NCBI GenBank assembly: GCA_928724745.1
Contig: CAKMXJ010000032.1
Location: forward strand, 1,054,001-1,118,000
DNA from: Anthracocystis setariae
Taxonomy: Eukaryota; Basidiomycota; Ustilaginomycetes; Ustilaginales; Ustilaginaceae
Direction of reading: 5' to 3'
DNA: 64,000 bases
Shown: positions 1 to 64,000 of the stretch, in pieces
Layout of the letters: the number at the start of each line of letters is the position of its first letter
Position numbering within the stretch: position 1 is the first letter of the stretch
Program-made: the position numbers and the translations under genes
Notes under the pieces: generated by a model
What the model was told of the DNA's origin: nothing
What the model saw: only the letters and a program-made list of their open reading frames with translations
Databases searched by the model: none

Positions 1-1
1 A

Positions 2-448
2 CCACGCGATAACTCTGAAAGCGGGCATTCTTCGCCAAAGAGTTCGATCCATTCGGGGCATCGCGGAAGTGACGCCGGGAGCGCGGACACGTTCGAAGCA
101 GGCGACCCCAACTACGTGGAGATTCCGTTGCCGCAAGACGACATGATTGTTCCTGCGTTACAGATCCATAGTAGCCGCCATCCAGTGCCCACCCATCTTG
201 CTTGCGCTTTGCACATTTCCTTCTGTGCACTTGTGCCCGATGCGCTCCAGGAGATCAGCCAGTATGGCGCAGCTTCTCCGATCACGCTCGATGCACTCGA
301 TGCGAATCTGCGTGGCTTGCAGGGTATCCTAGACAGTGTGCTTTCCTTTGGTACTTTCTTCCATCGAGAGCCCGGCTTGGAAACGCTATTTTCAACAAGG
401 AATTGGCTCAGCCCCGACCGACCACCTATGGTTCTGAACCTGCGCTGA
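2..448 (+). CDS. 3' end of an unrecognised gene (partial)
   Basis: A reading frame is open from the window edge (position 2) to a TGA at 446-448, about 148 residues, so the 5' part lies outside the window. The stretch around residues 35-115 has ordinary protein composition, with the segments DANLRGLQGILDSVLSFGTF and YVEIPLPQDD. I recognise no domain. The last 30 residues look less protein-like, so the true end could come earlier, through an intron or a different last exon. Nothing nearby suggests a function. Confidence 0.4.
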   Translation, partial: PRDNSESGHSSPKSSIHSGHRGSDAGSADTFEAGDPNYVEIPLPQDDMIVPALQIHSSRHPVPTHLACALHISFCALVPDALQEISQYGAASPITLDALDANLRGLQGILDSVLSFGTFFHREPGLETLFSTRNWLSPDRPPMVLNLR

Positions 449-879
449 TCATCCCTTTACTAGGCTTCCTCCAGGCAGCGCCCGCTTCTTTAGCCATCAC
501 GACGGCAAGGCTTGATGAAGTACAGCGACACGACAAGTCACAATACAAGCACTGCCACCGGATCCCACCATAAGCTGATTCAAATATCCGCCCCTGGCAT
601 TGTCCCTAGTGCTGCTCCAATCCGACTGATCACGCCAAAGCGCATTAGACACGCTATGTTTGCCGTCCGACGTCACGAACATCACCGCCAAGCGTTGCAT
701 CACATCCTGGCGTTCCAGCCAAATTCACGTTCTATGGTTTGCCCACGACAAAAGTGTCCACTTTGCAACTTCCGTCTTCACTTTCCCACTTCGTCACCAT
801 AGGTTTTCGATAATCACAATTGGTCACCTGTTCATTGACTTGGCAGTCTGCGAACGCTATTGAAATTCCCTGGGAAACG

Positions 880-1800
880 GCGATCGCACGGCCGGTTCAT
901 GGGAGAAACTTATCAAATTCGGAAGAGGCAAGTCGAGCGTCGTGGGAACCAGTGCTGTCTCTTAAGACTCGGAACAAGCTTTTCAAAAACACGTCAGCCA
1001 CAGTCGGTAGACGAAAGACGAATGCCGAAATCGCTTTCTGATACTTCCTAGTTTCGGAGCAATTCTCGAAGTTTCTCGCCAAGGTGTCGAGCTGTGCTTC
1101 AGGGGAGAAGCCATGCCCAACACTTGTCGGCAACGATGTCCGACGGAAGGAAGTTTCTGTCTGGCTTGGTTCTCCCTCCAGCCGTCAACAGGAAAACCTT
1201 TTTGCATTTTCGGAACTGCCGATGCAGTCTTAACGAGACTTGCCACCCCGGAAGATTGAGGCTGTGTTCCGATATCGTGGGCACACAGTCACGAGACGGA
1301 AACGGTCGAGTATCGAAGACGGCATCATTGGTCTATTGTGACTGAGGGAAGAGCTCGGCCAGCTCTTTCGGATGATCTAGGCCTTTGCTGCTGTTTCCCT
1401 TGACCGGAAAGCAAGGATCGCCAGGTTCCGAATATCGGCTGCGCCGAGTACTACGCCACCGTTTGACTGCCCGGAATAATCGGGGTCTCCTTCGAGATGC
1501 TTTCTCGCTCTTTCGAGTGCCCCAATCTCAAGGTCGTCAGCATTGATGAGTGTGGCTAACATTCTCAGACCACGCAATGGATCATCTGACCATTATTGGC
1601 TTGGCCAAGCTCACCGACGCTGCAGGAACTTTCGCTCTGCCTCTTCGTGGCGACGACGGCCAAGCCGAGAGATTCACACGCAGTCAAAGAGGTCATCAAC
1701 GGGTAACCAAGCAAGTCTCGTGGCTCCGGTATGCGGATGTGTATGGGAGGGAGAGGCTCAGCTTCGCGACTCGCTGCCCACATGTCTCTGTTGCAGTATC
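880..1800 (-). pseudogene. decayed gene remnant on the minus strand
   Basis: Three protein-like stretches follow each other on the minus strand in shifting frames: one around 1780-1590, one at 1592-1377 (containing LINADDLEIGALERARKHL), and one from 1133 to 897 (containing FRLPTVADVFLKSLFRVLR), with a linking stretch near 1284-1120. Each reads like coding sequence, but stops and frame changes separate them and no consensus splice sites were found at the breaks. The simplest reading is a gene inactivated by indels. The family is not recognised. A multi-exon gene is the alternative. Confidence 0.3.
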
Positions 1801-2007
1801 AGGAAACGTTTCTCCTTCCGTCATCAGACCAAGGCCTAGATGGAATAAAAGGACCGATGGGCACCTGAACGAGGGACCGTCACTCTCCTCACACCAAGCA
1901 GTTCGTCAGCAGAAGTCTTCCTTGCAAACACCCATCCTACAAGACGGTGTCTCAGTCTCTTCGATACTCTACCCAATTCTCTCCATCAGCACACAGTCCA
2001 ATCCAAC

Positions 2008-3330
2008 ATGAAGTTGCAGTCTTTGGTCCCCTTCGTCCTGCTTGCCGCCGGCCTTGGCGCTCAGGCTGCTCCCACTTTGGTTGAGAACTCCAACAGCAAT
2101 GGTCTGGTAGCTCGCAACACGAAGCATCTCCTACACACCTCACTCGCTGCCCGAGACGGTGGTTACGGTGATGATAAGAAGGACGACGATAAGAAGGGCG
2201 GCTACGGTGGCGAGAAGAAGGACGATGATAAGAAAGGTGGCTATGGAGGAGGAGAGAAGGATGATGACAAGAAGGGTGGTTATGGAGGTGATAAGAAGGA
2301 CGATGACAAGAAAGGTGGTTATGGAGGTGATAAGAAGGACGATGACAAGAAAGGCGGCTACGGCGGAGAGAAGAAGGATGATGGCAAGAAGGGCGATGAC
2401 AAGAAGGATGATGACAAGAAGGGCGGTTATGGAGGTGAAAAGAAAGGCGATGACAAGAAAGATGATGGTAAGAAGATGAGCGGTCACGGCGGTGAAAAGA
2501 AGGATGATGACAAGAAGGGCGGCTACGGCGGTGAAAAGAAGGATGATGACAAGAAGGGCGGCTATGGAGGTGAGAAGAAGGGCGATGACAAGAAAGACGA
2601 CGACAAGAAGGGCGGCTATGGAGGCGAGAAGAAGGATGATGGCAAGAAGGGCGATGACAAGAAAGACGACGACAAGAAGGGCGGCTATGGAGGCGAGAAG
2701 AAGGATGATGGCAAGAAGGGCGATGACAAGAAGGGCGATGACAAGAAGGGCGGCTACGGCGGTGAAAAGAAGGATGATGACAAGAAGGGCGGCTATGGAG
2801 GTGAAAAGAAGGGCGATGACAAGAAAGACGACGACAAGAAGGGCGGCTACGGAGGCGAGAAAAAAGACGACGACAAGAAGGGCGGCTATGGAGGCGAGAA
2901 GAAGGATGATGACAAGAAGGGCGGCTACGGCGGCGAGAAGAAGGATGATGATAAGAAGGGAGGCTACGGAGGCGAGAAAAAAGACGACGACAAGAAGGGC
3001 GGCTATGGAGGCGAGAAGAAGGACGATGACAAGAAAGGCGGCTACGGCGGCGAGAAGAAGGATGATGATAAGAAGGGAGGCTACGGAGGAGAGAAGAAGG
3101 ACGATGACAAGAAAGGTGGTTATGGAGGAGAGAAGAAGGACGATGACAAGAAAGGCGGCTACGGCGGTGAGAAGAAGGATGATGACAAGAAGGGCGGCTA
3201 TGGAGGTGAAAAGAAGCACGATGACAGGAAAGGCGGCCAGGGAGGCGAGCACAAGAAGCACGAAGAAAAGAAAGGCGGTTACAAGAAGCACGACGGGAAG
3301 AAGGGCGGATGGGGTCACCACGGCCACTGA
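2008..3330 (+). CDS. secreted Gly-Gly-Tyr / Lys-Asp repeat protein
   Basis: This 440-residue protein begins with a clear signal peptide (MKLQSLVPFVLLAAGLGAQA, probably cut near residue 20) and a short unique pro-region to about residue 50. About two dozen tandem modules of the pattern GGYGGEKKDDDKK follow, varied by KGDDKKDDGKK spacers, then a His/Lys-rich tail ending GGWGHHGH. There is no globular domain, no GPI signal and almost no cysteine. The DNA modules are near-identical and run 2150-3240, so length polymorphism between strains is expected. The alternating acidic/basic residues and regular tyrosines suggest a polyionic cell-surface, matrix or metal-binding role, by composition only. 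Smut fungi secrete other repeat proteins (for example repellents) that Kex2 cleaves at dibasic sites; here KK occurs in every module, so processing is possible but unproven. The ATG is at 2008. Confidence 0.75.
   Translation: MKLQSLVPFVLLAAGLGAQAAPTLVENSNSNGLVARNTKHLLHTSLAARDGGYGDDKKDDDKKGGYGGEKKDDDKKGGYGGGEKDDDKKGGYGGDKKDDDKKGGYGGDKKDDDKKGGYGGEKKDDGKKGDDKKDDDKKGGYGGEKKGDDKKDDGKKMSGHGGEKKDDDKKGGYGGEKKDDDKKGGYGGEKKGDDKKDDDKKGGYGGEKKDDGKKGDDKKDDDKKGGYGGEKKDDGKKGDDKKGDDKKGGYGGEKKDDDKKGGYGGEKKGDDKKDDDKKGGYGGEKKDDDKKGGYGGEKKDDDKKGGYGGEKKDDDKKGGYGGEKKDDDKKGGYGGEKKDDDKKGGYGGEKKDDDKKGGYGGEKKDDDKKGGYGGEKKDDDKKGGYGGEKKDDDKKGGYGGEKKHDDRKGGQGGEHKKHEEKKGGYKKHDGKKGGWGHHGH
2150..3240 (+). repeat. in-frame coding minisatellite (about 39-60 bp units)
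   Basis: Tandem units encode GGYGG(E/D)KKDDDKK. The basic unit is 39 bp (13 codons), and longer variants carry extra KGDDKKDD blocks. Units in the 3' half (about 2850-3200) are the most uniform, suggesting recent unequal exchange there. The frame is kept throughout. Confidence 0.9.
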
Positions 3331-3935
3331 GCCTTTATGGTTGGCTCTCCATGCCGGTTGCTCGTTTTGATCGAAGATTTGCTGATCGCTCAGAAAGTGA
3401 ACGGAGTCATTCCTTTCCGTTTGAAACCCTAAAAGTAGCTTCGGTGCTGCAACTTTCCTGATCGCACTGTCTTGACATGCTCAGCGACAATGACGACGAT
3501 CCTGTCCATGAAATCCAAAGAAATTTCCTGTGCAAGCCTTTAGTGTACGAGGCCGTAGGTTGATTCCCATAGCTGCATATGACGTCGTCCTGTGAGATGG
3601 CACACTGAGTTGGCACTCATTTCAGAGTTGATCCGCAAGGGGTATAATTACTGTGCATGATGCGTACTGTAAGTGATGGCGTCAAGACAAATGGGCTTGG
3701 TTCATACGGAGCAAAGCATTAGGAAAGTGGTGCTTGTGAACCTTAGCTTTGGACTCGAACTGACGGAAACGCGAGACTATGGTGAAGTTGAAAGTTCGTC
3801 AAGACTCGTTCAGAGCTCGTTCTTGCAACAAAGTAGCAACTTGTCGCTGTTGTCATGGTTCATGACGCTTCTTTGGGGTTGAAGAAGACGCCGAAGAGAA
3901 GTGGGGCTGACGCTGACGTGGATGCCAATTTTATC
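3331..3935. other. intergenic, convergent 3' ends
   Basis: About 600 bases lie between the stop of the repeat protein and the stop of the minus-strand membrane protein. They hold only short incidental frames. No RNA gene or repeat was seen; it presumably contains both 3' UTRs. Confidence 0.6.
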
Positions 3936-6101
3936 TCAGCTGGCAGTGTTTGAGTCTCCCTTCACGGCCTGACCCCACCAGGTTGAGAAAGAGGCTGTCT
4001 CTGGACCTGCCGAGGGATTAGCAGTGCGAGACGCATGGTCTTCATCTCGTACGTTCCGAGGGCCTGAATGCTCTCCGTCCTTCTTGACGGAGATGGTCGA
4101 TTTCGAGGCTGCCGATCCTGCATCCTGGCGAGACTCATACCAGGCCCTTGCCTGTGCTTGAGCTGCTTGAATGCGCGCAATCGCATTCACGAGTGAAGGA
4201 GTTGCCGGCACAGATGGGGTCACCGGGGCAGCAGCTTGTGCGTCGGTAGTGGGGAAAGATGGTGGCGGAGACATGGTCGTTGTACGAGAATTGGGTGGAC
4301 GATTTGGCGAGGTGGGGGAAATTGCTGTGCTTCCGCTGAGTCCACTGCTGCTGGAGCCGCTTCCACGGCTATTTGCACTATTTGTGCGGTAGCTTGGCGG
4401 CCTGAGTTGACGACCTGGGCTGTTGATGTCGAATCTGGAGTCTCCACTTGAGCTGAGTGGTTTCAGCTCATCGGCAAGCTCGTAAGCATCTGGCTTGAAG
4501 TGCTTGCTCTTGACCGAAGTTGCCGAGCTGCGTGGTCCCTTCTTGCGCAGGCTCGAGTCGCTATCGTACTCGGTATCATCAGAATCGGAATCCCCAAAAG
4601 TCCGACTTTTGCTAAGCTTGCTCAGTGCCTCGAACTTGGCGGGGCCACCACGAGACTTGGTCGAACGTGTGCGATGCTCGTTTCTCCTGGATTTTGTGCC
4701 AGGAAGATCGGTGAGTGGGCTCTTTTCCAGATCAATCGATGTTGCGTTGTTGCCATACGCAGCCGGACGCGCTGAAGAAGCAAAGACACGAGTCAACTTT
4801 TGCCAGGCGGATGGAGTAGGCTCGAAGGATCCTGCACGGGTTTCCGACAAAGTCTCTTGATCCTCCAGACGCTGAGTGAAGGAGCCGAGATACTCGTTCC
4901 ACTCCCTATCCGGATCTTCAGCTGCATGCTTGTGGAAGACGAATTCAAAGACGAAGCCAACGATGGGACCAAGAACGGCGGCAGCGATGAATGCCTTGAA
5001 GACTGATGTGCCCCACTTTTTAGCAGCATTGACTTGGGAAGGGGAACCGTCTGGAGCGAAGAGTAAAACCCATAGATCGATCCATGAGTCCGAGCTAGGC
5101 TGTGGTGGCGCAAAGACAGCTACCCCATCCAAGAAGGTGACCATACCTATGATCGAGGTGCAGATGTTGAGCAGATGGAAATGAATGGCGTTGCGACGCG
5201 GGATCAAAAGCGGACCTGTGATGAGGGTGGTGCAAATCGAAAGGAAGATTGCACGAATGATCAAGGTACGGATGCCGAACATGGCAGTAATGATGAGGGT
5301 GAAGCAAGCACCGGCGAGAAGACCAGTGAAAGCGCGAGCGAAGCAAGCCCAATGACCGGCGAAGAATGAGCCCAAAAGGCCGGGTAGAAGCCAAATGATA
5401 AAGTAGGAAGTGGAACTGATTGATTCGACTTGTTGAACGCAGATTGCAGCGGTGATTGCCGTGGCAAGGAAGGAGAAGAAAAGAAAACCGATCAAGATGC
5501 CACCTACACCGCCCGCAAGAGGCTTGCCGGTCAGCCAAGCTGCCAATCCACCGATCTTTGCCGCCTTGGGGTCTACCTTGCGCGGGCTGGTGCCGAGGTT
5601 AGAGCCCCAGAAGAAGGAAGCCCATCCAAAGAAGAGTAGGAACAGACCAGAGACGATCCAAGTGACGCAGAGCAGGATGCTCATCCAGTGATGGTCGTGG
5701 ACCAGAGAAGACAAGGAGAAGATCTGATCAAGCGATGTCGCAGGCGTTAAGGGTGGTGAGACGATGTACGCATTGATGGGCATGCTCGAAGCGGAGGAAG
5801 CAGCACTCAAAGAATTTTCGGAAGGTTGGACGAACTTTTGTGGCCACGGGGCATCCTGGTGACCAGCGACGTAGTTTTGAATGGCTTGGGCAACGGCGGA
5901 CGAATCATGACCCTGGTACGATGCGGGCTGTGAACCATAAGAAGAGGCGATCTCTTCAGCTAGCGCTGTCATCTTCTGTGCATGGGCGGCTAAGGCATTG
6001 GCGATGTCCTGTGGATCATGTCCTTGGAAAGTATAGTCAGGATTGGAACCACGGATCGCAACGACTCCTGATGCTGATAGGCCAGAAGCTTGAGGAATCA
6101 T
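3936..6101 (-). CDS. DUF4203 / TM7S3-TM198-like membrane protein
   Basis: The protein has 721 residues. Residues about 22-44 and 60-81 form two similar short units (each with a QGHD motif followed by an Ala/Gln helix). A membrane region follows at about 140-390 with some seven hydrophobic segments, including SILLCVTWIVSGLFLLFFGW and GGVGGILIGFLFFSFLATAI. This matches the fungal DUF4203 (TM7S3/TM198-like) family, whose biochemical role is not known. The C-terminal 330 residues are Ser/Pro/Arg-rich and look disordered, with many possible phosphorylation sites. The ATG at 6101 has no N-terminal signal peptide after it. Family members often have one, so an upstream exon may be missing. The gene is divergent from the arrestin gene, about 1.5 kb away. 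Confidence 0.75.
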   Translation of the reverse strand: MIPQASGLSASGVVAIRGSNPDYTFQGHDPQDIANALAAHAQKMTALAEEIASSYGSQPASYQGHDSSAVAQAIQNYVAGHQDAPWPQKFVQPSENSLSAASSASSMPINAYIVSPPLTPATSLDQIFSLSSLVHDHHWMSILLCVTWIVSGLFLLFFGWASFFWGSNLGTSPRKVDPKAAKIGGLAAWLTGKPLAGGVGGILIGFLFFSFLATAITAAICVQQVESISSTSYFIIWLLPGLLGSFFAGHWACFARAFTGLLAGACFTLIITAMFGIRTLIIRAIFLSICTTLITGPLLIPRRNAIHFHLLNICTSIIGMVTFLDGVAVFAPPQPSSDSWIDLWVLLFAPDGSPSQVNAAKKWGTSVFKAFIAAAVLGPIVGFVFEFVFHKHAAEDPDREWNEYLGSFTQRLEDQETLSETRAGSFEPTPSAWQKLTRVFASSARPAAYGNNATSIDLEKSPLTDLPGTKSRRNEHRTRSTKSRGGPAKFEALSKLSKSRTFGDSDSDDTEYDSDSSLRKKGPRSSATSVKSKHFKPDAYELADELKPLSSSGDSRFDINSPGRQLRPPSYRTNSANSRGSGSSSSGLSGSTAISPTSPNRPPNSRTTTMSPPPSFPTTDAQAAAPVTPSVPATPSLVNAIARIQAAQAQARAWYESRQDAGSAASKSTISVKKDGEHSGPRNVRDEDHASRTANPSAGPETASFSTWWGQAVKGDSNTAS

Positions 6102-7614
6102 GGTAGATGAATTGAGCCTGACGCCGCTGCGCCGAGCAGGTGACGAGCCAAGCAGAGTCGGAGGAATTGCTGAACAATGTCGAATGGTGGAAGGTGAAGA
6201 CGAAACGATGAAGGCTTTGGAAGATGGAGGCGATTGTTCATTGACGCCGTGAGGGAGCGCAAAGGCCTCAATCAGGCGATAACGACCAAAGCCACAATAA
6301 AAAGGCTACTGAGAGACTTGACGCCCAGATGCATGGGTGGCAGTGGTGTCAGGAAGCCCATCATGACCTCTCTTGGTACCGGCACTGCTCAGGGGGAACA
6401 AAAGTAAAAATTAGCGCGAGATGTGGGCAGGCACACTTTTCTGGCATGGGATTCAAAACCGCGGAGTGGATATAGGGAGGAAGCGATGCATCATGACGGC
6501 GCACCGAGTAGGACAACAGGGGCTCGTGAGAATGTCAAGGCAAGGCAAAGCGAAACAAGGCATGGCATGGCATGGTTGGCGGAGTGGATTCTAGTCAACT
6601 CTACATTGCAAAGTGCACATGTTCAAGCCTCGGTGCTGGGCTCTAACGCTGCTGTCGAGCCTTCAGGGGCTGTTGCAGATCGCGTTAATCGTTAGCTCCT
6701 GTCAAATTGCGAATCGTGCATATAATCATCTAGATCATGATGTCGCTGTCCCCCCGATCGATGTGTTCGGTCAAGAGAGAAATCACTCGGTGTAACAAAA
6801 AGCCAAAATGTTTTACGAGGTGTAGCATCCTGGTCACCACAGAAGGCGAGCGCATGGTACGGCTGCACGTGCCCACAGTGTTGTTGAGCGAGACATGGGT
6901 CTGCACGATCGAGTGCAACACAACGACCGGCCATTGATGAAGCGCTTCGCTTTAAACGGTGGCGACGGACGTAGCACAGTCCGAACCCTTAGGCCCCGGC
7001 TTGCGATTCGATGTTGGTTTCGTCGCAAATGGCAGGCAGCAGAGTCGGTTATGCGGGCAGTAGTTTGAACGAGGCATCTGCAGGGTGCCATGCTCGTTGG
7101 TTCGGAGATGCGCATCGGGAAATTTTGGTCAAATCATGCATCGGCAGATGTATGTGGTGTGACTTGGCTTGCCAATCAGGGTTTTAAGCTGCCCGGCTGC
7201 GCCGAATGATTGCAATGGATTCTTAAATCTTCGGCAGAGGCCCCACCCGGTCTCTTTTGCGACGGCAAACCCTGAACTGTGTGATACGAAGGAAGGCAGC
7301 GTTACTCTTTTCACAGTGGAGCGACACGCGGAATCTTTTCTCAAGGCTGACAAGCTAGAGCGCTTCTTCCGGTCCAGACCTCATCCAACATCATCTCTGT
7401 TCTTGTCGCATCATCTTGGCTTTGTCTTCTTCGTACTTACTGTCCTTCACGCCAACCGTCGACCCACACATATCCACAAGTCAATCATCTTCACGAGGAG
7501 CTCCATCGATCGCATTGTAGTGCACTCAGCTAGCACGGCTGGTGCACAAGAAACCAAAATCACCGCAATCCTTGCACTCGAAAGCAAGCCTTCAGTACCT
7601 TGCAAGGAGGCAGC
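6102..7614. other. long divergent intergenic region
   Basis: About 1.5 kb lies between the divergent DUF4203 and arrestin genes. Only short frames on both strands and short GGCAT/GGCAAGG reiterations near 6537-6575 were seen. No tRNA box B, repeat element or conserved frame was recognised. It probably holds both promoters and long 5' leaders. Confidence 0.5.
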
Positions 7615-10398
7615 ATGTTCTCTACCTTCTTCCAGCCATGTGAGCTCAAGCTCCATCTGCTTCAGAATGCCATCTTCTTGCACCCTCCCGATCGTCCTCT
7701 GCCCGAGACGCACGAGCGACCGCCCATGGCCAACGACGAAATCGTTCGTGGCCTCGTCGAACTCTACGTTCCATCCACTCGTCACATCTCAGGCATTCGC
7801 GTCCGCTTGAAGGCCGTTCAAACCATAGCCATTCTAGATCCCTCCTCCGGTCTCACCCCTGTCAGCTGGGAAGACTCCACCATCCTTGAAAAGGTCGTCG
7901 AAATCGGTATTCAGAGCGACAAGGAAAAGCACCACCATGGCCATCACAACCTCCTCACTTTCAACCATCGCTCTGCCTCCGTCGGTCCGGCTCTGCACAT
8001 CGGCTCTTCATCTCATTCTCACCAGCGTGGTCGAAGTTCGGCTACACCGGATCGTTCCGGCCGCTCTGGCTCCGCTTTCGGTTTGCGCTCCCACAGTCCA
8101 GGCGGAAGCATCCCTGCTTCTATGGCTCGTGCTGTATCTCGTGGCCGAAAAGTGGCTTCCGGAATAGGTCGAATCAGCGGCAGCCCTTCTCCTTCCAATA
8201 GTCGGCCCACAAGCCGAGCAGCATCGCCGAGCGCGCCGCCTCTTTCCGAGCGTGGTCGTACAGCCACTCGCGCCCCACCAACATACGCCTACGCCATCTC
8301 TGAAGCTTTGAACAATGGCACTTCAACAGTACCTTTGGAGCAGGAGATCGTTGATCAAAGTCTTCCTGCCAGTGCTGTCGCCACGCCGCAGAGATCTCGA
8401 AGGCCCAGTTTCGACCGAACCCCACCGGAAGAGCGTCCTCCGCCCCCCGCCGAGACGGACGAGCTGGCAGCACATCTGAGCAGGTCGCTGGCGGTCCATG
8501 CACAGAACGACCGCCGAAGCGCTAGCGCCACCCCCGTCGAGCGATCCTCAGCAGCATCATCCAATCTGCAACCTGAAGATTCCAAGGGCAAGTCCAAGAT
8601 CAGGAGTTCTTCGATCGGATTCTTCGGCTCCCGTAAAGCTCGGAGCAAATCCAGAGTGCAGTCTTCGCGTGGCACCGTCGGCCACACCAGCGACCTTCTA
8701 CAGGTCGAAGAAGAGGGTGAACGGGGCCGCCGAGGCACATCGGATCGCCCAACTTTGCAGCACTCAGGCTCGTCCGGAGGCGTCGTCGTCGTCACACCTG
8801 GCTCGGAAGGAGAAGGTGGCTGGGAGACCGAACCGAATCAGGATGGTCTCGAACTGCAGAAGGGTGTTCACGGCTTCGAGTTCGCCTTCATCATTCCATG
8901 TGATGCTCCTCCCTACGAACGTTCGCCCTATGGCCGAGTGCGATACATCATCAAAGCCACCGCTATCGGTGCGGGGCGTGCCAAATCCAACGTCGAGTGT
9001 TGGCGTGATCTCTACCCCATGGTCAATCCTTCGCCGGACAGCGGGCCCACTCCGCTCACGGTGCTTTACAACGACCTTCACCCTACCGTTGGGCTCGTCT
9101 CGATCGCCTGCACATCAAACAACATTTCGGTCGGAGGCGTCTTCAACATCGACATCAACTCTCCCACCCCACCTCAAGATCTCATCGTCTACCTTGTACG
9201 CGTCTCGCTCGAGACTACAATTGAGCTCACAACCAAGCGAAAGGGAAAACAGACGGTTCCGGTACAACGACACAAGGTGTTTGAGAAGGGTTGGGTGCCG
9301 CCTAAGAACAACGACGGATCACATGGTGACGGAAAAAAGACGGACGGGTTCGTACGAAACTCGGGCACAGATCATGCGTGGACGGTGCAGGGTATTGCAA
9401 GGATGCCAGATGACAACCACATCCGCGCGTCTACGGTTGCTGCATCCAAGGCTTCGATCAGGTTCAGTCATGTCATGGTGGTTGAGATCGTGCATTCTCG
9501 CCGCCCGGCAGGGAGCACGGCCAAGACGCCGGAGGAGGAGGCCAAAGAGAGGAGACTCAAAGTGTTTGCGCTTCGCCAACCCGTTCTTGTGCCTTCCTGC
9601 TGTTGCGCATACGATGCGGTAACTCTGCCGGCATATTCTGCCGATCCTGACCCGTCCTCGCGTCGTGCAGATATGCCGTACGACCTCAGCAGCTTCTCGC
9701 ACCATCCTCCTGGCTCGGACGGTGCAGTAGGGGGCTCGACGAACGGACACGGCTCATCGACTGGTGCTTCCCACGGCTTCTCCACAGGCGGAGGCATCAA
9801 CGGCACGAATACGGCGACGCCGGTGAGTGGGCAGAACCAGCTGTTCTGCGTCTGTGGTATGTCGTTGCAGGACCTCTCTGCGCAGGAGAGGGCGCTGATC
9901 CCTACAGCACCACTGGATGTACTTGATGGAGAGCATTTCCGACACCAGGGTAAGATCGGTGAGTTACCGCTCAGACTGGATGGCGGTAGTAGGAGGAGGA
10001 GTCCATCGACGGCGTCGACGACTGCGGGCAGTGGGATTGTCGCGAGTCTTAAGGGTAGGAGGAGGTCGACGTCGAGTACACGTACGGCGATGTCGGTCGC
10101 CAACGGCGCAAGTGCCAGTGGAAGCGGAAGCGCAGGTGCCAGCGGTAGTGTCGAACGCAGACCTTCGATCACTGCGAGTATCAAGGGAAGGAGCCCCTCA
10201 ATCAGCTCGAGAGGTAGAGCCAGGAGATTGTCCAACTCAAGCGGATATGCCGGCGGTATAGGCTTCAGCCGTGCAGAAAGTTCAAGTAGAGGCACTCTAC
10301 CCCCACCACCAGCCCCCAGTACCGGTGCGAGCGGTGCCCTCCCAGACGCACGTGACCAGTCGTCCTCCGCTACTGTCCCCCAACAGATCCCAGAGTAA
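7615..10398 (+). CDS. arrestin-fold (alpha-arrestin-like) trafficking adaptor
   Basis: The first ATG is at 7615, giving 927 residues. An arrestin N-domain covers about residues 10-110 (LQNAIFLHPPDRP, then VRGLVELYVPSTRHISGIRV). A Ser/Arg-rich insert of about 250 residues interrupts the fold before the second arrestin half, about residues 415-640 (FEFAFIIPCDAPPYERSPYG onward, with VGLVSIACTSNNISVGG). The tail is again Ser/Gly/Arg-rich. A PPTY motif (PPxY) at residues 221-224 is the type of site that recruits Rsp5/Nedd4 ubiquitin ligases, so the likely role is guiding ubiquitination and endocytosis of plasma-membrane transporters or receptors. PalF/Rim8-like pH sensing is another possibility. 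The role is inferred from the family; the domain boundaries are estimates. Confidence 0.75.
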   Translation: MFSTFFQPCELKLHLLQNAIFLHPPDRPLPETHERPPMANDEIVRGLVELYVPSTRHISGIRVRLKAVQTIAILDPSSGLTPVSWEDSTILEKVVEIGIQSDKEKHHHGHHNLLTFNHRSASVGPALHIGSSSHSHQRGRSSATPDRSGRSGSAFGLRSHSPGGSIPASMARAVSRGRKVASGIGRISGSPSPSNSRPTSRAASPSAPPLSERGRTATRAPPTYAYAISEALNNGTSTVPLEQEIVDQSLPASAVATPQRSRRPSFDRTPPEERPPPPAETDELAAHLSRSLAVHAQNDRRSASATPVERSSAASSNLQPEDSKGKSKIRSSSIGFFGSRKARSKSRVQSSRGTVGHTSDLLQVEEEGERGRRGTSDRPTLQHSGSSGGVVVVTPGSEGEGGWETEPNQDGLELQKGVHGFEFAFIIPCDAPPYERSPYGRVRYIIKATAIGAGRAKSNVECWRDLYPMVNPSPDSGPTPLTVLYNDLHPTVGLVSIACTSNNISVGGVFNIDINSPTPPQDLIVYLVRVSLETTIELTTKRKGKQTVPVQRHKVFEKGWVPPKNNDGSHGDGKKTDGFVRNSGTDHAWTVQGIARMPDDNHIRASTVAASKASIRFSHVMVVEIVHSRRPAGSTAKTPEEEAKERRLKVFALRQPVLVPSCCCAYDAVTLPAYSADPDPSSRRADMPYDLSSFSHHPPGSDGAVGGSTNGHGSSTGASHGFSTGGGINGTNTATPVSGQNQLFCVCGMSLQDLSAQERALIPTAPLDVLDGEHFRHQGKIGELPLRLDGGSRRRSPSTASTTAGSGIVASLKGRRRSTSSTRTAMSVANGASASGSGSAGASGSVERRPSITASIKGRSPSISSRGRARRLSNSSGYAGGIGFSRAESSSRGTLPPPPAPSTGASGALPDARDQSSSATVPQQIPE

Positions 10399-10520
10399 AG
10401 AAAATAAAGTCAGCAATCGTAACAACCCGCTTCCCTTGCCCAAGGCAGTTTAAACAGAGCCACGATGGAGAGAGTGTTGCCAATATGTGTATTGCGTGTG
10501 CAGTGACGAATGTGCGGAAT

Positions 10521-12716
10521 CTAGAAGTAGCCGCCGCGGTACTTGCTACCGCCACCCCTGATCTTTTCACCTTCCCCTCCCGCTGCGCCGTTGCTGGTGA
10601 TCTTGGAGTTGTTCGCACCGCGACGAGCACGTTTCTTGGCTACGCTGGGCTGTGCGGGTTTGTTATCGTTGGCGCGCTTGCGAGAGTTTCGGCCGGACTT
10701 GCGGATTCCTCCATCGCCATTGTGACTCCAACCCGTATTCTTGGCGGGCGCCTTCGATTTGGCTTTGTTGCGACCTTTCTTGGCCACCCGTCTGCTGCGC
10801 TTGCCGCGACGGGTTTCGGACTCCGACCCCGAATCGCTATCGTAGTCGTCCCGAAAGCTGCTATCGTCATCACGATCATCATCATCATCATCGTCGTCGT
10901 CGATGATGACTGGGTTATCCTTCGTGTCGCCCCGACGTCTCTTGCTGCGCCGATCAGAGTCTCGATCGTTCGACTTGTCGGTTTTGGCTGCTTTGCCTTT
11001 TGTCTTCTTGCCCCGATCAGAGTCGAGGACTTGGGCGGTGGTGGGAATGTCGTCGGTGCTTAGACCGTTTGCTTCTGCATGCGCTCGTTGCTCGAACGCC
11101 TTCCTGATCGCGTCAGCGTGACTGGGATGTCGGTCTCTGTCCTTCAACCATTGACGATACAGGTGTTCAGGAAGCGGCTTCCTGCCCTGCTTCTTCTCCT
11201 TGCGTGTCAGGAAGCCGCCCTCGCAACGCAGCACTTTGTAACGATCGAACATGTTCACTTCCCCGTCCGCATCTGTTGCGCGGGTGTGCGAGGACGAAGA
11301 GGCCGGATGCGGCGAAGACGTTGCACTCGAATCGCGCGAGGCAAGCAAGTGGCTTCCAATCGCAAGCCCCCGACCGTTGCTGTCGCGGCCAGGCTGGCCT
11401 CCACGGCGAGAATTGCTGGCGCCGTTGGTGTTCCGACCGGACGAGCTCGGATTCGCGTCTCCTGTCACGTGCATGGTGGCGCTGCTGCCAACGCTGAATG
11501 TGAACTGGGAGGACGGCATCTGGTAGCCGGCGAGAGGCGGCGCTCCCGGCAGGTTCTTTGCAAAGGGTCCGAGGCGAGAGACAAATTCTGAAAAAGCGGA
11601 TGGTTCTCCTGTACCTCTTGTCGGGTTGATGCGCGTTTCGGGGCAGTCGTCTCCCCAGTGATTGCCCGATCCCGAGCAGTTGTAGCACCACCTTGTAGCA
11701 GGGTCAAAGTCCGCTGCTGGCGCGCTGGGTTCACCTGCTCGAACGAATTCGTCTTCTGAGTCGGACAGAACCTCTGGATCTGCCTCCATATCGCGTCGCG
11801 AGTCGCGAGCACCGGTTCCCGTCGACAGTTTGAAGAACACCTTTGCTCGATGTCGATCGTAGGCGTCAACCGAGCTGTAGGTGTATACACGCCACAATGT
11901 TGGACAAAGGGCTTTGACATGGCTATACGAGCCGCATCTCTCACAGTCCTCGCTCCTTGGCCCTCGTCGCGGTTTGGGACAAGTGCGGGTCTGGTGACCC
12001 AATTGACCGCAGCGGAAGCAGCTTGTAGATAAGGGGCAGAAGCGAGTAGGATGCTCGTCCATCGCTCCACACGCTAAGCAGTGCTGGTGCGGACAGTGGC
12101 GACGGTCATGACCGAGCTCACCGCAGGCCAGACATTGTTCTTTTGCGCGACGTTCGGCTTTCTCCTCAGCGCCGTAGTATCGATTTGCCGTCGATGGATC
12201 TATATCCAGCTGCTCAAAGTCGCCCATATCCCCTTCAAAGTCTTCGTCACCGGTGGGAATGTCTGCGGCGTCGTCCCGCGATGCCGTAGTAGAATTCGCG
12301 CCAGATGCGTTGGTTTCAACTTGTGGTACCACATTGACGTGCGTAGGAAGAAGAAGGCCAGCCTCGACATGCGTCTCGGGACGGTCTGCTTTGGCTTCGT
12401 CCTCAAGTGCGACCTCTCGATCTACGTCCATGTCGCCGGCTGTATCGATGACGAAACTCATTTCTCCTGCATCTCCTTCCGACAGGTAGCTGATTTCCTC
12501 GTCTTTCCCATCGTTATTGTCGTCCGTGAGAACCGTTGATCTTGCTTTGGCGCTGCGTTTGTCTGCAGCTTTGCTGGATTCGTTTTTGCCCTTTATGCTA
12601 CGGTTGCCTGATGATCCAGCTTCGTTCGACACCATCGAGCTTGCATGCGATGTTGCTTTGTTGATAGCCGACAGCGCGGCCTGTTCGGCTGCAGCAATTA
12701 CCTCCTCCGCATCCAT
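10521..12716 (-). CDS. AIR1: Air1/Air2-like zinc-knuckle subunit of the TRAMP complex
   Basis: Starting from the ATG at 12716 the protein has 731 residues. After an acidic N-terminus come four CCHC knuckles at about residues 195-271 (CLACGELGHDRRHC; CLACGAMDEHPTRFC; CFRCGQLGHQTRTC; CERCGSYSHVKALC). The linker LWRVYTY at about 274-280 matches the WRxY element with which yeast Air2 contacts the poly(A) polymerase Trf4. A fifth knuckle (CYNCSGSGNHWGDDC) lies near residue 345. The C-terminal half is disordered and rich in Lys/Arg, with a run of about ten Asp near residue 620, and it ends with an Arg/Gly tail (RGGGSKYRGGYF). In the family Air proteins bind RNA in the nuclear TRAMP complex and feed aberrant RNAs to the exosome. 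The C-terminal extension is much longer than in yeast. Its stop is about 120 bp from the convergent arrestin stop. Confidence 0.8.
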   Translation of the reverse strand: MDAEEVIAAAEQAALSAINKATSHASSMVSNEAGSSGNRSIKGKNESSKAADKRSAKARSTVLTDDNNDGKDEEISYLSEGDAGEMSFVIDTAGDMDVDREVALEDEAKADRPETHVEAGLLLPTHVNVVPQVETNASGANSTTASRDDAADIPTGDEDFEGDMGDFEQLDIDPSTANRYYGAEEKAERRAKEQCLACGELGHDRRHCPHQHCLACGAMDEHPTRFCPLSTSCFRCGQLGHQTRTCPKPRRGPRSEDCERCGSYSHVKALCPTLWRVYTYSSVDAYDRHRAKVFFKLSTGTGARDSRRDMEADPEVLSDSEDEFVRAGEPSAPAADFDPATRWCYNCSGSGNHWGDDCPETRINPTRGTGEPSAFSEFVSRLGPFAKNLPGAPPLAGYQMPSSQFTFSVGSSATMHVTGDANPSSSGRNTNGASNSRRGGQPGRDSNGRGLAIGSHLLASRDSSATSSPHPASSSSHTRATDADGEVNMFDRYKVLRCEGGFLTRKEKKQGRKPLPEHLYRQWLKDRDRHPSHADAIRKAFEQRAHAEANGLSTDDIPTTAQVLDSDRGKKTKGKAAKTDKSNDRDSDRRSKRRRGDTKDNPVIIDDDDDDDDDRDDDSSFRDDYDSDSGSESETRRGKRSRRVAKKGRNKAKSKAPAKNTGWSHNGDGGIRKSGRNSRKRANDNKPAQPSVAKKRARRGANNSKITSNGAAGGEGEKIRGGGSKYRGGYF

Positions 12717-13300
12717 GGCCGCTCTTGTCAAGCCTGAGTCCCTATCGATGCTGGTGGTTGAAAAGAGACCGCTGCCTCGTCCTCAGCGCAGCATCACAGA
12801 ACTTGCCTTGTTCTGCAGGAGCCTGTCGAGCCGTATGTGATGACGGAAAAGATTGGCTCAGCCAAAGGTTATCGCGCGTGATGGTTGAGATGAAGCTATG
12901 CAGGGACGACTGTGATTGAGGAAGAGGTCAGGGCAAAAAGTCGTGTATGAAACCGCCCCGATACCCTTACGAATTGATTCTACTGCATCGGCAGTTGAGA
13001 ATTTCAGCGCATTTAAGATTTTGCTGTCTTTTGTCACAAACTTTTTTTTTTCTCATCTTCTTCCGACCCTGAAAGTGGAGGAGGAGGCGCGTCAAAGGAT
13101 TTGTCGGCAGCCGGTGCGAGGGTGCTCTACTACCAGACTCGCTCACTCTTTTGATCCACAGCCTCTACGAATAAGACTCGCCAGAACAATCTGCACTGTT
13201 GTCATTACAGCCGCCGGGATGTACTACTATATTACCAAATCGTACGTTCATTAAGGGCATCAAACGTCCATGAAGTGAGTATATATGGTTCAGAGCGCCG
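12717..13300. other. intergenic between AIR1-like 5' end and chitin synthase 3' end
   Basis: About 580 bases, containing the AIR1-like promoter and the chitin synthase 3' region. There is a T-rich tract near 13044-13053. No gene or RNA was recognised. Confidence 0.5.
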
Positions 13301-16132
13301 TTATTCTCCTGAGAAAAGCCTCTTGACGAGGTAAATCGTCGAACCGATCATCCTGAAAAGCGCCAACCCGGCGACCGAGTACAGCAGAAAGCCCATGTAG
13401 ACTGTTCTCGTTGCCACCGAGCTGATGTTCAGGATACCAACGACAAGTGCAGCGTTGCTGAGACTCCAGCAGAGGACCACGTTGGTTCGCACAGTTGCGT
13501 AGTAGTCTTTCTGCTTCTGATCCTTGTCGACTGGGCCAGGCCCGGCTTTGGGTGCCTTGTTGCTCAGGACATGGATGGCATCGTCATAAGCATCGTTGAT
13601 GTCCTTGGACTCGGTAGGAATCGCCACTTCGACTTGATTCTGCCCTGCGCCACCAACGACACCCAAGTCCGTCATGACCTTATCTGAACCCTTGGTACCC
13701 CAAGAGATATCGTTGATGTTGGCAAAGGCGTAGATGCTGATCACATTGACAAAGGTCGGCGCCATAAGGAGATACTGGACGATCGAAGTGACCATGTGCC
13801 AAGGCTCGAGGAACATGACACTAGCGATCGTCCAGATTCCGAACGTGGCTGCCAGAGAGATGACGATGTTGACGAACGTCCGATTCGACACCAGAGACTC
13901 TGCACCTGGACCATTGGCGCCGGTGGCATTCATGATGGATGAGACGGCGAGATAGACGGCAGCTCCTGTCATGTAGCACGTCATCAGTGCAAACACTACC
14001 ATGGCCAGTGTGTATCCAAATTTGCTTCCGGCCGGTCGGTTGCCCATCGACAACAGGAAGCAAAAAATGATGAATGCAATGTAGATGTACGAAAGTACCA
14101 GGTTTGGCACCTTCAATGCATGGATCTTGTCGCCCATGGCGCTCGTCAAGATGAAAAAGGCAATGAAGAAGTTGGCCATGCCGAACCACGAGAAAATGAG
14201 TTGGATCGTCTGGTAGACAATCTCGATGTGAAGTGCAAACTTGCGACCAAACGAATGCGACGAGCGGTAGATGTAGCCAAACTTGATGATCGAGTGAATC
14301 CCCGCAAAGAAGGATCCGTTGAGCCAGCGACGACGCTGCGAGATCAGTTCGGGCACCTGGTCTGGCACGTCCGTCACTGCCTGAGCCGACTTGACATAGT
14401 GGAGGATCCAAGCACTGTCCCGCTTCGACACCAACTCCCAACACAGAATACGATCCTCTGCAAGGTACATGTTGGAGGTGAAGACGTCGGCGTCAGAATC
14501 GCCGCCGTGCAATGTCTCTCCCTTGAAATACGAGTGGAGCGGACCTTGGCCTTGAGCGTCGTTCTGCAGTGCAATGTAACGGTAGGCGGAGAAGGCGCCT
14601 GGCAACACGGTAATGTAGCCGAAGACGGACTCGAGCGGCTTGTCGAGAATGTTGGACATCTTGTACTCGAAGTTCTGCGCTGCAACCAGAGGATTGGCCA
14701 AGGCGCTCCAGTACTTGCCTTTGAGCGCCACAATCTCACCACAGGCACCGCCGACGTTGGAGTTGATGTCGAAGGCCTTCCAAAGATGATAGATCGACCG
14801 AGGTCTTGGCATGGTACCAACATCTAGCAGCACGCAGATGTTGGGCTGCAGGATCTGACCAAATGCGTTGAAGAACCAGCGGTGCGAGTTGATCTTCTTC
14901 TGATTCCGTTCCTTGAGGCAGAAGAGAATCTGGACAGGCATGATTCCCTTCTCCCGACCTTTGAAGTGCATGCTGGGATCGATGGAAAGCTGCGCCGTAT
15001 ACTCGTAGATATGGGCGGTGACAGGCTTGCCGTTTACGACGTTCTTACCGACACCTTCCTGATAGACACCCATAGCTGCAAGACAGGCCAAAGTACGAGA
15101 ATTGATCTTGAGACGACCGTCCGAGACGATGCAGACGACGACCTTCTTCCAACCTTCCTTTCCCCAGGTCTTGGAACGCTCTCGCGTACAGAGATGGGCG
15201 ATGTTGGTCATGACACCATGCATGGTGCGCGTGAAAAGCTCCTCGTCTTCGTTGTACATGGTAAGCACAATGAAGAGCTCGGTACGGCGTGGGGGGTCAA
15301 AGAGCACCTGTCGCAAGGTGTAGCGCTCGTTCTTGAAATTGTCGGGGTCGCAAGTAGCGGCAGTATAACGCATGTGGGTGAATTCGCGTGACTCTCGGTC
15401 GTTGAGCTTGTCGAGCAACTTGGATGGGACGGGGCAGTCAAGTACTAGATTTCCGTGGTACAGCTCGACCCGTTTGAGCGTCTTGTATCGTCGTGGAACA
15501 CGCTGGGGAATCTTTCCGTAGCGGACGCCACCGGCTTGACCGTTCTCAAGCATGTTTGGATCGAATCCACCCGGCATATAGTGCTCGTCGTTCTTTCCGC
15601 CATGTGGGCGCAGAAGGCGACCACGTGCTTGGCCATTGACGGCATCCTCGTCCATGACATCGTCATCGCCATCCGCATACTTGTCCATGGGGCCTACGTG
15701 GTTGCCGTGCTCGTCAAAGTGAGAAGCGGGCGCGTACGCGTAGTTGCCCTCCCTGGGCAAGAGCGGCACATCACCATCATGCTCTTCGAAAGGGTCTTGG
15801 GCGTTGTGGTGGTTATGCGAGTTCGAGTAGGGGTTCGACATGCGATTTGAGCTGACCGGAGGAGGATACGCCGAGTGAGGATGGTAGTAGTCTGCGGAAG
15901 GCATGTCGTAGCCAGAGTGGTCTGCCGTCACAGAAGGCGGCATGTAGGGGTCGTAAGAAACGTGAGGCGGGGATTGAGGTTCTGCTCCCAAATCGTAGGT
16001 AGGGTAAGCAGCGTGGTTGTGCGTCAAAGACTGCCTGGTTGCTTCAGCTGTCTGGGTATACTGCCTCTCGGGCGATGCATGATGAGAGTCATCCGGCTGT
16101 CCTCCAGCACCAAATAGGTAACGAGGAGGCAT
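13301..16132 (-). CDS. CHS: chitin synthase, division 1 (class I-III)
   Basis: This 943-residue enzyme transfers GlcNAc from UDP-GlcNAc to growing chitin chains at the plasma membrane. Its N-terminus is about 200 residues of Pro/His/Tyr-rich disordered sequence. The CHS N-domain follows ([20 protein letters not shown]), then the catalytic GT2 core with [22 protein letters not shown] at residues 437-440, EDR at 559-561 and QRRRW at 599-603. All three signature motifs are intact. About seven hydrophobic segments fill residues 620-935. Length and motif order fit division 1; I cannot separate class II from class III by eye. The ATG is at 16132. A Ngaro-type retrotransposon sits about 540 bp upstream of it and may affect its promoter. 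Confidence 0.92.
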
Positions 16133-16674
16133 GGTGGAGACGATTGCGGCACGACGATCGTGGTGGATTCAGATGGAGGAATGCAGGATCGAAATCGGAT
16201 GGCAAGCGTGATGGGATTGTGGGAGGGTTGAGTCGGCGTACAATGATGCGATGCGAACAATGTAACGGTCGGTATTAGGCTGAGTACATGTGTTGGGCGC
16301 AGCGACCAAAGATGGTGAGGGTAGAATCGGCGAGCGTCAGGTATGGCTCGGGAAGGGTTGAAGTCAGGAGATGTGTATGTGTACAACGTAGGCGTGTGCG
16401 TTGCGAATGGACACTCTACTGAGCGTATGGAAGCGAGCGAGTTCGGAGTCTCAATAGCAGAGCAAGAAGAGCTGCATTCAGTGACAGACGCAAACAAGGC
16501 TGTGCGAAATCGCCACTTTGCTGTGGAGAGGGCGCGGCGTACTTACACAGTGCTACAGTGCAAGTGTTGGTTGCGCGTTGGTTTATCGGATCTACAGAGT
16601 ATTACAGTTAGAGTAGTTAGTTGTACGTTCTTTGACCCTTCTTCCTGCGCACTGCCATCATCATTTTTTTTTTA
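16133..16674. other. chitin synthase promoter region up to the retrotransposon
   Basis: About 540 bases between the chitin synthase ATG and the outer end of the retrotransposon. They hold only short incidental frames and an A/T run (16664-16675) at the insertion border. No TATA box or known site is asserted. Confidence 0.5.
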
Positions 16675-16783
16675 ATCCCGTCTAGACTACCAGCCGTACG
16701 AGACATAAATGGCGTAACAATTAGAATTGCAGGCAAGAACCCGTGAGGTCCTTGAAGCTCGGCAAGGAGGCTCCCGGCCCGCC
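16675..16783 (-). repeat. split direct repeat A, outer copy
   Basis: A 109-bp copy, identical to 17021-17129. It starts ATCCCGTCTAGAC and ends CGGCCCGCC on the plus strand and forms the 3' outer end of the element. Confidence 0.9.
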
Positions 16784-16843
16784 GTAAACGGGGGCCGGTC
16801 GAGCGCAGGAGCGAGCGGCAAGGGTGGGAATTACAGGGTGGGC

Positions 16844-17021
16844 AATAAATCGAATGATAAGATAAAACCAGGCTGCGACCTGCGAGCCTGGCTGAAAAGA
16901 TGATGGTGGAAGGAGAAGAAGGAGTGAGCTAGATGCTGAGTTGTATACGTGGCTGAGTGAAGTGAGCCGGCCGATAGGTCTATCCCAGACGCGCACGCCT
17001 TCGCTTCGAACACGTGATGCA
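16844..17021 (-). repeat. split direct repeat B, inner copy
   Basis: A 178-bp copy, identical to 21456-21633. It abuts repeat A at 17021 (GATGCA followed by TCCCG); this A/B junction is where a circular intermediate would be expected to recombine. Confidence 0.9.
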
Positions 17022-17129
17022 TCCCGTCTAGACTACCAGCCGTACGAGACATAAATGGCGTAACAATTAGAATTGCAGGCAAGAACCCGTGAGGTCCTTG
17101 AAGCTCGGCAAGGAGGCTCCCGGCCCGCC
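17021..17129 (-). repeat. split direct repeat A, inner copy
   Basis: Second 109-bp copy of repeat A. It follows the recombinase frame and directly adjoins the inner B repeat. Confidence 0.9.
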
Positions 17130-17196
17130 AGGAGCTGTCGTGGCGCCCGCGCAGCGGTGAGCGGTCACGACAGAGGGGCCAGAGGCTCCGCCAAGC

Positions 17197-18165
17197 CTAG
17201 ACGACGGGGTCACGCCAAGAGGGGTCAGAGGGCACCAGCGGGCCTTGACGGGACGTGTATAGGGCCGATGCGACGAGAGCGCGACGTTCGGTCGCCGACC
17301 TGTCGACATAGCGCCGGTAACAATCAGAGTTCCATCGCCCGAGTAGCTTGATCGTCTCGGCGTCGACGCCCTGCGACGCAGCCCACGTGGCCGCTCCTCG
17401 TCGGAAAGAGTGGCCGGCGTACTGGGACATGTCGAGGCCCAGCTTCGAGATAGTGGAGCGCAAGTGCTGAAGGAAGAGCGTCCGTGAGAGGGGCTTGTAC
17501 CCGTCGTGCAGGCCAAAGAGTGGTGCGCTCGCGTGTCGGACGGAGGGGCAGAGGAGCTTGAGGGCGGCGTACGGACATTCGATACCCCCGACCTTGGGTA
17601 CAACAAGCGGGGTACCGAGGCGGAACGGGTCGGTCTTCGAAGCCGGGAGGAGGAGGATGGCATATGAGTCGAACCAGGTGACCGAGCTGACGAAGAGTTG
17701 GGCCGGCGAATTCTGGTCCCAAGTAACTTCGCCGCAGCGGAGGAAGCAAGCGAAGGAGACACTGTAGGCGGCTGCGAGCACCTGGCGGTCCCAAGCTCCC
17801 AAGGACGGCGAGGACTGCAGCTCGCGGAGGATGGCGCGGAGGAGGGGAAGGGTGATTGGCAGCTTGGACGCTGCGGGTCTGAGGCCGTGAGTGCGTTTAA
17901 TGCCACGGATGGCACGTTCAAGGCGACCCTGGGTGAAACCGTCCAGCGAGAATCCCAAGTCGACGTGCCACGATCGGAGGGCGTCGAGGTCGTGTTTGAC
18001 GCTGTGGAACGTGCGTGACTGCGCCAGGTCACACACCCACTCGGTGAGGAAGAGGTCGGGCGCGGGGAAGGGCTGAGCGCTGGGACCGAAACGCCGGTGA
18101 ACAAAGGCGCGGAAGCGGTCAGGGACTCCTGCGCTGCGGCGGCGACTGGACTCGGCGAGGCCTCG
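17197..18165 (-). CDS. tyrosine recombinase of the Ngaro-like element
   Basis: The catalytic set of a tyrosine recombinase is visible: arginine in the RCGEVTW box, an HxxR box ([11 protein letters not shown]), and the nucleophile Tyr in [10 protein letters not shown] near the C-terminus. The frame stays open upstream to at least 18165 (a stretch containing [14 protein letters not shown]), overlaps the pol frame and has no obvious ATG, so expression probably needs a -1 frameshift from pol or splicing. The conserved core is about 280 residues. In DIRS-order elements this enzyme integrates a circular DNA intermediate. The 5' limit given is approximate. Confidence 0.8.
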
Positions 18166-20645
18166 CCAGATGTACGTGGCCGCGGTGAGGGAGCAGCCGG
18201 TGGCGTCGATAAAGGACTTGGGGGGCCCGCGGAGGTGCGACGGAACAGCAGGCCGTGTGCTGTTGGGAAGCGAGCCTGGATTGCACGGAAACGACGACGA
18301 GAGAGAAGGTCAGCTAGGTCGTTGTTTTCAGAGGCGACGCGGACTGGTCGAAGGGTGATGTGGTGGAGGAAACAGAACCCGAAGATTTCCCGCAGCAAGG
18401 TCTGAGTGAGGGGATCGCGAGAGCGCCCAGAACGCAGGCCGTGTTCCACGTTGGTGTTATCGACATGCAGGACGAGGAGGCGAGGACCGGTCCACAGTGG
18501 AGCGAAAGTCCGCAGTGCCTCGAGTACAGCCAGTGCCTCCAAGAAGCGGATGTCCTTGGAGCGGTGACGGCGAGGGACCTCTTTGGAGAGAACAGCATAA
18601 GGTGAATGCATGAGGCCGGCATGCGCACCGTAGCCGCGCTTTGAAGCGTCTGTCCATATGTACTCGACAACTAGTGGGGACGGCTGCAGAAGGGAATGGC
18701 CTGGCCATGCTGCGAGCGTGGCACGCCACCACTTGAGCTCGGCAACTGCTGGCCGAGAGATGCGACGAAGTGACAGTGGGTGGCGGTGAGCGGTCCTGGA
18801 GGCGTCATAGAGTCGACGCAGATACGCTCGCCCATGTGGCACCACCTGTGTCACGAACTGGAGAAGACCAGCGATGCGTTGCCAGTCGAGAAGTCGAGCT
18901 GATCGGCGGCCTAGCAAGGTGTCGATGGCGGCTAGGATGCGTTGGCGCCGGTCGTCCGTGATGCTGACAGTCTGCTGGATGGTGTCGATCTCGATGCCAA
19001 GGATTTCAAGGGACGTGGCGTTCCAGGAAGTCTTGGCAGGGGCGAGCTGAAGGCCGAGAGCGGCGCAGGCGAGGGAAAGTGAGTGTAGGGGAGCCTCAAC
19101 GACTTCCGAGGCTGGGACGGCTCCGAAGAAGTCGTCGAGGTAGTGGTCGATTGGGGTAGTGGTTGTCGATTGGACGATCCAGTGCAGAGCCTCGGCGAAT
19201 AAGTTGAAGAGCCACGGCGCACTACGGCCCCCAAAGGTGAGGCCGGTCTCCATGTAGAAATGGCCGTCGAAGGTAAAGCCCAGGAGTCTGGCATCTTCAA
19301 CGGTGGTGACTACGTGGCGGAACGCGTCAGTCAAGTCGCTCTTCCAGAGACGGCAGCCTGGATTGTCCCGGACAAAGTTCAGGATCTTGCTGAGAGAGGC
19401 GTATTGGATGGTGGTGAAGTGAGGCGAAATGCCATCGTTGACGGCATGGAGCTGGTTGGGGCGGGCCGTACGTGGGTGCGAGAGGTGGTGGATTGTCCGA
19501 AGCTTTGTAGACCTCGGCTTGGGTACGGTGCCGACTGGGGAACATACCAGCTGACAGGACTGAGGGTCTACGACGACCAGGCGTCCTTCTCGGAGGCGAG
19601 ACGCAATCTCCGCGCGAACATGGGCTAGGCCGTTGTCGTCCATGGGGAGATTCTTGACGGCCGTGAAACGACTGTGGTCGCGCAAAGGTCCAGTATAGCC
19701 GATACGGATGCCGTGCTGGATAGCGCCAAGGAGCTGATTGACAAAGTGTCGGTCGGGATAGTTGGCGAGTGCTTCCTTCCAGCGCTCGAGAGCGGACTGC
19801 ATGGATCCCTGCCGAGCTGGGCGACCGGCGGAGGAGAATAGAGCCTTGACCAGCTGCGTGTTTGGTCGGGCGGGAGGGTGGTGGAGCTGTAGTGACGTTA
19901 AGGCGACCAGGGAGAGGTCAGCTGACGGCACGAGGAGAGGGTTGGAGGGAATGAGAGTCGCTGGAGTCTGACAGGGTGAGAGAGATGCCACTGGGTCAGA
20001 CCGGGACGGAGAAGAATGGTTGGAAGTCACGGGAGTCGGACAGGGCGAGGGGGTTGCCGCTGGGTCGGACTGGGGCTGGAACGTGCCGCTGGGTAGTGTC
20101 GGGTAGCTAGTGCTACAGGCTGGGGCACTGCGGGGCTGGGATGGAACTGTAATCGCCACTGGGACAGGCCGGGGCTGTGACGCCGCTGTGGCTAGTCGGG
20201 GCACGGGGCTCGACGGCTGATGTCGACTGAGTGAGTTGGACTCACTTGGTAGGTTAGTCGGCCTTGGCAGCCTTGGCAGGCTGGCTGGTGGCCGGGGGAC
20301 GAGGGCATGCTTTGATGGTGTGTGAACCCGAGCAGGTGAGGCAGACGTGCTTGCGGTAGCAGGGTCGTTGCTCTGTGCCGCTACATCGACCTGCATTCCA
20401 CGACATGCAGATCTGCTCGCGACGGGGATCATCTGGTCGGGGGGGCGGGCGTTTGGAGGTGGACGTGGAGGAGTTGCCGGTGGAGGTGGTTGAACGAGCC
20501 TGAACACCCTGGAAGTGAGTGGCGTGCAGTTCAGTGTCGAAACGGGCCCACTCCGTCGATGTTGCTTTCCCGAGTCGAGCAGTGCAAACTGCGATGGCGT
20601 AGGAAGCAACTCGGTCCCAAGGGAAGACTTCGGCCAGGTCGGCAA
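18037..20645 (-). CDS. pol: reverse transcriptase and RNase H of the Ngaro-like element
   Basis: The frame is open from 20645 to beyond 18037. It carries a reverse transcriptase with [14 protein letters not shown] and the catalytic YLDDFFGA box, followed by an RNase H domain beginning [16 protein letters not shown]. After the RNase H domain ([14 protein letters not shown] near 18300) the in-frame translation turns into Ser/Pro-rich sequence that is only the shadow of the recombinase frame. The first part (20645-20254) overlaps gag in a different frame (+1 relative to gag), so the functional start is either an internal ATG or a frameshift. No hydrolase or methyltransferase domain was seen between RNase H and the recombinase. 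Confidence 0.82.
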
Positions 20646-21447
20646 TGTGTTGGTAGAAACGGCCGAGGCTGACCGGTAAGTCTCGGTCGTGCGACGTTGA
20701 CGACCGGAGTGACAAGTAGATGATCCACAGGCGGCCGAAGGTGGGGAAGTTGGGGACTGCCTTGATGAACTGCTTGTTCGATGTTGATGTAGTGGCAGCC
20801 TTCACCACAGAAACTCCTTCAATGACCAGCGTGGATGGATCCTCGACGGGGCTGGCACCGGGCCACGAGGGATTGGCTAGCTTGGGGAGGTCGTAGACGG
20901 AGAGAGAGTCTTGATGGATCTTGTCGACGACTTCCGCTGGGATCCAAGGGTAGGAGACGGCAGGTTGATACTCACCAAGGCGAGCAGGGAGGGCGGCTGG
21001 CGGTGGCTGAGGTATCGGCGTGACGTCAACTGGAACGGCTGGTGCGGAGGATGTGATCGGTGCTTGAGTGGCTGCGGCGCTGGCTAAGGTATGCACGGCA
21101 GCGGCGATCTCGTCCTGAATAAGCTGGCGGAGTTCCCCGAGGCTAGCTGCGAAGTCGAGAGGGGTGATGGCTTCTTGTCGTGGTGGTGGTGGTGTCGAGG
21201 TAGGCGGTTCGCAGGCTACTGAAATCAGCGCTGGCTGCGAAGGTGCTGGTAGAGCTGGGACCGGCGTCGATGGTGTGGGGGACTGTACGCTTTGGGTCGG
21301 TTGCGGCCGCGGTGCTGGGGCTGGGCGGCGCGAGGTCCGGCAGTCCAGGCACGACGCTGTGGCTCGATGAGGGAAACGAAGGTGGATGAACGCTGACAAG
21401 GGCTTGTGGCGATGACAGGTACGGCAAAGCTTCTCTGTGTCGGACAT
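20254..21447 (-). CDS. gag-like protein with zinc fingers
   Basis: A 397-residue frame with its ATG at 21447, just inside the 5' repeat. It has an N-terminal Cys pair module ([13 protein letters not shown] then CLDC) and a C-terminal Cys/His cluster ([17 protein letters not shown] then [13 protein letters not shown]) of the kind that binds nucleic acid. The middle part (about 150-330) is the likely capsid-like region ([35 protein letters not shown]). It should package element RNA. Its 3' end overlaps pol by about 390 bp. Confidence 0.75.
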
Positions 21448-21455
21448 AGTGTGGA

Positions 21456-21633
21456 AATAAATCGAATGATAAGATAAAACCAGGCTGCGACCTGCGAGCC
21501 TGGCTGAAAAGATGATGGTGGAAGGAGAAGAAGGAGTGAGCTAGATGCTGAGTTGTATACGTGGCTGAGTGAAGTGAGCCGGCCGATAGGTCTATCCCAG
21601 ACGCGCACGCCTTCGCTTCGAACACGTGATGCA
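21456..21633 (-). repeat. split direct repeat B, outer copy
   Basis: A 178-bp outer copy at the 5' end of the element, ending 8 bp before the gag ATG at 21447, so it probably carries the promoter and leader. It contains CACGTGATGCA at its outer edge. Confidence 0.9.
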
Positions 21634-22498
21634 ATCAAATAAAATTGATCAAAATCAAAAGATCGTTGACAGGAGGTACGGATGCATGCTCGCTCAAACA
21701 CCTCAATAAATGAGCAAGCGGTCGAGCCAAGCAGTCCCGGAAACTTTTGAAACAAAAAAAAAGTAATTTTTAAAATTATGAAAGTTGGCAGCCCCTGTCT
21801 TCTTGGCGAGAAGGCGCGCGAATGGATCCATCAGAGTCATGCACGCGACTGTGATGAGCCCCTGTTCTTCTTTGCCTGCACCGCCATGCAACACCCGCAG
21901 TCCACCTCCGTCTCGTCAGCACTGCTGAGAGATGCTTGACCTTGAAACCTCGATTCGATCAATGATGAATTGACGATTGATTCGGCGCTAGACGCCAGCT
22001 TTGCACACAACGGGTTCTCCTTATGCTAGAACGTAGAACCACCATCGTCGAGTGGTGTGTGATTTGAGAGACTAGAGACAGACCTGATATCAACGGGGGC
22101 GGTTCGGACTTGTCACCCTCGAGCACCGCGACCTAAAGGCTATTACGCTGACAATTCTTGTTCCTCGCCCAAACGAGCTTCCGCCTACGTCCGCGAGAGT
22201 ATGTGTTTGAAGAGTCGCATGGCTTGAGAATTGCGTATCGACACCGTACAGACCCTCCTGCTGCTGCTGTCGGATGAATCGAGCTCGGGCTCCAAGTCTC
22301 TGTACCTCAGCTCCCTCTCGCTTCGTTCCGGTCCATTTTGCTCCCCCTCGCTCGCTGAGATTAGTCGCATGTGTGGTGCTCTGGGTCAAATCGAATGCGA
22401 TAAGGATGCAGCCAACTCTGTCTGGGTGTTGTGACCCGGGGTCGTCATGACTGATGGACCAGACCAGGCCGCATCCTTAATGAGATAGCTGCGCGATC
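21634..22498. other. intergenic between retrotransposon and RRP42 fusion gene
   Basis: About 865 bases. The first 150 are AT-rich (for example 21640-21660 and 21752-21780, with a 9-A run), unlike the rest. No reading frame, tRNA or second element was recognised. Confidence 0.5.
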
Positions 22499-25008
22499 TT
22501 ACGAGTCACTGGCATTGACTGGCTCGCCATCCAGTGATGCTAGCCAGCTGCCGAGATATGCGATGGGTGCTGCAGCTCCCTTCGTACTGTGCGCAGCGCT
22601 TCCGTCCGAAACCTCATTGACCAACTGTCGAATCTTTGCCTCGGCTGAGCCCGCAGAAGCCGCAGGATACTGGAGCTCCAACAGATAGCTGCCTCGCCAG
22701 TCACTGTCCGCCTCAACCGACTCTACCGTCGACCCGGAGCGGTACCTGAGCTTTCGAATCGAAATGCCGTCGAGCTTACGCACCTCGTTGACCATTCTGT
22801 CTTGCATATCACGATGTTCGCTGTGCTTGCCAGCTTCAACCGTCGAGTCGGACGCTGGCGCATCGACGACACTCAGAAGCGAGTGTCCATTCACTCCAGC
22901 TGAAGCAGAGGGACCAAACAGCCGCATAAGAGAAGGAGGCAGAGCATTCATGGCTAACATGTTTTCAAGTGGTTCGCTGGCCAAGATGAGGAAGCGTGTT
23001 CGGTTGTCCTTGACATCCTGGATCTTGGACCGTAATACGCGAACACCTACGACGCTTGCAGCTGCCTCTGCCCCCACCGCAGCAACAAGGGAGTTGGACG
23101 ACAAGCCAAGCGATTCGTGCCCTTGGCTGATCGAGGAGGGAGGCATGCCGGGTGCAGTTCCGCCTTCGCATTCCAGAGCTGCGACGGCAGCCGCAGCAGT
23201 GGAATCCACCTCCTTCTTACGTGCCTGAGGCAGGAACTGGGTCAGGAAGCGCGCGCACTGACCGAGAGCCTGCTCGTGAGAAACGACGTTGGTGATGTTG
23301 GCAAGTGTATCGTCACGGATGGTTGCGTTGGGATCGGTGTCCCCCTGCAATTGCAAGAGGCGATGGTACGTCTTTGGTCCGCAAAGCAATGCATGATCGA
23401 CCGGAAGGCAGGCTTCACCGACCACCTGCAGCTGGGCACCATCAGAAGCTCCAAAGGTGCGACGCTTGCCGTTGCTGATGCCCAGCAGGCCGTCCAAAGT
23501 CTCGCGAACCGGTCCGAAAATGCTGTTCTCAACCGGCACGATGGCGATCTTGGCGTTGCCGGGCGTACCGCGGCGCACAAAGTCGATGGCGCCCGTAATA
23601 CTCTGCATTGGGATGAGATTTGTGCCAGCCTCAGCGAACACCTTGAGCGCTGCTTGATGGCTGTAGGTGCCGGTGGGTCCTAGATAGGCTACGGCTCCCG
23701 CTGAAATGGAAGCAGCCCTCTGACTTGCCGACGACGTTCGTGGACGGAGAGTTCCCGACTTGGGACCCCCCGTACCTGTGCGAACCACGCCCGTCTCGCC
23801 GACGTCCGGCTCATCGTCTTCGTCGGCTCCGCTCGATCGAGAGAGCTGATCCAAAAGGGCGTCCGCAAGTCTAGCAGCTTGCACGCATCCAATCTTGATG
23901 GCCTCGCTGACGCGTTTGAAGGAGATCTCGTCGGTGCCTTCAGTACGCACCGCCAAGACCTTTGAGGAGCGCGTAGCTAGCACCTGAACGCGAGCGCCAA
24001 CACAAGCCTCCTCCTCGACATCAGCGTCTAACAGGTAGCTGTTCGGCAGAAGATTGACAGTAACGCAGAGCGGCAAGTCCTGCCTACCCTCTAGAGGCAC
24101 GCCGTCTTCACCGCTGTGCTCAAGCTCGAAATCGACCACTTTGGAAGACGATGCACTTGCGCTTTGTGATGGCCGCGTTCCGCCGAGCTTGGGCTTCTTC
24201 TTGAGCAAACCCTTGATGCCCATCTGATCCAAGTCGCCTTGTGAGTTGGCAAAAGCGCCTTGGACGGCATTTCCGGACTCATCCAGTGTCGCTGGGGCTT
24301 CAAAAGCGACTCCACGGGTGGCAGGCACACGTAAGTCGTAGAATGCGGCGAAGATGGCAGCAAATGCCGCATCGAAGAGGTTGCCGCCAGACAAGGAGTT
24401 GACCAATAGATCGATGTATATGGTCCAGTGCTTAGCGTTGGCGATGATGAGGAGCTGATGTAGTGGCAAGGGGCAAGATCTTGGAGAGAAGGCCGAGTTG
24501 ACCATGGAAGAAAGCGATGTCGATAGTGCGTCCAGCGTCTTGTTGTCAAAAGAATGGACCAAAGACTGCGAGCTGAAGAACAAACAAACAATCGCAAGAT
24601 ATGTCAGAACAATGTAGCTGGGGAAAAGCAGGACTTGCAAAGATGGATTCTGAGATCATGTGCAGGTCTGATGCCGCGTACTTACTAATCTACAGAGCAC
24701 TTGATCCTGCCTGTCTTTCTGCTCTCGGATGCGAGCTCGTGGTCGTCCTGCGTCTGGAATTCGGCTTGCTCGTCTTCGTCATCGCTGTCATCTCCAAAGT
24801 TCCTGACTTGAGCTTTGATACCGCAGTAGATTTCGGTGCCGCCAAGGGTGATTTGGGACGAACCGTTTGCTTGTGCTGCTACGGCCGTCTCCACGTCGAT
24901 CGAGCGGAAGGCTAGCAAATGGCGGCCGTCGGAACGTTGCGGTGGTACAGAAGTGAGACCTCTGAGCAAAAAGTCGCCTTGGGAGCGTGAAAGTACCTGT
25001 GGTGGCAT
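22499..25008 (-). CDS. RRP42-PHA2: Rrp42 exosome subunit fused to prephenate dehydratase
   Basis: Two exons: 25008-24686 and 24572-22499. The 113-bp intron has donor GTAAGTACG and acceptor TTGTTCTTCAG, and splicing restores the motif KCSVDYSQS. The product has 798 residues. Residues about 1-355 form an RNase PH fold of the Rrp42/EXOSC7 type (SDGRHLLAFRSIDVETA, GGTEIYCGIKAQV, HWTIYIDLLVNSLSGGNLFD, LDADVEEEACVGARV). A Ser/Thr/Asp-rich linker follows, then a prephenate dehydratase from about residue 401 (AVAYLGPTGTYSHQAALKVF, VPVENSIFGPVRETLDGL, KDNRTRFLILASEPL) with a C-terminal ACT-like segment. Rrp42 is a core ring subunit of the RNA exosome; prephenate dehydratase makes phenylpyruvate for phenylalanine. 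No ATG lies between the linker and the start of the dehydratase, so a separate start is not available. The GALV/ESRP phenylalanine-binding motifs are not obvious. The start choice (25008) is uncertain; another in-frame ATG is at 25107. Confidence 0.85.
24573..24685 (-). other. spliceosomal intron in the RRP42 fusion gene
   Basis: 113 bp with a consensus GTAAGT donor and a pyrimidine-rich tract before the CAG acceptor. Removing it joins the two parts of the RNase PH fold in frame (phase 2). Confidence 0.85.
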
Positions 25009-25578
25009 ATTGTACTGTGCAGATGTTGATGGCAATGGTTCAACCCACAAGCAGGATGAAGGTAAGCAAGTTGAGTGCAGCCTGGCAGCAACCAACTGTG
25101 TGTCCATGTTCCGAGCAAAAAGAAAAAAAAAATCAAAATCATCTCGAGTGGAGGCACGTGACGCCACCAGCCTGCAACACGCTTTCTTGGGTCCAACACC
25201 AACACACAAAGCGTTGAGTTGCATCAAAATACTCTCACTCTACTCTGCTTTATTATAATAAAATATACCGTTCTGTCTGTTACGCGCGCTTTTGGTGGCT
25301 CTGCGCCCTGCAGGGCAGGTTTCTGACGCTAAAATTTCTACCTCGCCAGCGCTGCAGCAACAAGACAGCAGCATCCCGCACGCGTCGAGAATTACAAACA
25401 AAGCAACACTTTTTGGGTTCTTCTCTTCTGCGGCAGCGCTCAGTCAGGCACAGCTGTCCACATCCACCATTCCGCAGCCATCCTCTACCACAACTTGCTC
25501 TTTTACCATCAACAGTCGACTCGATACCGAATCCATCTCACACGTCACTCGGTGCTTGCCAACCTCATAGCATTCGTC
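25009..25578. other. divergent promoter region between RRP42 fusion and condensin genes
   Basis: About 570 bases. It holds a CACGTG E-box at 25155-25160, an AT-rich patch at 25247-25268, and only incidental frames. A minus-strand ATG at 25107 could extend the RRP42 fusion protein by 33 residues. Confidence 0.5.
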
Positions 25579-28500
25579 ATGCCCGTCGCTGTCGCGTCGA
25601 GGTCATCGGCAGGCTCTGCTGCGCGAACGGCAGTCGACAAACCTCGCCAGGAGATCACACATCCAACTCTTATTGCCTTGCACGAGTCCATCCCGCCTCA
25701 CTTCCAACAAGCACAGCACAGTCCCGCCAATCACCGAAAGAACATTGTGTCTCTCCACCGCATCCATGTCAAGGTTTCCAGCATCACCGAACCTGCCTCT
25801 GGCGGCCGTCTCCGACCGATTGGTGAAAAGGCGTTCAACGAGGTGTTTATCGGCTGCCTTGACCGTGTCTTGCCCATCAAAAAGGGTGTCGCTAATGCAG
25901 ACCGCATCTGCAAGTTTGTTGCAGGATATGTAGCCTATGCTCAGCAGCAGTTCCGTCTTCAGGCTCGCGCCGACCGCGCTCAGGCCAGGAAAGCTGCCGG
26001 CGAGCCGGACGAGCAAGATGAAGACGACGAAGAGGAGGACACTACCGCTACTCGCTTCACATCGCTCCTCCTCAAGCATCTTCTCAAAGGCTTTGTCTCC
26101 AAGAACAAGAATGTCAGGCTTCGATGCTGTGGCTGCGTTGCTCTTCTCATCAACGGTCTCGAGGCTGTCGACGAGAAGCTCTTCCAGACGCTCAAGTCTT
26201 TCCTCCTCTCACGTGCCAGGGACAAGGAATCTTCCGTTCGTGTGCAGGCCGTCATCGCATTGACCAAACTTCACACTGCCGACGACGACGACGACCAAGA
26301 TTCCGAGCAGATCAAGCAAACTTTGATCGAAACTCTCCGCTTCGATCCCAGTGCTGAGGTCCGCAGAGCCGCCCTTTTCAATCTCACGCCCGACATGGAG
26401 AATTCCTCGCTTCTTCTCGAGCGTCTTCGAGACATTGACCCAATCAACCGTCGATGTGTCTACCTCGGCAGTCTTTCCATGCTTCTCAAGGCGCAGCACA
26501 GTCGTCTGGAAGGTGCCGCTTCTTCTCAAGCAGGTCCTTCGCGCCTCGGTCTTGACATTGATGCCGCCGGCGAGGTCGTCCGAATCGGCATGGGTGAGCG
26601 AGAGCCCAGCGTCAAGCGCGCTGCCCAAAAGCTCGTCACTGCCTGGTTCGATGCATGCGGTTCTGATCTGGTCGTGTTCCTCAATCAATTCGATGTGGTC
26701 GCTTCCAAGCACATAGAGGCGGCTCTCCTCAGCATCTTCGAAGCCCGTCCCGCCATCGTTGCGCAGGTCACCTTCGACGCAGACGAATTCTGGGCCAACT
26801 TGTCTCCATCCACCGCCTTCCTCGTTCGTGTCTTTGTGGACTACTTCAAGCGCACCAAAAACGACCGTCGCCTTGAGGAGTGTCTGCCAATGGTCACCGC
26901 GTTGGCCTTCCGCATTCAGAAGGAGTATGGCGAATTGGTCCAGATGATTGAGCAGTACAATGCGATCGTTAACAGTGCTCTTGCCCCGGAGGATGAAGTC
27001 GAAATTGCACTCTTCACCATCCGTAACAAGACCTTCATTGTCTCGCAGCTGCTCGGCATCGCCCTCGCCTCCGACTACGGTGACGAGATCGGCCGAAGAA
27101 AGATGTTCGGTCTGGTCCGAGACATGATCTCTGATATCGAGCTGCCCGAGGATCTCGTACCCACCTGCCTTGATGTGCTTCTCAAGCTGTCCAACGGCCA
27201 AAGAGACTTTATGCGCATGATCGTCGAAATCGTGCAGGTTCTCGGTGGAGAGGAGGACGAAGAGACCCTCGCTGATCAGCATGACGAGCTTGACGATACC
27301 ATGAGTGTGGATGGCACCCCACTCACTCGTAAGAAGCCGCGGAAATCTATCAAAAGCAGAGAGGCTATCTCATCATCCCCCAACGCTCTAGCTGTCGAGC
27401 ACCGACGTCTCACCATCGTGCGATCTATGCTGGAACGTGTCGTGGGTGCCTTGCAGGAGAATACCGCCTTTCATGGCTTGATTCCTCAACTCATCGCTCC
27501 TGCCGTCCGATCCAAGGATGCCCCTGTTCGCGAGCTTGGCTTGATCTGTCTCGGTCTCTGCTGTCTGCTCGACCGCAAGCTGGCTCTCGATTCGTTCCCG
27601 CTCTTCCTCGATCAGGTCCAGCGTGCCGAAGGAACCATCAAGCTTCGCGCTGTCCAGACTGTTTTCGACATGCTCATCAACCACACCATTCCTTATCTCT
27701 GCTCGCGCAATCCTGCAGGTGAGGAGGTGGCACGCCGACAGATCGTCTCGTATCTACTCAGCTTGCTCGAAGACGATGACCCAGTCATCCAGAGCGCTGC
27801 ATGCGAGGGCATGGCCAAGCTCATGCTGATCGGTATGGTCGAGGATGACGAGGCTCTCAAGAGTTTGGTGCTCATCTACATGTCTCCTGAAACCATGCAA
27901 AATCAGGAGCTTCGGCAATGTTTGTCTTACTTCTTGCCAGTCTACTGCGGCTCTTCCAGCTGGAATCAGCGTCGCCTTCAGCGAGTGTTCGTCTCGGTGC
28001 TGCAGGTGCTCACAGAGGTATACGAGGAGAAGGACGAGGACCAAGAGATGGTGACGCCTGCCCAAGTGGGTCTGCAGCTCCTGGACTGGACCGATCCGGA
28101 AAAGGTCATGATGGGTCCTGGCCGTACTCGCGACGAGTCGGTGCATGTCGATGCTGCCATCGAACTCATCATGGCCATGTATACTATCGACGAAAAGGAC
28201 CATCGCAAGGTCATGTGTCAACTGCTAGGCAAGATTTTCCTTCCCGAGGAGCTCGACGATGCCAAGGTCCAAGAGGTTTTGATCCTGCTCACTGGTCTCA
28301 AGGAGCTCAATCCGATCGAGGAGACCGTATCGAAGAACGCGCTCGGTCGGTTTGAGGCCGCTTTCGTCAAAGCCTATACAGCTCAGGTCGAGGCAGGTCT
28401 TGATGCGATCGACCTTGACTCAACACCTGTGTTCGACAGGCTGAAGAGCTTCTTCGACTCTATTCGTATCCATCCGCAGGACGTCATTGCAGCATATTCG

Positions 28501-28677
28501 CAATCGCTAGCCAAGTCTTCGACAAAGACAGGCCGCAAGTCGACCGCAAAGACTGCGTCAGCGCGAACATCGGCAGCTACGTTTAGTCACAAGGGTCGAA
28601 AGCGCCTCGACGATAGCGAAGAGGAGGAAGAGGAGGACGCAGAGGACCAGGATGACGAGGACGAGGATGACGAGTGA
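25579..28677 (+). CDS. YCG1: condensin complex non-SMC subunit Ycg1/CAP-G
   Basis: The ATG at 25579 gives 1032 residues, close to yeast Ycg1 and human CAP-G. The protein is built of HEAT repeats, beginning with a conserved N-terminal block (RPIGEKAFNEVFIGCLDRVL, then TRFTSLLLKHLLKGF and KNKNVRLRCCGCVALLINGL). The DKESSVRVQAVIALTKLH and DPSAEVRRAALFNL repeats and the C-terminal Cnd3 block (VYCGSSSWNQRRLQRVF) are easily seen. An acidic insert follows residue 135 and the tail is strongly acidic (EEEEEEDAEDQDDEDEDDE). As a nuclear HEAT subunit of condensin it binds DNA with the kleisin Brn1 and compacts mitotic chromosomes. No intron is needed. Confidence 0.93.
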   Translation: MPVAVASRSSAGSAARTAVDKPRQEITHPTLIALHESIPPHFQQAQHSPANHRKNIVSLHRIHVKVSSITEPASGGRLRPIGEKAFNEVFIGCLDRVLPIKKGVANADRICKFVAGYVAYAQQQFRLQARADRAQARKAAGEPDEQDEDDEEEDTTATRFTSLLLKHLLKGFVSKNKNVRLRCCGCVALLINGLEAVDEKLFQTLKSFLLSRARDKESSVRVQAVIALTKLHTADDDDDQDSEQIKQTLIETLRFDPSAEVRRAALFNLTPDMENSSLLLERLRDIDPINRRCVYLGSLSMLLKAQHSRLEGAASSQAGPSRLGLDIDAAGEVVRIGMGEREPSVKRAAQKLVTAWFDACGSDLVVFLNQFDVVASKHIEAALLSIFEARPAIVAQVTFDADEFWANLSPSTAFLVRVFVDYFKRTKNDRRLEECLPMVTALAFRIQKEYGELVQMIEQYNAIVNSALAPEDEVEIALFTIRNKTFIVSQLLGIALASDYGDEIGRRKMFGLVRDMISDIELPEDLVPTCLDVLLKLSNGQRDFMRMIVEIVQVLGGEEDEETLADQHDELDDTMSVDGTPLTRKKPRKSIKSREAISSSPNALAVEHRRLTIVRSMLERVVGALQENTAFHGLIPQLIAPAVRSKDAPVRELGLICLGLCCLLDRKLALDSFPLFLDQVQRAEGTIKLRAVQTVFDMLINHTIPYLCSRNPAGEEVARRQIVSYLLSLLEDDDPVIQSAACEGMAKLMLIGMVEDDEALKSLVLIYMSPETMQNQELRQCLSYFLPVYCGSSSWNQRRLQRVFVSVLQVLTEVYEEKDEDQEMVTPAQVGLQLLDWTDPEKVMMGPGRTRDESVHVDAAIELIMAMYTIDEKDHRKVMCQLLGKIFLPEELDDAKVQEVLILLTGLKELNPIEETVSKNALGRFEAAFVKAYTAQVEAGLDAIDLDSTPVFDRLKSFFDSIRIHPQDVIAAYSQSLAKSSTKTGRKSTAKTASARTSAATFSHKGRKRLDDSEEEEEEDAEDQDDEDEDDE

Positions 28678-28875
28678 TCCTTTCTGTATTGTAATGCGAA
28701 TGTATGGTTCTCTTTGCACGCAAATGCGTGTTCCATCTTGCATGTGGTTACCAGGTAGGTAAGCTCGTCCTCACGCACTGTCGCATACTAGCAATCTCGC
28801 GCGTGGGGTCACGACAACGAGAATCTACTCGACAGATGTTGGCTTTGGTACATTGGGATGTTATTTCGCAGATTG

Positions 28876-29889
28876 CTACGTTGAACGCTGAATGCCTCTC
28901 GAGAGGAACATTGCGGATGTTACAGCTGCTCCCACCACTACACCAGCCAGACCGGTAAGGTAGGGACTTGGGTAGCCAACGACGGGACACTTTCCGAACA
29001 GCGCCTTCTTCATCCTCACATTCGAAGGTAAGAACGGCAGGCCACCTTTGACCTCTTTGTAACTTGGCACGTAACCTGACTCCCATCCGTCGAGGATCTT
29101 CTTCATATCTGCCTCGGTCATGGTGCAGATCTCGTCGAGATTCCACGTTTCGCAAACCTCGATCATCCACCTCATCCTCCTTGCTCCAATCTCCGGGCTC
29201 GGTGCTCGCTTCCTCAGCATCGCTCGAAGCTTTCCTACGTTTGTGATAGCTTGGCCGACATTCTTGGGGATGGCAGCCTGGATTTTCTGACGAGTCTGCG
29301 AGGCAATCTTGGGTCCTTGGCCACCCGTGGAGACCATGACTTGAAGCGGTCCGTTGCGGATGAGCGAACCAAAGTAAAAGTCGCACTCGGGCGGAACGTC
29401 AGCGACATTGACAGGGATCCGCCGCGCTCGGCATTCGTAGCAGATCTTTTTCGAGAGCTCGATATCGTCGATAGCCGTGAGCACCATATCATACTTGTCC
29501 AGAATCTCGGGGTGTCGTTCATCGTACATGGCATCCAGGTAGTTTGCAACAACTTTCTCGGTGAAGATTCGGTAGCGCATCTCGTCACAGAGTCCGGAAG
29601 AAGGGCACATGACGTCCAATATTGCATCGGCATCCAGGACATTGACAAGTCGACCTGTCGAAGTTGCAAGCAAAGGAACAGTCAGTTTTGTTGGGGATGG
29701 TCTGGCACGTTATCTGAGCTCGAGGGGATTGTGCGTTGACTTACCTGCTGCTACCGGGCCGCCGCCCACGATGAGGACCTTCTTGCCCTTGAGCTGCCAT
29801 GCTATCAAGAGGCCACCACCTGGGCAAAGGCGTGGATATCTATCGGCTTCATCCTGGACCGGGCATTTGGATGGGTTGCGTGAAGCCAT
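28876..29889 (-). CDS. MET8: Met8-like siroheme synthase (dehydrogenase/ferrochelatase)
   Basis: Exons 29889-29745 and 29654-28876 are joined across a 90-bp intron (donor GTAAGTCAACG, acceptor CTTCGACAG), giving 307 residues. The NAD-binding Rossmann motif KKVLIVGGGPVAAGRLVNVL is restored by the splice. The conserved block NVADVPPECDFYFGSLIRNG, followed by LQVMVSTGGQGPKIA, is typical of Met8, as is the helical C-terminus. Met8 oxidises precorrin-2 to sirohydrochlorin and inserts iron, making the siroheme cofactor of sulfite and nitrite reductases. A hydrophobic segment near the C-terminus (LAGVVVGAAVTSAMFL) could anchor the protein to a membrane, which the short yeast enzyme does not show. 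The gene is divergent from SKI3, with a CACGTG site between them. Confidence 0.9.
29655..29744 (-). other. spliceosomal intron in MET8
   Basis: 90 bp with a GTAAGT donor and CAG acceptor, phase 1. Splicing rebuilds the glycine-rich NAD-binding loop GGGPVAAGR. Confidence 0.85.
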
Positions 29890-30487
29890 AGCTGGAGGCG
29901 TCGTGAAGCAAGATAGCAAGACTTGGTGGGAGGAGGAGAAGCGGCGGGCAATACTATTCTGCCTTATCTAACGTGCAAAGGTCCACATGAAACAAAACCA
30001 CAGCTCAAGTGTGCATATATGGATGCAGCTCCACACGTCACGTGACTTGACAAGCTGTCTTCTTGTGTTGCTTTTGTCTGCCCTATACTGTATCGTTGGC
30101 AGAAAGCTCAGAGCGCATACAGCTTTCGCAGGACAGATATTGCTGCCCAACCATGATATGATCCGATGATCCGATGGGAATAGAGTTATCGGAATGGAAC
30201 TCACGGCACAGAAAGGACATAGAGACAAAGAGAAGAATCACACTAGAGAGGCGAAAAAGCCCTGGCTCATGACAAAGGTGAAAGTGGAGGGCGAGCTGCG
30301 AAGAAATCAATCACACAGCACAACTCTCTCAGTCCACCGGATAACATCATTCGCATGACCCATCACCTTCTTCGTCAAGGCGTACCCACTTCCTAAAGTC
30401 TTCTCTTGGCTTTTTGACTCAAAGAAGCACTTCAAAGAGAGGAGGGGTGGTTGTTCACCTTGAAACGAGGGTAGAGGCTGCGCAGCC
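29890..30487. other. divergent MET8/SKI3 promoter region
   Basis: About 600 bases with the CACGTG palindrome at 30037-30046 and no frame worth calling. The region holds the two promoters. Confidence 0.5.
30037..30046. promoter_or_regulatory. palindromic GTCACGTGAC (Cbf1-type E-box) in the MET8 promoter
   Basis: The site lies about 150 bp upstream of the MET8 ATG and 440 bp upstream of SKI3. In yeast, sulfur-assimilation genes including MET genes are controlled through TCACGTGA sites bound by Cbf1 with Met4. That a smut homologue acts here is an inference. Confidence 0.45.
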
Positions 30488-33400
30488 ATGTCGTCCGCTT
30501 ATACAAAGCAGAGACTCAAGCAATCACGCGATGCTCTGGCCAAGAAGGACTGGGCGGCAGCAGCCGACGCCGCCACCAGCGTACTTGAGCAGGAAAACGA
30601 CAACTACAACGCGAATGTCTTCCTTGGTCTTGCGCTGTTGAATCAGGAAAAGTTCGACCAGTCCGAGGCTGCGTACCTCAAAGCCACACGCGATCAGCCA
30701 ACACAACTTCTTGCCTGGCAAGGCTTGCAAAAGTTTTACGACCAACGCAAGCACTGGGGCCAACTCAGGAATGTCCTGCACAAGCTGCTCGATCTCTACA
30801 ATGATGCTGACGATGCTAGCAAGCTGGCAGAAACGTTGCAACGTCTGCTGGCCCTGGAACGGGAGGAGGGAGGTCGCAAGATGGTCATCGAGACGCTCTC
30901 GCTGTTCCTACCAGACTCCAAATACTATGCCTGCCTCTCGACGCTGGAGGTACCCGACCAAACCAATCCAGAGAAGACCACGACGTTCGACACGCAGATG
31001 GCGATACACAACAAGAGTCTGGATACGTTGTTGGAGATGTCGGACCTTTCCGAAAAGCTGGAGGCTGACACAATACAGAAGGAGGCCGACAAGCGCAGAA
31101 TGCGCTTAGACGGAGCTAACAAAGGCAAGGAAGCTCTGACAAACGAGGTCCGTCTCGAGGTCTACTCGGCATCGCGGCTTCCGAGCCTCTACGAGCAGAT
31201 TCTTTCCCATCCGAATGCAGAGGACGAGCTGCGCAAGGAAGTTGAAGCCAAGCTCCTGCGGCACCGTCTTGGCCTGCTCAACTCCTATCCGCCAAGGCAG
31301 CTCACAAAAGGTTCGGCTCCGACTGGGACAGCAGCAGTGGACCGGCAGCAACAGGCAAGGCAGGAAGAGGCTGAGCAAGAGCGCGATGAGGCCAAGGCCA
31401 AGCTCAAGGACGAGATCATCAAACTTGCCTCCGGAACGGTCATTATCGGCCTGGCCGACGAATTGGCGTGGGAAATTGACCTTGAGTGGCGACCGGTCGG
31501 CTCGCTCACCGAGCTTCGGCTCGAACAGATTCGCAGATTTGTAAATCTGTTCCCACGCTCCGGTCGTACCGAGGCATTCAAAGCCTATTTGCTCTGGATT
31601 CAGGACGAGCAATATCTTCACGAATTGAAAGAGGAAGAGAAACGAAACGAAGTCGAGATTGCACAACCAAAAAGTCTCGATGATCTGCTTAACTTGGCTA
31701 TCGACGGTCTCGAGGAGTGCCCAAACTCGATCCTGGCCCACCGCATCGCTGCCACTTTCTATCTGCTCGATCGAGATTTCCAGTCTGCTTCCGAAGTAGC
31801 CAGCTCTGCCCTCCATCTGGTCAGTCGCATCGAATCTGAGAGCTCGGTTGACCTCGATCCATCCCGCGTCGGCATCTCCAGGACACTCCTCACGGCCCTC
31901 ACTCATCTTCACCCTCCACAACACCATGCCAGAGCATCACGCCTGGTCGATAGTGTGCTGGAAGTTCATCCTTCTGACATCGACACTCTTCTCGCCAAGG
32001 CTTACATCGAGCAGGGTGCCTCTAGATGGGAGTCGGCGCGCTCCATCTTTGAAAAGGTCCGCACCATCGTCGCCTCGCTCGATTTTGGCGACTATAAGAA
32101 CCGTGTGGAGCGGATGCTATCACTCAGTCCAGACCCAGACCAAGAAGCATGGATCGAAATGGCGTGGTGCGATGTCAACATGGGCAACTTGGTCCAGGCT
32201 AAGCAGGAGATGGAGACGATTCTAGAGCGCGTTGATCCTATCGCTTACGAAGGGGCTTCGGCCGAACTGAGGGCGAAGCTGTGGTGGCGCCTCGGACGGT
32301 GCCTCTGGCTCATGGATGGCGAGTACCGCTCAGACCCTACGCACGCATTCACCGCCTTCATCACTTCTCTAAAGCGTAACCCGGCATTTGCGCCCGCCTA
32401 CACTTCCCTCGGATTCTACTACGAAGACGTGTTGCAACCGCCCGATCTGGTCCGCTCCAGCAAGTGTTTCCAAAAAGCGTTCGAGCTTGATGCACGAGAA
32501 GACGAAGCGGCACGCAGACTTGCCGAAGGTTTTGCCGAGGAGCAAGAGTGGGACCTGGTCGAAGTTGTCGCGCGTCGGACCATCGAAGGCGAAGGAGGAG
32601 CAGATGCCATCAGTGGCGGGACTTCGTCAGCGCTCCACGCTTCGCGTCGCCATCTTTCGCGAAATGCTTGGGCTTGGAAAGCTATTGGAAACGTCGAAAT
32701 CGCTAAAAAGCGCTATGGAGACGCCATCCTTGCCTTCCAGATCGCTCTCCGGGCCGAGCCAGACGACTCGATCTCATGGTCGCGACTGGGTCAAGCCTAC
32801 GCGTTGGCTGGCAGACATGTAGCGGCACTGAAATGTTTCGACAAGTGCCTCGACATTGTATCTGCAAACAATGACCCTGAGGAGGATGGCTGGCAAGCAA
32901 GATACAGCATAGGCGACGTGCACTTGGAACTCGGCAACTTTGGCACCGCTATCGAAACCTTCTCCGACATCATAGCGAGACATTCGAATGAGCTCGGCGT
33001 GAGAGTTGCCCTCAGCAATGCCTTCCTACTTTCGTCTCGCCAGGAACTGTTGACAGGCTACGTTGAACGCGCCGAGATCTCCGCCATGAACGCAATCAGA
33101 GAGGCCGCCCACGCACTTCTGACACACGACACGCATCTCAGGTCAGCCTGGAAAATTGTCGCTGACGCTGTGTTCCACCTCGCCAAATTCGGTAGCCTCC
33201 GTCACGCTACATCTCTGCTACGACCAGACGGAAGCGGTGAGCTAGCTTCACTGATCAAACTTGCTAAGGACTTGGATACAGATGCGAAGTTGCCGTCGAT
33301 CAGCATCGTGACTCATGGCAAACTGGCGCTGAACACGGTCCAGGAGCTCTCGTCTTTCCATCTGCTCCAAGTCAGTGTCTACCTATACAAGCTTCGCGTT

Positions 33401-35170
33401 GTCCTCAATGCGTCGGACGACAAGGTGGCTGGAAGTGCATGGGCCGATCTCTCCACGTCGCTTTATTGCCTATCACGAGCTCTTCTCCTGCCTGCCTCGC
33501 AGCAATTCCTCACTGCACCCCAGCCCAGCTCTCTCACCGACCATGCTGAGACCCAGAGTGCGCAGGCAAGGCTCCAATCCATCGGCTCGGTAAAAGAGGC
33601 CCTTCGCCACGAGCCTGGCCAGGAATCGTACTGGCTGCTGTTAGGCAACCTTACCTTCCACTCGTCGCTTAAGCTCGCCCAGCACTGCTTCATTCGAGCT
33701 ATCGAAAATGCACCAAAGTCTGCGATTGGATGGACTCACCTCGGCTTGCTCTATCTGCATCACGGTGACACGGAGCTAGCCAATGAAAGTTTGATCAAGG
33801 CGCAGACGGTGGATCCCGATTACGGTCCTGCTTGGGTCGGGCAAGCACTCATTGCCAAAGCCTTTGGGGACGATCGTGCCTCGCGGGTTCTGTTCGAGCA
33901 TGCTGTCTCGCTGACCGAAGGAAGTTTGCAGGAGGCAGACTACGGACTTGGCCAAGCCGTCTTCGATGAGTTGCGACAGCGCACAAGCTATGCCAAGATC
34001 ACGGAATCCACCTTATCGAACGCGTCCTTCGCCATGTCGGCATACATCGCCAACAGTCCCAGCGATGTCGATGCACTGCATCTCTCAGCACTGCTTTCCG
34101 AGCGTCTGGGACAGATGGATTTGGCTAGTGAGCGAATTGCAAAAGCTGCCTCTTTGCTGGAAGAGCGGTACGAAGCTACAGAGTCGCCGCAAGTGGCCAA
34201 GCAGTATGCGGTGGCGGAAAGCAACCTCGGCCGCATCCGGCTTGCAAGTAGAGACTATGAAGGTGCAGCCACAGCATACGAGGCAGCTTTGGGCTTGCTG
34301 GAGGGTTCAGAGGAAGAGGACGTGGAGAAAGAGGGGGAGAAGGATGGGAGCATCGATTCGCGGGTCATCCGTGACGCTCGCATACAGAGTCAGCTCGGAT
34401 TTTCACTCGCCCGCCACTTTGCTGGTCAGAACGAAGAGGCTTTGTCCGCCATCAGGGAAGCGATTGAAGCGGCAAAGATAGTGGGTGATCGCGCAGCGGA
34501 ACGGGATCTTACCGTGCAGCTTGCCAAATTGTTGTGGTCGATCCATGGCAAGGATGGCGTCGAGGAGGTGAAAGAGCATCTCTTCGGCAATATCGAGGCG
34601 GAGGAGGGAGGTGCAGCTCACATTTCCTCGATCCTAGCACTAGCAGTGATGGCTGCGGCAAGCGAGGATGCGGACTTGTTGGATGCGGCGCGGTCCGAGT
34701 TGGAGGGTTACCTTCAGAGCGCTGACACGGCGAGTTTAGACGATGTCGTTCGCGTCTTAGTGGCGATCAAAGGTCTCTCAGGTAGTCAGAGCGCTGATTC
34801 GTTGGAGCTGATCCACGAGGCGATTCAGAACACCGTCTCGAGGCGAGACAAAGATCAACGCTCGCTCTTTGGTTTGCATCTCGTCTACCTCTCCCACGCC
34901 CTGCACATGGCCTCCTCACCCTCCTTCCAACTGAGCGAAGAGCAGACATCGCAATTGCTCGCATACGCCTCGCTCACTCACGACATGTTCCTCTCGTATG
35001 CACCCATCTATTCCGAGATCGAAAAACACCGCCCCAAGCTAGCTCTGCTCATGGCCAAGTTGAAGGAAAACTTCGGTCAGCAGTCGGGTCGCGGTGTACC
35101 TGGAAGACCAGACGTGCTACGCTCCCTGGCGGTGCTGGATACTCCGTGGACGATCCTTTCACAAACATAG
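30488..35170 (+). CDS. SKI3: Ski3-like TPR scaffold of the Ski complex
   Basis: A single 1560-residue frame with its ATG at 30488. The N-terminal TPR pair (SRDALAKKDWAAAADAATSV, then NYNANVFLGLALLNQEKFDQ) is the hallmark of Ski3/TTC37. Many further TPR units follow, such as SWSRLGQAYALAGRHVAALK, IGWTHLGLLYLHHGDTELAN and GPAWVGQALIAKAFGDDRAS. Length is slightly above yeast Ski3 (1432). With Ski2 helicase and Ski8 it forms the cytoplasmic complex that feeds mRNAs 3'-5' into the exosome. An acidic low-complexity loop (EEEDVEKEGEKDG) lies near residue 1280. The exosome subunit Rrp42 is encoded about 6 kb away, but there is no sign of co-transcription. Confidence 0.9.
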   Translation: MSSAYTKQRLKQSRDALAKKDWAAAADAATSVLEQENDNYNANVFLGLALLNQEKFDQSEAAYLKATRDQPTQLLAWQGLQKFYDQRKHWGQLRNVLHKLLDLYNDADDASKLAETLQRLLALEREEGGRKMVIETLSLFLPDSKYYACLSTLEVPDQTNPEKTTTFDTQMAIHNKSLDTLLEMSDLSEKLEADTIQKEADKRRMRLDGANKGKEALTNEVRLEVYSASRLPSLYEQILSHPNAEDELRKEVEAKLLRHRLGLLNSYPPRQLTKGSAPTGTAAVDRQQQARQEEAEQERDEAKAKLKDEIIKLASGTVIIGLADELAWEIDLEWRPVGSLTELRLEQIRRFVNLFPRSGRTEAFKAYLLWIQDEQYLHELKEEEKRNEVEIAQPKSLDDLLNLAIDGLEECPNSILAHRIAATFYLLDRDFQSASEVASSALHLVSRIESESSVDLDPSRVGISRTLLTALTHLHPPQHHARASRLVDSVLEVHPSDIDTLLAKAYIEQGASRWESARSIFEKVRTIVASLDFGDYKNRVERMLSLSPDPDQEAWIEMAWCDVNMGNLVQAKQEMETILERVDPIAYEGASAELRAKLWWRLGRCLWLMDGEYRSDPTHAFTAFITSLKRNPAFAPAYTSLGFYYEDVLQPPDLVRSSKCFQKAFELDAREDEAARRLAEGFAEEQEWDLVEVVARRTIEGEGGADAISGGTSSALHASRRHLSRNAWAWKAIGNVEIAKKRYGDAILAFQIALRAEPDDSISWSRLGQAYALAGRHVAALKCFDKCLDIVSANNDPEEDGWQARYSIGDVHLELGNFGTAIETFSDIIARHSNELGVRVALSNAFLLSSRQELLTGYVERAEISAMNAIREAAHALLTHDTHLRSAWKIVADAVFHLAKFGSLRHATSLLRPDGSGELASLIKLAKDLDTDAKLPSISIVTHGKLALNTVQELSSFHLLQVSVYLYKLRVVLNASDDKVAGSAWADLSTSLYCLSRALLLPASQQFLTAPQPSSLTDHAETQSAQARLQSIGSVKEALRHEPGQESYWLLLGNLTFHSSLKLAQHCFIRAIENAPKSAIGWTHLGLLYLHHGDTELANESLIKAQTVDPDYGPAWVGQALIAKAFGDDRASRVLFEHAVSLTEGSLQEADYGLGQAVFDELRQRTSYAKITESTLSNASFAMSAYIANSPSDVDALHLSALLSERLGQMDLASERIAKAASLLEERYEATESPQVAKQYAVAESNLGRIRLASRDYEGAATAYEAALGLLEGSEEEDVEKEGEKDGSIDSRVIRDARIQSQLGFSLARHFAGQNEEALSAIREAIEAAKIVGDRAAERDLTVQLAKLLWSIHGKDGVEEVKEHLFGNIEAEEGGAAHISSILALAVMAAASEDADLLDAARSELEGYLQSADTASLDDVVRVLVAIKGLSGSQSADSLELIHEAIQNTVSRRDKDQRSLFGLHLVYLSHALHMASSPSFQLSEEQTSQLLAYASLTHDMFLSYAPIYSEIEKHRPKLALLMAKLKENFGQQSGRGVPGRPDVLRSLAVLDTPWTILSQT

Positions 35171-35259
35171 ACCCCCCCACACACACAATACAACCGATCC
35201 CATATCGCATTGTCCAAAAAGAAAAACGAGAAAAGAAAACCCCTGGGGAAGCGATCCAA

Positions 35260-38200
35260 CTAGAAAGCAAAAGTCACCGCTCTACCGGACGACTGTACAA
35301 AGTCGTGCCAGTCGATGGTTTGACCTGACGAGTCTTGCTTTGCCCAAAAGTCACGGATGACTTGAATATTGTCTCTATTAGCCTTTTCCAGACCGAGGCT
35401 TTCGAGGTGGTGGATGCAGAACAGCCGGTCGGAGCGCGTGAGGGCTACGGTGCAGCAGAGGAACCAGACGGTGCACATTTCCCAGCTGGATACGTCAAGC
35501 CACATGGAGAACGGTGGTGGTGAGGCGGCTTCGTTGTTGTCTTCGTCCGCGTCGTCGTCGTTGGGACTCCGTTGCATCCCGCGCTGCGCAAATATGGGCG
35601 GTAGAGCCGCGGTTCCGTTGGCTGAGGCGAGGAGCGCATGCGGTTCCAGCGCATCCTCCAATAGGTCTGGGTGAGTGCGTAGACCGCCGATATAGTTGCT
35701 CGATGCTGGACGATCCGCACCCGAAAGTGTACTCGACAACGATCCGGGCATGAACTCCGGTGTTGCCGGCGAAAACGACTGAAGCTTCATCAGCTTCGCC
35801 AACCGGATAATCTCCTGCAGGATAGATTGGATCTCGGGATACAATGCGCCACGACGATGCACGGTCTGCAACAGGTAAAGTCTCGCGCCCTGACGCCAGA
35901 TCTCCTGGAGCGTGAATGCTCTCACACGAAGCGACGACGACGTCTCCGGATCGCTCCAGGCAGGCAACGACTTGATCCTCCGTTCAATCTCTCGCGTCCG
36001 TGCAGCAACCTCTTCTTGCGAAGGCCGAACCGGATCTGCAACGTTGCTGCTGATCGGTCCCCAGACATCGGCCGAGAGATCCGTGATGATCTTGAAGCAC
36101 TTCAGCAACTCTAGCGGAACCAGGAACATCTTGCCGAAGAAAGGCTCGTCCTTTGCCGGGGGAGGCAGTTGAGCAGGTACGCGAATGCTATGGTTCCGGA
36201 GAGTAACGTGCGTCCGCTTGCCTCGAACACACAGCGTGTCGAGAATGTCGGTATAGATCGTTGTGAGCAGCATAACCGACGCAAACGAGCCCTTGCTCTC
36301 TTCTTCGAAAGCATGGTCCATATCGATGCCTTCGCGCTCCAGCACCCTTCCCATCTCTTCCGTAAGCGGCTGGCCCCTCTCTGCACCAGCAAAGCAAAGG
36401 CAAGCCCATCGCATGTGACCGATGGTAGCCAACTCTTGCGTCAAAGTCAGCTCGGACCGGCTGCGTTGAAGCTCCGCTTGGGAGATGTTGTACCACAATT
36501 CAATCGTGCGCTCGGCCACCTCCTGACCTTTGAAGGCGTCTTTTGACGGGTCTCGGTCCATTTCGTGAATGGTGCCTTCAACTGTTGACAGCTTGCCCGT
36601 GAAATTCAGAGCAGGAGGAGCTGCAGCTCGCTGGGTGGTGGCAGTGTGCTGCAAGAAGCTTGATGCTCCCGTTTCTTTTGACCTCGTTCGGGTAGAAGAA
36701 TGAGCCGCTTTTCTACGATCATGTCTGCTTGTGGCAACATCTTCCTCTGGTTCTGCACCCTCCACGCCCTCGTCCTCGTCCTCGTCTTCACCATCATGAT
36801 TCATGCCAACAAGGCGAGACGATCGACGTGTCAACCCGTTTGTGATGTGCTTGCTCTGAGCGTGAGGACCGCTTTCGTCATCGTCAGAGTCGCGCGAGAA
36901 CAGGGCCATGAAAGTATTGGACATGCCCTCGCCGGGAGATTTGGCGCTCCTGCTGCCGGCATCGGTGGTAACATGGCTCGAATTCGTGGAACGCGGGGTA
37001 GGTAAGTCGGTCTGCTTGGGATCGGAATCCTGCGCAGCGTGACGGGCTTGTTGAACGAGTTCGTGGTATGCCAGACAGACCAAGACAATCGAAGCTCGAC
37101 AGGCCTTGACCTTGCGAAGGTGGGACATGAGATAGTCAACAGCCTCATGGCGCTTCTTCTTGGGGAGCATCATAAAGGTGGCATGCCAAAAGCGCTTGTA
37201 GATTGGACTGTATTTGCTAAGGAGAGTGTCGAGCGCGTCTGAGTCGAGGAGCTTGCGATAACGGCTGTTGATACGACTCGACGAGGTGGCTTTGATCGTG
37301 GCAGATCTGGATGGTGCAGTACGATGCGAGGAGCTGTCTGCATGTGGTGCTGGATTTGCGTTGGGCTGATGGGAGCTGTCGACAGCTAAAAAGGTGTTGG
37401 AGGACATCTGACTTGCTCCGGTGGCTGGGAACACCTCCAAGGGAGGTGAAGTGAGATTCGGGATGTCCGGATGTGTATGGTTCGAAGTATGCGACAAGGA
37501 AGAAGCACCGTTGCTGCCGACGAGAGGACTTGTAATGCTGAGAAGCTCGTTGACAAAGTCATCGAGCATGATGTTCTCCATGCTCATCTGATAGCCCTGT
37601 GACCACTGTGACGTATTCTGAATGGGCGGATTGACCGCTGGATTGGTGCCAAAGAGACTGAAGAAGCTGTTTAGGTCTGTCGCGTTGATCGGATTGACCA
37701 CATTGTTGGTCGGAATCGGGAAGGCGACCACCGGAGTAGGATCGCTAAGAGCGTGCGGTGCTGTTACGATGGGCCGAAGGCTCGAACGAGAGTAGCGAGG
37801 AGCAAGTTGGTTCGGATTGGCAGTTGGGATCATCCAAGCCATCTGAGTGATCGCCTGTACATTGGCTGCATTTTGAAGCTGCTGCGAAGGAGTCTGCTGC
37901 ATCGCAACGTTGGCCAAATTTCGCCAGGCTTGACTCGAGTCAATGGCTGTCGAATTCTGACTCGGCGCGGTGTCGCAATGGCCATTGCTCGGAAGACCCA
38001 AAGTCGAGGGAGGAGCGACTGAGGGGGCTGCCGACGACATGTTGGTATAATTTGTAGGGGCAACACCATTGGATGCGCGAGTGGATCGAGCGGGGAGTCT
38101 GGCTGTACCGAGCGGGGATGCTTGGTGCGCAGGATGGGGCGATGATCGTGTCTGCTGCATCGGAGGTTGGAGTGCACTGGAAGCGTTGAGGTCGCAAGGG

Positions 38201-38391
38201 ATGCCGCGATCAGCACAGCGGTTGCACGACATTGCGCCATTCTGACGGACGCGAAAGTCTTCATCGCATTTCTTGCGACGTTGCTTGCAGGTGCTACAGC
38301 CACTTCGCGAACGAAGCTCGCCAGCCTTTCGTTTGCGAGGAGGAGACGATCCGGAGCCGAGATGGGCCTTGGAAACCATATTGAAACGCAT
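35260..38391 (-). CDS. Zn2Cys6 fungal transcription factor
   Basis: The protein has 1043 residues with its ATG at 38391 (a second ATG is four codons on). A Zn(II)2Cys6 cluster uses C32, C35, C42, C56, C59 and C66 (CX2CX6CX13CX2CX6C) and is flanked by a basic segment PPRKRKAGELRSRS. A long Gln/Ser/Pro-rich region and an acidic stretch (EDEDEDEGVEGAEPEEDVA) follow. The helical middle and C-terminal half (from about residue 640; GHMRWACLCFAGAERGQPL, KMFLVPLELLKCFKIITDLS) resembles the fungal-specific transcription factor domain. The targets are unknown. Its stop lies about 90 bp from the convergent SKI3 stop. Its upstream region contains a telomere-like AACCCTAA element and borders the mosaic island. 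Confidence 0.85.
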   Translation of the reverse strand: MRFNMVSKAHLGSGSSPPRKRKAGELRSRSGCSTCKQRRKKCDEDFRVRQNGAMSCNRCADRGIPCDLNASSALQPPMQQTRSSPHPAHQASPLGTARLPARSTRASNGVAPTNYTNMSSAAPSVAPPSTLGLPSNGHCDTAPSQNSTAIDSSQAWRNLANVAMQQTPSQQLQNAANVQAITQMAWMIPTANPNQLAPRYSRSSLRPIVTAPHALSDPTPVVAFPIPTNNVVNPINATDLNSFFSLFGTNPAVNPPIQNTSQWSQGYQMSMENIMLDDFVNELLSITSPLVGSNGASSLSHTSNHTHPDIPNLTSPPLEVFPATGASQMSSNTFLAVDSSHQPNANPAPHADSSSHRTAPSRSATIKATSSSRINSRYRKLLDSDALDTLLSKYSPIYKRFWHATFMMLPKKKRHEAVDYLMSHLRKVKACRASIVLVCLAYHELVQQARHAAQDSDPKQTDLPTPRSTNSSHVTTDAGSRSAKSPGEGMSNTFMALFSRDSDDDESGPHAQSKHITNGLTRRSSRLVGMNHDGEDEDEDEGVEGAEPEEDVATSRHDRRKAAHSSTRTRSKETGASSFLQHTATTQRAAAPPALNFTGKLSTVEGTIHEMDRDPSKDAFKGQEVAERTIELWYNISQAELQRSRSELTLTQELATIGHMRWACLCFAGAERGQPLTEEMGRVLEREGIDMDHAFEEESKGSFASVMLLTTIYTDILDTLCVRGKRTHVTLRNHSIRVPAQLPPPAKDEPFFGKMFLVPLELLKCFKIITDLSADVWGPISSNVADPVRPSQEEVAARTREIERRIKSLPAWSDPETSSSLRVRAFTLQEIWRQGARLYLLQTVHRRGALYPEIQSILQEIIRLAKLMKLQSFSPATPEFMPGSLSSTLSGADRPASSNYIGGLRTHPDLLEDALEPHALLASANGTAALPPIFAQRGMQRSPNDDDADEDNNEAASPPPFSMWLDVSSWEMCTVWFLCCTVALTRSDRLFCIHHLESLGLEKANRDNIQVIRDFWAKQDSSGQTIDWHDFVQSSGRAVTFAF

Positions 38392-38925
38392 ACCGAGAGG
38401 ATCGTGACGGAGGCGGCGAGAAAGATCTAGGGAGATCTAGGAGGTCGAAGAGGTGATGGAAGTCGTGCAGATGGCCAAAGTCTTGGAAAGACGTCGAAGA
38501 CAGCTTTGTGGGGCTAAATGTGGTGCTGTCTTGATCAAGGTATCTTTCAAGGACATTGCCCGAGCGATACGAACTGTGAGTGAAACAGCGTTGTCCAGGC
38601 CAACGGCAACAGATTGAAGAGCTTGCTTTATTTGCATGCGTCTGGTTGCTAGCCGAACAACAAGACCCTGTCTGGATGCAGCTGTGTCTAGACCGCAAAA
38701 AAAAAAAAAAAAAAACGACGACGACCACCCGCCAAGCAATATAAAGCTTCAAATAAAGCTTTGCGCGAGACACAAAGGTTTCGGGATCCCAATTGAAATC
38801 TTGGAGCGCACCAACCCTAACCCTAAGTAGCGCCAACTGCGTCGTTGACATGGGATTTGGAGTCAAGTGCGGTGTGTATCATGTCAGCTCAACGCGCAAA
38901 GAGGCTTTAAACTCAGCCAAATTTC
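38392..38925. other. upstream region of the Zn2Cys6 gene, border of the mosaic island
   Basis: About 530 bases with an A run at 38698-38715 and the telomere-like repeat at 38813-38826. Past 38826 no feature is seen until the rRNA-like fragment begins. Confidence 0.5.
38813..38826 (+). repeat. interstitial telomere-like repeat AACCCTAACCCTAA
   Basis: Two and one-third perfect copies of the CCCTAA repeat (the complement of TTAGGG, the usual basidiomycete telomere unit). It could be a scar of telomeric DNA, or a telobox (AACCCTAA), which Tbf1/TRF-like proteins bind in promoters; it lies about 420 bp upstream of the Zn2Cys6 gene start. Confidence 0.7.
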
Positions 38926-39152
38926 AGGATTCCCCTAGTAATGGCAAGTGAAGAGGGAAGAGCCCAAGATTGAAAGCTGGCGTCTTCAGCGTCCGCATTG
39001 TAATCTCAAGAAGTGTTTTCTGCTTTGGACCAGGCCTAAGTCCCTTGTAAAAGGGCATCATAGAGGGTGATAATCCCGTACCTGGCTTGGAGCACCCGTA
39101 GCTTTGTGATACACTTTCTAAGAGTCGAGTTGTTTGGGAATGCAGCTCAAAT
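38926..39152 (+). pseudogene. degenerate fragment of the 5' part of 28S (25S) rRNA
   Basis: The stretch follows the fungal large-subunit rRNA in order: GGATTCCCCTAGTAATGGCA, then GTGAAGAGGGAAGAGCCCAA, TTGTAATCTCAAGAAGTG, CATAGAGGGTGATAATCCCG, and GAGTCGAGTTGTTTGGGAAT before GCAGCTCAAA. It corresponds to the D1 region near the 28S 5' end and stops abruptly at 39152. Several differences from the usual sequence are C-to-T or G-to-A at CpG (AACGGCGAG reads AATGGCAAG). It is a dead fragment, about 227 bp long, not an rRNA gene. Confidence 0.85.
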
Positions 39153-40071
39153 AGAAGGGCCAGGGTGGTTGGGTTAGTTTTTTCCCTGACACTAACTTGC
39201 AATTTTGCAAGTTAGTGTTGGTGTGATTGGGTGTGTGAGTGTTAATTCATCTGTGTTATACATGATGATTTGGCAGCGTCTTGCTTTTGGGGTGGCTTTT
39301 TTTAGGCGCTGCAAGAGTTACAAAAAGATGGTTTTTCTTAACAAAAAAGGAGTTTGTTATATGACTTTGGTATTTGAGAACCTACGGGGCCAACCAACGA
39401 TGCTATAAGGAGCAATTTATTTTGACCTCCTCAAGAATCAGGTTGCGGAAGCAGTTAAGTTAGGTATCTCGCTCTCCCCCAATGCACAAAAGGTCCCAAA
39501 GCTTGTGAATGATTCAATATTCAATGAGTGAAAGGAATTGTTGTCCAAGTTTTGGTTTTGGTTTTTTGGGTTCTGGGGGCTCTTGAAAAATCACTTAGAT
39601 TTTTACCCTGTTTTCTTTTGTAATAAACAAATATTTAATGAATATTACCTGTATGTGAGGCTTGAAAATGTAACGAAGATTGAGATTTGAAATTAATAAA
39701 TATTTCTTAATCAAGATTTTTGGGGCTTTTTTGTGACTGTTGACTCTAGTAAAATCCCTAAGTGTTTAGTGAGAACGGTATATTAGCCACCTGCAACATT
39801 CTACTTTTTTCAAATTAGGCTACAGCAAATACTACCGCGGCTACATGCCTTAAATCTTGCAAGTCAATCAGTCCCTGGGGACTTCCTTTGTACCAAAACT
39901 CAACACTCTAGGACGGTTTCTTACCTCCTAAATCTTCAAAGGTAAGAGACCACAGCTACTCTTTTTGAATTTTTCTAGATGAATTGAGTGGTTGATCAGG
40001 TTCTGACTGATATGAGTTTTTATTTTTTATAATTTTTTGATTAAAAGCTTGCCTCAAGTCATTCTTGGACA
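39153..40071 (+). other. AT-rich leader before the ORF1-like frame
   Basis: About 900 bases, strongly AT-rich, with no frame above about 67 codons. It is best read as the LINE 5' UTR. It holds the palindrome at 39189-39218. Confidence 0.45.
39189..39218. repeat. 30-bp perfect palindrome (hairpin)
   Basis: Arms ACACTAACTTGCAA and TTGCAAGTTAGTGT, separated by TT. It lies 36 bp after the rRNA fragment ends, at the start of the AT-rich LINE-like sequence. Confidence 0.9.
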
Positions 40072-40872
40072 ATGGCAAAACATGGTACCCCTAAAAAGGC
40101 GCTGGAAGGTGCGGCCTCCGGGCCCACCAAATGTGGGATTGATGCGGATGCAAGCGCCGGACCTTCGTCCAAAAGCTCCCGCACGCATGAGAGTCAGTCT
40201 GTTGCGGACCTGAAAACCCAGCTGGCGCCCCTGGAACACCTGCAGTTTATGTGTTACTTCCCGCTCCCCCCTGAAGGAGTGAAGTTGACTGAGCAGTGGA
40301 TCCTTGTGGTCCCGCTCCAGCCAATGACAGAAGTGCAGGTTGAAAGGTGGCTGAGGGAACAGAAGGTGGGCCTGGAGTATGTGGTCAAAGTTCCTAACAG
40401 GCTTCACCCGGTTTTCTTTGCCGGGTGTATACCTTGTACGTTGGGTGACCTCCCAAATTATAGTGATGGAGGCTACGGTCAGGCTGTCTGTGGCAACCAG
40501 GTCTACCACTTGCTGGTTGAGGAAATTGACGTTGATAATCTTCCGTTGTTGATTGTCACCATCACAGATGTGCCCCCTGGCACCACTACTCTCATGTTGC
40601 AGGAATGGCTGGATACAAAGTGCAAGGCCCATCTTGCGGAATTGGACAACAATGCGGATGAGGGCAAGCGGATGATAGACAATTGCCCTCTCCACGCGTT
40701 TCCGGACTCAAAAACATCCGGAGTCAGTGGGGAAAAGCTAAGTCCTTCTCATGGTCGGGCGAGGCTTTTTTCAACTGGCGTCATAAGCACGCCCACCACA
40801 TGTGGGAAAAGCGCACCTCCTATTGCGCTGTCCAGCCATTTAATTGAGACCATGGGGTGCGCGCATGAGTAG
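40072..40872 (+). CDS. candidate LINE ORF1 protein (3' end may be replaced)
   Basis: ATG at 40072, 266 residues. The Ser/Lys/Ala-rich N-terminus is followed by a folded-looking part (EQWILVVPLQPMTEVQVERW, VEEIDVDNLPLLIVTITDVP) that could be an RRM-like RNA-binding domain, as in ORF1 of other fungal LINEs. After about residue 222 the composition changes and GC rises, so the true C-terminus may have been cut by the foreign block. It is placed as ORF1 because it lies upstream of the endonuclease part on the same strand and shares its AT-rich context. I do not recognise a specific family. Confidence 0.4.
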   Translation: MAKHGTPKKALEGAASGPTKCGIDADASAGPSSKSSRTHESQSVADLKTQLAPLEHLQFMCYFPLPPEGVKLTEQWILVVPLQPMTEVQVERWLREQKVGLEYVVKVPNRLHPVFFAGCIPCTLGDLPNYSDGGYGQAVCGNQVYHLLVEEIDVDNLPLLIVTITDVPPGTTTLMLQEWLDTKCKAHLAELDNNADEGKRMIDNCPLHAFPDSKTSGVSGEKLSPSHGRARLFSTGVISTPTTCGKSAPPIALSSHLIETMGCAHE

Positions 40873-40988
40873 CCGGCAAAGCCAGTGGCCTCAGAACTGG
40901 TAATCTCCTGCATTTCAGCCACAAAGCTTTCAACCTGCCTGCACACCTCCATTCTTGACTTGCGGTCTTCGATCTTACGCATATGCAC
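40749..40988 (-). CDS. small minus-strand frame at the left edge of the foreign block
   Basis: An 79-residue open stretch starting with a Lys/Glu-rich helix (RKSRMEVCRQVESFVAEMQE), followed by a hydrophobic tail. It reads like a fragment of a protein and overlaps the last part of the ORF1-like frame on the other strand; only one of the two is likely real. No family recognised. Confidence 0.2.
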   Translation of the reverse strand: MHMRKIEDRKSRMEVCRQVESFVAEMQEITSSEATGFAGYSCAHPMVSIKWLDSAIGGALFPHVVGVLMTPVEKSLARP

Positions 40989-41674
40989 GCCCGGAACCGG
41001 TGCTAGTGTTGCAATATACGGTCACCTACTGCATCAACTATCAACCTGACATTACAGACGTTGGTAGGTTCATAACAAGTGCGGTAATATTCCAGCATAG
41101 TTGCCGCCGCCACAATTCCTTGGGACGCGGCCACACGGCCGTGGAAGCAATGCATGTGCCAATGCCAATGTCGGTACTGTGCATTCCCATGAGGTGTGGA
41201 CATTGTGCCTCATCACATTCCTGACTGGAATGTTTACTCGTTGGATCATGTTATTGTCAACATTGTTGTTTATGTTGATGGTCAACCGTACCCTACACTT
41301 AGCAAATAGTTTGTCACTAATGTTATTGCTATAGGGTTCCCCACATTGCTACTAGCAATAACGATGTAGGGGACCAAGGACATAACAACAGAGCCAGCTC
41401 TATACGCCCATCCACCAGTGTGAGGTCTGTAGCAACTTAGCTACTTGCTATAGCATCTTTGGCAGATGATAGACTCATTGCACCTGGCTGCCTCCCGTCA
41501 AGGTTGCCCCTTGGCGCAGTCGACTTCCAATACGTAGAAGATACTTTCGAGGTCGCTGTAATCAGGCTGAATCTCGAATCTGCGGTATCGCGCTCCAAGA
41601 TGTCATGAGTGCATCTGCCCTTAAAACATTTGGCTCGGCAACGTAGAAATGCGAAATTTGGTGATTAGGCAATC
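40873..41674 (+). other. mostly non-coding stretch with one coding-like remnant
   Basis: About 800 bases with many stops. A 52-codon stretch at 41453-41608 (including GAVDFQYVEDTFEVAVIRLN) ends in TGA 66 bp before the next ATG and may be the tail of a decayed upstream gene. The rest shows nothing recognisable. Confidence 0.3.
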
Positions 41675-42571
41675 ATGACGTCCAGACTGTATCTCCCCAA
41701 GCCTATGGGATCCGGCGATTCCGCAAGTGAAGGTGATGGTTCAGAGGCACCAAAGCGCCTGGAGGCGTCAGGCAGCTGGACATGGAGTCACTGCAGTTGG
41801 AAATCGCTCAAATGCAGAACTCGAACGATTTGAGCCGCATGACCGGCGACGAGATGATTAGAGAATGCCTTAAGACGATGAAGACTATAGCTCTGTCTCA
41901 GTCCGCGATGATATCAGAGATAAAGTCCGTCAGATCTCAGGTCGTGATGCTCCAGTCCATCATCACAGATCCAGCGCAAAGGACCGCGCTCCCAACAACC
42001 TCAGCCAATCATCCAGCAATATTGTCCCGCAACGTTTGGATTGGGAGATGCTACTCCCGGAAGCAGGGAGATCACAGATGATGGGCTTAGCATCGTATCC
42101 AGTGCCCCGCATGTGCAGTCCGTGTCAGATGCATCAGAGACCGTCACCATGAGCACAGCACATCAGAAGAACGCGTTCTTTGGGATGACTGTGGACCCTT
42201 ATCTCTGGATGATCTGGGGAATCTCCCAGGACATCAAGGAGATTATGGAGAGATCTTATGGCTGAATTACATCGGGCATGCCCGCATCGAAACTCAGCAC
42301 GTTCAGATCCATCATAACCTCCATTGTGTCACATCTGAAGTGCGATCTTCCGAAGCGCCAAAGCACGTGCTTTGACACCTGCGTGTCTGTGCTTAGAATC
42401 ACCTCCAAGGACTCCCCTCCCCCTATTGACGCCTCCACCATCGCGTCGCTATCGACCCATTCCGGTGGCACCGAGGCCGTATCTGCGCTGAGACAAATAT
42501 TCGGAGCCCTCAAGCAGGTCAATGAGCTCTTCAACGAGCCAATTGTCAGCGGTCGGGCGCCTGGTAAATAG
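41675..42571 (+). pseudogene. frameshifted coiled-coil protein of unknown origin
   Basis: Reading starts at ATG 41675 (MTSRLYLPKPMGSGD), then needs a frame change near 41770 and another near 42045, and crosses a TGA at 42263-42265 before ending at 42571, about 298 codons in all. The first part is acidic and Ser-rich, the middle is a likely coiled coil (MISEIKSVRSQVVMLQSII), and the end is helical (ALRQIFGALKQVNELFNEP). In size and layout it resembles phosphoproteins of negative-strand RNA viruses, but that is an analogy and no conserved motif supports it. It is broken and cannot be expressed as one protein. Confidence 0.35.
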
Positions 42572-42898
42572 GCCGATCTCGGTTCGAGAGCGGTGCGGTC
42601 CTGTTGGGCTGGGCCGCCGGGTTTGTGTTACGCGCCTGTGCAACTGAGAGGTACGAGGTGGGTTGCGCAGGTACGTCGGCGGCCCGATGAGGACTATTAA
42701 GCCGCACTCAATTTGGCGGCGGTGGAGTGTGAGACTCTCGACCGCGTTCGACCTTTTACCGACTGACCGATGTCGGCGCTCCGTTCAGAGGCAGCACGGC
42801 GTACTCGGTACGGCGGCGTGATGGCCCAATGTCTCGTGAGCGCTCTTGACGAGGCAGAAAGCGTGTTGATTGGTTAGATGGTCACTGGAAGTGATCAC

Positions 42899-42947
42899 CA
42901 AGCTGTTACGGCGACGACTTAGGGCCTGACGTCCCGATAACAGCTTG
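42899..42947. repeat. inverted repeat CAAGCTGTTA...TAACAGCTTG
   Basis: Perfect 10-bp arms separated by 29 bp, in a stretch with no coding frame. It could form a stem-loop; function unknown. Confidence 0.6.
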
Positions 42948-43076
42948 TAGGCAGCGTTTACGCGCTGCGGTGTCGATACCGGTACCGACGAGGTCTAGCT
43001 GTTCTCCGACTTGAACGGAGGCACGCGAGGGAGCTGCAATGCTACTTGTATTGCAACTTACTGAACTAGAAACTGA

Positions 43077-43334
43077 ATGATCGTGAAGACGTCGTTAAGA
43101 ATAGATACTGAGCTGAAGACTGGTGTTGTAAGAAGTAGAGTGGATGAGGAGCTCATCCACTACGAGCCAGACGAGGAGGCTTTAAGTACGATCGCTCCAA
43201 GCCCCTATGGCAAGACTGACCCGGCGCTAGCCTATTGTCTAGCTGCATGGCCTGCGTGTGCGCATGTACTGACCGTGGTACAAGCAGCTGATCACCTCCA
43301 AGCCTCTGAGAGCGCCGGAGATGGTGCCCCTTGA
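43077..43334 (+). CDS. small frame of unknown function
   Basis: 85 residues from an ATG at 43077, with a charged N-terminal half (RSRVDEELIHYEPDEEAL) and an Ala-rich end. Coding status is doubtful; the only support is composition and an ATG start. Confidence 0.2.
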   Translation: MIVKTSLRIDTELKTGVVRSRVDEELIHYEPDEEALSTIAPSPYGKTDPALAYCLAAWPACAHVLTVVQAADHLQASESAGDGAP

Positions 43335-43448
43335 CTGTTGATCACCTCGAGATGGTGTTGTCGCGATCCGGCATCCCTACGACGTCGAGCGGCCGCAATC
43401 CGATCGTTAGAAGCAACAGCGGTCGAGAACGACCTTCCAAGCCGCTTT

Positions 43449-43655
43449 CGCTCTGAGTGCGGCCGTAATGCGTGTTTTCCACCGCACCAACTTTTGCCGC
43501 CTGTGAGTAACGCCACCGCTAAATACGACGCACTGCCGGCAGCGTACCTCCTCTCTTTCAATGCCAGCGCGTCCGAATATACCTCTATCGACCGCGCTTG
43601 AACTGAGAGCGGCCGAAAAGCAGGTTTTCCGCCGCCTCGGCTTCACCGCCTGTGA
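43449..43655 (+). repeat. imperfect direct repeat of about 57 bp
   Basis: 43449-43505 and 43598-43655 share the pattern CTGAGnGCGGCCGnAAnGC followed by GTTTTCCnCCGC and GCCTGTGA, about 150 bp apart. This looks like an old duplication. Confidence 0.55.
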
Positions 43656-44053
43656 CACCAATGAGGTCCATGTTTGCAGTGTTCGGCGAGCATATTGTAA
43701 CGCCAACGGGAAGCTACGACGTCGACTACGCTGTGCTCAAGGACACGATTGAGGAGAACATCCGCAGGGATGTGGTCGAAGTGCCATTCCGCTCAATCAA
43801 GGCGTACGTGTGCTGCCGCCTGATCCAAAGGCTCAGTCCACATGAGGCTCTTGAGTCCTTGGATGCGGCGGGTAGTGCAGTCGCCAGCACGTCAGGGGCC
43901 TGGAACGTGTCCCAGATCCGTGGCGTGACTAAGCGCGGTCCGTCGAGAGCCAGCAGCATTGCGCCCAGCGATTCCGCATCCCAGGTCGGAGCCTACGGCG
44001 CAACGCTGTATCGGGTCGGCCAGCATGGGATAAGGATCAGGACGACTCGCTGA
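43652..44053 (+). CDS. unknown 130-residue protein facing the polymerase-like gene
   Basis: The frame includes ATGs at 43661 and 43670, giving about 128-130 residues. The N-terminal two thirds look folded (FAVFGEHIVTPTGSYDVDYA, EVPFRSIKAYVCCRLIQRLS), and the C-terminus is Ser/Arg-rich. It ends 70 bp before the stop of the RNA-polymerase-like frame on the other strand. I do not recognise a family. Convergent packing with that frame suggests both came from the same element. Confidence 0.35.
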   Translation: MTPMRSMFAVFGEHIVTPTGSYDVDYAVLKDTIEENIRRDVVEVPFRSIKAYVCCRLIQRLSPHEALESLDAAGSAVASTSGAWNVSQIRGVTKRGPSRASSIAPSDSASQVGAYGATLYRVGQHGIRIRTTR

Positions 44054-44123
44054 GAGCTGGACTCTGGAGCACATGAGTGGAGGTCCCCGGGGCGTAGAGT
44101 TTTAAAATCTGAAGACCTGGCGC

Positions 44124-46490
44124 TCAGACCTCATCAAAGTCATACACAAACAACAACGGGGGCATTTGATCACGAGCGTTTGGTTGCCTTGAACCCGGAA
44201 GGTCAGCGTCAGGGCCATCGACGCTCCGATGCGCATGAGCCGCAGGTCGGGTTGCTTCAGGGCTCATGGTACTTCGACGCCCGGCCACACGGGAGCCAGA
44301 GGCCTGAGGATCAGGGCAAGCGTATCCTGACATCCCGAGGCTGTAGGTAGCCATGCAGACATCAGCCCGGGCTGTGCTGTACCAAACTTGGGCTTGCATC
44401 GTGTCAATACAGCCACCAGCACAATCGCATAGGATCGACAGCCTCCGACATTTCAAGCACAGCGTCACAATCGCCATATCGCTACAGTCCAACATCTCGG
44501 AGACGCACCCAATCATGCCTTTGGAGAGCAGAGCCAGCAGTTCCATCTCCCCAACACGGACCGAGCTTCCGGAGAGCCTACCTGCAGGAGTGGAAAGCCC
44601 ATGTGGCACCTCGGAGCTGAACTGCTGCTTGTCCCTCACCATGTGGCCTAGCTGCCAGACTCTTATGACGCCGTAATCGGCAACGCATGGGCCTCCCAAC
44701 GGATCGTTCACAAGTGGCTTATGCCCCAATCTCCCGAGCTCTGTGAAATTGCACGTTGTGGGCTCAAGCGATCTGTAGTCCTCGCCGAGGGTCGCTGTGA
44801 TGTAAGGCTTGCAGTCAATGGTGTCATTGTACTGAGCCACGTCAACCACAGATGCGCCAGCCCTGGCCTCGTATATCTGGCCGGCCGTCATCCTGTTGCT
44901 CACGGACAAAGAGGCCATGATGATATGAGGCTTGAACGTCTTCCTCCTCACCGGGTTGTAGCACGTGGGCATGTGATCTCTAGGGAGCACCGCCGACACG
45001 GTCTGCTTCTGACCATGCGAAGTGGCCACCTTGTCACCAGGGATCAGACCCAATTGGGCGATGGCTGCATCCACGTATGGGTCCCTGGTCTTTCCATATC
45101 CCATTCGCATGCCGTAACCTTCAGATGCGGGCCTCCACCACGGATGCGACTTGGCGGTGAGAGTCTGCCCCACAAGATCTCGTCGCTCCGAGCTGGGGAT
45201 TGGATGACTGACAAAGCCGGTGGCATGGGAACCCCTGAGCGTGGCATTCTCCGAGCTCACCACTACAGAGTCCTCATACGTGCCTCTGAAGTTCGCGAAC
45301 AACACGATGAGGTCGATGCCCGGAAGTACGCACTCGTCAGGCGGCGATGACTCGGCAACGATCTTCCCCAAGGGCGTCATGACTCGAGGCCTTGAGCACG
45401 CGACTGGAGAGATCGTAGATGCAACGGACGTACTCCCGAAGGCGATGGCTTGAGGGGCCATAATGCTTCCAAGCATTGGCCTCGGCTGCTCATCAGCAAG
45501 GAAATACGGGAACAGCCACGCGTGGGTTCTCGCATACTCCAGCGCTTCTGATGGCCGGCTTTCGCTGATCCCTAGGCTGGCGCGCTGCTCTGTGCTGTTG
45601 AACACGTACGAGTCCACCCACATTCCCTTGTCGGGATCGATGTCCCCGATTGTGGAATCTGCACAGTCCGCAGATAGGAGCCGCAGTGGCCTCATGAGGC
45701 AGCCCGACGTAGATGCGATGACGACGGTCTTGATGGCCTCGTGGACATGCAGGCTGGGAGTCCTGAATCCGGTCATGCCCCGCCATAGCTCAATGGCCGC
45801 GCAAACTTGGGACTCCGTGACACGCCTGACTGTGCCGTAGAAGTACATTGCCCAGCGGCGGCCGGAGTTTGAGTCGTCATGCTCGCGGAGGACGTCGAGT
45901 AGCGCTTGAGTCTTCGACCATAGGATGCTGTCGAGGACTCGAATCTGGACGCCGTGGACTAGCGCCATGACGTTCCCTGCATCCAGGCTCGCCGCGGTGA
46001 AACTCGGGTCTATGAAGCCATCCCAACACTCGAGGTGCTTACGGCGGTCAGGATCTGAGGCAACGGCATGGCTGGCGTCAGGCTCGTAGTGCCTCATGTC
46101 CACGACGCAGTTGTCCTGGATTAGCCCCATTAGGTTATCGCGACTTGCGACCGCCATGGATCCAGCGTAGATGGCGTCCCATGGGAAATCTCCCTCTGCA
46201 CCGTCTACAATCTCCATCTCGCGTTTGGCCACAGATGTGAAGAAGTGCAGAGGAGGGTCCTGGTACGCGATGGCCAACTGCCTGCGGATGCCGGTAGATG
46301 CGGTTCGTTTGGTGATCACACCTTTGATCACCCAGGCGGCCGACACTTCCCTCACGGAGCTCCAGAACTCGTCGACTGATCGATGCCGTGCCTCGTCGAT
46401 ACAGCCGAAGTGCACTGTGGCGTCATGGATGAACGGGTACGCGTGACTCGGCACAAACCGCCGCGGGAACACCACGTCGCTCCCTGGCAC
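44124..46490 (-). CDS. orphan RNA polymerase beta (Rpb2-like) subunit, start codon missing
   Basis: 788 codons are open without a stop. Signatures of the second-largest subunit of multisubunit RNA polymerase occur in the right order. An N-terminal HRSVDEFWSSV block is followed by SGCLMRPLRLL (like GRLxRPL), a proline-containing FPYFLADEQPRP block, NFRGTYEDSVVVS (like GYNFEDS), GDKVATSHGQKQT (like GDKFASRHGQKG, both lysines kept), NRMTAGQIYE (like RMTIGHLIE), VRVGEMELLALLSKG (like FGEMERDCMIAHG) and a C-terminal Cys cluster CLKCRRLSILCDCAGGC. It is far shorter than Rpb2 (about 1200) or bacterial beta (about 1340). The frame reaches 46490, where LINE sequence begins, with no ATG, so a few N-terminal codons are lost or an upstream exon is missing. 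It is not the cell's own Rpb2; likely sources are a DNA virus or a cytoplasmic linear plasmid. Confidence 0.75.
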   Translation of the reverse strand: MPGSDVVFPRRFVPSHAYPFIHDATVHFGCIDEARHRSVDEFWSSVREVSAAWVIKGVITKRTASTGIRRQLAIAYQDPPLHFFTSVAKREMEIVDGAEGDFPWDAIYAGSMAVASRDNLMGLIQDNCVVDMRHYEPDASHAVASDPDRRKHLECWDGFIDPSFTAASLDAGNVMALVHGVQIRVLDSILWSKTQALLDVLREHDDSNSGRRWAMYFYGTVRRVTESQVCAAIELWRGMTGFRTPSLHVHEAIKTVVIASTSGCLMRPLRLLSADCADSTIGDIDPDKGMWVDSYVFNSTEQRASLGISESRPSEALEYARTHAWLFPYFLADEQPRPMLGSIMAPQAIAFGSTSVASTISPVACSRPRVMTPLGKIVAESSPPDECVLPGIDLIVLFANFRGTYEDSVVVSSENATLRGSHATGFVSHPIPSSERRDLVGQTLTAKSHPWWRPASEGYGMRMGYGKTRDPYVDAAIAQLGLIPGDKVATSHGQKQTVSAVLPRDHMPTCYNPVRRKTFKPHIIMASLSVSNRMTAGQIYEARAGASVVDVAQYNDTIDCKPYITATLGEDYRSLEPTTCNFTELGRLGHKPLVNDPLGGPCVADYGVIRVWQLGHMVRDKQQFSSEVPHGLSTPAGRLSGSSVRVGEMELLALLSKGMIGCVSEMLDCSDMAIVTLCLKCRRLSILCDCAGGCIDTMQAQVWYSTARADVCMATYSLGMSGYACPDPQASGSRVAGRRSTMSPEATRPAAHAHRSVDGPDADLPGSRQPNARDQMPPLLFVYDFDEV

Positions 46491-47540
46491 TTTTTTGGGT
46501 GCTATCTACCAGCAGGGGATAGGGCCAGTTGGAGACGGCGACGAGTACATTTGTTGGATAAGCTACTCCGTCATATTCATTGCCTGCTGGTTAATGAATC
46601 ATTGGCAAAAATTGTTCTTCTTGGGGATCTAAATATGGGCTCAAATGTGTTAGAAATTTGTATCCAACAAATTTCTAGTTCTATGAAGGAGATTCCTGTG
46701 CAAGGGTCAGCTATTACTCGGCAAGGAATTCATACATTGAGGCAGTTAGACCATATTCTTGCTTCTGATGCAGCAATGAATATGCTTTGACCTGCTAAAG
46801 TTTCTAGGGTAACTGGGGATTTAAGTGACCATTGGCCTCTAGTAACTTATCCACATAAGAATGTGGAAAAAATTCCAAAGTTCCAACAAAGTAAATTACA
46901 GGAATATTGGAATCTGCCTCTCTTAAAGGTCATGGTAGCACTTTAATTACTTGAGAATGAGTTACCTGATGAACCTTCCAATGAGGATTTAGTAGAGTGT
47001 ATAAAATCAAAGGCTAGAGAAACTGGGATCCTCTGTTTGGTGCGCAAAGGCTCCCAGCCCTCATGGCCCTGGGCATTGGTAAAAAAAATGGCTTGGTGGC
47101 GGCAGATGGAAAAGGAATATTCTCGGGATAAGGATATTTTGTGGTTAGCAAAAATTGACTTGCTTGCAATTCAAATTAAGAGAGATAAGGCAAAGTGCGC
47201 TAAGATGGACAAGAAGAAGAGATACCAAAAAATCTCAGAGGATTGTAAGCATCATGAGGGTCAAAACCTACATAAAAGGTTAGATAGAATTATTGGGCTC
47301 TCAAAAAAGGTATTGCTTGGTAACCTCCCTGTTCATAATGTAGGGGGGACCCTGCATACCACGCCAGCAGCCATTAAAGAATGTTATAAATATTACTTTA
47401 ATAAATTGCATAGCAATCCCACGGGCCAATCTGAGAATGATGATGAGTGGAAACAATTGACTCAACATTATACTCAGATTCCTTGAATGACTCCTTGTGA
47501 TTGGCTCAATCAGCCTATTACACCAAAGGAATTATTTTTG
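46491..47540 (+). pseudogene. LINE ORF2 fragment: APE-type endonuclease and linker
   Basis: One frame carries GCYLPAGDRASW, LLGDLNMGSN, LDHILAS and LSDHWPLVTY, the motif series of the apurinic-like endonuclease of non-LTR retrotransposons. A Lys/Trp-rich linker (WWRQMEKEYSRDKDILWLAK) and the pre-RT segment WLNQPITPKELFLAI follow. Stops interrupt at 46788 (TGA), 46943 (TAA) and 47484 (TGA), each one C-to-T step from CGA or CAA. The match ends at about 47540, just where the reverse transcriptase should begin. The part upstream of the GCYLPAG motif is missing. Confidence 0.7.
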
Positions 47541-47822
47541 GCCATCCGCGTCCGCAACAACAACAAAACAAGGCGACAAAGGGGCTGCGCTCCGCTTGCC
47601 CGTGTGCTAGTGCGCCACTGCGCAGCTGTGCCAGTGCAGTCTGTTAGCTTACAGCTGGGCTGTGCAATTCTCTCATCCATTCCCCCTTGATAGTCCTAAG
47701 TGTCAATCCAAGGCGCTTTATTTTTGTCTCACCTCTGACGCCCACACTGCAACAACAGCAGGACAAGCAACAAAGGGGCTAGAGCCAAGAGAGGGGCGTC
47801 GACAGCCGTATGATACCTGGGC

Positions 47823-47852
47823 TGTGGTTGTGGTTGTGGTTGTGGTTGTGAG
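47823..47852 (+). repeat. (TGTGGT)n microsatellite
   Basis: Four to five uninterrupted copies of a hexanucleotide TGTGGT at the centre of the GC-rich block. Confidence 0.8.
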
Positions 47853-47953
47853 TATTGTTCTGGGTGGGTCTTACGCACAGCCTGGGGTTATGAGTGGCTG
47901 CGGTTTAGAAGACAAGCCCAAGTTTAAACTCTCATGAGGTGCTGTAGCGCAGT

Positions 47954-48364
47954 CTACGGGTCCTGCGTGCACGGATCATGAGAGTCCGGGGCTGGGTTGT
48001 TGGTGCTGTCTACGGGGCAGTTACTTTGGGAGCTTGTGGCGCCAGGCTGGCGCACCGGTCCCGGCAGGGAACTGCCGGCGTTCTTGCTGCCCTCGGCAGC
48101 TGGGTCATTCGAGCCTTGCCTGTTGGCATTGGCACTGTCGTTGTCGCTGTCCAGCTTGAACTGGAGCTCGCTGCGTTCGGACAGGAAGCTGCCCTCGAGG
48201 TCCGTGCCGGTCCCACCTGTCGATGGACGTTTGCTGTTGCTCTCGTTGGTATCACGGCAAGCCATCGCGTGACAGCGGTAGCGAGCGTCGGAGCTGTCCT
48301 CGTCCCCCTCGTTGTAGACCCCAACCTCGTCTTTGCCTCCCACTGTACTGAGGGCCGCAGCCAT
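47954..48364 (-). CDS. disordered acidic frame in the GC-rich block
   Basis: 136 residues from an ATG at 48364, rich in Ser, Asp, Asn and Gly with no fold apparent (MAAALSTVGGKDEVGVYNEG, FLSERSELQFKLDSDNDSAN). It might be the N-terminus of a gag-like or DNA-binding protein whose rest is missing, or chance. No homolog recognised. Confidence 0.2.
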   Translation of the reverse strand: MAAALSTVGGKDEVGVYNEGDEDSSDARYRCHAMACRDTNESNSKRPSTGGTGTDLEGSFLSERSELQFKLDSDNDSANANRQGSNDPAAEGSKNAGSSLPGPVRQPGATSSQSNCPVDSTNNPAPDSHDPCTQDP

Positions 48365-48588
48365 TCAAGCTTGGCCTTCCCTTAGTTCAAGCTTGCTGCC
48401 ACGCATGACAGAGGGTTCGAGTGGTGCGGCATTGATGGTTCGAGCAGAACAGCTAGTGCACTCATCCTGAGTGTCAGACAGGATAGTGCGGCACTCACTA
48501 CACACAATAAGGGGTGAAGCCATCTTAGTGCTACTGCTGTACCACGTTGCTGGGAGTCGACAGTATGATCTGGCGCCATGGTTTACGA

Positions 48589-49825
48589 GACGCCGGTTTT
48601 AGGACACGCTGGCTTGTTCAAGTTGTACTGCATTCTGGTCGCCTTGGCTTGTAAGCGCATTGGATACAAAGCTAGCAACTGCGAAGTCTCATGCTCTACT
48701 CTCAAATTGGGAATTTTTCCTGTTGCAGTACAAATGTGACAGGCTAGACTCCGACTTTGGAAGAAAACTGGCACACTTAAAGCTTGTCTTTGGGATTTAG
48801 TAGAACAGTGTGATGATATCAAAATTGGAAATCACCAAACCTGGGTAACAGGTACGGCGCAATATTTCTATTCTCTTATTGAATCAGATGACAAACCAGA
48901 CCCTATTTCCAAAGATACTTTATTATTCAAAGAAAAAGGGCATGGAGTAACTAATAAAACCTTTGATGAGGATCAACTTAGGGATATATTATTGCATTTA
49001 ACACGTCTCAAAAAAGTTAATTGTAATATTACTACCAAATGGTACTTTTATGGGGAATTTATTGGGTCTTGCTTATTTATTCAAACAGCCCAACAGATCC
49101 CTGATATTGAACAAGGAGTGATGCTTTTACAGCAAGCAAGATTGCTAGCCTGGCACACTCCTGAGGCTTGAATCCATGTTTTGCAGGAACAAGGAAAAGA
49201 GACTTCTGGCCTTAGAAAACATACTTGTCCATTATGTGACCAGACATTTGAATTTGATAATAAATTTGCAGGAGCTTTGTATGGGCATCTACTATTGTTC
49301 TGTATGGCGCTTAAGGAGCAACGTCTTCAATATTTGTTCTTGACTTTGAATTTTATGAATGAGATCAATAATGTGGAGATGATTGAGGGTAATACAACTG
49401 AGGCAGAATTGACCACAATCTTACTTTTGGGTGGCTTTCCGTTGATTTGTACTACCTCCTCCCCCCTCCCAGAAATTTTCAATGCAATTTATGTCAATGA
49501 AAAGAAACTCCAGCAATGGAGATGGGGTTGGGGTCATTTGGCAACGGAAACTTTAGCTGGTGGTAGGTTTGGAATCCTACCAGTCGCAAAATACTTTGAA
49601 GCTATTTATCTGGTCTATATGGCTAGATTAATGGGCAACAATGGCAATCAGGATGTTGATAGAGGCTCTATTTCTTATGTTAGTCCTAAAAAGAATAGAA
49701 CTCTGCCAATAGTAATGGGAGAACAGGACTCAGATTCTGAAATTGATAGAAGTCCCTCCCCACTTATGAAAATTATAGAGCAAGGCCTTGATGGTATGCG
49801 TTGCATCTATTATGCTTGGCTATAG
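48589..49825 (+). pseudogene. LINE ORF2 C-terminal fragment with CCHC motif
   Basis: The frame carries the post-RT region typical of LINEs (SCSTLKLGIFPVAVQ, then ARLRLWKKTGTLKACLWDL) and ends with a zinc-binding motif CPLCDQTF...ALYGHLLLFC of the CX2CX16HX4C type. TGA stops interrupt at 48737 and 49169; the final stop is TAG at 49823-49825. Its frame differs from the endonuclease fragment, as expected after the middle was lost. The AT-rich composition matches that fragment. Confidence 0.65.
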
Positions 49826-51044
49826 AAAAGGTTTAGGCGGCAAGATTGGGCACTCTTGGGTATACCAAGGTTATGGTACCTGAAGCTTGGAAACCGTCAG
49901 GTTTCTTGGGAAATCTTTGCAAAAGTCATTATGGTAATATGACTGGGTCAAATTTGCCTTTGGTAGAATAGAAACGTTAAGGGAAGGGGAAAATACAATT
50001 TAACCTGTGAATTTAACTAGATTGGAAATAAAGTGAGGAAACTGTGAGCTTCTACTTGCGTCTAATCACTATTGCGTGGTGGGTAGACGTTCAAGTGTGA
50101 TTGCAAACATGCAAGGACGCGTGTTTGCCGCGTCCCTTGATTCACTTCAAGCTGCAATCTTGGAAGTGTGTTTGGAATCACTAAGTCAATTGTCAATCCT
50201 CTTCAGTGATAAGGCCACCAAGAACAAAGTGAGATTGACCGCACTTGTCCGAGTGGGCGCTGTAGGCTAGGAAGCTTGGTAGGTTACCATGTGAGAGACA
50301 AACACGCAAGCCTGCATGTTGGTGTGCTTGGTTGTATGTTAGGAACACACTTTGTTAGTTGATGATTTGATGGATTTCCAATTACCACACAGTAGAATGC
50401 AACCTCTATATATACATATGGCGTGAGCAAACGTATACGGCTAAGTGACGACCATCGTTGCTATAACCTTACTCCAGAAGGTCCCATGACCGACAAGTGT
50501 TTGTTGCTAAACACGCAATCCTTGCGTGTCTTTCCTCCTTGTTGAGGACATTGCCAAATGTCTCGTTTGTTGTCCTTCTTCTGATTGGTTTGGATCAACC
50601 TGGTCCGTAAATGGGGCTCACCCTTAATTATGAAGGTTGCCCATTGTTGTCCCGGCAGATGACTTCCATCGTATCTTGTTCTGTGATGGTTGGTGAGGAA
50701 TCAAGGGGAGGGTTGCTGTTGAACCCGCAAGCTTGCGTATGTGGTCACCAGCTCGCTTGAGTGTTTGGCAGCAATGCATTTCCAGGGTCCATCCCTGGAA
50801 ATTCCATAAAATGTATAAAGTTTGATCCCCCTGATTGCACGCGCATGTGCTTTGCAGAGTTTTGTTCCAAGTTGTTGCGTTAAAACACGCAAGCTTGCGT
50901 ATTCAGTGCCATCAAGTGAAATACTCTATGTGCGAGATGACTTTTGGATTGCTGAGATCCAACATTAATAGACTTAACTAAGATTTAGTAATATCTTCAG
51001 TTAAAGAATCTAATCAGTATAAACACTATTTCTTTATGCTACCA

Positions 51045-51046
<2 letters not shown>
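49826..51046 (+). other. probable LINE 3' UTR with a recurring palindromic motif
   Basis: About 1.2 kb without a coding frame. Variants of ACACGCAAGCTTGCGT recur near 50300, 50511, 50726 and 50883, with a related inverted piece near 50113. A poly(A) tract follows directly. Confidence 0.5.

Positions 51047-51073
<27 letters not shown>
51047..51073 (+). repeat. 27-nt poly(A) tract, probable retrotransposition tail
   Basis: An uninterrupted A run after the LINE 3' UTR, on the same strand as the LINE frames, as left by target-primed reverse transcription. It marks the right edge of the mosaic island. Confidence 0.6.
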
Positions 51074-51075
<2 letters not shown>

Positions 51076-51903
51076 GTGTTTTTGAGAGCAGTCGAGCGGA
51101 GGCAAGCGTTGAGCTGCCAACACACAGAGCTGAGCTGGACGCATGCAGAGCTGTAAGCAATTTCCGACCCTGCATGCACGATCTACTACTTTTCTGCGTC
51201 ATCACTTTCTACGTCAAGCTGATGGATGAGGTGGTAGTGGTGTAAGGACAAATTCCAGTGTGGACTAGAGATTACGCCCGTGGCGACTACTATCGCTTCT
51301 GCCTCTGAGGTTAGGTTGAATTGCGAATCTCTTCTGTCTGTTGTCAGACGTCATCTCTTGTGCTCACCAAAGTTTGATGTGTGTATGAGTTGTGAAGAGA
51401 ATTTTACGGCTAGCGCTCGTGTCTCGACGACAAGCCATGTGATTTGCAGCTGCAGACAGTACGGCACAGCATGGTATGAAATGACATGGTGAGTTTACCG
51501 CCTTGCCGGACCTTGTGTTCCGTTATGTACCGGGTACGTCCCTCTACCCGGTCATCGGTGATTTGACGGATGGCACCAAGTTTTGAAACGCTGCCTCTAG
51601 ATACAGTACAGTTCAGTGCAGTACGGTACGGTACGTACGGTACGACGTGATAAAGTGTGCAGCATACGTCAGAGGTGTTGATGCAATCGTTCGCACCGAA
51701 CGCCATGGGTTCGGATGGTTTGCTTGGCCCGTGCCAGAGTGTCGCTTGGCGCACCTCCACCCAATTTAAGCGGCTGACCACCTCTTTCTCTCCGAATCTT
51801 CTGGTCCGATAACACCACCTCATTGATATCACGCACACCTTCCCTTGGCTCCGCTTCGCATCGACTTGCCCTTGATCGTTCGGCAGCAGTATCACAAGAC
51901 AGG
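51074..51903. other. upstream region of the phosphate carrier gene
   Basis: About 830 bases with no convincing frame. It contains a short (GTACG)n-like tract at 51620-51644 and probably the MIR1 promoter and leader. Confidence 0.5.
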
Positions 51904-52899
51904 ATGGCGTCAAACACCGCCACAGCGTCGAAAGACGCTCCAGCCGGATACAAGATGGCTGCGGGCGCCTTGACTCCCTCGTTCGGCCTAGGTGACTATG
52001 CGCGCTTTTTCGCTTCAGGCGCTCTCTGCGCTACGCTCACACATGGAGCTATGACCCCAATCGATGTGGTCAAGACCCGTATTCAGCTCGAACCAAAGGG
52101 CTCAAAGGAGAGCATGCTTTCCATGGGTCGCAAGATCATTGCTAGCGAGGGACCCGCAGGACTTCTCACCGGTTTCGGCCCCACCGCTGTTGGCTACCTC
52201 ATTCAGGGTGGTGCCAAGTTCGCCGGATATGAGTTCTTCAAGAAGAAGGGAGTCGATATCGCTGGCAGTCACGAAGCAGCTCAGCAGTACCGCCAGGTTA
52301 TTTATCTCGGAGGTGCAGCTGCCGCCGAACTCATCGCAACTACCCTCCTCACCCCTCTCGAAGCCGCACGTATTCGCATGGTCTCGGAACGTGGTTATGC
52401 CAAGGGTCTTGTATCGGCCATCACCCGAATGGGCGCCGAGGAAGGTGTTCGAGGTTTCTACGCCGGTTACGCTCCTATTCTTTGCAAACAGATCCCCTAT
52501 GCTATTGGTCAGTTCGTCACCAACGAGTGGGCGCACACCGTTGTTGACTCCACCATCTCCAAGCAAGATCGAGCCAAGTACGGAAAGGCAGGCGAGGTCA
52601 CAGTGCAGCTCGGATGTGGTATGGTTGCCGGTGTTGCCGCCGCCGTTCTCTCGCATCCCGCCGACACGCTTCTGAGCAAGATCAACAAGGGTGGAGGAGG
52701 AAGCGGTTCCGCCATGACCAAACTCTTCCGTCTGGCACGCGAGACGGGTCCGGTTGGTATCTGGGCCGGCTTGGGCACCAGGGTGCTCATGACAGCATTC
52801 TTGGTCAGCGGTCAATTCCTCCTCTACGCACAGGTTGGTCAGGCCATCGGAAAGCCTCCCGGTATTGAGATCCGTTCCGACGCCGAGAAGAAACAATAG
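51904..52899 (+). CDS. MIR1: mitochondrial phosphate carrier
   Basis: The ATG at 51904 gives 331 residues. Three mitochondrial-carrier repeats carry their signatures in order: PIDVVKTRIQLEPKG, PLEAARIRMV and PADTLLSKINKGGGG. The first block (FFASGALCATLTHGAMTPID), with LTGFGPTAVGYLIQGGAKFA, matches the phosphate carrier subfamily (yeast Mir1, mammalian SLC25A3). It imports phosphate with protons across the inner mitochondrial membrane for ATP synthesis. The N-terminal 35 residues lack a strong presequence, which is normal for this family. No intron is apparent. Confidence 0.93.
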   Translation: MASNTATASKDAPAGYKMAAGALTPSFGLGDYARFFASGALCATLTHGAMTPIDVVKTRIQLEPKGSKESMLSMGRKIIASEGPAGLLTGFGPTAVGYLIQGGAKFAGYEFFKKKGVDIAGSHEAAQQYRQVIYLGGAAAAELIATTLLTPLEAARIRMVSERGYAKGLVSAITRMGAEEGVRGFYAGYAPILCKQIPYAIGQFVTNEWAHTVVDSTISKQDRAKYGKAGEVTVQLGCGMVAGVAAAVLSHPADTLLSKINKGGGGSGSAMTKLFRLARETGPVGIWAGLGTRVLMTAFLVSGQFLLYAQVGQAIGKPPGIEIRSDAEKKQ

Positions 52900-53185
52900 A
52901 AGCCTGGAAACGGCTTTGGACGGCAAGATCACGACCATTCATTCTTTCACGTCCCCAATCCTTGCTCCGATGTATTCTAGACCCTTTCTCTACTTGTACG
53001 CCAAGCAATGGCAAATCTGATGAAACTGTCTACAGCAGTGAGTCGGGGCAACGACGACTTCCGAGCATCTTGCATCCCCGATAGATTCCTGCATCTTTCT
53101 TGCGCGGCAATCAGCAGTTGAAGCCGGGTGCCCGATGCGAACCGGCGATTTGGCCCACAGCTTCGAGCCTTGACGTTTCGGCAAC

Positions 53186-53230
<45 letters not shown>

Positions 53231-53395
53231 ATGCACCTTGCAGCACGGTCCACCGTGTCACGACAACAGAGTTCTTCTGATGCAGTTACAAACCCGGTGT
53301 GTGCTTCATCAAACCTACTTTCAGTCTACCATCACCGACACGAACACTGGACCTGAGCGTTTCAAGCCTGTACGAAGGTAGCAGAGATCGAGCAA
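52900..53395. other. intergenic with a 43-nt poly(A) run
   Basis: About 500 bases with MIR1 3' UTR and MCD4 leader. The A run at 53187-53229 is the longest homopolymer in the window; no retroelement sequence precedes it. Confidence 0.6.
53187..53229 (+). repeat. 43-nt homopolymer A
   Basis: Uninterrupted A run about 170 bp upstream of the MCD4 ATG. Length is subject to sequencing error. Confidence 0.8.
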
Positions 53396-56300
53396 ATGAG
53401 CCGAGATGCGAGCCAACCAGCTAGCTCAGGCTCATCTGCTAGCTCCAATGTTGCTCAAGCGCCATCCTTGAAGATCAAGCCGACGGGTCGAATCTCTTCT
53501 TCCCGCTTCTTGTTCCTCAATTTGCTCTTTCACATCATCTACATCTCGTCCATCTTTGATATCTACTTCACCTCGCCCGTCGTACATCCCGAGCCTCGCT
53601 TTAGCACCAAGCGCACCTTCGCGTCCAAACACCGATCCGACGATTTCGAGCCGCCAGCACACAGACTAGTTCTAATCGTCGGAGATGGCTTGCGTGCCGA
53701 CACTCTGTTCAAACGACATCAAGCAGAAACCCTGCCGTCTTGGGCCACAGCAGTTGATGCCACATACGGACAGGATGGCTGGTCGGGTTCATGGATCTCT
53801 TTTGCCCAAGATCCTCTTCGTCAACCTTACCCGTACCCACAAGCCCTTGAGTACAACAAGTCGATACAAGCTCTTGCGTCTGTGGCCGGCAAGGTACCGG
53901 AGACTGCCTTTGCGGCGCCTTTCCTGCGCAGCGTGTCCCGCAATCGGGGTGTCTATGGTCTCAGCCATACACGTGTTCCTACGGAAAGTCGTCCAGGCCA
54001 CGTTGCCATGATTGCAGGCATGTACGAGGACGTCAGTGCCGTCACCAAAGGCTGGAAGCTCAACCCGATCGCTTTTGACTCTGTATTGAATCAGTCTAGC
54101 CACTCCTTCGCCTTCGGTTCGCCGGATATCGTGCCCATGTTTGCGGTGGGTGCTGCGTCCGACCGAGTGGACATGTGGACGTACGACGAAGAGGACGAAG
54201 ATTTCACCAAGGATGCGTCCCACCTCGATCTCTGGGTTCTTGATCGCTTCAGCGAGCTTTTGAGCCGTGCAAAGCAAGATGCGGACCTGATTGCCAAGAT
54301 GCGTCAGCCCGGTACCGTCTTTTTCCTCCACCTTCTCGGTCTCGACACAACGGGACACACTTACCGACCACTCTCACCGGAATACGTCGGTAACACCATC
54401 GTGGTGGATGCGATCGCTCGTGAAGTCGAGAGGTCGATGGAAGAGTTCTTTGAAAACGATGGTCGCACGGCCTATGTCTTTACTGCGGATCACGGTATGA
54501 GCCTCAAAGGCAATCACGGAGACGGCGATCCCCACAACACACGCACTCCTCTCGTCGCTTGGGGTGCAGGTGTCCGCGCTCCTCGATCCGCAACTTCGGT
54601 GCAAAAACGAAAGGCCAAGTCCGAGCAAAATCATGATCCGTACTACGCCGATTGGAATTTAGACGATATAGCAAGGATCGACGTTGATCAGGCCGACATC
54701 ACACCTCTCATGGCTACTTTGCTTGGCATTCCCGTTCCCGCCAACTCGGAAGGTCGTTTGCGGCTCGATGTGCTCGACATGTCCGAGGAGCACAAGGCAC
54801 GCGCTCTGCTCGCCAACGCGCAGCAGGTGCTGGAGACGTATCGGGTCAAGCATAGCTCCCGCGCTTGTCGCATGGTCCGCTACAAGCCGTTTGCAGCATT
54901 GAGTCTCCAGCCTGGCGAGACGCATCCTGGCGAGACTCGGGTCGCTGAGATCTTAGAGAGCATCGAAAAGAGCCTGTTTGAAGATGCGGTCAGGCTCAGC
55001 AATGCTCTTATAGATCATGCCATCGAAGGCGCAAGATACCTGCAGACATACGACTGGCTGCTGCTCTGTTCCATCGTCACCTTCGGATACATTGGCTCCA
55101 TGGCATACGCCTTCTCCTTCCTCCTCCACGAACACATTCTCGATGAAGCTACCGTCAATTCCATCGCAGCACAGCAACGTCCAAAGCTCGTCAAGCTGCT
55201 TGTCGCTCCGGTCTCGGGTGGGCTGTTTGCACTCTTTGCAGCGCAGGAGATGCCCTACTCGTACTATCTCTATGCTGCTCTCGCCTTGCTTTTCTGGAGC
55301 CGCGTAGTGGACGATGCTCCCCTCTTTGCTGCCGCGTACCGTCAGATTGTGAACCCTCGGGTTGGGACTTCGAAGTTGGCTGTAGCACTGGCAGTGGTGG
55401 GAGCATTGGGAGTGCTGGAAGTGATGGCTGTCGGCTACTTGCATCGGGCGGCTTGGTTTGTTGGATTCATCGCGCTGGGCTTCGCCTGGCCAGCAACCGG
55501 CCTGGACGCCGACTTCAAGTCGCAGAATGAAGGGCTGTTGCTACTGTGGGGAATCTCTTGTCTGGCGACTGGCCTCTTCACGATCGCCGATGTCAATAAG
55601 GAGGAGAGCATCGTGCTGCTCATGCTGAGTGCCCTAGTCTTTTTGGGTGCTGGGTATCTCGTTCTATCGCGTCCGCAGCTCTTCTTCCCGGCCCCCGCGC
55701 CTCACGGAACGGACACCAAGGAAGACAAGGCATTTGCAAAACAAGTCGAGCAAGCTCGTATGCTCCAAGTCAGCCGAACGTTGCAAACGGTGCGAGTCCA
55801 ACTTGCTGTGCTCGTCGTCACAGCCATCACCACGGCTATTTCGGCGCGATCGCTGAGACTCAAGCAGGGCCTTCCATTGGCGACCCAGGCGCTTGCTTGG
55901 CTATGTCTGACGATCAGCCTCGTCTTCCCCTTCGTATACGGCTTCCGGAGACCCATATTGGTTCAAAGCGGTGACGGAGGAAAGGAAAGGAGAGCAATCC
56001 ACCAGACGAGCAGCCAACGTTTGGCGATTGTGGTTTTTGCGTTCGCACCGATCTTTGTGCTGTTGTCGTTGCGGGATGAGGTTTTGTTCTTCGGATGTTA
56101 CACGGCGACGTTGCTGGTGTGGGCCAAGCTGGAAGGTGCGAAGAACGAACTGGATCGCGAAAGTGTGGAAGAGAAGAAGAGCACGGGCAGGAGGTTGTTG
56201 CAAGTGTCCGAGTTGAGGATCAGCCTGTTCTACCTGTTCTTCCTTCACGTTGGTTTCTTTGGCACAGGCAATGTGGCGTCGATCTCGTCGTTCTACCTCT

Positions 56301-56707
56301 CTCCCGTCTACCGTCTCGTCCCTGTGTTCAACCCGTTCCTCATGGCGACACTGTTGCTGCTCAAGATCCTGGTTCCGTTCCTGATCCTCAACGCAGTGTT
56401 CTCGTTGCTGGCCACGTCGAGACCGCTGGCGCTCAGGATTACCACGTCGAAAACGCTCGATCGCGGCATGAAGCTCATGGGAGATACAGCACCGGGAGGA
56501 CTCGGTTTGCCATCTGGGTTGAGCTTAGTGTTTGCAGCCGGGATCGCAGCCGACGTGCTGGCACTCAACTTTTTGTTCGCAGTCAAGAGCGAAGGGAGTT
56601 GGCTCGAGATTGGTCAAACCATCACGCACTTTGTCATGGCCAACCTGCTACAGATCTTCATGCTGGCACTGGCAGCCGCGAGCTCGAGCATCCTAGGCCA
56701 ATCCTAA
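53396..56707 (+). CDS. MCD4: GPI ethanolamine phosphate transferase 1 (Mcd4/PIG-N)
   Basis: ATG at 53396, 1103 residues. An N-terminal membrane segment (about 36-55) is followed by a lumenal alkaline-phosphatase-like domain with LIVGDGLRADTLF, HVAMIAGMYEDVSAVTKGW, HLLGLDTTGHTYRP and FTADHGMSLKGNHGDGDPHN, which supply the metal ligands and nucleophile region of the PIG-N family. The C-terminal half (from about 545) holds about a dozen membrane segments of the PigN domain. The enzyme sits in the ER and adds phosphoethanolamine to the first mannose of GPI precursors. Length fits the family. Its stop is about 120 bp from the convergent GCV1 stop. Confidence 0.93.
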   Translation: MSRDASQPASSGSSASSNVAQAPSLKIKPTGRISSSRFLFLNLLFHIIYISSIFDIYFTSPVVHPEPRFSTKRTFASKHRSDDFEPPAHRLVLIVGDGLRADTLFKRHQAETLPSWATAVDATYGQDGWSGSWISFAQDPLRQPYPYPQALEYNKSIQALASVAGKVPETAFAAPFLRSVSRNRGVYGLSHTRVPTESRPGHVAMIAGMYEDVSAVTKGWKLNPIAFDSVLNQSSHSFAFGSPDIVPMFAVGAASDRVDMWTYDEEDEDFTKDASHLDLWVLDRFSELLSRAKQDADLIAKMRQPGTVFFLHLLGLDTTGHTYRPLSPEYVGNTIVVDAIAREVERSMEEFFENDGRTAYVFTADHGMSLKGNHGDGDPHNTRTPLVAWGAGVRAPRSATSVQKRKAKSEQNHDPYYADWNLDDIARIDVDQADITPLMATLLGIPVPANSEGRLRLDVLDMSEEHKARALLANAQQVLETYRVKHSSRACRMVRYKPFAALSLQPGETHPGETRVAEILESIEKSLFEDAVRLSNALIDHAIEGARYLQTYDWLLLCSIVTFGYIGSMAYAFSFLLHEHILDEATVNSIAAQQRPKLVKLLVAPVSGGLFALFAAQEMPYSYYLYAALALLFWSRVVDDAPLFAAAYRQIVNPRVGTSKLAVALAVVGALGVLEVMAVGYLHRAAWFVGFIALGFAWPATGLDADFKSQNEGLLLLWGISCLATGLFTIADVNKEESIVLLMLSALVFLGAGYLVLSRPQLFFPAPAPHGTDTKEDKAFAKQVEQARMLQVSRTLQTVRVQLAVLVVTAITTAISARSLRLKQGLPLATQALAWLCLTISLVFPFVYGFRRPILVQSGDGGKERRAIHQTSSQRLAIVVFAFAPIFVLLSLRDEVLFFGCYTATLLVWAKLEGAKNELDRESVEEKKSTGRRLLQVSELRISLFYLFFLHVGFFGTGNVASISSFYLSPVYRLVPVFNPFLMATLLLLKILVPFLILNAVFSLLATSRPLALRITTSKTLDRGMKLMGDTAPGGLGLPSGLSLVFAAGIAADVLALNFLFAVKSEGSWLEIGQTITHFVMANLLQIFMLALAAASSSILGQS

Positions 56708-56827
56708 CGCATCCAGGATGGATTTGATATAGGGAAAGAAAGGTACAATACATGGTCGCATCAGAATAATGTTTTTTTTTTTTTTTTTTCCCTTTGCTTT
56801 TCGGTAGGTGTTACTACGCGGTTTGTG

Positions 56828-58177
56828 CTAACCACGGAAGAACTTGCTTTCCACAAAAGGCATCTTTGCGATCTCGCAATCGCGAAGCTTCTTTCGGATT
56901 TCAACTTTGAGCTTGGTACCCTTCTTGTGCTGACCGTTCTCAACCAAAGCCATGGCGATGTTCTTGCCAAGGGTAGGACTGGGGATACCGGAAGTGACAC
57001 GTCCAACGAGCTTGCCCTCAGGCGTGAAAAGCTCGGCACCTTCGCGGGCAATACCACCCTCAACGAAAAGACCTACACGGCGACGGGGAGGACCATCCTT
57101 GAGCTCCTTGAGCACACGCTCGGCACCCAAAAAGTCACCTGCTGCACGACGATCCTTGCCAACACACCAGGCGAGCGCAGCTTCGATCGGACTGACAGTG
57201 GTATCGAGATCGTGGCCGTACAGACACATACCCGCCTCCAGTCGGAGACTGTCTCGTGCGGCCAGACCGGCGAGCTGCACTTCGGTATCGGCCAGGAGGG
57301 TTTCGGCGACGTGAACGGTGGATTGGGGTGGGATGGAGATCTCGAATCCGTCTTCGCCGGTGTATCCTGCACGGGCGACGTGGCATTCGACCTGCTCACC
57401 GCCGATGTTCAAAGGCACGAATGCGCTCTTGCCGAAAGTGAGAGTGTTGAGGTCGAAGCTTTGAGGTACAAGCTTGGCAAGCACTTTGGCGGCGGTGGGA
57501 CCCTGAAGGGCGAGTAGACCCCAGCCATCCATGACTTCGTGCTGGACCTTGTCGCCGTTCCATGCATCGAGCTGCTTCTTGAACCACGCAAGATCCTCGG
57601 TACGGCAGCCGGCATTGGTGACAACGTAGAAGCTATCGTCGGCATGCTTGGTGATGATCAAGTCGTCCAGAATACCACCTTGCTCGGACATGAGCACCGA
57701 GAGTGTCGAGCTGAATGCGGGCATCGAAGTCAACGAGGCTGGGGTCAAGTGCTGGAGGAACTTGAGAGCACCAGGGCCTTTGAACTTGTGCTGTACCATG
57801 TGGCCGACATCGAAGAGACCGGCATGGGTGCGAACGTGGTGGTGGGAAGCGACCTGACCAACATCGCCGTAGGTGAGAGGCATCAGGTAGCCTCCGAAGG
57901 GCACCATCTTGCCGCCATTCTTGACGTGGAAGTCGTACAGTCCGGTCTTGGAGAGCGAATCAGCCGCCGAGGCCTGAGCCCCAGAGGCACGCACAGCGCT
58001 CGAATGCATGTGTCTCGTGCTAACGGCAATACGGGCGACGATGCCTGCACGAGCTGGGGTGGAAGCTGCAACGTGAGCGGCGAGGAGTCGAGGGAGTTGC
58101 TGGCGGGAAGAAGCGGCAGCGTTGCGAGCCGCAGTCCTGAGCGCGGCCGAGGCGACCGAAACAGATCGTGATGCCAT
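56828..58177 (-). CDS. GCV1: mitochondrial aminomethyltransferase, glycine cleavage T protein
   Basis: The ATG at 58177 gives 449 residues. An Arg/Ala/Ser-rich presequence (about 1-55, MASRSVSVASAALRTAARNA) precedes the GcvT fold: LYDFHVKNGGKMVPFGGYLM, HVRTHAGLFDVGHM, GYTGEDGFEISIP, and LRLEAGMCLYGHDLD. The C-terminal beta-barrel domain ends near KMPFVESKFFRG. The T protein takes the aminomethyl group from the H protein, releases ammonia and passes the one-carbon unit to tetrahydrofolate in the mitochondrial matrix. No intron. Confidence 0.94.
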   Translation of the reverse strand: MASRSVSVASAALRTAARNAAASSRQQLPRLLAAHVAASTPARAGIVARIAVSTRHMHSSAVRASGAQASAADSLSKTGLYDFHVKNGGKMVPFGGYLMPLTYGDVGQVASHHHVRTHAGLFDVGHMVQHKFKGPGALKFLQHLTPASLTSMPAFSSTLSVLMSEQGGILDDLIITKHADDSFYVVTNAGCRTEDLAWFKKQLDAWNGDKVQHEVMDGWGLLALQGPTAAKVLAKLVPQSFDLNTLTFGKSAFVPLNIGGEQVECHVARAGYTGEDGFEISIPPQSTVHVAETLLADTEVQLAGLAARDSLRLEAGMCLYGHDLDTTVSPIEAALAWCVGKDRRAAGDFLGAERVLKELKDGPPRRRVGLFVEGGIAREGAELFTPEGKLVGRVTSGIPSPTLGKNIAMALVENGQHKKGTKLKVEIRKKLRDCEIAKMPFVESKFFRG

Positions 58178-58971
58178 GATATTTGCTGTGCAGTGTGTCT
58201 GCGACGATCGATCACACGGGGCCTTCGGATGGTGGAAGCGAGAAGGAAGGACAACGATTGGGCCAAGGTCGAGAATATGCAAGGTCACCGGGGACGGACG
58301 AGACAGAGCCGCTTGAAAGCCTAAAGCGTTCTGTTGTTCAGCTCATGCATGCTCTGTCTGTGCTCTAACTGTACTTGTCCTGTGCTGCCGAGGACGAGAA
58401 GAGCGGCAGTCGCGGACGAGCTGCAGACCGTGGAGGCTTCTTTGCTTGTGCGGCGCCGTCTTGACCGACCAAAGGTGCATCCTGAAAATTTAGGCTTGAC
58501 AGCGCCGAAACTGTGTAACCCTTTGCCACCACTCTTGCCTTTACAGGCAGTCAAAATTACCTTTACAGGAAGGCGGTCTGATCCTCTTATCGCCATCGCT
58601 AGAACATCAGCACACACTGTCACAGATGCATTACATTCAATCCACACAGTCTTGTCTTGAAATCCCTTCAAGTTTCACAACTTTTCTACTGTTAAGGCGC
58701 CAATGTGAAAAGGTAGGCCGAATGCCGAAAAAGTGATTTCTTCTCTGCTCCTGTTTTTTTTTCTTTCTTTTTTTTTTTTTTCTTTTTTTTCCTTCCTCTG
58801 TGCTGGAATCTGCGCCGCAAAGTGGAAGAAAGGGTCGAGTGCCAATTTGCAGCCGAAAATCTCTTTTCCAGCGAGTCAGAGTTGGAAGAATACTACACTA
58901 GGCGCTATATTTTGTGCGGTTCTTCGCCTTTCCTTCTTTCCAGACATTCGTCTCACCTCAAACCTTTCAAA
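58178..58971. other. divergent intergenic region with a T-rich tract
   Basis: About 790 bases between divergent genes. A pyrimidine/T-rich tract at 58750-58800 probably lies in the promoter or leader of the downstream gene. No RNA gene seen. Confidence 0.5.
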
Positions 58972-59937
58972 ATGCCACACAAGAGGGCAAAACACTCTGA
59001 AAGAGTGGCCAAGCGTTTCTCTGTTGGTCAGGATCTGGCCCCGGCTGCCGACGATGGCTTCTTCTCCGAGATGCCGAAGGGTGCCATGCGCATCTTGCAA
59101 GGTGCCAAGGTCCAGGAGGCTTACCGCGCCAAGCTACGGGCCAAGAAAGTTGCCGAACAAGACGCACTCACAAAGGCAAAGGCCAAAGCCAAAGCTTCCG
59201 AAACAGGAGCAGCAGATGCCAACGCTGCTACGTCCGACCTCACCATCCGACCGGGCGAGAAGTTGCGCGATTTCAATGCCCGTGTAGAACAGGCCATGGC
59301 TTCCGACGTTCGCGCTTCCTTCCGTTCTGCAACAAGGTCGCAGATCAATGCTCGCAAGCGTGAGCGCAGAAAACTTCGCGCGGCCGGCTTGGATCCAGAC
59401 GCAGATCCGCACGATCTTGAACAGCAAGAGGCTGCTCGTAAAGCTAAAGCCGACAAGGCGGCGGCACTCGAAGCCAGTCAGCCTTCCAAGGCTGATCTCA
59501 AACGCCAACGACAGGCGATCCAACAGACGGGTGAGATCAAGGACTTTGCCAAAGCATCTCAAGTCAAGAAGATCAACGATGTGGCTCCAGCTCCTCCCAC
59601 TTTGACTCGAGCCCCTCGTGGCGAATCGGTGCAGGCCAAAACACGAAAAGCGCGCCTGATCGCCAAGATCACCGGCAACGACGAGGAAGAGGCCGAACGC
59701 AAAGTCAAGCAAGCCGAAGTCGCTCGTCACAAGGGTCGTGTGCCCGAAACACTTGTAAACGGCTTGCGACCAGCCAACAACAAGCGAAAGCTCGACGGTA
59801 TTTCAACCGCTTCTCAACCCAGCATGGCAAGGCAGCGTGTGCTCGAAGAAGAGCGCCAAAAGGCGATCAAGGCGTATCGACAAATCAAAGAAAAGAAGAT
59901 CCAGCAGTCCGAGTCTAAGCGCGCCAAAAAGGCTTAG
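58972..59937 (+). CDS. basic Lys/Ala-rich coiled-coil protein, probably nucleolar
   Basis: The ATG at 58972 gives 321 residues, with strongly charged helices throughout. A conserved-looking start (MPHKRAKHSERVAKRFS) and MPKGAMRILQGAKVQEAYRA precede a short block RPGEKLRDFNARVEQAM, then Lys/Glu/Ala helices (NARKRERRKLRAAGLDPD, KKIQQSESKRAKKA at the end). The basic clusters would act as nuclear/nucleolar localisation signals. It recalls the poorly studied CCDC137-type proteins of ribosome biogenesis, but this is a resemblance only. The frame stays open upstream of the ATG without another ATG. Confidence 0.65.
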   Translation: MPHKRAKHSERVAKRFSVGQDLAPAADDGFFSEMPKGAMRILQGAKVQEAYRAKLRAKKVAEQDALTKAKAKAKASETGAADANAATSDLTIRPGEKLRDFNARVEQAMASDVRASFRSATRSQINARKRERRKLRAAGLDPDADPHDLEQQEAARKAKADKAAALEASQPSKADLKRQRQAIQQTGEIKDFAKASQVKKINDVAPAPPTLTRAPRGESVQAKTRKARLIAKITGNDEEEAERKVKQAEVARHKGRVPETLVNGLRPANNKRKLDGISTASQPSMARQRVLEEERQKAIKAYRQIKEKKIQQSESKRAKKA

Positions 59938-60835
59938 TGCTTCCCATCTACTCCTTTTCCTCTCAACGACGGCTGCCCATTTTCCATCGCGCCCGACCTT
60001 CTGTATTTGTGTTCCTACTATCGACATCGACATACCCGGACCTTGCATCCTCCTGCAACCTCACACCCAGCATTCAGCATTTGCATTTGTACAACAACAT
60101 AATCAGCATGTCTATCTTTTCCCGGGCTGACCGCAAGAGTCCATCGTCCCGTTCCTCATGATATGTGTTTTCCTGTGATTTCGCTTCGCATCAAAACCTC
60201 GCTCCACCCCTTTCTCTCTCTCTCTTTCTCTCTTTCACTCTCTCTCGATCTCTCCCCATCCATCTCCCTTTTTTATTCGCCTCTGTGCGATATCGCTTGA
60301 ATTCCTTATCCCAAAAGAAGAAGGCCCGTTTCGCGGGCACTGCGTCTTTTGGCATAATAATCGAGCGAAGATCAACCGTCCTACGGGACACTGAAGACTA
60401 GATACCTTCGGCTTGGGGGCCTTCTTTCGCTATCAGCCGAAGATTGTCGTAAGACGTCAATGATGGACGATAGATAGTAGTTCGCCCACACTTTTTCCGC
60501 TGCTGCCTCTTTCTATGAGTTTGAGCCTCGTTTCATCACGACTGCCTTCCAAAAGTGTCTGGTTGATTCCGTCACAGAAGGCGGCACAGATTCGTTTACG
60601 ATGTCAAGCAATGTCATTTTTATTGGCGTCTCATTCATTGCTTTCGGTGTCCTGTGACTTTTTGTGATTGTCGGTCGTGACGACGTAACATCACTTGTCA
60701 AAATTAAACGAGGTTCGGTTATTAAACCGGCGGCCGCTGAGCACGGTCGAGCCATCAGCTCCGCCAAAGTATGGAGCACAGTCTTCCGAACGTTGCGCAG
60801 AGGTTCAAGCTGGATTGCGCAGCAGGTCAGACCAG
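59938..60835. other. intergenic and probable 5' leader of the iminopeptidase gene
   Basis: About 900 bases with a CT-rich tract at 60217-60257. The last part is probably a non-coding first exon of the iminopeptidase, ending at the donor at 60836. An upstream ATG at 60772 would start a short frame that ends shortly after the splice. Confidence 0.45.
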
Positions 60836-60916
60836 GTAAGCTGTCGGTCAATTGCTCTCGGCAGGTCTTCTGACTCAACTTCGATGATCTGTGCCTCTCT
60901 TCTCGTTCGTTTGCAG
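60836..60916 (+). other. probable 5' intron of the iminopeptidase gene
   Basis: 81 bp, donor CAG/GTAAGC, a CTGAC branch-like site near 60870, and a pyrimidine tract ending TTTGCAG. An in-frame ATG (60884) lies inside it and is used only if the intron is kept. Confidence 0.55.
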
Positions 60917-61084
60917 CTGCCTCGACCGGTTCGAACCCGTCCACCATCGTTGCCATTGACTCGATTCAATCGCTACATCCAGTCCTCATCCCTCAAAAGC
61001 TCGCACAGGTCTCAGGCTGCGCCGCCTTCTCTGCCCTCCAGACCACCGCACAGAATCACTCGAGTGCATACGACCGCAAACAAG

Positions 61085-62125
61085 ATGGCTGCTTCCCTTG
61101 GACTTCACGCCGCCGATGTGGTCGACTATTCCGAAGCGGCTCGTTCGCTATCCGGCTACAAGACTGATTTGCGAAAGGTTTATCCCGAGATCGAACCGTA
61201 CGACTCTGGCTTCCTGCAGGTCGATGATCGTCACTCGATCCACTACGAATGGTGTGGAAACCCCAACGGCTATCCCATCATCAACGTCCACGGTGGACCT
61301 GGAGGAGGAATCTGGTCCGAGGATCGTCGCTGGTATGACCCTGCTCACTACCGCATCCTCCTCTTCAGCCAGCGTGGGTGCGGTAAGAGCACTCCGCATG
61401 CCGATCTGGTCGACAACACCACATGGCATCTAGTCGCCGACATTGAGAAGCTGCGCGAGAAGTTTGGCATCCAAAAATGGCATGTCTTCGGTGGCTCTTG
61501 GGGCTCCACTCTCTCGCTCGCCTACGCCCAAACCCACCCGGACCGCGTGAGTGCCTTGATCCTCCGAGGAATCTTCACCCTGCGCAAATCCGAGCTCGAG
61601 TTCTTCTACCAAAAGGGCGCCTCGAACATCTACCCTGAGCAATGGGAGACCTACCGCGATGGAATCCCGCTCGCTGAACGCGACGACTTTATCAAAGCGT
61701 ACAACAAGCGTCTCACATCGGACGATGCTGCTGTCCGGATTGACGCCGCGCGTCGTTGGAGCACGTGGGAGAACTCGACGTCGAAACTTTACCTCGATGC
61801 AGCCGCGCTTGCCAAAGGCGAAGATGACGATTGGGCGCTCGCGTTCGCCCGCATTGAAAACCACTACTTCATCAACGAAGGCTGGATGGACGACGGCCAA
61901 TTGCTTAAGAAGGAAAACATCGACAAGATTCGTCACATCCCTGCAACCATCATTCAGGGAAGGTACGATATCGTCTGCCCAGCCACCACCGCTTGGGAAC
62001 TCCACAAGGTCTGGCCCGAGGCCGAATTCCACATGATCCCCGACGCAGGCCACTCCGCCAAGGAACCTGGTATCGCAGACCAACTCATCCAAGCCACAGA
62101 CAAGTACCGCTCCATCACCAACTAA
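61085..62125 (+). CDS. proline iminopeptidase (alpha/beta hydrolase, peptidase S33)
   Basis: From the ATG at 61085 the protein has 346 residues and full-length family features: the oxyanion loop HGGPGGG, FSQRGCGKSTPH, the nucleophile elbow GGSWGSTLSLAYAQ (catalytic Ser), the acid in GRYDIVCP and the base in DAGHSAKEPG. The enzyme releases N-terminal proline from peptides. The same frame is open upstream to an ATG at 60884, which would add 67 residues rich in Arg, Ser and Pro without acidic residues (from about MICASLLVRLQLPRPVRTRP), resembling a mitochondrial presequence. That ATG lies in a probable intron, so intron retention could make a mitochondrial form and splicing the cytosolic one. 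Confidence 0.9.
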   Translation: MAASLGLHAADVVDYSEAARSLSGYKTDLRKVYPEIEPYDSGFLQVDDRHSIHYEWCGNPNGYPIINVHGGPGGGIWSEDRRWYDPAHYRILLFSQRGCGKSTPHADLVDNTTWHLVADIEKLREKFGIQKWHVFGGSWGSTLSLAYAQTHPDRVSALILRGIFTLRKSELEFFYQKGASNIYPEQWETYRDGIPLAERDDFIKAYNKRLTSDDAAVRIDAARRWSTWENSTSKLYLDAAALAKGEDDDWALAFARIENHYFINEGWMDDGQLLKKENIDKIRHIPATIIQGRYDIVCPATTAWELHKVWPEAEFHMIPDAGHSAKEPGIADQLIQATDKYRSITN

Positions 62126-62236
62126 CCCCCATTTCCACCCATTAACTTGGCTCGAGTCGCATTGGTCCATTGAATTTAAAAAGCGTCTGCATCTCGATCG
62201 AAACGATCTTGTCTGTGTCGATGAAGTCTGCCCAAG

Positions 62237-64000
62237 TTAGACATCGATACCAAGCTTGCGCAGCTTGTCCAGCCTATCCGCCTCTCTACTGAAATGCAAC
62301 CTGCGCATCTCATCTCTCTGCTCCTTGCTCAACAACGCCCAATCCGCCTCCCCGACCTCATCCAACTGCAACGACGAATCCAACAACACACTCAGCCGAT
62401 CGGCCAACTTCTTGATCGCCAAAACCTCCCCGCCACCAACCCTCAACCCCATCCGGAACAGATCCGTCTCGCTCACCTTGCGCCGACCGTCTTTCGACGT
62501 CACCACGAGTCCTCCCGCCGCCGACGCCGACGCCGACGCCGACGCGGTCGCACCGATGCCGAGGATCATCTCGATCGCTGCATTGCGGTAGAACTCCGTC
62601 GGCAGCGCATCCAGCGAGACGATGGCGCGTTCCAAGGACGCCAGCTTGTGTCCATTCGGATGAAGCGGTGTCGAGGGGGTGAGGACGGACCGGATGACAT
62701 GGTCTTTGGCGATGCGTACCAGTTGAGATGGCATCAGCGGCTTGGGATCGTCACGACGGAGCGGGTCGAGGAAGATAAGAGGGTCTGGCTCGGGAGGATA
62801 CTTGAGTTCCGAAAGCGCACGCAGTGTGGGTGATGATGGACGATACAACGATGCACGAGCCTGATCATCAGACCCATCCGACGTCGATCGCACCACAGCC
62901 ATCCCGCCCTCGATCAACGGCTCGTTGACACTCAATTCCCCAGCCACCTCCGACGAAGCCTCTGCCTCCTGCTGAGCACCCTCGGATTTTTCGTTTGCTG
63001 ACGCGCTGTTCCCCTCTGGAGTAGATGGAACGATTTGAATCTTCTGCCTCCTTTTTCTCTGCTCTTCCGCCTGCCCCTCCTCTGTCTCAACGTGCAAAAG
63101 CATGTCATTGTCTACAATGAAGCGGATAGCCTGTCCTACCGCATCAACGTGCTTCTCGATCTCGGTGCGCAGCAACTGCCGCAACAGATCAGGCTGATCG
63201 AATGGGTTCACAGGTGGGGGTCGTGGATGGGGTCGCCGCATTTGCCTCTGTTGCTGCGACTGTGGTTGCGTCGAAGAGGTCGAGGCGGATGCAGTCTGTG
63301 TTTCGTGCCGCTTGTTGCACCGATCACCGTAGCTGCAGCGACCTTGTAAGAAATGGGTACATATTGGCCGTCGGTCCTGTTTTGCTTCCTGCGTCGGAAT
63401 GATGGCATTTGTTGCGGAGGCTGAAGCCGCATCCTGGTCAACACCGTCGGGGGGAGCTCTCGAAGAAACCTCTTCGGGCGCATCATCCGTATCGCTCTCG
63501 TCTCCGTCTCTTTCTTGAATCGCAGTCCCAGCAGGAGGACCTTCCTTTCCAGCCACCGCAACGGTCGTCATCGTATCGCTAGAATTGTCCACTCTTGTCC
63601 TTTTGGCCTGATGTGCTGAGGTGGACGCTACTTCCGAATCCTGGTCGATTTGCTGCGAGACCGGTTCGGATGCCACTGCGTCCCTTGGCCGCTTGCCCTT
63701 GTTTGTTGGACGCGGCCCGTAGATCAGCTCGCTCCTCATTTGCCTCTCTTCCTTCTCCTTGAGCTTCTGCTGCACGACTTGTTGTGTGGGCCATCGTTTC
63801 TTGCGCTGATTGATCCACTCGGCGATCAGTTCCGGTGTATCGAGCTGGATGTTGAGACCGGAAATGGTAGCATCGGCAGGACCGTCGAGTATTCGTTCTT
63901 CTTCCACACGGGTAGCAGCCGTAGATTCGCCTGCATCGCCTTCGTCAGACGAGCATTGTGAAGCATTTGAGAGGTCTTGGTCCGAGTCAGCGTCGTCGGA
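62237..64000 (-). CDS. NUFIP1/Rsa1-like snoRNP assembly factor (5' end outside window)
   Basis: The minus-strand frame is open from the window edge to a stop at 62237, at least 587 residues, with no ATG near the edge, so the N-terminus lies beyond 64000. The block ISGLNIQLDTPELIAEWINQ, followed by RKKRWPT, matches the conserved NUFIP1/Rsa1 peptide that binds Snu13 in box C/D snoRNP assembly. A CCCH finger (ICTHFLQGRCSYGDRCNKRH) follows, as in NUFIP1 relatives. The rest is charged and low in complexity with an Ala/Ser run near residue 485 and a helical C-terminus. The predicted role is nuclear assembly of snoRNPs with the R2TP complex. Confidence 0.75.
   Translation of the reverse strand, partial: SDDADSDQDLSNASQCSSDEGDAGESTAATRVEEERILDGPADATISGLNIQLDTPELIAEWINQRKKRWPTQQVVQQKLKEKEERQMRSELIYGPRPTNKGKRPRDAVASEPVSQQIDQDSEVASTSAHQAKRTRVDNSSDTMTTVAVAGKEGPPAGTAIQERDGDESDTDDAPEEVSSRAPPDGVDQDAASASATNAIIPTQEAKQDRRPICTHFLQGRCSYGDRCNKRHETQTASASTSSTQPQSQQQRQMRRPHPRPPPVNPFDQPDLLRQLLRTEIEKHVDAVGQAIRFIVDNDMLLHVETEEGQAEEQRKRRQKIQIVPSTPEGNSASANEKSEGAQQEAEASSEVAGELSVNEPLIEGGMAVVRSTSDGSDDQARASLYRPSSPTLRALSELKYPPEPDPLIFLDPLRRDDPKPLMPSQLVRIAKDHVIRSVLTPSTPLHPNGHKLASLERAIVSLDALPTEFYRNAAIEMILGIGATASASASASAAGGLVVTSKDGRRKVSETDLFRMGLRVGGGEVLAIKKLADRLSVLLDSSLQLDEVGEADWALLSKEQRDEMRRLHFSREADRLDKLRKLGIDV

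Follow-up and report, generated by a model that had tools for sequence, protein, structure and literature searches.

The window, a stretch of 64,000 nucleotides from Anthracocystis setariae, carries a gene for a divergent beta (Rpb2-type) subunit of a multisubunit RNA polymerase. The 5' end of the gene has been replaced by repeat DNA. Together with a decayed neighbour gene, it rather likely forms the remains of a once extrachromosomal DNA element, virus- or plasmid-like, with a multisubunit RNA polymerase of its own; these remains now lie in a nuclear chromosome. The same gene pair occurs a second time in the genome, on contig C2, where the damage is reversed.

The features of the locus are listed below (positions are those of the window).

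41005..41541, plus strand: repeat fragment of another family, probably LTRs; left border of the relic
41672..42265, plus strand: three weak pieces in changing frames, possibly the N-terminal half of the neighbour gene
42266..42568, plus strand: decayed neighbour gene, part 1, corresponding to residues ~227-318 of its relative P0008 (404 aa); in-frame TGA just before, at ~42263
42544..43657, plus strand: solo LTR (TGTCAGCGG...CCTGTGACA) within the neighbour gene, with a 5-base target duplication CCAAT
43664..44053, plus strand: decayed neighbour gene, part 2 with stop codon, P0008 residues ~326-402; convergent with the polymerase gene
44054..44123, no strand: spacer of 70 bases between the convergent genes, with the core TTTTAAAA
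44124..46478, minus strand: beta/Rpb2-like RNA polymerase subunit gene, 5'-truncated; 784 codons attributed to the element plus stop; lacks P0002 residues 1-78
46479..46490, minus strand: first four codons of the open frame (GTG CCA GGG AGC); repeat DNA, not polymerase gene
46479..47560, plus strand: repeat fragment, LINE-like, right border of the relic; one other genome copy of its first 468 bases (93%)

A truncated gene for a divergent beta subunit

The open frame of 788 codons given in the preliminary description is confirmed at 44124-46490, on the minus strand. At its own base composition an open run of this length has a probability of about 1e-12, and each of the other five frames of this segment contains 18-34 stops (18 in the forward reading of the plus strand). 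Hence we reject a chance open frame. The third codon position of the frame is rich in G+C (0.686).

The frame encodes a divergent beta/Rpb2-type subunit of a multisubunit RNA polymerase. Its protein matches the hybrid-binding domain of Pfam (RNA_pol_Rpb2_6, PF00562) with 42.9 bits (E 4.7e-11; curated cut-off 23.4), and this domain lies above the cut-off in seven of seven family proteins (35.7-55.6 bits). The C-terminal zinc/clamp domain Rpb2_7 (PF04560) scores 18.4 bits in the window protein, below its cut-off of 32.1. C-terminal cysteines are seen in six of the seven family rows; the other row, P0003, is gapped there. Pfam Rpb2 domains 1-3, the N-terminal protrusion and lobe, find no match in the family proteins. 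The N-terminal half of the family is much shorter than its cellular counterpart and has a conserved character of its own that is common to the family proteins.

Profile searches lead to RNA polymerase throughout. In a profile-profile comparison, the family aligns with the genome's own three paralogues over 516 columns (E 1.4e-15), in the same order from the PR motif of the fork to the C-terminal cysteines. Among solved structures the best sequence match of the family profile is archaeal Rpo2 (E 9.5e-21). The profile also finds vaccinia rpo132 (E 2.5e-10).

The ordered signature boxes noticed at first are present: PR (336-337), TYEDS (404-408), GDKVATSHGQKQ (485-496), NRMT (532-535), GEMEL and CxxC...CDC follow one another in the window protein. 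Both lysines of the GDK...HGQK motif, which have a catalytic role, are conserved (K487 and K495), and the Arg and Gly of the cellular SRHGQKG are replaced by Ser and Gln, as had also been observed. When the window protein is aligned with subunits of archaea, of viral contigs and of the fungus itself, E406/D407 stand at the places of yeast Rpb2 E836/D837, and R337 and R533 at those of R766 and R1020. According to PMC3533926, the first pair belongs to metal B and the two arginines contact the NTP. In one family member, P0006, the residue that corresponds to R1020 is His. The window protein has Thr and Ala where yeast Rpb2 has the switch residues N834 and N1013. Departures found across the family are HGQKQ for HGQKG, the loss of the Arg before HGQK and the loss of the TRQP motif.

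The gene is not intact, as had been thought. Homology to P0002, the nearest full-length relative, starts at P0002 residue 79, which corresponds to window position 46478; residues 1-78 are missing. A copy of the adjoining repeat on contig C12 begins at the same base as 46479 and is preceded by different DNA. Hence the frame opens with four codons of repeat DNA, GTG among them, and we reject an intact gene. The repeat was labelled LINE-like by inspection of its frames, without a library match. The first Met of the 788-codon frame is residue 92. A search of the window for the missing N-terminus gave chance-level matches at most; N-termini of the P0002 type are poorly conserved.

Relatives, a second locus and a linked gene

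In a database of 5.8 billion proteins we found six relatives of the polymerase, and the same six emerged from scorings of 7,991 and of 7,992 candidates. Six is a lower bound because the search sees only proteins that share 5-residue words. One relative, P0003, is an uncharacterised 'DNA-directed RNA polymerase' of Ustilago esculenta (A0A481SH47; 633 aa, with several large gaps). The others (P0002 and P0004-P0007) carry the source codes lgn, jgi, ena and src, which we take to denote read-archive and metagenome assemblies. P0002, P0004, P0005 and P0007 are full-length (817-862 aa) and possess the N-terminus that is absent from the window gene. The relatives show the same boxes and are 34-66% identical to the window protein over shared columns. 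In all, we found eight sequences of the family, namely seven proteins and the C2 copy, and the open-licence literature searched yielded no published account of it.

The word 'orphan', used in the preliminary description, is not exact, since the genome holds a linked neighbour gene and a second copy of the polymerase gene. The second copy (C2:1263875-1267542) is broken into pieces that are 39-46% identical. It is interrupted by a solo LTR (target duplication TGGTC) and by about 350 bases of other DNA. At a distance of 82 bases lies an open gene of 404 codons, convergent with the polymerase gene. The tail-to-tail pair of polymerase and neighbour gene is thus common to the window and C2, and the damage is reversed: on C2 the polymerase gene is cut and the neighbour open, in the window the polymerase gene is open and the neighbour damaged. 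The borders of both relics are other repeats; for the window this agrees with the earlier placement of the frame amid transposon pieces, as repeats flank it on both sides. On the 5' side of the C2 copy, upstream of its N-terminal part, there is also a stray C-terminal polymerase fragment (L010:6947-7150; 93% identical to the main copy over 88 bases), which could stem from a duplication or from repeated capture.

That the site is chromosomal is shown by the target duplications of both solo LTRs and by host genes to its left and right. The host genes that flank the window relic encode a fungal-specific transcription factor, a mitochondrial carrier and a PIG-N homologue.

Decay of the neighbour gene in the window is harder to count. 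Only two of its five pieces are clear matches (0 of 500 shuffles as good). None of the pieces at 41672..42265 is clearly significant; the best is equalled by 12 of 500 shuffles, against the C2 protein only. The number of lesions varies with the alignment, from three TGA and one TAA to one stop. Judged from these alignments, an in-frame stop is likely, and frame changes in the barely recognisable N-terminal half are probable. The neighbour gene has one database relative, P0008, which is 50% identical. We rejected a Rpb3/Rpb11-like subunit as its product, because PF13656 reaches E 0.047 in P0008 only and does not match the C2 member. Against PDB sequences the neighbour protein has no match up to E 10.

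The proposed element and rival readings

We infer an extrachromosomal origin, an element size near 20 kb, and the site and role of transcription as follows. By homology, the beta protein would be half of a two-subunit catalytic core. The window gene would supply the side of the active site that binds metal B and the phosphates of the NTP, together with the lysine loop of HGQK and the cysteines near the C-terminus. For the largest subunit we postulate another gene, located elsewhere on the element. Paired with this separate beta-prime subunit, the enzyme of the living element would transcribe the genes of the element independently of host Pol II; if the resemblance to the linear elements of yeasts extends that far, transcription would be extranuclear. 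Pieces of a two-gene cassette, consisting of the polymerase subunit gene and a fast-evolving second gene arranged tail to tail, lie at two loci, and chromosomes thus captured it at least twice. LTR retrotransposons and another repeat later interrupted these pieces. About 3.8 kb of the element, with two genes, would remain in the window (41542-46478 minus the solo LTR).

The size estimate comes from the contigs of the relatives. The longest contigs of P0002, P0004, P0005 and P0007 measure, as a set that is not paired with the individual proteins, 19,924, 20,328, 20,682 and 24,574 bases. These sizes suggest an element near 20 kb, although their near-equality may be chance. Other observations weigh against this reading. 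The longest contig of P0006 has only 4,703 bases. P0008 is found on five contigs, and the longest of these (19,224 bases) is not among the longest contigs given for the polymerase relatives. A search of IMG/VR found no relative of the polymerase family. Finally, the polymerase frame is open and constrained, which a dead relic need not be.

A more specific version, which we consider about as likely as not, is a lineage of elements with an unfused polymerase and a size of about 20 kb, as yet undescribed, which smut-like fungi carry or carried until recently and which is distinct both from giant viruses and from the linear elements of yeasts. The window and C2 loci would be two independent fossils of this lineage. 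Small genetic elements with their own multisubunit RNA polymerase are known from few groups. The relic probably points to a group of fungal DNA elements about which little is known. A rare family whose beta subunit is compact and stands alone would widen the range of places where such elements live, and it would test how far a multisubunit polymerase can shrink. For a search for the element, the chromosomal relics provide the probe, suggest which hosts to examine and indicate the size to expect.

The polymerase gene has 58.6% G+C and the C2 neighbour gene 57.7%. In favour of an extrachromosomal element, the codon usage of the two correlates better between them (0.70) than with that of six pooled host genes (0.62 for the polymerase gene and 0.41 for the C2 neighbour); each host gene against the rest gives 0.69-0.86 (all correlations without length correction).

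To place the family we used a tree of 348 columns and 36 rows: 6 of the family, 3 of the fungus's own paralogues, 12 of 80 archaeal loci and 15 of 26 viral-contig loci. The 15 viral-contig rows, including the ten joined in one of the AU tests, are presumably giant viruses. Poxvirus, baculovirus and yeast-plasmid subunits stand outside this tree, as does P0003 on account of its gaps. With 100/100 support the polymerase family forms one clade, whose stem measures about 4.2 changes per column (2.56 + 1.68). The deep forks are weak because long branches meet (P0007 and Rpa2) and the three fungal paralogues do not form one group. The Rpb2 row (L006) has an apparent read-through intron near the fork.

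Seven constrained unions of the family were compared by AU tests (p uncorrected). Union with all three fungal paralogues gives a p-AU of 0.003, with Rpa2 0.038, with Rpc2 0.038 and with Rpb2 alone 0.093. Union with ten viral rows costs 0.85 log units (p-AU 0.385), with all 15 viral rows p-AU is 0.062 and with archaea 0.282. A recent copy of Rpa2, Rpb2 or Rpc2, the outcome against which the preliminary description had been set, is excluded by the separate clade and its very long stem, together with the result for all three paralogues.

The relic could alternatively be a fragment of a nucleocytoplasmic large DNA virus (NCLDV) that infected a fungal ancestor, and the polymerase a fast-evolving NCLDV Rpb2. 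NCLDV Rpb2, for example vaccinia rpo132, has the same catalytic boxes and is statistically joinable with the family, as the small cost of union with ten viral rows indicates. The best fold matches of the protein model in BFVD are pithovirus, ascovirus and poxvirus subunits; this search is not independent, because the alignment behind the model held viral and archaeal rows. Yet the union is absent from the free tree, where NCLDV Rpb2 is not sister to the family, joining all 15 rows fares worse, and archaea do nearly as well as the ten. The undivided frames of the viral contigs encode 1,067-1,279 aa, whereas the full-length relatives are 200-460 residues shorter, and the longest contigs of four relatives lie near 20 kb. 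We therefore regard an NCLDV fragment as unlikely.

A second alternative concerns the present rather than the past: the gene may have been domesticated and now serve the fungus, for instance as a decoy or as a modified subunit of an RNA polymerase. Its 784 codons are open, while the linked gene is interrupted by a solo LTR and probably also by stop codons and shifts of frame. At sites where five relatives agree, the window protein departs at only 3 of 139, which shows neither neutral wear nor an excess of private changes (P0002 departs at 7 of 143). In the columns covered by P0003, departures from four outgroups number 21/107 in P0003, 15/107 in P0002 and 12/107 in P0001. The preliminary description had taken the contrast between decayed neighbours and an undecayed frame as a hint of recent arrival or retained function. 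Within the window the contrast stands, given the solo LTR and the likely stop, but on C2 it is the polymerase gene that is cut and the neighbour that is open. Hence an open frame alone does not prove selection. If all three small lesions are real, the chance by length that all of them hit the neighbour gene is about 0.04 (hand arithmetic), so the contrast in the window is weak evidence.

Domestication also sits badly with the loss of the start codon, along with the 5' end, to a repeat, and with the partner genes in the genome. A matching beta-prime-like gene, a capping enzyme and a DNA polymerase B had been named as possible companions. PF00623, a domain of the largest subunit, was found at three places in the genome, in frames of 1,430-1,800 aa; Pol I, II and III together would account for three, and a search for a beta-prime-like gene found none beyond these. 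A single PF01331 match is taken to be the cellular capping enzyme. The poxvirus-type capping domain PF10640 has no match in the genome, and the controls are equally empty. Plasmid-type family-B DNA polymerase (PF03175) has two occurrences in the genome, both on C24, a contig of 73.8 kb with 26% and 30% G+C in the two stretches examined. C24 is probably mitochondrial DNA with integrated linear-plasmid genes. The two PF03175 frames lie near both ends of this contig (C24:70520-71803 and 3262-4557; L018 and L019) and encode 768 and 766 aa.

Since the window copy has no start codon of its own and the genome no extra nuclear largest-subunit gene, a relic is favoured over a working gene. Domestication seems quite unlikely to us; most likely the window copy is a relic of recent date that no longer works as a polymerase. 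In the chromosome, with neither start codon nor partner, the polymerase gene should be inert.

A further possibility is that the element belongs to the same group as the cytoplasmic linear virus-like elements of yeasts (pGKL2 type). The two would be alike in kind, with a reduced multisubunit polymerase encoded by a small non-cellular fungal element: PMC6211774 describes such a polymerase, of viral type, for the yeast elements (ORF6 and ORF7 of pGKL2), and a proposal there is that this enzyme transcribes the genes of the element without host Pol II. Some elements of this type are known from one basidiomycete species, Tausonia pullulans, according to PMC8472843. However, the large subunit of pGKL2 joins beta and beta-prime in one protein, whereas, judged by Pfam domains and motifs, beta stands alone here. 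All seven family proteins lack a Rpb1-type Pfam domain and the motif NADFDGD, and a looser pattern gave only DIDPD and DVDPD in two of the seven. The elements of three yeasts exceed 75% A+T according to PMC4431711 and are thus AT-rich, in contrast to the GC-rich polymerase gene, whose composition could have shifted after integration. The longest such element known in 2021 had 15.1 kb (PMC8472843). Membership in this group is improbable.

Thus a foreign element is the best source of the polymerase, as first suspected. Neither of the two sources then suggested, linear plasmids and giant viruses, is borne out, as the beta subunit is unfused, the DNA lacks the richness in A+T, and no firm place for the family comes out of the tree.

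The family shares with cellular Rpb2, Rpa2 and Rpc2 and with archaeal Rpo2 the metal-B and NTP-contacting residues. It is set apart from them by the absent TRQP, by HGQKQ instead of HGQKG, by NRMT instead of SRMT and by the shorter N-terminal half. An old, decayed or fast-evolving duplicate of nuclear Rpa2, Rpb2 or Rpc2 is very improbable: union with Rpb2 alone is tolerated, but the unions with Rpa2, Rpc2 or all three fare poorly (seven tests, uncorrected), the six family rows share one long stem, and the family has its own conserved N-terminal half.

Repeats and spacers

The solo LTR in the neighbour gene belongs to a family with at least 42 matches in the genome. Nine same-strand pairs of matches are about 8.5-8.6 kb apart, so the family is a retrotransposon. 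Some of its matches are clustered in opposite orientation (for example C32:649135-653211). The repeat at 41005..41541 probably consists of LTRs because same-strand copies of it lie about 7.7 kb apart. Beside the relic, at 40072-40872 of the window, is an open frame of 266 codons, for which Pfam gives no match at E 0.001. The spacers between the convergent genes both have AT-rich palindromic cores, TTTTAAAA in the window and GTTTAAAC in the 82-base spacer of C2 (L010:3215-3296), which are possibly a two-way termination signal.
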